DNA from: Rhodanobacteraceae bacterium
GTDB lineage: Bacteria; Pseudomonadota; Gammaproteobacteria; Xanthomonadales; Rhodanobacteraceae
DNA: 37,954 bases
NCBI GenBank assembly: GCA_025928585.1
Contig: JAICJG010000014.1
Location: forward strand, 1 to 37,954
Direction of reading: 5' to 3'
In this document: positions 1 through 37,954 of the stretch, piece after piece
Layout of the letters: each line of letters starts with the position of its first letter
How positions within the stretch are numbered: position 1 is the first letter of the stretch
Program-made: the position numbers and the translations under genes
The notes under the pieces: model-generated
Told to the model about the DNA's origin: nothing
The model's input: only the letters and a program-made list of their open reading frames with translations
Database searches by the model: none

Positions 1-93
1 CTGGTTGCGGCGTACTACGACCATGCGCATGCCGATGCAGCCGCCGGCAACGCCGTGCTCGCAGAAGTTGGCCGCGTTGCCGCAGAGCTGTGA
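1..93 (+). CDS. 3' end of an unidentified gene (partial)
   Basis: Frame 1 is open from the first base of the window to a TGA at 91-93, giving 30 residues that end in VGRVAAEL. The piece is rich in Ala and has a helical look (YYDHAHADAAAG). It runs convergently towards the DUF3106 gene, whose stop lies 63 bp away on the other strand. The fragment is too short to assign to a family. It could also be a chance open stretch, because high-GC DNA holds long open frames. The sequence to the left of the window would settle this. Confidence 0.45.
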   Translation: MVAAYYDHAHADAAAGNAVLAEVGRVAAEL

Positions 94-156
94 CCGTACA
101 GAGCGATCCGGATTGCGCTGCGCTCCATTCGGGCTACCCATCTGCGTGCCGCGCGA

Positions 157-717
157 TCAGCGATCGCTCCGTGCGGGTGGATGCGCGTGGCCTGATCGGT
201 AGGAGTGTTCGGCGGCCCAGCGGTGTCGCTGCTCGGGCGTCATCCTCCGCCAGCGTTCGCGCAGCGCGCGCCGCTCGTCCGGCGGCAGCGACTGGAACTT
301 GCGGAATGCTTCGCTGACCTTCGCGCGTTGCGCGGGCGTGAGGTTGCGGAAGGCACGCGCGTTTTCGCGCAATTGGCGGCGCTCCGCGGGTGTCATCGCG
401 GCCCATCGACGGAGGCGCTCGCGGATCTGCTGTTGATGGCGCGGCGGCAGGCTGACCCAGTGCAGCGCACGCTCGGCGAGCCGGTGCTGGCGCGCGGGAT
501 GCAGCCGGTTCCATTGCCCCTGCAGCGGTCCCAGCATCCGCCGCTGCCCGGCAGAGAGGCTGGACCATGCCAGCGGTGGTGCCGGTGCGTTCGCGGCCGC
601 GGGTGCGCGGGAAGCCTGCACCGGAACGACGGGGCCGGTCTGGGCGAGGGCGGCGGCCGGCGCGCCGACGAGGCATGCGGCGCCCAGCAGCCAACGTGGC
701 AACCTCGAAGCGCGCAT
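157..717 (-). CDS. Secreted DUF3106 protein with tandem helical repeats
   Basis: The product is 186 aa. An N-terminal signal peptide (MRASRLPRWLLGAACLVGAPAAALA) is followed by a Pro/Ala linker and then a highly basic region. That region is built from repeats of about 16-17 residues of the type LTPAQRxxLxxxxxxFxxL: SLSAGQRRML, SLPPRHQQQI, MTPAERRQL, LTPAQRAKV, LPPDERRAL, MTPEQRHRW. This matches the DUF3106 family of exported small helical proteins, which loosely resembles the LTxxQ pattern of Spy/CpxP-type periplasmic proteins. The start ATG lies 2 bp after the stop of the membrane gene upstream (TGACCATG), so translation is probably coupled. The ORF track begins further upstream, but the signal peptide fixes this start. 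The function is not known. From its position it may be the envelope arm of the sigma/anti-sigma system. Confidence 0.85.
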   Translation of the reverse strand: MRASRLPRWLLGAACLVGAPAAALAQTGPVVPVQASRAPAAANAPAPPLAWSSLSAGQRRMLGPLQGQWNRLHPARQHRLAERALHWVSLPPRHQQQIRERLRRWAAMTPAERRQLRENARAFRNLTPAQRAKVSEAFRKFQSLPPDERRALRERWRRMTPEQRHRWAAEHSYRSGHAHPPARSDR

Positions 718-719
718 GG

Positions 720-1157
720 TCACCGGCTTCCCCGCGACGGGGCCTGGACGACCGCTGGTTGGGTAGCCAGCCAGCGGTAGAAATCGAGATCCTGGACCAT
801 GTCCATCTGGCTGCTGTCGACTTCGGGGATAACGGTTTCTTCGCTGTCGGCCGGCGCGGCCGCCCCCGGGGCCAATGCGATACGCGTCGTAGCCTGGCCC
901 CTCGGCCGGGCCGGATGCATCCACACCACGCCGGCCGCCAGCGCGCAGCACGCCGCGGCCCCCGCCAGCGGCGCCCACAGGCGCAGCGCGGAATGGGCCG
1001 CGCCCGCGTGCAGGGCCTTGCGCCGGGCCAGTCCCAGCCGCAACGCGTGGTACGAGTCCGTGTCCTCGCAGGCGCTCCTGAAGATGGTCCGGGCGCGCGA
1101 GACGACTTCAGCATCCGCCGGCAAGTCGTTGAATGTCTGGTCAGGAATCCTGCTCAT
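720..1157 (-). CDS. Single-pass membrane protein, probable anti-sigma factor (DUF3619-like)
   Basis: The product is 145 aa. An N-terminal soluble stretch of about 58 residues contains ARTIFRSACEDTDSYHALRLGLARRKAL. One transmembrane segment follows (about 60-80, WAPLAGAAACCALAAGVVWM), then a periplasmic tail ending in a conserved-looking acidic block, MVQDLDFYRWLATQP. This size, topology and DLDFYxWL tail are what I recall for the DUF3619 family, which sits between a sigma factor and a DUF3106 gene in beta- and gammaproteobacteria. Its ATG overlaps the sigma factor stop by 4 bp (ATGA), so the two are translationally coupled and probably made in fixed ratio. An anti-sigma role is inferred from topology and neighbours; no ZAS-type His/Cys motif is visible. 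Confidence 0.8.
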   Translation of the reverse strand: MSRIPDQTFNDLPADAEVVSRARTIFRSACEDTDSYHALRLGLARRKALHAGAAHSALRLWAPLAGAAACCALAAGVVWMHPARPRGQATTRIALAPGAAAPADSEETVIPEVDSSQMDMVQDLDFYRWLATQPAVVQAPSRGSR

Positions 1158-1789
1158 CGCCAGTCCTCGAGTTGCGTACGCAGGGCATCCATGGCCCGCG
1201 ACAAATGGGTCTTGACGCTGCCCTCGCTGCAGCCCATCGCCTTCGCCGTAGCCGCGACATCGAGACCTTCGAGCACCCGCAACAGGAAGGCCTGCTGCTG
1301 GCGGCGAGGCAGCGCGCGGATGGCCTTCGACATCGCCGCGTGCGCCTGCCGTGAGGCCAGAGCGCGGGCCGGTTCGGGGCCGGAATCCGGCGCTTCCCAA
1401 ACCGGCAGATCCTCGTCGTCATCGCGTGGGCGCCGACCGGTCCACACCAGGATCCGGTTGCGGACCGCGCGCCGCCGCTGGAGGTCCGTGATGCGGCGGC
1501 GCAGGATGCCCCAGAAAAGCGGCGGCCATTCCGCGGGCGGCTTGTCCGAATAGTACCGAACCAGCCGCAGCATGGCGTCCTGCACGGCGTCCAGCGCCTC
1601 GTCGGGGTCGCGCAGGGCGATTTCCGCGACACGCCACGCGCGCCGCTCGACCGAAGCGAGGAACGCGTCGATCGTCGCCGCAACCGGACGCTGGGCGCCG
1701 CTCGCCGGCGGTTCTGCGGCCGCTTCGAGCGCCGCGATGGCGCTCATGTCGATCGGGGCAACGGGCGGGGCATCCGTGGTCTCGTACAT
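1154..1789 (-). CDS. RNA polymerase sigma factor, ECF-like (sigma-70 family)
   Basis: The product is 211 aa. Sigma region 2 lies at about residues 55-108 (ALRDPDEALDAVQDAMLRLVRYY, then PLFWGILRRRITDLQRRR) and region 4 at about 150-207 (LPRRQQQAFLLRVLEGLDVAATAKAMGCSEGSVKTHLSRAMDALR), with a typical helix-turn-helix. Regions 1.1 and 3 are absent, as in ECF sigma factors. The N-terminal 45 residues are Ala/Pro-rich and low in complexity. I chose the ATG at 1789 because an AGGGG precedes it; an internal ATG (MSAIAALEAAA) would give a product 14 residues shorter. It is the first gene of a three-gene operon with overlapping stops and starts, and it is divergent from pntA. Its target promoters are unknown. 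Autoregulation from the 1790-1903 intergenic region would be usual for this type. Confidence 0.9.
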   Translation of the reverse strand: MYETTDAPPVAPIDMSAIAALEAAAEPPASGAQRPVAATIDAFLASVERRAWRVAEIALRDPDEALDAVQDAMLRLVRYYSDKPPAEWPPLFWGILRRRITDLQRRRAVRNRILVWTGRRPRDDDEDLPVWEAPDSGPEPARALASRQAHAAMSKAIRALPRRQQQAFLLRVLEGLDVAATAKAMGCSEGSVKTHLSRAMDALRTQLEDWR

Positions 1790-1903
1790 CCGGGCTTGCC
1801 CCTGATAACGCAGCAGCGTGGGACGGGTTGACCGCCGCATGCGGGTCGCCCTTGCCGCTATGATGGGCCCGGGGTCCGCGGGCTCCCTGCAGGGAGGGGA
1901 AAC
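1790..1903. promoter_or_regulatory. Divergent intergenic region between sigma factor and pntA
   Basis: This 114-bp gap must hold the start signals of both divergent transcripts. On the plus strand TATGAT (1859-1864) is a good -10 candidate. TTGACC (1828-1833) is a good -35 hexamer but lies 25 bp away, too far for a standard sigma-70 pair, so the promoter is uncertain. A strong ribosome binding site, AGGGAGGGG, stands 5 bp before the pntA ATG. On the minus strand AGGGG precedes the sigma factor ATG by about 10 bp. Confidence 0.35.
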
Positions 1904-2212
1904 ATGATCACCGGTTTTCTTGCACTGTACATCTTCGTGTTGGCGGCGTTCACCGGCTACGAGATCATCAGCCGGGTCCCGGTGATCCTGCACACGCCGC
2001 TGATGTCGGGGTCCAACTTCGTGCACGGGATCGTGCTGGTCGGCGCGATGGTCGCGTTGGGCCACGCGGAAACGCCCGCCGAAATCGCCATAGGGGTGAT
2101 CGCGGTGCTGCTGTCCGCCGGCAACGTGGCAGGGGGCTACGTCGTCACCGAGCGGATGCTGGAGATGTTCAAGGCCTCCCGGCCGGCCGCCTCGAAAGAC
2201 CAGGCCCGGTGA
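1904..2212 (+). CDS. pntAb: NAD(P) transhydrogenase alpha subunit, membrane part (alpha-2)
   Basis: The product is 102 aa with three or four hydrophobic helices (ITGFLALYIFVLAAFTGYEIISRVP; NFVHGIVLVGAMVALGH; IAIGVIAVLLSAGNVAGGYVVTERML). It matches the transmembrane C-terminal part of PntA, which is a separate gene in bacteria with a three-gene pnt operon. With PntB it forms the proton channel of the transhydrogenase, which moves hydride between NADH and NADP+ using the proton gradient. The VTERMLEMFK motif at the end of the last helix is typical. A strong ribosome binding site supports the start. The soluble NAD(H)-binding alpha-1 gene (pntAa), expected directly upstream, is not in the window; the divergent sigma operon stands in its place. 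pntB follows after 118 bp. Confidence 0.93.
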   Translation: MITGFLALYIFVLAAFTGYEIISRVPVILHTPLMSGSNFVHGIVLVGAMVALGHAETPAEIAIGVIAVLLSAGNVAGGYVVTERMLEMFKASRPAASKDQAR

Positions 2213-2330
2213 CGCCGGTCGTGCTGCCAGGCCGCGGGGAACCGGCGCGCGGACGGTGCAGCGGTCGCGCGCAACCGCCGAAGGCGCCGCTACGCGCCGG
2301 CGCGATCTTGCCACGCTCGGGGAAGCAGCA

Positions 2331-3800
2331 ATGACCTTGCCGTCGTACCTGTCGACCGTCGTCGATGCGGTCTATTTCGTCGCCGCCGTGCTGTTCATCT
2401 GGGGCCTGAAACGGATGAGTTCGCCGCGCACCGCGCGCCGCGGAATCATCTGGGCCGGCCTCGGGATGGCGGCGGCGATCGTTGTCACGTTCTTCCTGCC
2501 GGGGATGCACAACCTCGGCTGGATGATCGCCGCGATCGTGGTCGGCGTGGGGCTTTCGTGGTGGGTGGGCCGGCGGGTGCCGATGACCGCGATGCCGCAG
2601 ATGGTGGCGCTGTTCAACGGCATGGGCGGCGGCGCAGCGGCCGCAATCGGGGCGGTCGAGCTGATCCGTTTCAATGCCGCGCTCCAGCTCGCCATGAACC
2701 TTTCGGCGGCGCGGCCGGAAACTGCGTTCGCGACGTCCGGGCACCTGGGTTCGGTCGAACTGATCCTGGCGTTCGTCGGCGCGCTGATCGGCGCGATCTC
2801 GTTCACGGGCTCGCTGATCGCGTTCGCGAAGCTGCAGGGCTGGATGGACCGGCGCTTCGTGTTCCCGCTGCAGCGCTGGGTGAACCTCGCGATCTTCGCC
2901 GCGGCCATCGCGTGCGGCGCGCTGGCGCTCACCGCGGGACTCGAACACCACGCGTTCGCCTGGGGATTGCTGGTCGCTTTCTTCGCGCTGTCGCTGGCGT
3001 TCGGCATCGCGATGACGCTGCCGATCGGTGGCGCCGACATGCCGGTGGTGATCTCGATGTACAACGCCCTCACCGGCCTCGCGGTCGCGTTCGAGGGCTT
3101 CGTGCTGCAGAACGAGGCCATGATCATCGCCGGCATGGTGGTGGGCGCGGCCGGCACGCTGCTGACCCAGCTGATGGCGAAGGCCATGAACCGTTCGCTG
3201 GGCAACGTGCTGTTCGGCAACTTCGGCGCCGCTGGCGCCGGCGAGGCACAGGAAATATCGGGGGCGCTGAAACCGATCGACGCCAACGATGCCGCGGTGA
3301 TGATGGCGTACGCCGAACGCGTCGCTATCGTGCCGGGCTACGGCATGGCCGTCGCGCAGGCGCAGCACAAGATCTGGGAATTCGCCAGGCTCCTGATCGA
3401 GCGGGGTGTAAAGGTGAAGTTCGCGATCCATCCGGTCGCCGGCAGGATGCCCGGGCACATGAATGTGCTGCTGGCCGAGGCCGGCGTGCCCTACGACCTG
3501 ATCGAGGACATGGACGACATCAATCCGGAATTCCCGAACATCGACGTGGCGCTGGTGATCGGCGCCAACGACGTGGTCAACCCGGTCGCGCGCACCGACA
3601 AGAATTCGCCCATCTACGGCATGCCGATCCTGGACGTCGCGCACGCGAAGAACGTCATCGTGATCAAGCGCGGGCGCGGCAAGGGCTTCGCCGGGATCGA
3701 GAACGCGCTGTTCTACGCCGACAACACCCGCATGCTGTACGGCGACGGACAAGCGGCCGCAGGCGAACTGGTCGCGGGCCTCAAGACGCTCGACATCTGA
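2331..3800 (+). CDS. pntB: NAD(P) transhydrogenase beta subunit
   Basis: The product is 489 aa, close to the usual PntB length of 460-490. The N-terminal half (about 1-270) has about nine membrane helices with the conserved MVALFNGMGGGAAAAIG and MPVVISMYNALTGLAVAFEGF segments. The C-terminal domain III (about 310-489) binds NADP(H) and carries VPGYGMAVAQAQ, HPVAGRMPGHMNVLLAEA and VIGANDVVNPVA. I chose the ATG at 2331, preceded by GGGGAA, over the upstream in-frame ATG at 2256, because family alignments begin near the first helix (LPSYLSTVVDAVYFVAAVLF). It is very probably co-transcribed with pntAb. The active complex needs the alpha-1 subunit, which must be encoded elsewhere. Confidence 0.96.
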   Translation: MTLPSYLSTVVDAVYFVAAVLFIWGLKRMSSPRTARRGIIWAGLGMAAAIVVTFFLPGMHNLGWMIAAIVVGVGLSWWVGRRVPMTAMPQMVALFNGMGGGAAAAIGAVELIRFNAALQLAMNLSAARPETAFATSGHLGSVELILAFVGALIGAISFTGSLIAFAKLQGWMDRRFVFPLQRWVNLAIFAAAIACGALALTAGLEHHAFAWGLLVAFFALSLAFGIAMTLPIGGADMPVVISMYNALTGLAVAFEGFVLQNEAMIIAGMVVGAAGTLLTQLMAKAMNRSLGNVLFGNFGAAGAGEAQEISGALKPIDANDAAVMMAYAERVAIVPGYGMAVAQAQHKIWEFARLLIERGVKVKFAIHPVAGRMPGHMNVLLAEAGVPYDLIEDMDDINPEFPNIDVALVIGANDVVNPVARTDKNSPIYGMPILDVAHAKNVIVIKRGRGKGFAGIENALFYADNTRMLYGDGQAAAGELVAGLKTLDI

Positions 3801-3871
3801 GGCGGTGAGGCAGACGAAATGCCGGGGACGGGCGAAACGAGCGGCGCGAGCGAAGTGCCTGTTGTGAGAAG

Positions 3872-3952
3872 TCAGGCCAGGGGATGACCGTTCCGGTGCT
3901 TGCCGACCGGAAGCGCCAATTCCTGGAGGTCGCTCGGCAGCACGGCGATCAT
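3872..3952 (-). CDS. Possible 26-aa coupled small ORF
   Basis: On the minus strand an ATG at 3952 overlaps the stop of the membrane protein gene (ATGA) and opens a 26-codon frame, MIAVLPSDLQELALPVGKHR..., ending in TGA at 3872. The overlap is the classic arrangement for coupled translation, and the composition looks protein-like rather than Arg/Ala-rich shadow. No family is recognised. It could be chance or the remnant of a longer gene. Conservation in relatives would decide. Confidence 0.25.
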   Translation of the reverse strand: MIAVLPSDLQELALPVGKHRNGHPLA

Positions 3953-4437
3953 GGACGGTCGCCCCGAGATGTGAGCCGGGTGGCGAGGATCGCGGCGATG
4001 GTGGCGGCGCCCGCATACACCAGCACCGCGCCGGCATCGAGGCCGAGTTCGGCGACTTGCAGCGTCAAGCCGATGCCGCCGGTGCGGAAGGCCAGTCCGA
4101 ACGGAAACCCGGTGGTCGCGGCGATCCGCGCGATCGCGACCAGGCAGATCGCGTAGAAGCCCGCCAGCAATACCGCGAGCGCTGCGACCGCCCCGGCCCA
4201 GCGCGCGTACAGGCATCCGGACAGGTGCAGCACCAGCGCGAGCGGCAGCGCGAGGGCGAGGATCATCCAGCTCGGCCGGATGCCGAGCACCAGCGCCGCG
4301 AAGGCCGCCAGCGCGCCGGTGGCGAGGGTGCACATCAGCCAGCCGAATATCGACACCAACCCACCGGCCACGCGTGCGATCGCGGCCGGCCTGCGCGCGG
4401 GTTCGACGGGGGACTTGGAGTGGGCGGGTTCGTCCAC
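3949..4437 (-). CDS. Polytopic membrane protein of unknown function
   Basis: The product is 162 aa. A hydrophilic N-terminus (MDEPAHSKSPVEPARRPAAIAR) is followed by four hydrophobic segments: VAGGLVSIFGWLMCTLATGALAAFAALVLG; SWMILALALPLALVLHLSGCLY; WAGAVAALAVLLAGFYAICLVAIARIA; and AELGLDAGAVLVYAGAATIAAILATRL. I do not recognise a named family. Hypothetical inner-membrane proteins of this size and topology are common in Xanthomonadales. It is transcribed towards pntB, so the two are convergent. No signal peptide cleavage site is evident. The competing longer frame 3872-4447 on the same strand is Arg-rich and is read as a shadow, except for its last 26 codons, noted separately. Confidence 0.7.
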   Translation of the reverse strand: MDEPAHSKSPVEPARRPAAIARVAGGLVSIFGWLMCTLATGALAAFAALVLGIRPSWMILALALPLALVLHLSGCLYARWAGAVAALAVLLAGFYAICLVAIARIAATTGFPFGLAFRTGGIGLTLQVAELGLDAGAVLVYAGAATIAAILATRLTSRGDRP

Positions 4438-4621
4438 GCGGGCTCAATCGATGAATCGTCCGGCCATGATAGACCAGCCGCCGAGGCGTCGCCCACGACG
4501 CCGGTCACGCAACGGAGGGTTGCAGTTGCGCTCCTGACCTCCATCATGAAGTGGCCGCCGGGGCGTTGCTATGCTGGATGATGCGAAGCAGCACCCGATA
4601 CCTCCAACGAACGAACCAGTC

Positions 4622-5179
4622 ATGTCCGGATTCAGTGCCAGCAGCGAACCCTTCACCCTGCAGCGCGACTGCCATGCGGTGCACGTGCCGTACGGCGACG
4701 TCGTGAACCTGCCTGCGGGCCAGACCGGGTACATCACCCAATCGCTCGGGGGCAGTTTCACGGTGTATGTCGAGGGCAGCCTGTTCCGGGTCGACGGCAA
4801 GGACGCAGACGCCCTGGGCAAGGCGCCGCCGGAAGCACTCTCGGTGCCGGAGAACGCGAACGACGAAGACGTCGAGGTCGTGGTGTGGGAACAGTTGCGG
4901 ACCTGCTTCGACCCCGAGATTCCGATCAACATCGTCGACCTCGGGCTGGTCTACGACCTCGCCATGGAGCACCTGGACGATGGCCGGCGCAAGGTCTACG
5001 TCAAGCTGACCCTGACCGCCCCCGGTTGCGGCATGGGTGACATCCTGGTCGAAGACGCGCGCACCAAGCTCGAGTTGATCCCGACCATTGCCGAGGCGCA
5101 GATCGACCTGGTGTTCGACCCGCCGTGGAACCAGTCGATGATGTCCGACGAAGCCAAGTTGCAGACCGGGATGATGTAA
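4622..5179 (+). CDS. sufT: Fe-S cluster assembly protein SufT
   Basis: The product is 185 aa. An N-terminal SufT-specific part (SASSEPFTLQRDCHAVHVPYGDVVNLPAGQTGYITQSLGGSFTVYVEGSLFRVDGKDADALGK) is followed by a MIP18/DUF59 domain at about 80-170 (VVWEQLRTCFDPEIPINIVDLGLVYDLAM, then LTLTAPGCGMGDILVEDARTKLE and VFDPPWN). The Cys in APGCGMGD is the conserved family cysteine. SufT proteins help maturation of Fe-S enzymes. The start at 4622 matches the family N-terminus; an upstream ATG at 4571 would add 17 unlike residues. No strong ribosome binding site is seen before either. The rest of the suf operon, next to which sufT often lies, is not in the window. Confidence 0.93.
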   Translation: MSGFSASSEPFTLQRDCHAVHVPYGDVVNLPAGQTGYITQSLGGSFTVYVEGSLFRVDGKDADALGKAPPEALSVPENANDEDVEVVVWEQLRTCFDPEIPINIVDLGLVYDLAMEHLDDGRRKVYVKLTLTAPGCGMGDILVEDARTKLELIPTIAEAQIDLVFDPPWNQSMMSDEAKLQTGMM

Positions 5180-5216
5180 AGGGGGGCGGGGCAACAGCAG
5201 CGTCGGCTGCCAATGT

Positions 5217-5705
5217 TCAGTCGGCTGCTTCGAAGCGGTTGGCGGCTCGATTCTTGCGCACGCCGCGGGGGTCCCAGATGCGGCCGTTCATCGCGATCCA
5301 CACGCCTTCGCCCAGGGTCTGCACGGCACCGACCGCGCATCCGATGTTGAACACCGCGTCCGAGCCCTGGAAGCGGGCCGGATTCAGGGCGCCGGTGAGG
5401 ACGATGGTCTTGCCGGCGATGCCCGCGAGTGCGCGCGCGGTGTCGACCATGCTGTCGGTGCCGTGGGTGATCAGCACGTGGCGGTGCGGCTGGCCTTCCA
5501 CCGCCGCGCGGATCGCCGCGCGGTCGGCATCGGTCAGGTCGAGGCTGTCCTTGCGCAGCACCGGGACCACCTCGAACTCGAAGGCGACTTCGAGCTGGGC
5601 GAGGATCGCGCCGATCTGCGGTGCGCCCACCTGGTAGTCGGACTTGGCATCGAAATAGACCTTGTCGATGGTGCCGCCGGTCGTGATCACGGTGAGGTGC
5701 TGCAT
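5217..5705 (-). CDS. One-domain asparaginase-like protein
   Basis: The product is 162 aa, about half of a normal type I/II asparaginase (about 330 aa), and covers only the N-terminal domain. It has the nucleophile motif ITTGGTIDK at residues 6-14 and the second threonine/aspartate motif ITHGTDSM, both needed for amide hydrolysis, plus VLTGALNPARF. The C-terminal domain is absent, and I see no counterpart of the catalytic lysine that follows the TGA(M)RP segment in Escherichia coli AnsB. Short proteins like this are, as I recall, a regular family in Xanthomonadales, so it is probably not a pseudogene. Substrate and activity are uncertain. The start is set by family alignment; the long upstream extension in the ORF track is not credible. 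It is divergent from yajC. Confidence 0.8.
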   Translation of the reverse strand: MQHLTVITTGGTIDKVYFDAKSDYQVGAPQIGAILAQLEVAFEFEVVPVLRKDSLDLTDADRAAIRAAVEGQPHRHVLITHGTDSMVDTARALAGIAGKTIVLTGALNPARFQGSDAVFNIGCAVGAVQTLGEGVWIAMNGRIWDPRGVRKNRAANRFEAAD

Positions 5706-5878
5706 CGGGTGGATCCTGCGGGCGGCGACGGGACCCTCGATTATCGTGAAACCGGGGTCACAGTGCACTTTCACGCAACCGGCAGGATGGTTGGCATGCC
5801 CCAGCGCCCCAATTGCACGCCGACCCGGTTTTCGAGGCTGTTCCGCGCGGCGCGGGCTGCGCGGGGCGGAAACCCATG

Positions 5879-5884
5879 GCATAA
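5879..5884 (+). promoter_or_regulatory. Candidate -10 box for yajC-secD-secF
   Basis: CATAAT lies 59 bp before the yajC ATG, in the 238-bp gap between the divergent asparaginase gene and yajC. It matches TATAAT in five of six positions. No recognisable -35 hexamer lies 16-18 bp upstream, so this is only a candidate. Confidence 0.3.
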
Positions 5885-5943
5885 TCCGCTGTCTTTTGGG
5901 CAGACAGGCCGCCCGCGGCCGCCCCACCAACCGAGAATCTCGC

Positions 5944-6270
5944 ATGTTGTCGACGTTCATCGCCGCCGCCGCGGCGCCCGCAGCGGCGCCCCAATCGAAT
6001 CCGATCTATTCCTTCGGCTTCCTGATCCTGTTGTTCGTGGTGTTCTATTTTCTCCTGATCCGCCCGCAGCAAAAGCGCGCCAAGGAGCAGAAGAAGATGA
6101 TCGCCGAGCTGGCCCGGGGCGACGAAGTGATCGCCGCCGGCATCCTCGGCCGCATCGAGAATGTCGGCGAGCATTTCCTGACCGTGGAAATCGCCGACAA
6201 GGTGCAGATCCGGGTCCAGAAAGGGGCCGTCTCGACCGTACTCCCGAAGGGCACCCTGAAATCCGCGTGA
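5944..6270 (+). CDS. yajC: Preprotein translocase subunit YajC
   Basis: The product is 108 aa, the usual size. A short Ala-rich N-terminus is followed by one transmembrane helix (about 22-41, YSFGFLILLFVVFYFLLIRPQQK) with the YajC signature FLLIRPQQKRAKEQKKM, and then a small cytoplasmic domain (LARGDEVIAAGILGRIENVGEHFLTVEIADKVQIRVQKGAVSTVLPKGTLK). YajC associates with SecDF in the inner membrane. secD starts 49 bp downstream and secF follows, so the three form an operon. The tgt and queA genes that commonly precede yajC are not upstream here. Confidence 0.97.
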   Translation: MLSTFIAAAAAPAAAPQSNPIYSFGFLILLFVVFYFLLIRPQQKRAKEQKKMIAELARGDEVIAAGILGRIENVGEHFLTVEIADKVQIRVQKGAVSTVLPKGTLKSA

Positions 6271-6319
6271 GCGCATTTTCCGGGTCGCTGTCCCCTGCAC
6301 CAACTACTGCCTTTTGCCC

Positions 6320-8182
6320 ATGATCGACTTTCCCCGCTGGAAATACTGGCTGGTCGGCATCGCGATGGTGCTCGGCTTGCTGTATGCGGCGCCGAACGTG
6401 TACCGACCGCAGCCCGCCGTGCAGATCTCGCCGAACCGCGACGCCAAGATCGATGCCGCCCTGCAAAAGCAGGTCGCGGCCGATCTCGCCAAGCAGAATA
6501 TCCCGTACCAGAGCATTGCGATCGACAAGGACCGCATGCTGGTGCGGTTCGCGAATACGCAGGTCCAGTTGCAGGGCTCCGACACGCTGCGCCTCGCGCT
6601 CGGCGACGACTACACGGTCGCGCTCAACCTCGCCACCACCGTGCCGCAGTGGTTGCTGAAGATCGGCGCCCACGCAATGCCGTTGGGCCTCGATCTGCAG
6701 GGTGGCGTGCACTTCCTGCTGGCGGTCGATGAACAGGCGGTGCTGAAAAAGCAGCAGCAACGCTATCTCGACGACATCCGTTCGACGCTGCGCGACAAAC
6801 AGATCCCCCATGATGCGGTTTCCCTGAGCGGCGACGGCGTGCAGGCGGTATTCAAGTCGGCCGCTGATCGGGACCGGGCGGTGCGTGCCATCAGCGCGGG
6901 CACCACCGATCTGAACCTGGTCGACAGCCGTACCGCGGGCGGCGGTTATGCGCTGCAGGCCACCATCAAGCCGGACGTGCTGCAGAAACTCGCGCAGGCC
7001 ACCATCACCCAGAACGTGACGACGCTCCGCAACCGCGTGAACGCGTTGGGCGTGTCCGAACCCCTGATCCAGCAGCAGGGCCAGGACCGCATCGTGGTGG
7101 AACTGCCGGGTGTGCAGGACACCGCTGCGGCCAAGCGCGCGCTCGGCGCCACCGCCACGCTGGAGTACCACGCGGACGATCCGAACGTGAATCCGGTCGA
7201 CGCCGCGCGCACCGGCAACGTGCCGCCCGACGACCGCCTGTACTACATGAAGGACGGCACCCCGGTGGTGCTGAAGAAGCGCGTGATCGTCAGTGGCGAC
7301 GAACTGGTCGACGCCTCTTCGGGTTACGACCAGCAGACCGGCATGCCCGACGTCAACGTCACGCTCAACTCCGCCGGCGCCAGCAAGATGCTGGACTTCA
7401 CCACCGAGAATGTCGGGAAGCTCATGGGCGTGGTCTATATCGAGACGACGCCGGTAGTGAAGATGGTGAACGGCAAGGAAGTCCACAGTACCAAGACCAC
7501 CGAGACGGTAATCAGCAACGCGCGCATCGATGGCGTGTTCGGCAAGAAGTTCCAGACCACCGGTCTCTCCCAGCAGGAGGCGCAGACGCTGTCGCTGATG
7601 CTGCGCTCGGGTTCGCTGGCGGCGCCGATGAACATCGTCGACCAGCACGTGATCGGCCCCAGCCTCGGCCAGGACAACATCCAGAAGGGCGATCGCGCGA
7701 TCGTTCTGGGATTGGCCCTGGTCTTGCTCGCAGCCGCGATCTACTACCGCCTGTTCGGGCTCGTCGCGGACATTGCCCTGGTGTTCAACCTGCTGTTGCT
7801 GGTCGCCATCATGTCGATCGTCGGCGTGACCCTGACGATGCCGGGCATTGCCGGCATCATCCTGGCGCTCGGCATGGCCATCGACGCCAACGTGCTGATC
7901 TGCGAGCGCATCCGCGAGGAGCTGCGCAACGGCTCGACGCCGCTCGCATCGATCCGCACGGGCTACGAAAAGGCCTGGTCGGTGATCGTGGACGCTCACG
8001 TGACCCATCTGATCGCAGCCGTGGCGCTGATGACCGTGGGCGCGGGCGCAATCAAGGGCTTCGGCGTCACCCTTGCCATCGGCATCGTCGTTTCGCTGTT
8101 CACCTCGGTGACCATGACGCACGCGATCACCGCGCTGATCCATGGCGGACGCCGCCGGAAACTCAAGACACTCTGGGTCTGA
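6320..8182 (+). CDS. secD: Protein translocase subunit SecD
   Basis: The product is 620 aa, matching gammaproteobacterial SecD. The first transmembrane helix (YWLVGIAMVLGLLYAAPNVY) precedes the large periplasmic region, with the family motif LGLDLQGGVHFLLAVD near residue 120 and a P1 head domain. Five more helices at about 455-605 include AIVLGLALVLLAAAIYYRLFG, the GIILALGMAIDANVLICERIREELRNG motif (the Asp is important for proton-coupled function) and GFGVTLAIGIVVSLFTSV. SecDF uses the proton gradient to pull secreted proteins through SecYEG. The ATG at 6320 is chosen over the TTG two codons earlier used in the ORF track. The ribosome binding site is weak, consistent with coupling to yajC. 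Confidence 0.97.
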   Translation: MIDFPRWKYWLVGIAMVLGLLYAAPNVYRPQPAVQISPNRDAKIDAALQKQVAADLAKQNIPYQSIAIDKDRMLVRFANTQVQLQGSDTLRLALGDDYTVALNLATTVPQWLLKIGAHAMPLGLDLQGGVHFLLAVDEQAVLKKQQQRYLDDIRSTLRDKQIPHDAVSLSGDGVQAVFKSAADRDRAVRAISAGTTDLNLVDSRTAGGGYALQATIKPDVLQKLAQATITQNVTTLRNRVNALGVSEPLIQQQGQDRIVVELPGVQDTAAAKRALGATATLEYHADDPNVNPVDAARTGNVPPDDRLYYMKDGTPVVLKKRVIVSGDELVDASSGYDQQTGMPDVNVTLNSAGASKMLDFTTENVGKLMGVVYIETTPVVKMVNGKEVHSTKTTETVISNARIDGVFGKKFQTTGLSQQEAQTLSLMLRSGSLAAPMNIVDQHVIGPSLGQDNIQKGDRAIVLGLALVLLAAAIYYRLFGLVADIALVFNLLLLVAIMSIVGVTLTMPGIAGIILALGMAIDANVLICERIREELRNGSTPLASIRTGYEKAWSVIVDAHVTHLIAAVALMTVGAGAIKGFGVTLAIGIVVSLFTSVTMTHAITALIHGGRRRKLKTLWV

Positions 8183-8194
8183 CAACCTGTTTCC

Positions 8195-8214
8195 CCCTCT
8201 CCCGCGGGAGAGGG
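8195..8214. repeat. Perfect 20-bp palindrome (REP-like) between secD and secF
   Basis: CCCTCTCCCGCGGGAGAGGG is a perfect 10+10 palindrome in the 58-bp secD-secF gap. In RNA it would fold into a GC-rich hairpin. There is no T-run after it, so it does not look like a simple terminator. Similar CTCTCCCGCGGGAGAG cores are, as I recall, dispersed in several proteobacterial genomes, including Xanthomonadales. Confidence 0.85.
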
Positions 8215-8240
8215 AACCCACGACGAGAAATCCGCAGTCC

Positions 8241-9203
8241 ATGGAAATCTTCCGCCACGACCTGAACATCAACTTCCTCGGGATGCGCAAGGTCAGCGTC
8301 GTCGTCTCGGCGATCCTGATCCTCGTGTCGATCTGGGCAATCACGGTCAGGGGCCTCAACTACGGCCTCGATTTCACCGGCGGCGTCCTGATCCAGGTGA
8401 ACTACGAGCGGCCGGTGGACGTCGGCGACGTGCGATCGGCCTTGGCGAAAGCCGGCTTCGACCACGCCATGGTGCAGAGCGTCGGCGGTACCCGCCAAAT
8501 TTCCATCCGCCTGCAACTGCCCAAGAATCTCGGCAAGCAGGAGAGTCCGGACAAGCTGGCGGGGACGCTTTCGCGGCAGGTGTTGTCCGCGTTGCAAGCC
8601 GGGCATCCTGGCGCCAGGCTTGCCCAGGCGCCCGATTTCGTCGGGCCCGAAGTCGGGCAACAGCTCAAGCAGAGCGGCATCTACGCCGTGATCGTGGTGA
8701 TCATCGGCATCATGATCTATCTCGGTGCGCGTTTCGAAAAGCGCTTCGCCATCGCCGCGGTGGCCAGCGAAGTCCACGACACCGTGATCACGCTCGGCAT
8801 CATCGCGCTGGTGCAGCGCGAATTCGACATGACCGTGCTGGCCTCGATCCTCGCGGTGGTCGGCTACTCGATCAACGACAAGGTGGTGGTGTTCGACCGC
8901 GTGCGCGAACTGTTCCGCGTGACCCGCAAGTCGCGGACACAGGACATTCTCAACCGCGCGATCAACAACACCCTCTCGCGGACCATCATCACCTCGGGCT
9001 TCACCGCGCTCGCGATGGCCTCGCTGTACCTGTTCGGCGGCGCCGCCGTGCACGGGTTTGCGATCACGATGTTGATCGGCATCCTGGTGGGCACGCTTTC
9101 CTCGATCTTCTTCGCCAGCCCGCTGCTGCTGTGGCTCGGGGTCTCCAAGAAGGACCTGATGCCGATGACCCGGGAAAATCCGGAGTTGGCGCGCCGGCCA
9201 TAG
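8241..9203 (+). CDS. secF: Protein translocase subunit SecF
   Basis: The product is 320 aa. The first helix is KVSVVVSAILILVSIWAIT, followed by the signature GLNYGLDFTGGVLIQVNY at about 38-55, a periplasmic domain, and five helices in the C-terminal half, including SGIYAVIVVIIGIMIYLGARF, ILAVVGYSINDKVVVFDRVRELFR (the conserved SINDKVVVFDRVRE motif) and FAITMLIGILVGTLSSIFFASPLLLWLG. It pairs with SecD and YajC at the SecYEG channel. Its start at 8241 follows the 20-bp palindrome. The 218-bp gap downstream to the rapA stop, on the opposite strand, shows no clear terminator or gene. Confidence 0.97.
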   Translation: MEIFRHDLNINFLGMRKVSVVVSAILILVSIWAITVRGLNYGLDFTGGVLIQVNYERPVDVGDVRSALAKAGFDHAMVQSVGGTRQISIRLQLPKNLGKQESPDKLAGTLSRQVLSALQAGHPGARLAQAPDFVGPEVGQQLKQSGIYAVIVVIIGIMIYLGARFEKRFAIAAVASEVHDTVITLGIIALVQREFDMTVLASILAVVGYSINDKVVVFDRVRELFRVTRKSRTQDILNRAINNTLSRTIITSGFTALAMASLYLFGGAAVHGFAITMLIGILVGTLSSIFFASPLLLWLGVSKKDLMPMTRENPELARRP

Positions 9204-9421
9204 CTTGCGCGCTCGCCCGTGGGCGCGGGATCATGGACGCTTGGCCGGCCGTCGGCTGATCGCGGACCAGCCACCAGCATGGCCATCCCGGGCTGACCTT
9301 TTCGCGGCAGCCACTCCCGTTCCGATCGGGACCATGGACGTACCGCGCAACATCCACGACCTTTGCCTGCGCGGATCGTGCAGCGGTTGCCATGGACGGC
9401 GAGCCGCCTTGGTGGAACGGA

Positions 9422-12247
9422 TCAGCGCAGCGCCAGGAAATCGGTGCTGACCGCCATCCGCACGGCGTCGAGTCGCGGCCGGGCACGGCCCAACGCGCCG
9501 AGCAGCACATCGCGGGTCGCTTCGGCGCGCGCGATTTCCTCGTGGCGCACCGACCCGTTGCATTCGGCCAGCGCGCGCAGTCGTGCCACCCGCGCGTCCA
9601 GGGCTATGCGCGCCTGGGCTACCGCCATGCCGGTGACATCGAGCGCGCGTTCGGTCGCCAGCGCGGCGGTCCTTTCCAGCATCGGCGGCACGATCTGGGT
9701 GAGATAGCGGCGATAGCGGGAAATGTCGAGCGGCCGCTCGCGGGCGCGTGCGAGCGCCTGGGGAGACGGCACGTAGTCGCGTTGCGCGAGCCGCGAATCG
9801 ACCCGGATGCAGACCGGCGTCGGCGGCAGGAACCGCGGCGCATCCAGCCGCACGTCGGCGATGCATTCGAGCACGTACAGGGCTTCCAGCAGCACGGTGC
9901 GCGGCGGCAGCGACGGGTCGACGAGGAACGCGGCGTTTCCGAATTCCCCGGCCAGCAACAGGTCGCAGGCGCCCGCGACCAGCGGATGGTCCATCCGCAG
10001 GAGGTCGAGTTCCTCACGGGCGAGCGCGAGCCCGCGGTCCGGGGTCACGCGGCGCGGGCCGTCGACGAAGCCGGGCAGGGCATCGGTGGTCAGGAACTCG
10101 GGATCCAGCAGGAGACTGCCGTCGCCGAGCTCCTCGACGTGCACGCCGAACGGCTCGAAGCATTGCTGGATCAGGGCCTGCGTATCCGCATCCTCGTCGG
10201 CCGCGCGCATCGCCTCCAGCAGCGCGGTTCCCCCGGCGTGGCGGGTGGCGAGCTCCAGCAGCCGATCGCGGCCGTCGCGGATCGCCTGCGAAAGCTCGGC
10301 GTGGGTGCTGGCGGTCGCCGCCACCAGGTCGTCGAGTTCGGGATCGTCGGATTCGCCGCCCGCGGCGTGTGCGCGCGCGACCTCGACCAGCGTGTCGCCG
10401 AACCGGCGCAGCAGTTCGCGGCCGTCGGCCGGCGATTCGCGCAATACGCGCGTACCGTCGGCATGCCAGCGCACCAGCGCTTCCTGTGCGGTGCCCGGCA
10501 ACAGGGGCACGTGCAGGGTCACCGGATGGCGCTGGCCCAGGCGGTCCAGCCTTCCGACGCGCTGCTCGATCAGGTCGGGATCGAGCGGCAGGTCCCATGG
10601 CACCAGGCGATGCGCGAACTGGAAGTTGCGGCCCTCGGAACCGATTTCCGAACACAGCAGGAGGCGCGCGCCGTCGGGCTGCGCGAACCACGCGGCCGCG
10701 CGATCGCGTTGCAGCAGCGTCAGGCCCTCGTGGAACATGGCCACGCTCGCTCCCGTGCGGGTGCGCAGGGCCGCGTCGAGCGCCTCGACCTTGGCGCGGC
10801 TGCCGGCGATCAACAGGAACTTGTCGTCGCGGTGTGTTTCGAGCAACTGCACCAGCCACGGCAGGCGCGGATCGCCTGCGTAGTCGAGCGCGCGCTGTGC
10901 CGTCGCGTGCACATCGTCCTCGAACTCGGCCAGCAGGTCGGTGCCGGCGCTGGCCGCGGATGCCGGGAGACCGGTTGCGATTTCGAGCCGGCGCCCGGGA
11001 AATCCGCCGACCGTGTCGCGGCGGCTGCGGTACATCACCCGCCCGGTGCCGTGGCGGTCGATCAGGGCCGAAAGCAGCGCGTCGGCGCCTTCGGGATAGG
11101 CGGCGACCAGCGCGTGCAGGGCGGGATCGTGCGGGAAACGCTCGCACAGTCCGGCGCGCTCGGCGTCGTCGAGCGGCTCGCCGGCCGCGATCCGTTCGGC
11201 CACGGGCGAGAGCGCCGCGTAGCGTTCGGACTCCGCGAGGTAGGCCTCGAGACTGTCGAAGCGTGCCGGGTCGAGCAGGCGCAGGCGGGCGAAGTGCGCG
11301 CGACGGCCGAGCTGTTCCGGGGTCGCGGTCAGCAGGATCACGCTCGGTGCGATCGCGGCGAGTGCCTCGACCGCGCGGTACTCGGGGCTCGCGGTCTCCG
11401 GCGTCCACTCCAGGTGATGCGCCTCGTCGACCACCAGCATGTCCCAGCCGGCTGCGGCGGCCTGCGCCGTGCGTTGCGGAGCATGCGCCAACCACGACAG
11501 CGAAGCGATCACGAGTTGCTCGTCGTCGAACGGATTGGCGGTGGGCTCCGAGGATGTAACGGCCGTGCAGCGCTCCTCGTCGAGGATGGCGAAATCGAGC
11601 TGGAACCGCCTGCGTATTTCCACGAACCACTGCACCAGCAGCGCGTCGGGCAGCAGGATCAGCACACGCGCGGCACGGCCGGTCGCCAGCATGCGCGCGA
11701 TGAGCATGCCCGCCTCGATGGTCTTGCCGAGGCCCGCTTCGTCGGCAAGCAGCGTCCGTGGATGCTCGCGCTCCATGCAGGCCGCCACCACGCCGAGCTG
11801 GTGCGGCAGCAGGTCCACCCGGGCCGACAGGATGCCCCACGCGCCGGAATGCCGCGATGCCGCGCGCGCCAGCAGCACCTGCTTGCGCAACTCGTAGTGG
11901 TGCGGCCGGTCCACGCGTGCCGACACCAGCCGCGCGTCGGCGTGCGACAACGATTGCTCGTCGTCGAGCTGGCCTTCGACCAGTTCGCGCTTCTCGCCCG
12001 AGTACACGAGCAGGCCATCGCGCAGGTCGATCCGCTCGACCACGAACGACACGCCGCGGCCCGCGATACGTTGCCCGACGCGGAAGGTGGCGCGCGCAAG
12101 TGGTGCGCCCTGCGTCGAATAGTTGCGGACCACGCCGGACTTGGCGAACAGCACCTGCACGGCACGTTCGTCGACCCTCAGAATCGTGCCGAGGCCGAGC
12201 TCGGGTTCCGCGTCCGACATCCAGCGTTGACCGGGGGTGTAATCCAT
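9422..12247 (-). CDS. rapA: RNA polymerase-associated ATPase RapA
   Basis: The product is 941 aa, close to the 968 aa of E. coli RapA. An N-terminal Tudor-like region (PGQRWMSDAEPELGLGTILRVDERAVQVLF) is followed by a Swi2/Snf2 helicase core with Walker A at about 169-178 (DEAGLGKTIEAG), a DEAH box (VVDEAHHLEW), a LTATPEQ motif, and the second lobe with LLLCSEIGSEGRNFQFAHRLVPWDLPLDPDLIEQRVGRLDRLGQ. The C-terminal RapA-specific domain is present. RapA binds core RNA polymerase and helps recycle it after termination. The ATG at 12247 (MDYTPGQRWMSD) matches the family start; the ORF-track extension to 12304 is not needed. GATAAT on the minus strand (12275-12280) may be its -10 box. It is transcribed alone. 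Confidence 0.96.
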   Translation of the reverse strand: MDYTPGQRWMSDAEPELGLGTILRVDERAVQVLFAKSGVVRNYSTQGAPLARATFRVGQRIAGRGVSFVVERIDLRDGLLVYSGEKRELVEGQLDDEQSLSHADARLVSARVDRPHHYELRKQVLLARAASRHSGAWGILSARVDLLPHQLGVVAACMEREHPRTLLADEAGLGKTIEAGMLIARMLATGRAARVLILLPDALLVQWFVEIRRRFQLDFAILDEERCTAVTSSEPTANPFDDEQLVIASLSWLAHAPQRTAQAAAAGWDMLVVDEAHHLEWTPETASPEYRAVEALAAIAPSVILLTATPEQLGRRAHFARLRLLDPARFDSLEAYLAESERYAALSPVAERIAAGEPLDDAERAGLCERFPHDPALHALVAAYPEGADALLSALIDRHGTGRVMYRSRRDTVGGFPGRRLEIATGLPASAASAGTDLLAEFEDDVHATAQRALDYAGDPRLPWLVQLLETHRDDKFLLIAGSRAKVEALDAALRTRTGASVAMFHEGLTLLQRDRAAAWFAQPDGARLLLCSEIGSEGRNFQFAHRLVPWDLPLDPDLIEQRVGRLDRLGQRHPVTLHVPLLPGTAQEALVRWHADGTRVLRESPADGRELLRRFGDTLVEVARAHAAGGESDDPELDDLVAATASTHAELSQAIRDGRDRLLELATRHAGGTALLEAMRAADEDADTQALIQQCFEPFGVHVEELGDGSLLLDPEFLTTDALPGFVDGPRRVTPDRGLALAREELDLLRMDHPLVAGACDLLLAGEFGNAAFLVDPSLPPRTVLLEALYVLECIADVRLDAPRFLPPTPVCIRVDSRLAQRDYVPSPQALARARERPLDISRYRRYLTQIVPPMLERTAALATERALDVTGMAVAQARIALDARVARLRALAECNGSVRHEEIARAEATRDVLLGALGRARPRLDAVRMAVSTDFLALR

Positions 12248-12630
12248 TGCCGCTTCGCTGCGTGGAAACCGCCTATTATCGCGCGCCGCGACGTTTTCGC
12301 ACATTCATCGTCGTGCAGGCGAAGAAACAGGGTATTTCACGGCACGCAGCAACGACCGCGCCGCCGGAGCGACGCGAACGGCGTGGCCTGGCCCGAAGGT
12401 CCGGAGCGCAGGATGCCCCGGGGTTTGCCGGCGAGGGGCCGCGGCGACGCCGCGTCCGGCCTGCCGCCTTGAGCCGCGTTGCCCGGTACTCCCGTCGTGC
12501 GTCGCGTTTCCGACCATTGCCGCAGCAAGTTGTGGTGGACGCCGGTGAGCCGCTCGGCCGCGGTGGCAACGAATAGGGTCGATCCGGCACGCCGCGGCGC
12601 TGCATCGAACGCCTGTCCGGCGCGCAGACG
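12248..12630. other. Intergenic stretch upstream of rapA with no recognised gene
   Basis: Together with the terminator and heptamer array to its right, this forms a 506-bp gap between the divergent start of rapA and the 3' end of the first M13 peptidase gene. ORFs in all frames here are short and Arg/Ala-rich, the pattern of non-coding high-GC DNA. The 132-aa minus frame 12276-12674 runs through the downstream terminator and is not credible. The rapA leader and promoter must lie at its left edge, where GATAAT (minus, 12275-12280) is the best -10 candidate. Confidence 0.5.
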
Positions 12631-12660
12631 AAAAAAGACGCCGCAATTGCGTGCGGCGTC
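12629..12660 (-). terminator. Rho-independent terminator after the first M13 peptidase gene
   Basis: Read on the minus strand, GACGCCGCA and TGCGGCGTC form a perfect 9-bp GC-rich stem with a 6-nt loop, followed at once by six T residues. It lies 94 bp past the TAG of the M13 peptidase gene at 12754. It is the clearest intrinsic terminator in the window. Confidence 0.9.
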
Positions 12661-12693
12661 TGAAGTCCGAGCATGCAGCAGGGATGCCTTGCT

Positions 12694-12753
12694 GGTCCCT
12701 GGTCCCTGGTTCCGAGTCCCGAGTCCCGGTCCCGGTCCAGGGTCCCGGGTCCC
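12694..12753. repeat. Heptanucleotide repeat array
   Basis: About 60 bp made of degenerate 7-bp units. On the plus strand the units run GGTCCCT twice and then AGTCCCG twice, followed by GTCCCGG-like units; on the minus strand they read GGGACTC and GGGACCN. The array directly abuts the TAG of the M13 peptidase gene and lies between it and the terminator. The same GGGACTC unit recurs inside leuS at 28363-28390, where 18 bp are identical (minus strand here, plus strand there). Confidence 0.85.
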
Positions 12754-14907
12754 CTACCAGATCTTCACCAGCTTGTCGCCGGTATGCGCCATCTTGCTCC
12801 CCGGCTTGCACTGGAACGCCTGTGCGAACTGCGGCATGTTGCTCGCCGCGGCGAACGCGCGGATCTTGTCGGGCGAGTGCGGATCGACGTTGAGCAGGAG
12901 CTCGGTGGTCTTCTCGCGGGAAGTGCCTTCCCACACGCGCGCCGAGTTCAGGAAGAAGCGCTGGTCCTCGGTCATGCCGTCGATCTTCTCGTCGGCTTCC
13001 TTGGGATCGGCCTTGAGCGCCGCCTGCAGCGCCGTGTAAGCAATGTTGAGGCCGCCGAGGTCGCCGATGTTCTCACCGAGGGTGAGCTTGCCGTTGACGT
13101 GCAGATCGGGTTTGTCGGAGATTGGCGTATACGCGTCGAACTGCTTGACCAGCGCCGCCGTGCGGGCGTCGAACTTCTTCTTGTCCTGCGGCGTCCACCA
13201 GTTGACCCGGTTGCCGTGGCCGTCGAACTGGCTGCCCTGGTCGTCGAAGCCGTGGCTAGATTCGTGGCCGATCACGTAGCCGATGCCGCCGTAGTTCACC
13301 GCGTCGTCGCCCTTGGCATAGAAGAACGGCGGCTGCAGGATCGCGGCCGGGAAGTTGATGGTGTTGGTGGTCGGGTCGTAGTAGGCGTTGATCGTCTGCG
13401 GCGTCATGCCCCATTCCTTGCGATCCGTGGCCTTGCCGATCTTGCCGATGTCGTAGTGGTAGTTGTATTTCGACGCTGCCTCGAGATTGGCGTACCACTT
13501 GCCCGGCTGGATGGCCAGGCCCGACCAGTCGCGCCATTCGCCCTTGTCGGGGTAGCCGATCTTGGGCAGGAACAGGGACCATTTCTCGAGCGCCTTCTTC
13601 TTGGTGGCCGCGCTCATCCAGTCGAGGTTCTCGATGTGCTCCTTCAACGCGTCGCGCACATTGGTGACCAGTTGTTCGGCACGCTGCTTGGATTCGGGCG
13701 GGAAGTACTTGGCGACGTACAGCTCGCCGAGTCCCATCCCCATCGCGCGGTTGACCGCGCCCACCACGCGCTTCCAGCGCTCCTTCTGCTCGGGCTGGCC
13801 GCGCAAGGTCTTGTCGTAAAAGTCGAAGTGGTTTTCCTGGAACGGTTGGCTGAGTGCCGTGGAGGCGTCGCTGACGAGGTGGAATTTCAGGTACGCCTGC
13901 CACTGGTTCACCGGGGCATGCGCCAGCAGCTTGTCGAACTCGGCGATGAACTTCGGCTGCGACAGCGAGAAGCCCTTGCCGACGTCGACGCCTTGGGTCT
14001 TGAAGAACTTGTCCCAACTGAAGTGCGGGCTGACCTTGTCCGCCTCCGCCACGGTCATGAAGTGGTATTCGTTGTCGAGATCGCGCAGTTCGGTCGGCGA
14101 CAGCGAGGCCTTGGCGAGCTCGGTTTCGAACTTCAATACTTCGTCGGCCTGCCTGTTCGCCTCGGCGTCCGGCGTGCCCACCAGCGCCAGCGACTTCGCG
14201 ATGTACTTGACGTACGCGTCGCGGATGTCCTTGTATTTCGGGGACAGGTAGTAGTCGCGGGTGGGAAGGCCCAAGCCGTCCTGGAAGACGTAGCCGATTT
14301 GCCGGGTGGCGTCCTTGAAATCGGCGCCCGATCCGAAGGAGAAGACATAGCTGTCGCCGTTGTTGTAGCTTGTGTCGATGAAGTTGGCGATGTCGGCCGG
14401 TGTCTTCAGCGCGTCGATCGCCGCGAGTTGCGGCTTGATCGGGCCGTAGCCCAGCTTGTCGATGGCCGCTTCGTCCATGCCCGCTGCATACAGGTTGCCG
14501 AGCTTCTGCTCCAGTGCGCTGCCCTTGTGCCCGTTGGCGCCCTGCGCGGCGGCCTCGAGGATCTGTTTCTGTTGCTGCATGCTGCGTTCGTGCAGGATGC
14601 CGAATGCGCCCCAGCGGGTCTGGTCGGACGGGATCGGATTGGCCTTGTTCCACTTCGCATTGACGTAGTCGGCGAAGTCGTTGCAGGGGTCGTACTGGTC
14701 GTCGAGGTCGAACGCGATCGGCTGTTCCGGAATGATCGCCACGGTCGAACCAGCGGCCGGAGCCGGCGCTGATTGCGTGGTCGCGGGCATCGCCGTCGAG
14801 GCGGCGGCCGCCGGGCTGTTCTGATTGTGGTCGTTGTTGCTGCAGCCGGCCACGGCCAGCGCCGCACCGATCGCCAATGCGACCGGGCTCAGCAGATGCT
14901 TGTGCAT
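12754..14907 (-). CDS. M13 family zinc metallopeptidase, lipoprotein (copy 1)
   Basis: The product is 717 aa. It has a lipoprotein signal peptide with lipobox VAGC (MHKHLLSPVALAIGAALAVAGCSNND), an Ala/Pro-rich linker, and then a full M13 (neprilysin/PepO-type) body. The zinc site is HESSH at residues 548-552 with Glu612 in GENIGDLGG and Asp616, the M13 spacing. The NAYYDPTTNTINFPAAILQPPFF motif is also present. The usual family form is HELTH, so SS at the third and fourth positions is a variant that keeps both His and the Glu. M13 enzymes cleave short peptides. With this lipobox it should be anchored in the envelope facing the periplasm or the outside. A close paralogue lies directly upstream on the same strand. 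It has its own terminator downstream and a small hairpin before its start. Confidence 0.95.
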   Translation of the reverse strand: MHKHLLSPVALAIGAALAVAGCSNNDHNQNSPAAAASTAMPATTQSAPAPAAGSTVAIIPEQPIAFDLDDQYDPCNDFADYVNAKWNKANPIPSDQTRWGAFGILHERSMQQQKQILEAAAQGANGHKGSALEQKLGNLYAAGMDEAAIDKLGYGPIKPQLAAIDALKTPADIANFIDTSYNNGDSYVFSFGSGADFKDATRQIGYVFQDGLGLPTRDYYLSPKYKDIRDAYVKYIAKSLALVGTPDAEANRQADEVLKFETELAKASLSPTELRDLDNEYHFMTVAEADKVSPHFSWDKFFKTQGVDVGKGFSLSQPKFIAEFDKLLAHAPVNQWQAYLKFHLVSDASTALSQPFQENHFDFYDKTLRGQPEQKERWKRVVGAVNRAMGMGLGELYVAKYFPPESKQRAEQLVTNVRDALKEHIENLDWMSAATKKKALEKWSLFLPKIGYPDKGEWRDWSGLAIQPGKWYANLEAASKYNYHYDIGKIGKATDRKEWGMTPQTINAYYDPTTNTINFPAAILQPPFFYAKGDDAVNYGGIGYVIGHESSHGFDDQGSQFDGHGNRVNWWTPQDKKKFDARTAALVKQFDAYTPISDKPDLHVNGKLTLGENIGDLGGLNIAYTALQAALKADPKEADEKIDGMTEDQRFFLNSARVWEGTSREKTTELLLNVDPHSPDKIRAFAAASNMPQFAQAFQCKPGSKMAHTGDKLVKIW

Positions 14908-14928
14908 GGATGGGGTCCCTTGCGTTGC

Positions 14929-14948
14929 AAAAAAGGCGCGTAAGCGCC
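14929..14948 (-). terminator. Short hairpin plus T-run in the leader of M13 copy 1
   Basis: On the minus strand GGCGC-TTAC-GCGCC is followed by six T residues and then, after 21 bp, the ATG of the first M13 gene. The stem is only 5 bp but all G-C. It would either stop read-through from the upstream paralogue or act as a leader attenuator, depending on where transcription starts, which the sequence does not show. Confidence 0.5.
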
Positions 14949-15043
14949 GGGTGAGCCCCGATTGTGCCAGTGCCGCCACGCGATGGGGCGCTACCGTGTC
15001 GAAAGTCATGGCGGACCCGCGCGGCGGAGTGCCAGGTTTTGCA

Positions 15044-15082
15044 GGTTGGGCTGATCCCGGACCGGTCCGCGAGCAGCCCGAC
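15044..15082. repeat. GTTGGGCT-arm hairpin repeat, type A (locus 1)
   Basis: The element starts GGTTGGGCTGATCCCGG and ends GCAGCCCGAC, so the arms pair (one G-U), with an inner palindrome CGGACCGGTCCG. The first 17 bases are identical to the type A copy at 20934. Confidence 0.75.
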
Positions 15083-15121
15083 AGCGGCCGAGCCGGTGCC
15101 GGCGGGATGAGCCACGACGCG

Positions 15122-15172
15122 CGTTGGGCTTCCCCCGGATCAGCTCCGGGGTCAGCACCGACCTGCAAGAGT
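15122..15172. repeat. GTTGGGCT repeat, type B-like hybrid (locus 1)
   Basis: This copy begins CGTTGGGCTTC and ends CGACCTGCAAGAG like the type B copies at loci 2 and 3, but its centre is a type A-like hairpin (CCCCGGA-TCAGC-TCCGGGG). It lies 40 bp after the type A copy, similar to the spacing at the other loci. Confidence 0.65.
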
Positions 15173-15284
15173 ACTCCGGCGTTGCACATTCCGTCGGCGC
15201 CGCCGGTTTCCCGGTGGCTGCACCACGACCGATGGCGCACCCCTGCGGATCGAGTGGTGCGCAAAGGCGTGGGCTTGGCGCCGG

Positions 15285-17444
15285 TTACCAGATCTTCACC
15301 AGCTGGTCGCCCGTATGCGCCATCTTGTCACCGGGCTTGCACTGGAACGCCTGCGCGAACTGCGGCATGTTGCTCGCGGCAGCGAACGCCCGGATCTTGT
15401 CCGGCGCATGCGGATCGACATTGAGCCGCAATTCAGCGGTCTTCTCGCGCGTGGTGCCCTCCCACACGCGCGCCGAACTGAGGAAGAAACGCTGGTCCTC
15501 GGTCATGCCGTCGATCTTTTCGTGGGCTTCCTCCGGATGGGCTTGCAAGGCTTTCTGCAACGCGGCGTAGGCGACGTTGAGGCCGCCGAGGTCGCCGATG
15601 TCCTCACCGAGGGTGAGCTTGCCATTGACGTGCAGGTCGGGTTTGCCGGGAATCGGCGTGTACGCGTCGAACTGTTTCACAAGTGCCGCAGTGCGCGCGT
15701 CGAATTTCTTCTTGTCCTGCGGTGTCCACCAGTTGGTGCGGTTGCCGTGGCCGTCGAACTGGCTGCCCTGATCGTCGAAACCGTGGCTTGATTCGTGCCC
15801 GATCACGTAACCGATGCCGCCGTAGTTCACCGCATCGTCGCCTTTCGCGTAGAAGAACGGCGGCTGCAGGATCGCGGCCGGGAAGTTGATGGTGTTGGTG
15901 GTCGGGTCGTAGTAGGCATTGACGGTCTGCGGGGTCATGTGCCATTCCTTGCGATCCGTCGCCTTGCCGATCTTGCCGATGTTGTAGTGGTAGTTGTACT
16001 TGTCCGCGGCCTCGAGGTTCGCGTAGAAGTTGCCGGGTTGAATGTCCAGTCCTGACCAGTCGCGCCACTCGCCCTTGTTCGGGTAGCCAATCTTCGGAAG
16101 GAACAGCGCCCACTTCTCGAGCGCCTTCTTCTTGGTCGCTTCGCTCATCCAGTCGAGGTTCTGGATGCGCTGCTTCAGCGCGTCACGGACGTTGGTCACC
16201 AGTTGCTCCGCACGCTGCTTGGCTTCCGGTGGGAAATACTTCGCGACGTACAGCTCGCCGAGCCCCATGCCCATCGCATCGTTGGTCAAGTCCACGACCC
16301 GCTTCCAGCGCGCCTTCTGCTGGGGCTGCCCGGCGAGCGTATGGTTGTAGAAGTCGAAGCGGTTTTGCTGGAAAGCCTGGCTGAGCGCCGGCGAGGCATC
16401 GCTGACCAGGTGGAATTTCAGATACGCCTGCCACTGCGGCATGGGCGCGGTCGCGAGCAGGTGGTCGAATTCCTTGATGAACTTGGGTTGCGACAGCGAA
16501 AAACCCTTGCCGACGTCCACGCCTTGCGCCTTGAAGAACTTGCCCCAACTGAAGTGCGGGCTGACCTTGTCGGCTTCGGCAACCGTCACGAAGTGATAGC
16601 GGTTGTCGAGGTCACGCAGCTCGGTCGGCGTCAGTGAGGCTTCGGCGAGTTCGGTTTCGAACTTCATCACCTCGTCGGCCTGCTTCTTTGCGTCGGCTTG
16701 CGGCGTGCCGACCAGTTGCAGCGACTTGGCGATGTAGGCGACGTAGGCATCGCGGATCTGCTTGTACTGCGGCTTGAAGTAATAGTCCCTGGTGGGCAGG
16801 CCAAGGCCGCTTTGGTTGACATAGCCGATCTGCTTCGCGGCGTTCTTGAAATCGGCCCTCGCAGAGAAGCGGAAAACGTAGCTGTCGCCGTTGTCGAAGC
16901 TCCGGTCGATGAAGTCCTGGATCTGCCCACGGTCCTTGAGTCCGTCGATCCTGGCGAGTTCGGGCTTGATCGGGTCGTAGCCCAGCTTGTCGATGGCCGT
17001 CGCATCCATGCCGGCCGCATACAGTTTCCCGAGTTTCTGTTCGAGCGCGGTGCCCTTGTTGTCCCTGGCGTCCTGCGCAGCGGCTTCGAGGAGCTGCCGC
17101 TGATCCTGCAGGCTCTGTTCGTACAACATGTAGAAGCCCCCCCAACTGGTCTCATCCGCCGGGATCGGATGGGCGGCGTTCCACTTCGCATTCACGTAGT
17201 CGGCGAAGTCGGTGCAGGGGTCATATTGGTTGTCGAGTTCGAATGCGATCGGCTGCGCCAGGGAGGCGCCGCCGGTGGAAGCCGGGGACGGAGCAGACAC
17301 CGTGTGCGCAGGAGCCGGTGCGACCGACGCGGGCTGCGCGGGGGACGAACCCGCCGTTCCGTGCGGGGACTGGCTGCATCCGGCTGTGGCGAGTGCCAGC
17401 CCGGTGGCCAGCGCGACGAGAGTAGTGATCAGGGGCTTGTGCAT
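15285..17444 (-). CDS. M13 family zinc metallopeptidase, lipoprotein (copy 2)
   Basis: The product is 719 aa and is a tandem paralogue of the downstream copy, near-identical over long blocks from the QPIAFELDNQYDPCTDFADYVNAKWN segment to the shared C-terminus. The zinc motif is again HESSH (about 550-554), with Glu614 in GEDIGDLGG, and NAYYDPTTNTINFPAAILQPPFF is kept. The lipobox is ATAGC after MHKPLITTLVALATGLAL. The N-terminal linker differs from copy 1, so the copies diverged most outside the catalytic body. The start is set by the lipoprotein signal and a GAGAGG ribosome binding site. No terminator with a T-run is seen downstream of its stop, only the repeat-bearing gap. An intact active site in both copies argues that both work, perhaps on different peptides. 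Confidence 0.95.
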   Translation of the reverse strand: MHKPLITTLVALATGLALATAGCSQSPHGTAGSSPAQPASVAPAPAHTVSAPSPASTGGASLAQPIAFELDNQYDPCTDFADYVNAKWNAAHPIPADETSWGGFYMLYEQSLQDQRQLLEAAAQDARDNKGTALEQKLGKLYAAGMDATAIDKLGYDPIKPELARIDGLKDRGQIQDFIDRSFDNGDSYVFRFSARADFKNAAKQIGYVNQSGLGLPTRDYYFKPQYKQIRDAYVAYIAKSLQLVGTPQADAKKQADEVMKFETELAEASLTPTELRDLDNRYHFVTVAEADKVSPHFSWGKFFKAQGVDVGKGFSLSQPKFIKEFDHLLATAPMPQWQAYLKFHLVSDASPALSQAFQQNRFDFYNHTLAGQPQQKARWKRVVDLTNDAMGMGLGELYVAKYFPPEAKQRAEQLVTNVRDALKQRIQNLDWMSEATKKKALEKWALFLPKIGYPNKGEWRDWSGLDIQPGNFYANLEAADKYNYHYNIGKIGKATDRKEWHMTPQTVNAYYDPTTNTINFPAAILQPPFFYAKGDDAVNYGGIGYVIGHESSHGFDDQGSQFDGHGNRTNWWTPQDKKKFDARTAALVKQFDAYTPIPGKPDLHVNGKLTLGEDIGDLGGLNVAYAALQKALQAHPEEAHEKIDGMTEDQRFFLSSARVWEGTTREKTAELRLNVDPHAPDKIRAFAAASNMPQFAQAFQCKPGDKMAHTGDQLVKIW

Positions 17445-17610
17445 GGGGGCTGCCTCTCGGTTCGCGGAAAGGGATGCCGCGCGCAGATGCGCAGTGATCG
17501 CAACCAAATCGTGACCATACGCCTGTGTACTGGCCGGGTAGCCTGCCGGAAGTCACGGCGACCCGGGCATGCGCCCGTGTTGCCGGGCCGCGATCGCTGC
17601 GCCGGCCGCG

Positions 17611-18186
17611 TCATCCGAGCAGAACGCGGTACAGCTCCCGATAGCCTGCCGACGGTTGCATGGGGTGGCTCTGCATCAACGCGATGCTGTCGAAGGTGAG
17701 TGCAGGGGGCGGCGCGGACAGTTGGCCGAACGCGCAGCCGGGCCGCAGGCGCGCCAGCGTGACATGCGGCCGGAACGGGCGAGCCTCGGAAGCGGACCCG
17801 GTGGCGCGAGCCTCCGTTTCGCAGGCGTTCGCGAGTTCCGCGAGCGTTGTGTCGTTGGCGAGTTCCAGCACCAGTTGGCGCGGCCGTGCGCGGTTCGGCC
17901 AGATGGCATAGCGGCGCGTGGCGAGCGGGTGCAATCGACGCGCCAGGGCCGGCAGGACTTCGGCGAGGCGCTGCTGTTGCGCGCGCGGGGCAGGGCCGAG
18001 GAACCGCAGCGTCAGGTGCAGCGCGTCGCGCTCCACCCATCGCAGGCGGCGGGCGGCGCCCGGGTGGGAGGCGGCGATTACGGCGCGGCACGCCAGCAGG
18101 CTTTCCGTGCCCGCGGCATCGGGAAGCAATGCGATGAAGCAGCGCGCGCCCTCGTCGAACGTGTGGGGCGCGGCCGCGGCGCTCAT
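17611..18186 (-). CDS. thpR: RNA 2',3'-cyclic phosphodiesterase (LigT/ThpR)
   Basis: The product is 191 aa, the family's usual size. The two catalytic HxTx motifs of the 2H phosphoesterase fold are present: HLTL at residues 57-60 (HLTLRFLG) and HVTL at 141-144 (FRPHVTLARLR). The N-terminal CFIALLPD strand is also typical. The enzyme opens 2',3'-cyclic phosphates on RNA and has a reversible tRNA ligase activity in E. coli. The ATG overlaps the stop of the DUF502 gene by 4 bp (ATGA), so the two are translationally coupled. Confidence 0.94.
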   Translation of the reverse strand: MSAAAAPHTFDEGARCFIALLPDAAGTESLLACRAVIAASHPGAARRLRWVERDALHLTLRFLGPAPRAQQQRLAEVLPALARRLHPLATRRYAIWPNRARPRQLVLELANDTTLAELANACETEARATGSASEARPFRPHVTLARLRPGCAFGQLSAPPPALTFDSIALMQSHPMQPSAGYRELYRVLLG

Positions 18187-18866
18187 GCGCCGGCGGTTTC
18201 GGCTGGCGTCCGTTGCGGCATGAGGTCCGGTTCGATGGCGGGCAACTGGCTGGGCCCGACCGCGCCACCGGAGACGAGGAACGCCATCGCCTGGTCCATG
18301 CTCCAGTCAGTCGCGATCAGGCGGTCCGTCGACACCAGTTCGAGGTAGCCGCCGGTCGGGTTGGGGGTGGTCGGCACATACACCGCCGCGATCTCGCGGC
18401 CGGCCGCATCCACGAACGTGCGGGTCACGAAACCGATCGATTTCAGTTGCGGCGACGGGAAATCGATCAGCACCACGCGCTGGGTGCCGCCGGGCTTGTT
18501 GCGCAACAGGGTCATCAGTTTCTTGACGCCGCCATAGATCGTGTGGACCAGTGGAATCCGTTCGAGCACCCGGTCGACGGCGCGCAGGATACGCCTCCCG
18601 AATACCTGCGTCGACAGCCAGCCCAGCAGATACAACGCGACGACGGTGAAGATGAAGGCGAGGATGGAAACCACCCAGTCGCGGTGCAGCGCGCGCGCCG
18701 CAACCGGGGCGCCGAGGCCCACCAGTTCGATGATGGTGGTCACGAGCGGTGCGCCGACACCCGCGAGCAGCGTGAACACGAACTTGAACACCACCCAGGT
18801 GATCCACACCGGAATGAATGCCAGGAGGCCGGTGACCAGGTAGCGCTTGATATGAAGTGCGGGCAT
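18183..18866 (-). CDS. DUF502 family inner-membrane protein
   Basis: The product is 227 aa. It begins MPALHIKRYLVTGLLAFIPVWITWVVFKFVFTLL, the DUF502 N-terminus with its first helix, and has a second helix pair around DWVVSILAFIFTVVALYLLGWLSTQVFGRRI. The conserved soluble part follows (RVLERIPLVHTIYGGVKKLMTLL, VVLIDFPSPQLKSIGFVTR, VYVPTTPNPTGGYLELV, and the WSMDQAMAFLVSGGAVGP C-terminal motif). The family is widespread and its role is unclear. It is the first gene of a two-gene operon with thpR, joined by a 4-bp overlap. The upstream extension in the ORF track to 18941 is not needed. Confidence 0.93.
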   Translation of the reverse strand: MPALHIKRYLVTGLLAFIPVWITWVVFKFVFTLLAGVGAPLVTTIIELVGLGAPVAARALHRDWVVSILAFIFTVVALYLLGWLSTQVFGRRILRAVDRVLERIPLVHTIYGGVKKLMTLLRNKPGGTQRVVLIDFPSPQLKSIGFVTRTFVDAAGREIAAVYVPTTPNPTGGYLELVSTDRLIATDWSMDQAMAFLVSGGAVGPSQLPAIEPDLMPQRTPAETAGA

Positions 18867-19056
18867 GGACACGGCTGGGTACCCGGGATTCCGGCATTGT
18901 AGTGGAGCCACCCGCGATGGCTGCTGTGATCTTCCTCGCATGACTGACGCTGGCCATGGACCAGCGGCGAAATCGCGCGAGGGAGACTTCGTGGCGGCAG
19001 CGGCGCCTTGCTGCGCAGGCGCCGCTCGCCGAAATCCCGCGCTCCGAACGGGAATG

Positions 19057-19088
19057 AAAAAGCCGGCACGACTTGCGTCGCACCGGCT
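19057..19088 (-). terminator. Rho-independent terminator after the S10 peptidase gene
   Basis: On the minus strand AGCCGGTGCGAC-GCAA-GTCGTGCCGGCT forms a 12-bp stem (two G-U pairs) closed by a GNRA-type GCAA loop and followed by five T residues. It lies 25 bp past the TAG of the peptidase gene. Confidence 0.88.
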
Positions 19089-19113
19089 GCTTGAGGACGG
19101 TCGAACAGACCGG

Positions 19114-20775
19114 CTATTTGCCGGACCGGTCGTTGCCCAGGTTGTCGGTCGACTCGATGAACTGCGCGGCTTCGTCGTGCAACTGCTTCAGCGAAGGCAC
19201 GTGCGCGTAGACCATGTGGCCGGACGGGAAGAAACCGTAGCTGATGTTCTTTTGCAACTTCTCCGGGATCGGCAGGTGGTGCATCTCGTAGATCGCAGTG
19301 TAGAACGGCGTGGCAAGGTCGTAGAAGCCGCCGAACAGCCGCACCTTCATGTCCGGGTTGTACTTCATCGCCACCGCGAGGTCGAGCATCACGTTGGGCG
19401 TGCCGCCGCGCGAGTAGCGCTGGCCCGGGGCCTTGTGCTTCCAGTCCCAGCTGAAGTCCTCGGCGCCGTACACCGACGGCCGGTACTTCATGCCTTCGCC
19501 GAACTTGAGCTCGTTGCGCACGTAGCCGTTGAACGCCGAAACATACGCGGAACTGATGGCCGCCGACTGCGGGTCGTAGTCGGACTCCTTGCCGAGCGGA
19601 TCCATGGTCGGACCCGAGAAGCGGGTATCCAGGCGGCCGGTGGTGGTGTCGCTGCCGTTTTGCAGTTCGTGCTCGAACATCCCGCCGTCCACGCGCAGGT
19701 CCGCCTTGAGCAGGTAGTCGACGGGCAGCCCCGTGTAGTCGTGCAGCTTCTCGGCGATCTCCTGTTTCTTCGCGGCGCTCAGGGTGGAGCCGGCCGCCAA
19801 GGCCTGCTCGTAGTCGGTCTTGGCGAACTGGATGACCTGCTTGAGCAGCGGCGCGAGGCTGCCGCCATTGAACTTCGGCAACCTGTGGTGGTACCAGGCC
19901 GTCGCGGCGTAGGTCGGCAGGCCGAGCACGTAGGACATGTCGATGCCCGGGTTCATGTTGGCGCCGTCGATGCTGAGCGAGAAGTTGAGGATCTGCGACA
20001 GCAGCATCACGCCATTCAGGTCGACGTTGTATTCGGTCTGCAGGACGTTCGAGAGCACCGCCGAGCGGGTGGTGCCGTAGCTCTCGCCGAACAGGTACTT
20101 CGGTGAATTCCAGCGGTTGTACTTGGACAGGAACTGGGTGATGAAGTGGGCGAAGGACTGGGCATCGCCATCGATTCCCCAAATCTGCTTGGCCAGTTCC
20201 TTGCGGTCCTTCTCGCGCGCGGCGTCGTCCTTGCCCTGCGGCAGCAGGCGGCCGAAACCGGTGCCCGGCATGTCGATGAACACGAGGTCGCTGGCGTCGA
20301 GCAGGCTGTAGTCGTTGTTGACGAGTTGGTAAGGCGCCGCCGGCGTATGGGTGTCGTCGTTGGTGACCACTCGCCGCGGGCCCCATGCGCCCATGTGCAG
20401 CCACACGGTCGAGGAACCGGGGCCGCCGTTGTAGATGAAGGTGACCGGGCGCTTGGACGGATCGACGCCCTGCTTGAAGTACGCGAAATAGCTCATCGCG
20501 ATTTCGGGCGTGGACTCCTTGGAGCCGGTGCCGTTGATCACCATGGTGCCGGCCACTGCCTGGTAGCTGATCGTCTTGCCCTCGACGGTGACGGTGCCGT
20601 GAGTGGTGGACGACATCGGCGTCGACAGGCGCTGGACCAGGCTCTCGCGACCGCCCTCGGCCTGGCTGGCGCCGCCCTGTGCGGAGCTGCTGGCGCTGGC
20701 CGGCGGCGCGGCGAAGGCGGGGACGCTGCACAGCAGCAGCGAGGCGATGGCAACGGCTAGACGATTGGATTTCAT
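19114..20775 (-). CDS. Secreted S10 family serine carboxypeptidase-like protein
   Basis: The product is 553 aa with a signal peptide (MKSNRLAVAIASLLLCSVPAFAAP). The alpha/beta-hydrolase body has the oxyanion-hole segment FIYNGGPGSS (residues 113-122), the nucleophile elbow GESYGT with Ser232, and the catalytic His520 in FFPSGHMVY. The catalytic Asp is probably in the FGGFYDLATPF region. This pattern fits the bacterial branch of peptidase family S10, which removes C-terminal residues, often at acid pH. It would act in the periplasm or outside. It stands alone with its own terminator and a plausible promoter (20851-20879). The downstream neighbours are DUF502 and thpR. Dispersed repeats fill the gap upstream. 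Confidence 0.93.
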   Translation of the reverse strand: MKSNRLAVAIASLLLCSVPAFAAPPASASSSAQGGASQAEGGRESLVQRLSTPMSSTTHGTVTVEGKTISYQAVAGTMVINGTGSKESTPEIAMSYFAYFKQGVDPSKRPVTFIYNGGPGSSTVWLHMGAWGPRRVVTNDDTHTPAAPYQLVNNDYSLLDASDLVFIDMPGTGFGRLLPQGKDDAAREKDRKELAKQIWGIDGDAQSFAHFITQFLSKYNRWNSPKYLFGESYGTTRSAVLSNVLQTEYNVDLNGVMLLSQILNFSLSIDGANMNPGIDMSYVLGLPTYAATAWYHHRLPKFNGGSLAPLLKQVIQFAKTDYEQALAAGSTLSAAKKQEIAEKLHDYTGLPVDYLLKADLRVDGGMFEHELQNGSDTTTGRLDTRFSGPTMDPLGKESDYDPQSAAISSAYVSAFNGYVRNELKFGEGMKYRPSVYGAEDFSWDWKHKAPGQRYSRGGTPNVMLDLAVAMKYNPDMKVRLFGGFYDLATPFYTAIYEMHHLPIPEKLQKNISYGFFPSGHMVYAHVPSLKQLHDEAAQFIESTDNLGNDRSGK

Positions 20776-20850
20776 GGACGCTCCGGCTGATCTGATCGAG
20801 TGGTCTGGTCGAACGGAACCCGAGCGCGTGGCCGCGTTCGGGGACACCCG

Positions 20851-20879
20851 AGTATGCGCGTGGACGTGTCGATCGTCAT
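20851..20879 (-). promoter_or_regulatory. Candidate sigma-70 promoter of the S10 peptidase gene
   Basis: On the minus strand ATGACG (-35, 20874-20879) and CATACT (-10, 20851-20856) are separated by 17 bp, each matching the consensus in four of six positions. The ATG lies about 75 bp downstream of the -10 box. Confidence 0.4.
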
Positions 20880-20933
20880 ACGCCACAAGTCATGCATCGA
20901 ATGCGTGCTGGAGGCGACCCGCACGTTCCGGTA

Positions 20934-20974
20934 GGTTGGGCTGATCCCGGGCTTGTGCCGGGAGAAGCCCAACC
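20934..20974. repeat. GTTGGGCT-arm hairpin repeat, type A (locus 2, best copy)
   Basis: GGTTGGGCT-GA-TCCCGG, a 7-nt loop, then CCGGGA-GA-AGCCCAACC. The outer 9-bp and inner 6-bp stems are perfect and are separated by a symmetric GA/GA internal loop, which in RNA could form tandem sheared G-A pairs. It is the best-preserved type A copy in the window. Confidence 0.85.
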
Positions 20975-21023
20975 GTCGACCCGGAAGGGGACGCGGCAGC
21001 GGTTGTGGGCGGATCAACGGGCT

Positions 21024-21069
21024 TGTTGTTGGGCTTTGCTGCGCTCAGCGCCAGCCTACAAGAGCCCAA
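21024..21069. repeat. GTTGGGCT-arm hairpin repeat, type B (locus 2, first copy)
   Basis: The arms GTTGGGCT and AGCCCAAC pair perfectly and enclose a GCTGCGCTCAGCGCCAGC near-palindrome. The CCTACAAGAG end matches the other type B copies. Confidence 0.8.
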
Positions 21070-21084
21070 CGGGGCGGAGGAGGC

Positions 21085-21122
21085 GGTTGGGCTCCGTTGC
21101 GCTCGACGGCAACCTGCAAGAG
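21085..21122. repeat. GTTGGGCT repeat, type B (locus 2, second copy)
   Basis: GGTTGGGCTCCGTTGCGCTC followed by ...GGCAACCTGCAAGAGG. It lacks the right arm AGCCCAAC of the first copy but has an inner GTTGC/GCAAC stem. It ends 17 bp before the stop codon of the kinase-like gene. Confidence 0.75.
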
Positions 21123-21139
21123 GTCCCGACGCTGCCTGA

Positions 21140-23332
21140 TTAGCGGTCGGCGTCTGCGACGGCCGGCGCCGCGTGCGTGGCATCGATCACGCGCACCACG
21201 CGGAAACCGACGTTGGTGTAGCCGATGTCCGAATCCGCGGTGCCGCGCCGCCCCAGCGGCGTCTGGTGGCCGCCGTCGCGCCAGGAAAGCCCGCGGAAGA
21301 CCCGCTCCCCCTTGCTGCCGCCCGCCAGCCATTCGCTGACATTGCCGTACAGACCGTACGCGCCCACGCTGCTCGGCAGGTAATGCCCGACCGGCGCGGT
21401 GCGCGCCGCGCCGTCGTTGCACGACAGGCGGTCGTTGTCCATGGCGCTCTGGCGGCTGACATCGTCGACGTTGCCGAGCTGGCAGGGCGTCCCTTTCGGA
21501 ACGCCGTGCGCGGCGCGCAGCCATTCGCCGCCGGTCGGCAGCCGGTAGGGTTCGCCGGTTGCCTTCGAGAGCCATGCTACGTACGCCTCGGCGTCGTTCC
21601 AGCTCACGCATACCGCCGGATGATCGTCCTGCTGCTTGAACCCGGGAGCCTGCCAGGTCAGGTGCTGGAACCGCGAGAACAGGTTGTAGGCCTCCAGGCA
21701 ACGCGACGCCGGGCGATGGGTGGCGCGCACGAACGCGGCATAGTCGCCGCGGGTGACCGCGACCCGTTCGATGGCGAAGGCCGGTGCGTGGCCCGCCGCC
21801 GGCACGTACACGAGCGCGGGGCCGCCGCGGTCCTGCAGCCGATCGCCGGCGACCGGGGTGGCCGCGCGGCGTTCGGCCGCGGCGAGGTCGAAACCTGCAG
21901 GGTAGGTCGCGGGCAATGCCTTGGCGAGCGGCTTCAATTCGGCCAGCCGGCGCGCGTCGCGCTTGTCGGCCGCCGCGACCATCGCCTCGCCGACCTGCCG
22001 TGCGAAGTCCACCCGGCCGGCACGCCAGTCGCGGCGGGCCACCGGTCCCGCGTGGGCCGCAAGGAGGTCCGCCCGCTTCAACAGGACGATCGCACGCGGC
22101 ACGCGCTGGTCCTGCCAGGCACCATCAAGCCGCTTGCGCAGCGTCGCCAGCATGGCATCGACGCCCGCGGTTGCGCCAGGGTTGCCGGGATCGAGCAGCA
22201 GTGCGGCGAGATATTGCTCGGCCGCGTTGTTGCCGGCCGGCGCGAACAGGTGCCCGGCCGCGCGCGAGGCGTCCGCCTGCCGGATCAATGCATAGGTGCG
22301 GGTCTCGATCGATGACGCCGTGCTCGGGGGAGCCGGGGTTTCCGCGGGTGCCTTAGGTGCCGCGGTCGCGGCCATCGCGGGTATCACGACCGCTTCGGGA
22401 CGGGCCGCGGCCCGCGGGCGCGAACCCAGGGTCGCCCACGCCGCGGCGGTCAGGATCAGCGCCGCGGCCAGTCCGCCGAGTCCGATCGCCCAGCGCGGCA
22501 CGTGCGTACGCTCGCTGGGTCGCTGGCCCTTGCCGATGGCGTGATGGCCATCGATCGCGGTCAGCGCGTCGGCCATCTCCTCGGCGCTCTGGAAGCGTTC
22601 CTCGGGCGATTTGGCCAGAGCCTTGTCGATCCACGGTTGCCATGTGCTCACCATGGGCGGCAAGCGCGGGACCGGCTGCTCGATGTGGGCGACGGCAGTG
22701 GACACCGCGTCGCTGCCCTCGAATGGCAACGACCCGGACAGGAACTCGAAGGCGAGGATGCCGACGCTGTACAGGTCCGAGCGCTGGCCGGGTGCCGCGC
22801 CGCGCGCCTGTTCGGGGCTCAAGTACGCGCCGGCCGACGCATGCCGCAGGCCGAGCTCCGCCGCGCAGCGGGCGATTCCGAAATCGGCGAGCCGCGGCTG
22901 GCCGCGCTCGTCCAACAACACGTTGGCAGACTTGATGCCGCCGTGCACGATCCCGCGCCGGTGGGCGTTGCCGAGCGCGTCCAGCAGGGCCCGCAACAAT
23001 CCCGCGACGTGCAGCGGGCGGGTGCGGAGGTTGAGGTGCGACAGGCGCGCGCTCAGCAGGAACGGCATCGAGTGGAACAGGCGCCCATCCGCGGTGCGGC
23101 CAATCTGGTGGATGCCAACGATGTTCGGGTGCGAGAGCCGGGCATTGGTGCGCAGCAGTTGCTCGAAACGGCCCACCGCGTTGTCGTCCAGCGGGCGCCA
23201 CAGCTTGATCGCGACCTGGCGCTCGAGCGAGCGCTGGGTCGCCTCGTACACGGTCGCGACGCCGCTGGTGCCGACCGGCCGGACCAGCCGGTAGCCGGGA
23301 ATCTCGATCTGGTGTGGAGTCGTGTCGTTCAT
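21140..23332 (-). CDS. Membrane-anchored kinase-like / FGE-sulfatase-like fusion, probably a double pseudoenzyme
   Basis: The product is 730 aa. Residues 13-265 are a PknB-type Ser/Thr kinase fold: glycine loop GTSGVATVYEA (21-31), ATP-binding Lys43 in VAIKLW, DFG intact (150-152, ADFGIAR), and a degenerate APE region (AYLSPEQARG). The catalytic loop is HGGIKSANVLL instead of HRDIKPEN, so the catalytic Asp is Gly132. A transmembrane helix (about 281-302) leads to a periplasmic Ala/Pro linker and helical region. A formylglycine-generating-enzyme/SUMF1-like domain follows (about 495-725: HPAVCVSWNDAEAYVAWL, YRLPTGGEWLRAA, YGLYGNVSEWL, VFRGLSWRDGG, VGFRVVR). The Cys pair of true FGE near the GNVxEW region is absent. 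The start is the second of two adjacent ATGs; 23335 is the alternative. Probable role: ATP- or ligand-binding signalling scaffold. Confidence 0.9.
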   Translation of the reverse strand: MNDTTPHQIEIPGYRLVRPVGTSGVATVYEATQRSLERQVAIKLWRPLDDNAVGRFEQLLRTNARLSHPNIVGIHQIGRTADGRLFHSMPFLLSARLSHLNLRTRPLHVAGLLRALLDALGNAHRRGIVHGGIKSANVLLDERGQPRLADFGIARCAAELGLRHASAGAYLSPEQARGAAPGQRSDLYSVGILAFEFLSGSLPFEGSDAVSTAVAHIEQPVPRLPPMVSTWQPWIDKALAKSPEERFQSAEEMADALTAIDGHHAIGKGQRPSERTHVPRWAIGLGGLAAALILTAAAWATLGSRPRAAARPEAVVIPAMAATAAPKAPAETPAPPSTASSIETRTYALIRQADASRAAGHLFAPAGNNAAEQYLAALLLDPGNPGATAGVDAMLATLRKRLDGAWQDQRVPRAIVLLKRADLLAAHAGPVARRDWRAGRVDFARQVGEAMVAAADKRDARRLAELKPLAKALPATYPAGFDLAAAERRAATPVAGDRLQDRGGPALVYVPAAGHAPAFAIERVAVTRGDYAAFVRATHRPASRCLEAYNLFSRFQHLTWQAPGFKQQDDHPAVCVSWNDAEAYVAWLSKATGEPYRLPTGGEWLRAAHGVPKGTPCQLGNVDDVSRQSAMDNDRLSCNDGAARTAPVGHYLPSSVGAYGLYGNVSEWLAGGSKGERVFRGLSWRDGGHQTPLGRRGTADSDIGYTNVGFRVVRVIDATHAAPAVADADR

Positions 23333-23335
23333 CAT

Positions 23336-23632
23336 CTCGCAGACACTGTACGCTGGCCGTGGCCGGCGTTCCATGCACGGCCGGCGACGGACGCTGCCAT
23401 CCCGCCGCTGCGATCAAAGCCCGGATGCGCCAGCCGGCGATCTGCATGCACGAAAAATGCCAGTGCCCGCCCGGGCGCGGCGGCCGGCCAACGGACGAGT
23501 GGGCGTCACCGGGAGCGCGCGCCGCGTATCCGGCTGCGGCCGTTCCCGATCGTGAGCACCCGGGCGCGCGGGCAACGTATGGCAGCCACGGCTCCTTCGC
23601 CCGCCGCAGGGTCCGCGCGCGCATCCGCGGGG
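23336..23632. other. 297-bp gap between the kinase-like gene and the thioredoxin gene
   Basis: Both flanking genes are on the minus strand, so this should hold the end of the cnoX transcript and the promoter of the kinase-like gene. I see neither a T-run terminator nor a clear -35/-10 pair. ORFs here are Arg-rich shadows. Confidence 0.4.
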
Positions 23633-24538
23633 TCAGAACAGCAACGAGGACATCTTGCGGCGGGTTGCCGAGACGAGCCCCTCGTCGTGGACGATCCGGA
23701 AGGCATCCAGCAATCGGCGGCGGGCCAGGCCATCGCTCCAGTTGCGGTCGGCCGCGAGGATCGCGAGCCAGTGATCCATCGCGGCGCTGGCGTCGCCGCC
23801 AAGCAGTTGTCGCACCGCGAGGCCGTCGTGCGCGGCAAGGTCGCTCGGGTCGCCTTGCACCCGGCCCAGCAGCTCGCTCGCGGCCGGAATGGCCGAAAGC
23901 GACTGGTGCATCGCGAGCAGCGCGGCCAGTGCCTTGGCGCGGTCGTCGCCGGCCAGCTCGACGGGCAGGGCATCCAGCGCCTCCTGCGCCTTGCCGGTGT
24001 CGCCGCCGCGTGCACGCGCCAGCGCAAGATCGAGCTTCAATCCCGCATTGTCGGGCTCGTCCGCGAGGGCCTTTTGCAGTCGCACCACCGACTCCTGCGG
24101 CGTTTCGACCGCCGGCGTGCCCTCGTCCAGCTCCTGGGCGGGCGCCTCGATGCGCGCGGCGGGTTCCACGTGGTGGCGCTTCAGGAACTCGCGCACCTGC
24201 GATTCGGGCAAGGCGCCGGAAAACGCATCCACGATCTGCCCGCCCTGGATCAGCACCACCGTCGGGATGCTGCGTACCCCGAACATCCCGGCGAGCTGCT
24301 GTTCCTTGTCGCAGTCGATCTTGGCGAGCTTGAACGCGCCCGCGTATTCGTCTGCGAGCTTTTCCAGGATCGGCCCGAGCGTCTTGCACGGCCCGCACCA
24401 GGTCGCCCAGAAATCCACCAGCACTGGGGTTTCGAGCGAAGCCTGCAGGACATCGGTTTCGAAATTGGCCTCGCCGGCCTCGAAGACCTGGGTGCCGGCA
24501 GGCCGGGCTGCGCTGTCGGATTTGGCGACGGAATTCAT
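23633..24538 (-). CDS. cnoX: Thioredoxin-TPR co-chaperone, CnoX/YbbN-like
   Basis: The product is 301 aa. The N-terminal thioredoxin domain (about 15-125) has the active site WCGPC at 47-51 (VLVDFWATWCGPCKTLGPILEKLA) and the cis-Pro loop RSIPTVVL (Pro92). A C-terminal helical TPR-like region (about 150-290) includes ESVVRLQKALADEPDNAGLKLDLALARARGGDTGKAQEAL and HDGLAVRQLLGGDASAAMDHWLAILAADRNWSDGLARRRLLDAF, as in CnoX (YbbN). CnoX protects aggregation-prone and oxidised proteins and hands them to GroEL/DnaK. E. coli CnoX lacks the first active-site Cys, whereas this one keeps both, so redox activity is likely. It starts 25 bp after the amidohydrolase stop on the same strand, so the two may share a transcript. 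Confidence 0.92.
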   Translation of the reverse strand: MNSVAKSDSAARPAGTQVFEAGEANFETDVLQASLETPVLVDFWATWCGPCKTLGPILEKLADEYAGAFKLAKIDCDKEQQLAGMFGVRSIPTVVLIQGGQIVDAFSGALPESQVREFLKRHHVEPAARIEAPAQELDEGTPAVETPQESVVRLQKALADEPDNAGLKLDLALARARGGDTGKAQEALDALPVELAGDDRAKALAALLAMHQSLSAIPAASELLGRVQGDPSDLAAHDGLAVRQLLGGDASAAMDHWLAILAADRNWSDGLARRRLLDAFRIVHDEGLVSATRRKMSSLLF

Positions 24539-24563
24539 GGACGACTCAATGGAGGTGGGCGGA

Positions 24564-25952
24564 TCACATTCCAAGGCTGGATTTGAGGTCCGCCGCGGTC
24601 GGCTCGCCGTTCCGCTTGTATACGGTGCCGGCCTTCATCACGAAGTCGATCTTCTTCATCAACGAAATGTCCTCCAGCGGATTGCCCGGGACCGCGACGA
24701 CGTCGGCGTACTTGCCGGTCGTGATGCTGCCGAAATCATTCTGATGCTTCAGCAACGTCGCAGCGTGCGTGGTTGCCGCCTGGATCGCATACATCGGCGG
24801 GATACCCGCCTGCACCATGTACACGAATTCCTGCGCGTTCTCGCCGTGCGGATAGACGCCCGCGTCGGTGCCGAACGCGATCTTGACGCCGGCCTTGTAA
24901 GCCTTGCCCGCGGTGGCCAGGATCTTCGGGCCGACTTCCAGCGCCTTGCGCGCGACCTGTGGCGGGTACCACCCTTCCTTCGCCTTGCCCATCACGTATT
25001 CGCCGGCGATGATCGTCGGCACGTACCAGGTGCCGCGCTGCTTCATCAGTTTCATGTCCTGATCGTCCATGAAGGTGCCGTGCTCGATCGAGTCGACGCC
25101 CCCGAGCACCGCGCGACGGATCGCTTCCGCGCCGTGAGCGTGCGCGGCCACGGTGAAGCCGTAATCGTGCGCGGCCGCGACCACTGCCTTGATCTCGGCC
25201 AGCGTCATCTGTGGATTTTCGGAACTGGAACTTTCATCCAGCACGCCGCCCGATGGCATGATCTTGATCAAGTCCGCGCCGTCCTTGTAATGCTGGCGCA
25301 CCGCCTTCCATGCGTCCGCGGGCGAATTGATGATGCCGTCCTTGGGGCCCGGGTTGCCCTGCAGGTCCCAGCGGTAGCCATCAGTCGGATCGGCGTGGCC
25401 GCCGGTGGTGCCGATGAACTTGCCGGCGGTGAAGATGCGCGGTCCCGCAATCTCCCCGGCATTGATCGCGTTGCGCAACGCGATCGAAGAGTTGTCGTGC
25501 TCGCCGAGATTGCGGACGGTGGTGAAGCCCGCCAGCAGCGTGCGCCGCGCGAACACCGTGCTTTCGATCGCGTAGTCGGCCGGGTTCAGCCGGAACTGGT
25601 CGCTGTAGCTGGACTTGCTGAACTGCGACGTCAAATGCGTGTGCGAATCGATCAGCCCCGGCAGGCAGGTGTCGTTCGCGGGCATGTCGATGACCTTCGC
25701 GCCGTCGCGGTTCACCGAGCCCGGCACCACTTCCTTGATGCGTTCGCCGTCGATCACGATGCTGGTCGCGCCCAGCATTTTCCCCGCGAGCGTGTCGATC
25801 ATGTGCGCGCAGTGGATCACCGTGAGTTCGGGCGCGGGCGCTGCATTCGCGACGGGCGCTGCGGCCGCCTGCATCGTGCCCAGCGTGAGCGCGGTGATCG
25901 CCAGCGTTAAGTGAAGTTTGCCGACGATGCCGCTGCGCGTTGACGGATGCAT
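24564..25952 (-). CDS. Exported metal-dependent amidohydrolase
   Basis: The product is 462 aa with a signal peptide (KLHLTLAITALTLGTMQAAAAPVANA). The amidohydrolase metal site is complete: HTH at residues 104-106 (LPGLIDSHTHL), a Lys likely to be carboxylated in GADLIKIM, His in VAAHAHG, His in SIEHGTF and Asp in IAFGTDAGVYPHG. The TTGGHAD and PGNPLEDISLM segments are typical of the exported imidazolonepropionase-like/Xaa-Pro dipeptidase-like branch common in Xanthomonadales. Substrate unknown; peptides or cyclic amides are plausible. The start at 25952 has a strong ribosome binding site (GAGGGGAG) 5 bp ahead. The ORF-track extension to 26915 is false because it runs through the leuS start. 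Confidence 0.93.
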   Translation of the reverse strand: MHPSTRSGIVGKLHLTLAITALTLGTMQAAAAPVANAAPAPELTVIHCAHMIDTLAGKMLGATSIVIDGERIKEVVPGSVNRDGAKVIDMPANDTCLPGLIDSHTHLTSQFSKSSYSDQFRLNPADYAIESTVFARRTLLAGFTTVRNLGEHDNSSIALRNAINAGEIAGPRIFTAGKFIGTTGGHADPTDGYRWDLQGNPGPKDGIINSPADAWKAVRQHYKDGADLIKIMPSGGVLDESSSSENPQMTLAEIKAVVAAAHDYGFTVAAHAHGAEAIRRAVLGGVDSIEHGTFMDDQDMKLMKQRGTWYVPTIIAGEYVMGKAKEGWYPPQVARKALEVGPKILATAGKAYKAGVKIAFGTDAGVYPHGENAQEFVYMVQAGIPPMYAIQAATTHAATLLKHQNDFGSITTGKYADVVAVPGNPLEDISLMKKIDFVMKAGTVYKRNGEPTAADLKSSLGM

Positions 25953-26068
25953 GGTGCTCCCCTCGATTGGCCGAGCGCGCATCTTAGCGGCACATTGGCA
26001 GCAGGGCCGCCGGGTGTGACTCGGGCTGGCGGTTTGTTTCCGAATCTCGCGGCAACAGCAGGCCTTGA
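25953..26068. other. Left part of the amidohydrolase-leuS intergenic region
   Basis: This is the first part of a 543-bp gap between divergent genes. It holds the amidohydrolase leader on the minus strand, where TAAGAT (25981-25986) could be a -10 box without a matching -35. The remaining gap to the right holds the toxin-antitoxin remnant and the leuS promoter candidate. Confidence 0.35.
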
Positions 26069-26191
26069 AGGTCGATCGAAGTCTTCCGCACCATCCGGCC
26101 GGGCGACGTCTTCGGCATGCCTGGGTTCGAGGGGCGGGCGAAGACACTCGCCGAGATGGATGCCGCCGTCGCGGGAGAAGTGAAGCAGTGA
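26069..26191 (+). pseudogene. 3' remnant of an AbrB/VapB-type antitoxin gene
   Basis: Reading back from the TGA at 26189, the frame is open for 40 codons to an in-frame TGA at 26066, giving ...GDVFGMPGFEGRAKTLAEMDAAVAGEVKQ. The GFEGRAKTLxEMDAAVxxE block is the usual C-terminal tail of antitoxins paired with VapC toxins. There is no DNA-binding AbrB/RHH domain upstream and no credible start, so only the tail remains. The toxin remnant starts 1 bp after the stop, the natural vapB-vapC arrangement. Confidence 0.6.
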
Positions 26192-26192
26192 C

Positions 26193-26450
26193 ATGCCCGC
26201 GGTCGATACGGACGTCGTCGTTCGTGACCTTGCCGGGGGCGATGCAGCGCAGGCGCGTGCCGCGCGCAGGCTGGTCGATGGCGGCGACATCGCGTTGTCG
26301 TGCACGGTGTTGCTGGAAACCGAATGGGTGCTGCGCAGCCTGTATGGATACGATCCGCAGCGTATCCGCGCGGCCTTGACGGCGCGGGAGAGTAGGAGTC
26401 GGCTCCCGTCGGCCTGCACGCCGCTTGGCGCTTTTGCTGCACTGCGGTAG
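26193..26450 (+). pseudogene. Truncated VapC toxin (PIN domain N-terminus)
   Basis: The 85-codon frame begins MPAVDTDVVVRDLAGGDAAQARAARRLVDGG and continues IALSCTVLLETEWVLRSLYGYDPQRIRAAL. This is the N-terminal half of a VapC-type PIN-domain ribonuclease, with the first catalytic Asp in VDTDVVVR and the conserved Glu in LLETEWVLR. After residue 64 the sequence turns into unrelated SRSRLPSACTPLG, and the remaining acidic residues of the active site are absent; an intact VapC has 130-140 aa. So the toxin is inactive by truncation. It ends just at the leuS promoter candidate, as if a deletion joined the module to leuS. Confidence 0.7.
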
Positions 26451-26453
26451 GCT
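26425..26453 (+). promoter_or_regulatory. Candidate sigma-70 promoter of leuS
   Basis: TTGGCG (-35, 26425-26430) and TAGGCT (-10, 26448-26453) are exactly 17 bp apart. The -35 matches in four positions and the -10 in three, including the key first, second and last bases. The leuS ATG lies 43 bp downstream. Confidence 0.4.
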
Positions 26454-26495
26454 GGCCGCTTTCCCCACCGTTCGCTGCCGGATCGCATCACCGCC

Positions 26496-29246
<2,751 letters not shown>

Positions 29247-29476
29247 ACACGCCTCGTGGCGCGGGTTGCCGCTGCTATCCTTTGGCAGATTCGGTATTTC
29301 GGGCAGCCCGGGCGCCGCATGCTTTTCTTCCGGCTTCCGCAGCAAGGGGGGCTCGGGGTTGGCTCTTGTGCTCGTGCGACTGCATTCCCCGGCGCTGGCG
29401 CGCCGACCCCGTTCCTCGGAAGGGGGTGTTTGCAGGCTTGCACCTTTGAATCTGATGCGTCGCGGGAGCTGATTCG
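29247..29476. other. leuS-lptE gap with a possible hairpin
   Basis: This 230-bp gap has no credible gene. CGGGGTTGGC (29354-29363) and GCCGACCCCG (29402-29411) can pair over 10 bp with one G-U around a 38-nt loop. The stretch has the look of an intergenic repeat, but no second copy is seen in this window. A GGGAG ribosome binding site for lptE lies at its right end. Confidence 0.35.
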
Positions 29477-30037
29477 ATGCGGATCCCAAAGTGGCTGGTC
29501 TTGCTGGCGTGCCTCGCCACCGCCGCTGCGCTCGCCGGCTGCGGATTCCACCTGCGCCGGAGCGCGGCCCTGCCGGCGCCGATGGCGCAACGCGTCTACC
29601 TCGACGTCAATGGCGGCGGGGAATTTCCGCGCTCACTGGCCGCGGCATTGCGGGCGAGCAAGGTCGAAGTGCTGGACGCGCCGGAGCCGGGGGTGCCGAC
29701 CTTGTCCGTGCCCGTTGCGGCGTTCTCCTCGCGGCTCCTGACGAGCAGCGGATTCCAGCGCGTGGGCGAATACGTCGTGGGCTTCGAGGTACAGTTCCAG
29801 TTGACCGCTGGCGACGGAACAGTGCTCCTGCCGAGGCAGACGATCGACCTTTCGCACGAATTCGCGATCGACCAGACCCAGTTCTCGGCAATCTCCAGCG
29901 AAACCGAGACGATCGAACGCAGCCTGGTGCGCGAGATGACCGCCGCGGTAATGCGCCGGTTCGAGGCGCGGGCGGCGCAGTCGCCATCCTCCGCCGCGCC
30001 CACGTCCGGGCCCGCCTCCGGTGGCAGCGCGGGCTGA
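29477..30037 (+). CDS. lptE: LPS-assembly lipoprotein LptE
   Basis: The product is 186 aa with a lipoprotein signal peptide and lipobox LAGC, followed by GFHLRRSAALPAPMAQRVYLD, the hallmark N-terminus of LptE (CGFHLR). The rest matches the LptE fold, with RLLTSSGFQRVGEYVVGFEVQFQLTAGDG and LVREMTAAVMRRFEAR. LptE sits inside the LptD beta-barrel in the outer membrane and helps insert lipopolysaccharide. The Ala/Pro/Ser-rich tail (about 165-186) is probably disordered. The order leuS-lptE-holA is conserved in gammaproteobacteria. The start is supported by GGGAG about 9 bp upstream. Confidence 0.95.
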   Translation: MRIPKWLVLLACLATAAALAGCGFHLRRSAALPAPMAQRVYLDVNGGGEFPRSLAAALRASKVEVLDAPEPGVPTLSVPVAAFSSRLLTSSGFQRVGEYVVGFEVQFQLTAGDGTVLLPRQTIDLSHEFAIDQTQFSAISSETETIERSLVREMTAAVMRRFEARAAQSPSSAAPTSGPASGGSAG

Positions 30038-30040
30038 GTC

Positions 30041-31069
30041 GTGACGATCGAACCGGACGGCTTCCCCGGGACCCTGGCCAAGGGCGACCTCGCGCCGGTG
30101 TACCTGCTGGGCGGCGAGGAACCGCTGCAATTGCAGGAAGCCGGTGACGCGTTGCGGGCGCGCGCCCGCGCACTCGGCTTCACCGAACGCGACGTGCTGG
30201 ACGTCGAGCCGAACTTCGACTGGGACCGGCTGGCGCGGAGTGGCGCGAGCCTGTCGCTGTTCGCCTCCAGGCGCCTGATCGAATTGCGCCTCCCGACCGG
30301 CAAGCCCGATCGCGACGGAGCCGCCGCGATCACCGAGTGGTGCAAGTCGCCGGCACCCGACACCGTATTGCTGATCAGCGCGATGCAGTGGAGCAAGAAG
30401 CACGAAGGCGCCTGGGTGAAGGCGGTCGAGCGTGCCGGCCGCTACGTGCGATTGCAGGCACCGCGCGTCGATCAATTGCCGGCCTGGATCAGGGCGCGCA
30501 TGCGCGCCCACGGCTTTGCGCCTTCCGCCGACGCGGTCGCGTTGTTGGCCGCGCGTGCGGAGGGCAACCTGCTCGCGATCGCCCAGGAGATCGACAAGCT
30601 CGCGGGGTTGCGGGGCCCGGGCCCGGTGGAGGCGCAGGAGCTGGAGGCGCTCGGCGAAGAGAATGCCGTGTACGACGTGTTCCGCCTCACCGACGCTGCG
30701 TTCGGCGGCGACGCGCTGCGCGCGCTGAAGATCGTTGCGGGGCTGCGTGCGGAAGGCGAGGAGCTGATCCCGATGATGGGTTGGGTGCTGAACCAGCTCG
30801 ACCTCGCGCTGCGGCTCGCATCTGCGTCCGATTTTGCGAGCGCGGTGCGCAACGAGTACAACTTCTGGCCCGCGCGCCAGAAGCTGTTTGCCGGTGCGTT
30901 GAAGCGCGCCGGTCGCGGCGACGCGCACTGGCGGCGCTGTCTTGCCTGGTGCGCGAGGATCGACCGGATGGCGAAGGGCCGCGAGGCGGGCGACCCGTGG
31001 CGCGAGATGGAACGGCTCATGGTCGCGATCGCGCAGCCGCGCGCGGCCGACGTGTTGCTGGCGGCATGA
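30041..31069 (+). CDS. holA: DNA polymerase III subunit delta
   Basis: The product is 342 aa, the family size. Conserved segments are LAPVYLLGGEEPLQLQEAGDALRARARALG near the N-terminus, SLSLFASRRLIELRLPTGKP, WVKAVERAGRYVRLQAPRVDQLPAWIRARM, LLAARAEGNLLAIAQEIDKLAGL and ENAVYDVFRLTDAAFGGDALRALKI. Delta opens the sliding clamp as part of the clamp loader. It starts with GTG only 3 bp after the lptE stop, so it is translated from the same message. Its TGA stop is the first codon of a 46-bp tandem repeat. Confidence 0.96.
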   Translation: MTIEPDGFPGTLAKGDLAPVYLLGGEEPLQLQEAGDALRARARALGFTERDVLDVEPNFDWDRLARSGASLSLFASRRLIELRLPTGKPDRDGAAAITEWCKSPAPDTVLLISAMQWSKKHEGAWVKAVERAGRYVRLQAPRVDQLPAWIRARMRAHGFAPSADAVALLAARAEGNLLAIAQEIDKLAGLRGPGPVEAQELEALGEENAVYDVFRLTDAAFGGDALRALKIVAGLRAEGEELIPMMGWVLNQLDLALRLASASDFASAVRNEYNFWPARQKLFAGALKRAGRGDAHWRRCLAWCARIDRMAKGREAGDPWREMERLMVAIAQPRAADVLLAA

Positions 31070-31204
31070 AGAAGAGCAGGATCCGTCCGCGAATGAACGC
31101 AAAGTGTGTGAATGAAGTAGCGCAGGATCGGTCCGCGAATGAACGCAAAGGGCGTGAATGAAGAAGCGCAGGATGGGTCCGGAAATGAACAGGAAGAATG
31201 CGAA
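31067..31204 (+). repeat. Tandem repeat, 3 x 46 bp
   Basis: Three imperfect units start at 31067, 31113 and 31159. Each begins TGAAGAAGnGCAGGAT or close to it, followed by GTCCGCGAATGAACGCAAAG in units 1 and 2. Unit 3 is the most diverged towards its end. The first TGA is the holA stop codon. The repeats fill most of the holA-nadD gap. Since 46 is not a multiple of three, the units are not built as a protein repeat. Confidence 0.92.
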
Positions 31205-31273
31205 TAATCCAGCACGGTTCGACCTCGTCTGCGCTTGTCCGCCTTCCTTTGCGGATTGCGATTGCCTCTCATC

Positions 31274-31948
31274 ATGAGCGCGATGCGGCCTTTCGCGGTC
31301 TTCGGCGGCACCTTCGACCCCGTCCACAACGGACATTTGCGTGCCGCGTGGGAAGCCTCGGAAACGCTGGGCGCCGACGTGCACCTGGTTCCAGCCAAGG
31401 TACCGCCGCATCGCCCGCAGCCGGTTGCCGATGCCGCGCGGCGCGTGGCGATGCTGCGCGCCGCGCTGGCAGGGCAGGACCGCCTGCGGCTCGACCTGCG
31501 CGAACTGGAGCGCGAGGGTCCGTCGTACACGTTCGATACGCTGACCTCGCTGCGCGCGGAAATCGGCGATGCACGCCCGCTGGTGCTGGTGGTCGGCGCC
31601 GACGCCTTCGCCGGACTTGCGACCTGGCATCGCTGGCGTGAGTTGTTCGGATTGGCGCATATGTGCGTGTTGACCCGGCCCGCGCAGATCCCGGCGCTGC
31701 CCGATGCGCTCGCGGCGGAGGTCGCCGAGCGGCGGATCGGCGATCCGGCGGCCCTGCGCGAAGCAGCGGCGGGCCGTGTCCTCGACACGGTCGTGACCTC
31801 CCTCGGGATCTCCGCGACCCGGATCCGGGAGGAGCTGGCGCACGGCGGCGAGCCGCGCTGGCTGGTCCCGGATGCCCTGCTGGCCGATCGGTCGCTGCTT
31901 GCGCCGTACCGGGAAAGCCGGCAGCAGCGAGCAGGGAGCAGGGAATAG
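31274..31948 (+). CDS. nadD: Nicotinate-nucleotide adenylyltransferase
   Basis: The product is 224 aa. The nucleotidyltransferase motif is FGGTFDPVHNGHL (10-22), followed by LVPAKVPPHR, SYTFDTL, VLVVGADAFAGLATWHRW (substrate loop) and the C-terminal GISATRIRE, the counterpart of the ISSTxxR motif. It joins ATP to nicotinate mononucleotide in NAD synthesis. The last residues (RESRQQRAGSRE) are coded by a heptanucleotide array (AGCAGCG, AGCAGGG, AGCAGGG), which also supplies the TAG stop, so the tail is probably not native to the family. There are several nearby ATGs; I chose 31274, six codons before the first strand (PFAVFGG). rsfS follows after 148 bp. Confidence 0.95.
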   Translation: MSAMRPFAVFGGTFDPVHNGHLRAAWEASETLGADVHLVPAKVPPHRPQPVADAARRVAMLRAALAGQDRLRLDLRELEREGPSYTFDTLTSLRAEIGDARPLVLVVGADAFAGLATWHRWRELFGLAHMCVLTRPAQIPALPDALAAEVAERRIGDPAALREAAAGRVLDTVVTSLGISATRIREELAHGGEPRWLVPDALLADRSLLAPYRESRQQRAGSRE

Positions 31949-32000
31949 AGGCAGCGAAAGCGCGCGGCGCCATCGCGGTTGGCTGCTTTGTCCTGCTCCC
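31923..32000. repeat. Heptamer array and inverted repeat at the nadD 3' end
   Basis: AGCAGCG-AGCAGGG-AGCAGGG-AATAGAG lies in register at the end of nadD, with the TAG inside it. GGGAGCAGG (31934-31942) is matched by CCTGCTCCC (31992-32000), a perfect 9-bp inverted repeat, and GGCAGC/GCTGCT lie further inside. Together they look like a small folded intergenic element overlapping the gene's end. Confidence 0.65.
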
Positions 32001-32020
32001 CTTTACCCTGCCGGTGACAC

Positions 32021-32048
32021 TTGCGATCTTCCCCCGCGAGTGCATACT
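32021..32048 (+). promoter_or_regulatory. Candidate promoter before rsfS
   Basis: TTGCGA (32021-32026) and CATACT (32043-32048) are 16 bp apart, each matching four of six consensus positions. They lie 49 bp before the proposed rsfS start, just after the nadD-end repeat, so rsfS-rlmH may have a promoter of their own. Confidence 0.35.
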
Positions 32049-32096
32049 GAAGGCGCGCAATCCGCGCGCCTTCTCGAGGCCGAGGCCTTCCACAAC

Positions 32097-32504
32097 TTGA
32101 CCCGCCAGACCGAACGCCGTTCCGCGGCCACTGCTGTCCCGCATACCCCCTCCTTTGCGACCCTGCGCCGACGCGTGCTGGCCGCCCTCGACGAGCTGAA
32201 GGCCCACGACGTCCGTGAAATCGACGTGCGCGGACGTACCTCGATCGCCGACCTCCTGATCATCGCCTCGGGAACCTCCTCCCGCCACGTCAAATCGATC
32301 GCCGACGAGGTGGTCAAGTTCGCCAAGCGCGCGGGGATGTTGCCGCTCGGCGTCGAAGGGCAGGACGAAGCCGAATGGGTGCTGGTCGACCTCGGCGACA
32401 TCATCGTCCACGTGATGCTGCCGCGCATCCGCGAGTTCTACGGTCTGGAGCGCCTCTGGACCGTGGGCGACCGGGTGCCGGACGCCGAAGCCGCCAACGG
32501 CTGA
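32097..32504 (+). CDS. rsfS: Ribosomal silencing factor RsfS
   Basis: The product is 135 aa if read from the TTG at 32097. The RsfS (Iojap/DUF143) domain runs from about 28: RVLAALDELKAHDVREIDVRGRTSIADLLIIASGTSSRHVKSIADEVVKFAKRAG, then GVEGQDEAEWVLVDLGDIIVHVMLPRIREFYGLERLWTVGD. RsfS binds ribosomal protein uL14 and blocks subunit joining in starvation. No ATG is suitable in frame. The TTG, with GAGG 14-15 bp upstream, gives the N-terminal extension typical of Xanthomonadales forms, and the upstream frame in the track overlaps nadD. rlmH follows 30 bp later; the nadD-rsfS-rlmH order is conserved. Confidence 0.92.
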   Translation: MTRQTERRSAATAVPHTPSFATLRRRVLAALDELKAHDVREIDVRGRTSIADLLIIASGTSSRHVKSIADEVVKFAKRAGMLPLGVEGQDEAEWVLVDLGDIIVHVMLPRIREFYGLERLWTVGDRVPDAEAANG

Positions 32505-32534
32505 GGATGTCTTGAGCGCTGCTCTGCAATCCGC

Positions 32535-33005
32535 ATGCGCGCGAAGCTGATCGCGGTCGGCGAACGCATGCCGCGATGGGTGGCGGAGGGATTTGCGGAA
32601 TACGCGAAGCGTCTCTCTCGCGACCTCCCGCTGGAACTCGTCGAGATCAAGCCCGGTGCCCGCGGCAAGGGCCGCGACGATGTGCGGGCGATGGCCGATG
32701 AAGGCGAGGCGCTGCTCGCCGCTTTGCCGCGAGACGCGCACGTCGTCGCGCTGGAAGGCCGCGGAACCGCATGGACCAGCGAACAACTGGCGGATCGATT
32801 GTCGAACTGGCGCATGGCGGGCCGCGACCTCGCATTCCTGATCGGCGGACCCGATGGTCACGCGCGCGACGTGTTGCAACGCGCCGACCAGTGCTGGTCG
32901 CTCGGGCCGCTTACGCTCCCGCACATGCTGGTGCGCCTGCTCGTCGCCGAGCAATTGTATCGCGCAGTGACAATTTGCAGCGGCCATCCGTATCACCGCG
33001 GATGA
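32535..33005 (+). CDS. rlmH: 23S rRNA (pseudouridine1915-N3)-methyltransferase
   Basis: The product is 156 aa, the usual size, covering the whole SPOUT fold. It begins MRAKLIAVGERMPRWVAEGFAEYAKRLSRDLPLELVEIKPGARGKG and has the SAM-binding trefoil knot segments VVALEGRGTAWTSEQLADRL, LAFLIGGPDGHARDVLQRAD, SLGPLTLPHMLVRLLVAEQLYRA and the invariant C-terminal HPYHRG. It methylates pseudouridine 1915 in helix 69 of 23S rRNA. Downstream the expected maf is displaced by a repeat region and the antiporter gene. Confidence 0.97.
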   Translation: MRAKLIAVGERMPRWVAEGFAEYAKRLSRDLPLELVEIKPGARGKGRDDVRAMADEGEALLAALPRDAHVVALEGRGTAWTSEQLADRLSNWRMAGRDLAFLIGGPDGHARDVLQRADQCWSLGPLTLPHMLVRLLVAEQLYRAVTICSGHPYHRG

Positions 33006-33020
33006 ATGCGGGCAGTCCCC

Positions 33021-33049
33021 TCCCGGACCTGTTCCGGGAGAAGCCCAAC
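33021..33049. repeat. GTTGGGCT repeat, type A, right half (locus 3)
   Basis: TCCCGG, a 7-nt loop, then CCGGGA-GA-AGCCCAAC. This matches the inner stem and right arm of the type A copy at 20934, but the left arm GGTTGGGCT is lost. Confidence 0.75.
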
Positions 33050-33087
33050 ATTCGTCGCGTCTATGGCGGGGGGATGAAGGCGCCCGT

Positions 33088-33124
33088 CACTGGGCTTCGT
33101 GCGCTCGGCACCACCCTGCAAGAG
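33088..33124. repeat. GTTGGGCT repeat, type B (locus 3)
   Basis: ACTGGGCTTCGTGCGCTCGG followed by ...ACCACCCTGCAAGAG, the type B pattern. It lies 38 bp after the type A half-copy, repeating the A-then-B order of the other two loci. Confidence 0.7.
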
Positions 33125-33177
33125 CGCTGCGACGGTTAACGCTACCATCGTGAGCAACCCGAAGGACGCGAGGTTGC

Positions 33178-34992
33178 ATGGCGATCGATCTTGGTGTGGT
33201 GCTCACCGTGCTGCTGGTGGTGGGCTTCCTCGCCCAATGGCTGGCGTGGCGGATGCGGCTGCCCGCGATCCTGTTCCTGCTGCTGATCGGCATCGCGCTG
33301 GGCCCGGCCACGGGGCTGTTCAACCCCGACAAGGCGCTGGGCGCGTTCCTGTTCCCGACGGTCTCGCTTGCGGTCGCATTGATCCTCTTCGAGGGCAGCC
33401 TGACGCTGCGCTTCTCGGAGCTGCGCGGCATCGGTCGTTCGGTGCGCGGCCTGGTCAGTTACGGCGCGGTGCTGGCGCTCCTGATGTTGGCTGCGGCAGC
33501 GCACTGGATCGCGGGTTTGCGGTGGGAAGTCGCGTTCCTGTTCGGCGCATTGACCTGCGTAACCGGGCCCACGGTGATCACGCCGATGCTGCGCACCTTG
33601 CGGCCCGACGCGCGCATTGCCAGTGCACTGCGCTGGGAAGGCATCATCCTCGATCCCCTCGGCGCGCTGTTCGCGGTGCTGGTGTTCGAGGCGATCGTGT
33701 CGCACCAGCAGGGTCATTCGCTCGCGGTGTTCGGCGCCACCGTCGGCATCGGGGCTGCGATCGGGATGGTAGTCGCGGCCGGGCTCGCCGTGCTGCTGTA
33801 CCGGCAGATGATCCCCGAGTACCTGCAGGCGTACGGAACGCTGATCGCGGTGCTGGGCGCTTTCACGCTTTCGAACCAGTTGGCGCACGAGTCGGGCCTG
33901 GTGGCGGTGACGTTGATGGGGATCACCCTGGGCAACGTGCGCCGGATCCACATCGACCACATCATGGACTTCAAGGAACACCTGTCCACGTTGCTGGTGT
34001 CGCTGCTGTTCGTGGTGCTGGCCGCGCGCCTGCACTGGCCGCTGCCGCCGGGCATGTTGATGGCCGGCATCCTGGTGTTCCTGGTCGCGCAGTTCCTGAT
34101 CCGGCCCTTCACGGTGCTGGTCGGAACGGTGGGCGGTGGCATGACCTGGCGCGAGCGCGCGCTGGTCGGCTATGTCTCGCCACGCGGCATCGTGGCGGCG
34201 TCGGTGTCCTCGCTGTTCGCACTGCGCCTGGGTGAGTTGGGGGTGGCTGGCGCCGGCGCGCTGGTGCCGCTGGTATTCATCCTGATCATCGCGACGGTAG
34301 TCCTCCAGAGCGCCACCGCACGGCCACTGGCGCGCTGGCTCGGCGTCGCGGCACCCGATCCGACCGGCGTGTTGATCTACGGTTCCGATGAAGTCGCGCG
34401 CGGCATCGCCACGGCGCTGGTGGAGCAAGGTTTCCAGGTCATCGTTGCCGACGACGATTGGGATGGCATCAGCAAGGCGCGCATGGGTGGCCTCAGCACG
34501 TTCTACGGCAATCCCACTTCGCAGCATGCGGAGTTGAATCTCGACCTGACCGGCATTGGGCGGTTGCTCGCGATGTCCGTGCGACGCGAGATGAATTCGC
34601 TCGCGTGCATGCACTATCGGGCGGAGTTCGGCCGCGAGCGCGTCTATCGACTGCGGGTGCTGGCCCCCGAGGAAAGCGGCAATCGCGCGGCGTTCGCCGG
34701 CAGCCTGCGCTCCAGGGCGCTGTTCGGCAACGACATGACGCACACGCGCTTCAGCGAACTGCTCGCGGCCGGATGGCGGATCAAGGCCAACGCGTTGACG
34801 GTCGCGTTCGACTGGCCGGCCTTCGTCGCACAGCATGGCGCGGATACGGTGCTGCTGTTCGGGATCGAGCCGGGTGGCAAGCTGCGCGTCGCGAGCAACC
34901 GTCGTCGAACCGAGCCGCGCAGTGGCTGGACGGTGATCGCGCTGGTTCCGCCGGCTGCTGCCGAGGCTGCTCCCGCACACGCACCCGTTTGA
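33178..34992 (+). CDS. CPA1-type cation:proton antiporter with TrkA-like C-terminal domain
   Basis: The product is 604 aa. About 12 membrane helices lie in residues 1-385 (MRLPAILFLLLIGIALGPATGLFNP, SLAVALILFEGSLTLRFSELR, FLFGALTCVTGPTVITPMLRTLRP, WEGIILDPLGALFAVLVFE). The PTVI and EGIILDP segments hold the polar and acidic residues expected in the ion path of CPA1 exchangers. WRERALVGYVSPRGIVAASVSSLFAL is typical of NhaP-like members. The cytoplasmic part (about 395-604) resembles a TrkA-N/RCK regulatory domain (GVLIYGSDEVARGIATALVEQGFQVIVADDD) but lacks a full GxGxxG. The ion (Na+ or K+) cannot be told. GAGG precedes the ATG. Its position between rlmH and maf, with repeats on both sides, suggests later insertion. 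Confidence 0.9.
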   Translation: MAIDLGVVLTVLLVVGFLAQWLAWRMRLPAILFLLLIGIALGPATGLFNPDKALGAFLFPTVSLAVALILFEGSLTLRFSELRGIGRSVRGLVSYGAVLALLMLAAAAHWIAGLRWEVAFLFGALTCVTGPTVITPMLRTLRPDARIASALRWEGIILDPLGALFAVLVFEAIVSHQQGHSLAVFGATVGIGAAIGMVVAAGLAVLLYRQMIPEYLQAYGTLIAVLGAFTLSNQLAHESGLVAVTLMGITLGNVRRIHIDHIMDFKEHLSTLLVSLLFVVLAARLHWPLPPGMLMAGILVFLVAQFLIRPFTVLVGTVGGGMTWRERALVGYVSPRGIVAASVSSLFALRLGELGVAGAGALVPLVFILIIATVVLQSATARPLARWLGVAAPDPTGVLIYGSDEVARGIATALVEQGFQVIVADDDWDGISKARMGGLSTFYGNPTSQHAELNLDLTGIGRLLAMSVRREMNSLACMHYRAEFGRERVYRLRVLAPEESGNRAAFAGSLRSRALFGNDMTHTRFSELLAAGWRIKANALTVAFDWPAFVAQHGADTVLLFGIEPGGKLRVASNRRRTEPRSGWTVIALVPPAAAEAAPAHAPV

Positions 34993-35000
34993 GTACGAAC

Positions 35001-35058
35001 CCGTTCGCGTCGAGCCCTTCGACAATCTCGGGACAGGCTGCGTGAGCCTGGCGAACGG
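35001..35058. repeat. Two-hairpin junction repeat element
   Basis: The outer arms CCGTTCGC (35001-35008) and GCGAACGG (35051-35058) pair perfectly. Inside are two hairpins: GTCGA-GCCCT-TCGAC (35009-35023) and CAGGCT-GCGTG-AGCCTG (35034-35050). The first hairpin abuts the left outer arm and the second abuts the right one, so the whole could fold as a three-way junction. The GCCCTTCGACA core resembles a dispersed repeat known from many proteobacteria. Confidence 0.85.
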
Positions 35059-35203
35059 AGTCGAAACGCCGATCGTCATTGCTTCGACGTCGGCCCTTCG
35101 CGCCTGCGCGCAAGACGAACGAAAAAACCCGGCGAGGCATGGCTGAGCCTGCAGCCTCCGCAGCCGACGTTCGATCGCTTCGGTGCGCCGGTATGCTGGC
35201 GCG

Positions 35204-35776
35204 ATGCTTTATCTGGCCTCGCAATCCCCGCGTCGGCGCGAGTTGCTCGCGCAACTTGGCGTCCGGTTCGAAGTCGTCGCGGTGGATGTGCCCGAAGAGC
35301 GCACGCCGGCCGAAACGCCACGCGACTACGTCGAACGGGTGGCGCGCGAAAAAGCGCTGTCGGGATTGCGCACGGCATCGACGACCGATGCGGCGGCGGT
35401 GGTGCTGGGTGCCGACACCGAAGTGGTGCTGGACGGGCGGGTATTCGGCAAGCCTTGCGACGCCGCTGATGCGGCGGGGATGCTGCGGGCGTTGTCCGGC
35501 CGCACGCACCGGGTGGTCTCGGTGGTGTGCTGCGCGAGCCGGAGCGCGACCGGAATCGCGGCGTGCGAATCGGAAGTGACGTTCGCCGATCTGGATGATG
35601 CCCGGATCGCGCGCTACGTCGCGACCGCCGAACCGTTCGGCAAGGCCGGCGGCTACGCGATCCAGGGCAGGGCGGCCGCCTTCATCGCGCATCTTTCCGG
35701 AAGCTACTCGGGGGTGATGGGACTGCCGCTGTTCGAGACGGCGGGGCTGCTGCGCGCGGCCCATCGCGATGCCTGA
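35204..35776 (+). CDS. maf: Maf family nucleoside triphosphate pyrophosphatase (YhdE type)
   Basis: The product is 190 aa. The N-terminal signature is LYLASQSPRRRELLAQLGVRFEV (residues 2-24). VLGADTEVVLDGRVFGKP contains Asp71, the likely catalytic base, followed by RTHRVVSVV and GGYAIQGRAAAFIAHLSGSYSGVMGLPLFETAGLL. The GYAIQG and GSYSGVMGLPL segments favour the dTTP/UTP pyrophosphatase subgroup (YhdE) over the YceF subgroup. Such enzymes remove modified nucleotides. The start at 35204 (MLYLASQSPR) fits the family; the track start at 35183 adds seven unlike residues. rng follows on the same strand, an order conserved in gammaproteobacteria. Confidence 0.95.
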   Translation: MLYLASQSPRRRELLAQLGVRFEVVAVDVPEERTPAETPRDYVERVAREKALSGLRTASTTDAAAVVLGADTEVVLDGRVFGKPCDAADAAGMLRALSGRTHRVVSVVCCASRSATGIAACESEVTFADLDDARIARYVATAEPFGKAGGYAIQGRAAAFIAHLSGSYSGVMGLPLFETAGLLRAAHRDA

Positions 35777-35869
35777 TGCGTGGGAGTTGCCGCGCCTGCT
35801 GCATCGACAGCCGAGGCCGTGGCGGGCTATAAGGGGCCCCCGCATCCCGCCGCACGGGCCCGCCGGCAC

Positions 35870-37348
35870 ATGACCGAGGAAATCCTGATCAACGTCACAC
35901 CCCGCGAGGCACGGGTCGGCGTGGTCGAGAACGGCATGTTGCAGGAGGTGCACATAGAACGTACCGGCCATCGCGGTTACGTCGGGAACATCTATTGCGG
36001 ACGCGTGCAGCGGGTGATGCCCGGCATGCAGGCCGCGTTTGTCGACATCGGCCTCGAGCGGAGCGCCTTCCTGCATGCGGCCGACGCGTCACGGCCGATC
36101 CTCGCGGCCGATCCGATCGAGGGCGTCGCGCAGCCGCCCCCGGTGCCGCCGATCACCGAAATGGTTCACGAAGGCCAACGGGTGATCGTGCAGGTCATCA
36201 AGGATCCGATCGGCAGCAAGGGTGCGCGCCTTTCCACCTATCTTTCGATCCCATCGCGCTATCTCGTGCTGCTGCCCGGCAGCGCGACCCTCGGCGTGTC
36301 CGCGCGGATCGAGGACGAGGTCGAGCGTGAGCGGCTCCGCGGCATCCTCGGCGAGCTCGCCGAAGGAAGCGCCGCGGGGCTGATCGCCCGCACCAACGCC
36401 GAGGGCCTGGAGCGACAGGAACTCGCCGAGGATGTCGCCTACGTCCGCAAGGTCTGGGAGTCGGTCCATGAAGGCATGGAAGGCGCACAGCCCGGCGAGC
36501 GGATCTACGAGGAGCCGCCGCTGCCATTGCGTGTCCTCCGTGACTTGATGCACGACGACATCGAGAAGGTGCGGGTAGACTCGCGGGAAACCTTCGAACG
36601 TACGCTGGTGTTCGCCCAGCGGTTCATGCCAGGCCTCGCGGTGCGCGTCGAACATTACGCCGGCGAGCGGCCGATATTCGACCTGTACGGCGTCGAGGAC
36701 GAGATCCAGAAGGCGTTGCGCAAGGAGGTTCCGCTGAAGTCCGGCGGCTACCTCGTGATCGACCAGACCGAGGCGATGACCACGATCGACGTCAACACCG
36801 GCGGCTATCTCGGTTCGCGCAACCTCGAGGAAACCGCGTTCCGCACCAACCTCGAGGCCGCGCAGGCCGCGGCGCGCCAGCTCCGGCTGCGCAACCTCGG
36901 CGGCATCATCATCATCGACTTCATCGATATGCACGACGAGTCGCACCGCCGCCAGGTGCTCGCGACGCTCGAGCATTCGCTCGCCGGCGATCGCGCTCAG
37001 ACCCACATAGTGAGCCTGTCGCCTCTCGGGCTGGTCGAGATGACGCGCAAGCGCACACGCGAGAGCCTGGAGCACCTGCTGTGCGAGCCTTGTCCCGCGT
37101 GCGAGGGACGCGGATTCGTGAAGACGCCCGAAACCGTCTGCAACGAGATCTTCCGCGAGATCTTGCGCCAAGGCCGGCAGACGTCGAGCCGCGAGCTGCT
37201 GCTCCTCGCCCATGCCGACGTGATCGAGCTGCTGCTCGAGGCGCAGGCGGCGCCATTGGATGAGCTCAAGGCCCAGATAGGCCTGCCTGTCCGGCTGCAG
37301 GTCGAGGGACTCTACGGCGTCGATCAGTTCGACATCGTGCACGCCTGA
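35870..37348 (+). CDS. rng: Ribonuclease G
   Basis: The product is 492 aa; E. coli RNase G has 489. MTEEILINVTPREARVGVVENGMLQEVHIER is the family N-terminus. An S1-like domain follows (GYVGNIYCGRVQRVMPGMQAAFVDIGLERSAFLHAAD), with the 5'-sensor and DNase I-like catalytic region carrying Asp307 (TIDVNTGGYLG) and Asp350 (IIIIDFIDM), the metal-binding pair. The Zn-link cysteines are in CEPC (405-408). RNase G trims the 16S rRNA 5' end and cuts some mRNAs. I chose the ATG at 35870; the frame extends 30 codons upstream, but those residues are unlike the family. The ribosome binding site is weak. Confidence 0.96.
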   Translation: MTEEILINVTPREARVGVVENGMLQEVHIERTGHRGYVGNIYCGRVQRVMPGMQAAFVDIGLERSAFLHAADASRPILAADPIEGVAQPPPVPPITEMVHEGQRVIVQVIKDPIGSKGARLSTYLSIPSRYLVLLPGSATLGVSARIEDEVERERLRGILGELAEGSAAGLIARTNAEGLERQELAEDVAYVRKVWESVHEGMEGAQPGERIYEEPPLPLRVLRDLMHDDIEKVRVDSRETFERTLVFAQRFMPGLAVRVEHYAGERPIFDLYGVEDEIQKALRKEVPLKSGGYLVIDQTEAMTTIDVNTGGYLGSRNLEETAFRTNLEAAQAAARQLRLRNLGGIIIIDFIDMHDESHRRQVLATLEHSLAGDRAQTHIVSLSPLGLVEMTRKRTRESLEHLLCEPCPACEGRGFVKTPETVCNEIFREILRQGRQTSSRELLLLAHADVIELLLEAQAAPLDELKAQIGLPVRLQVEGLYGVDQFDIVHA

Positions 37349-37469
37349 ACGATCGCGCCGGGCCGGGGCCGGGCAGACTGGGCACGCCGGCGCAGGCTGG
37401 CAGGGCAAGAATCCGGCGCCTCCGACGACACCATTGCCGGCGACCTCCGACGACCCCATAGTAGCCCCC

Positions 37470-37954
37470 ATGCCCCTGGTCGCTGCGATACAGATGACGT
37501 CCGGCCCGGACGTCTCCGCCAATTCGCGGGAGGCGCGTGCCCTCCTGGAAGAGGCGGCGAGTCGCGGGGCGCAGCTTGCGGTACTGCCGGAGAACTTCGC
37601 TTTCATGGGGCTGTCCGACGGCGATAAGCGCCGTGTCGCCGAGGACGACGGCCGCGGTCCCGTGCAGGACTTCCTCGCGGAGAGCGCCAGAAGGCTGGGA
37701 ATATGGCTCGTCGGCGGCACCATGCCGCTGCGGGGGGCTGCCGACGGCCGCGCCGCCGCGGCATGCCTCGTCTACGACTCGGCCGGGGAGCGCCGCGCCC
37801 GCTACGACAAGATTCACCTGTTCGATGTCGAGGTGCCCGAGCGCGCGGAGAGCTACCGCGAATCAGCCAACGTAGCGCCGGGCTCGACGCCGGTGGTCGT
37901 GGATACGCCCGTGGGACGCCTGGGGCTTTCCGTGTGCTACGACGTGCGGTTTCC
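37470..37954 (+). CDS. Carbon-nitrogen hydrolase, nitrilase superfamily (5' part)
   Basis: Only the first 161 codons are in the window. The Glu-Lys-Cys triad is visible: Glu41 in LAVLPENFAFMG, Lys114 in RYDKIHLFDV and Cys156 in LGLSVCYDVRF. The KIHLFDVEVPER and AESYRES segments are those of the Nit1/deaminated glutathione amidase branch, so hydrolysis of deaminated glutathione (metabolite repair) is the best guess. It starts 121 bp after rng. In related genomes I recall a yhdP-like gene between rng and the nitrilase; none is present here. Confidence 0.9.
   Translation, partial: MPLVAAIQMTSGPDVSANSREARALLEEAASRGAQLAVLPENFAFMGLSDGDKRRVAEDDGRGPVQDFLAESARRLGIWLVGGTMPLRGAADGRAAAACLVYDSAGERRARYDKIHLFDVEVPERAESYRESANVAPGSTPVVVDTPVGRLGLSVCYDVRF

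Follow-up and report, generated by a model that had tools for sequence, protein, structure and literature searches.

REPINs are doublets of REP sequences that form hairpins and are found with RAYT (Bertels and Rainey 2011, PMC3116915). CGTC-tagged REPs, which are proteobacterial and mostly arranged as inverted dimers, have no transposase dedicated to them, as stated by Di Nocera et al. (2013, PMC3733652). Here we analysed a repeat in a stretch of 37,954 nucleotides from a Rhodanobacteraceae bacterium (assembly GCA_025928585.1, contig JAICJG010000014.1; hereafter the window, with all features given on its + strand). The results suggest that the element is likely a non-autonomous, decayed member of a mobile, REP-like family that is linked to GIY-YIG nucleases, the role of the enzyme being the least certain step of this reading.

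The element starts at 35001. A Na+/H+ exchanger gene (33178-34992, PF00999) lies upstream, its stop 9 nt away, and maf (PF02545) lies downstream with its ATG at 35204. We confirmed the perfect 8-bp arms and the two abutting hairpins given in the preliminary description: CCGTTCGC at 35001-35008 and GCGAACGG at 35051-35058 form the arms, a GTCGA/TCGAC hairpin (35009-35013/35019-35023) abuts the left one and a CAGGCT/AGCCTG hairpin (35034-35039/35045-35050) abuts the right one. The RNA minimum-free-energy fold of 35001-35058 is exactly this arrangement, with an energy of -28.1 kcal/mol (z -2.6) that 2 of 200 shuffles equal. The 8-mer GCGAACGG on its own occurs in the window with no excess over chance, as would suit a chance palindrome of GC-rich intergenic DNA; that explanation is already refuted by dozens of homologous copies with covarying stems, and we give it practically no credence. 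However, 35001-35058, taken earlier for the whole element, is only its left half. The full repeat is about 122 bp long and consists of module A, a linker and module B; it is covered at 35001-35122 by a family covariance model that was built with the window copy included (101.5 bits, E 6.6e-18), and the nhmmer match of the window repeat spans 35002-35121.

The window also holds other repeats. A dispersed repeat of the form TCCCGG...CCGGGAGAAGCCCAAC is present at 20945-20983 and 33021-33059, the two being 82% alike and the second lying just before the antiporter gene. A 46-bp unit stands in three head-to-tail copies at 31066-31203, and 12698-12730 and 28360-28392 are inverted copies of a 33-nt ACCGGGACTCGGGACTCG-type repeat, 85% complementary to each other. 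The stretches 12755-14703 and 15286-17234, which lie 2531 bp apart and are 79-84% alike, are probably duplicated genes.

Of 61 relatives searched, 13 have copies of the repeat, and 11 of these 13 belong to the same genus. The covariance model gave 65 matches in G011, 47 in G014, 46 in G015, 27 each in G003 and G013, and 18 in the window's own genome; these are matches at E <= 0.01 of a model that contains the window copy rather than a census, and are upper counts since palindromic copies can match both strands. We extracted 98 copies for comparison of the family. They come in two forms: the short form measures very roughly 85-110 bp, and the long form, at about 118-135 bp, has an extra stretch resembling CCCTTCGACAAGCTCAGGACAGGC. 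The window copy is of the long form. Outside the relatives, 37 nt of the long form recur exactly in metagenome-assembled genomes labelled Deltaproteobacteria, Betaproteobacteria, Gammaproteobacteria and Hylemonella, and 9 of 399 sampled genomes of the phylum have a match at E <= 1e-4. No copy was found in plasmid and phage collections at blastn sensitivity, Rfam gave no match in the window and none to the element in its copies, and the literature searched quotes the core sequence nowhere. The family ends are CCGTTC...GAACGG, and the short copies without a gene are, as in a MITE, short, non-coding and delimited by terminal inverted repeats. No target-site duplication is evident in the flanks, the relatives being too diverged for exact empty sites. 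In some copies (L047, L057, L059, L068, L003 and others) the terminal CGAACGG is preceded by an additional hairpin, GCCTGCCCCGGACTTGATCCGGGG.

To resolve the family structure, we relied on covariation. The short form consists of A and B, inverted copies of one hairpin, each with a lower stem, an internal loop conserved as GAGCGTA / GRAGTCGA, and a variable inner stem. Against a null in which letters were permuted inside each column, which leaves kinship in place so that the contrasts overstate independence, Watson-Crick cells were in excess in all four stems: 287/310 versus 226 +/- 5 in the lower stem of A (62 copies), 281/305 versus 226 +/- 4.5 in that of B, 223/252 versus 137 +/- 5.7 in the inner stem of A (short copies), and 284/305 versus 183 +/- 6 in that of B. 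Many differing stem sequences occur, each paired to its own complement. The earlier remark that the layout is more than a simple REP palindrome holds. In the long form, A becomes a three-way junction formed by P1 (GYRYT/ARYRC), P2 (GAGC/GCTC) and P3, the inner stem. Over 23 long copies, 86.4% of the cells of this junction are paired versus 78.9% after shuffling, with 35 cells changed on both sides versus 12.6 expected. P2 is the least supported of the three stems because it has no both-side changes.

A three-way junction is what the preliminary description had proposed, and in the long copies such a form exists, but not with the stems it named. Tried as the structure of the family on the same 23 long copies, those stems gave 72.0% paired cells versus 71.4% shuffled and 6 both-side changes versus 3.0, so that they were rejected for want of excess covariation, and the other genomic copies do not keep all three of them. 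Two further candidates were dropped. Our first alternative structure, laid on the full alignment, gave a poor inner stem of A owing to indels, and was replaced by tests on segments and by an alignment of the long form. The RNAalifold consensus consisted of other, mostly invariant pairs, and was set aside because invariant pairs prove nothing. The family structure rests on covariation rather than energy; the window copy alone folds better in the way first described, with -29.2 versus -9.7 kcal/mol for the family structure.

Mapped onto the window, the family structure starts with the left head CCGTTC (35001-35006), which is near-invariant among copies. The 5' strand of P1, GCGTC (35007-35011), has its partner in AACGC (35065-35069), the 3' strand; four of five pairs are kept here, and the stem is supported by covariation, over 62 copies and also in the long copies taken alone. 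P2 (35012-35029) joins GAG at 35012-35014 to CTC at 35027-35029, and 92.4% of its cells are paired. P3 (35038-35060) pairs 35038-35047 with 35051-35060, imperfectly in this copy; it covaries among copies, with both-side changes at three pairs in the long ones. It contains the right arm GCGAACGG, which in fact runs along the 3' side of P3 into the beginning of the conserved loop. The motif of this loop, GGAGTCGA at 35057-35064, was recognised from its conservation among copies. Module B, the inverted copy of the hairpin, occupies 35079-35116; it is supported by covariation in the family, and its pairs in the window were read from the sequence itself. Its inner stem (35092-35096 with 35100-35104) keeps four of five pairs, and its lower stem (35079-35083 with 35112-35116) is decayed, with two of five. 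Comparison of the copies places the right terminal motif, GAACGA in the window and GAACGG in the family, at 35117-35122. On the other side, CGTTTGA at 34986-34992 may be an outer part of the element that includes the antiporter stop codon, as the sequence immediately beyond the copies shows a more than 50-fold enrichment of GTTTGA and of TTTGAA, each at only 14 of 157 ends. The stop codon itself lies inside this CGTTTGA, which resembles the enriched motifs. The C-terminal end of the antiporter protein is unlike that of relatives.

The genomic setting, which the preliminary description had missed, is that of a mobile element. Allowing up to one mismatch, the complete genome G014 has 45 heads; these make up 17 pairs of neighbours no more than 200 bp apart, and in 16 of the 17 the heads point outward. 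Of the 67 copies that a crude ORF caller allowed to be classified, 64 are intergenic. The antiporter and maf are adjacent in seven relatives, and the gap between them is about 20-35 nt in G009, G002 and G008 versus 211 nt in the window; at all 15 other maf loci of the relatives the element is absent. Alternatively, the element could be a structured RNA or cis-element, i.e. a three-way-junction RNA, a terminator or a stabiliser of mRNA 3' ends, selected for the antiporter or for maf. Such a role would fit the strong predicted fold, the position just past a stop codon, and the fact that copies lie nearer to the stop codon upstream (median 23.5 nt) than to the start codon downstream (median 54 nt). 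Yet the copies show no preferred orientation to genes (26 vs 22) and transcript-sense mismatches no excess of G-T over A-C (7 vs 9), which, though the counts are small, speaks against selection as RNA; nor do the lack of an Rfam match and the same site being empty in 15 relatives agree with it. We therefore regard an RNA role as very improbable. The element is probably mobile and a DNA structure, and the window copy a relic that lengthened the antiporter-maf gap.

Mobility by a RAYT, a HUH tyrosine transposase, would be the familiar explanation for intergenic, many-copy, inverted hairpin doublets that are so REPIN-like, and part of the genus has RAYT-like genes. However, the element is near none of 13 Y1 transposase (PF01797) loci, and the palindromes flanking Y1 transposase genes, where present, are of the GTAG type. 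The copy-rich genomes G011, G013, G015 and G003 have no RAYT match, and the heads of the copies are CCGTTC, with no GTAG/GTGG head. It is hence most doubtful that RAYT moves this family.

A different enzyme was found within some members of the family. Through long-range head pairs, an ORF between two modules was found in G014, and its product is a GIY-YIG domain protein (PF01541). Three small GIY-YIG genes of the genus, in the three genomes G013, G014 and G015, lie between inverted modules, and these are the only carriers known in the genus. The gene-bearing members hold a GIY-YIG nuclease and not any known transposase. At locus L263, the element measures about 400 bp in all, with no more than a few tens of bases between either end of the ORF and the hairpins. 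In L262, the right-hand module is reduced to a TTCGACAAGCTCAGGAC form, and in the G014 copy the start of the ORF is seemingly lost. The window copy itself has no gene, and its own genome gave only a UvrC-type GIY-YIG match, with no match to either of the small clades described below; the window copy is considered a relic because no element-type GIY-YIG gene was detected in its genome. No clade-A gene was detected in the copy-rich G011 either (65 matches), where loss or draft gaps are possible, as draft genomes may lack genes.

We examined whether the association extends beyond the genus by collecting homologues of the L263 protein from 399 genomes of the phylum. In a tree, the module-flanked genes all fall into one clade of 32 rows (clade A; support 83/90), apart from a second small clade of 14 (support 100/100); the labels L296, L301, L322 and L324 were assigned by eye. 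A first pattern based on the CCGTTC head missed most loci, as heads vary, and was replaced by a strict module, defined as the core GAGC...TCGA with four complementary bases on each side. This module lies within 300 bp of the gene at 12 of 28 testable clade-A loci, on both sides at 8, in a test that was not blind, as part of the flanks had been inspected before the motif was defined. With a background of 0.059 per kb farther out in the same loci, the binomial P is about 6e-11, a value to be read with the homologues being related to each other and the loci not independent. All 12 module-flanked loci are among the 17 closest homologues. The strict module was at none of seven UvrC loci and at none of the genus's other small GIY-YIG genes. 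Among element-holding genomes outside the genus, 5 of 8 have the gene versus 14 of about 390 others, at thresholds of our choosing. In Sphingomonas parapaucimobilis, for example, a clade-A gene with module-like flanks lies between nrdR and an RNA methyltransferase gene.

A motif-free test, in which the upstream flank was aligned to the reverse complement of the downstream flank, found that 15 of 32 clade-A loci have inverted repeats. At L303, L309, L312, L314, L315, L317 and L324 (Methylobacterium), clade-A genes are bracketed by a hairpin of another type, CCTCATCCTGAGG...TCGAAGGA. In the second clade (clade B), the same test found inverted repeats, mostly CGTC REPs, at 9 of 14 loci, and in a fresh phylum sample 19 of 26 second-clade loci exceeded 99% of the null. 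As controls, maf gave 0/15, UvrC 0/7 (its flanks being inside or beside the long gene) and Y1 transposase loci 6/12; in all six the palindromes are of the GTAG type, which is what one would expect of RAYTs. Searched directly, the CGTC motif is on both sides of 11 of 14 second-clade loci in the genus and of 16 of 26 in the phylum, where its background is 0.21 per kb. The pairing does not cross: the CGTC motif is on both sides of none of 29 clade-A loci, and the clade-A module is near none of 26 clade-B loci. In Azospirillum lipoferum 4B, a clade-B gene with CGTC repeats on both sides lies between sufB and sufC. Second-clade genes bracketed by inverted CGTC REPs of the type CGTCATTCCCGCG...CGCGGGAATCCA were seen in the genus and across the phylum, among L264-L271, L277, L280, L281 and L290, L325-L354, and L355.

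GIY-YIG genes are associated with the repeats, and the evidence leans towards small GIY-YIG nucleases being the dedicated mobility enzymes of two large proteobacterial REP groups, the GAGC/GTCGA family and the CGTC REPs, in nuclease-repeat pairs parallel to RAYT-REP. In such a mechanism, the nuclease would recognise the hairpin as a cruciform or as single-stranded DNA and cut at the hairpin or at the target, whereupon the element would be copied or moved; the short copies without a gene could be mobilised in trans. An effect on antiporter mRNA, if any, would be secondary. Alternatively, the gene may be a parasite or passenger, i.e. a homing-type nuclease entering abundant REP doublets that owe their movement to something else. 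Homing endonucleases are known among GIY-YIG proteins (PMC1564403), and the gene is absent from most copies, with no carrier detected even in the copy-rich G011. A passenger is at odds, however, with the tight fit of the L263 ORF between its hairpins, and with two GIY-YIG clades pairing with two repeat types without crossing, as expected under protein-repeat co-evolution; we consider it unlikely, though the strongest of the competing explanations.

The nearest solved relatives of the element-borne protein are the UPF0213 GIY-YIG proteins BH0048 (PDB 1zg2, E 4e-14) and EF2693 (1ywl, E 6e-12), which are from other bacteria and listed as hypothetical. In the literature searched, which takes in few subscription journals and preprints, the one paper that mentions both GIY-YIG and repetitive extragenic sequences is a Moraxella study whose title points to another subject, and no partner was found described for the repeats of the family studied here. 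The pairing by clade provides both REP groups with a candidate enzyme, a proposal that is testable with one small protein and one hairpin. If it is true, a second kind of nuclease, unrelated to RAYTs, lives with REP doublets.

Compared with known systems, the family is like REPINs in its inverted-doublet unit, compensatory hairpin changes, intergenic placing and many copies. Unlike them, it has neither RAYT linkage nor a GTAG/GTGG head, the hairpin that makes up each half has an asymmetric internal loop that is conserved, and full-length members carry a GIY-YIG gene; because RAYT linkage and the GTAG tag both fail, we did not file the element as a REPIN. CGTC REPs have simple stems of 8-9 bp and the CGTC tag, whereas the window family has neither, showing a CCGTTC head and a two-part stem instead; like the window family, they are paired here with a GIY-YIG clade, the sister clade. 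The RAYT-REP systems of Stenotrophomonas and Xanthomonas (PMC2817692) differ in their HUH tyrosine transposase (PF01797) and GTAG-tagged palindromes, but share the same overall plan, a small nuclease gene with inverted palindromes on either side, the palindromes also being dispersed alone.
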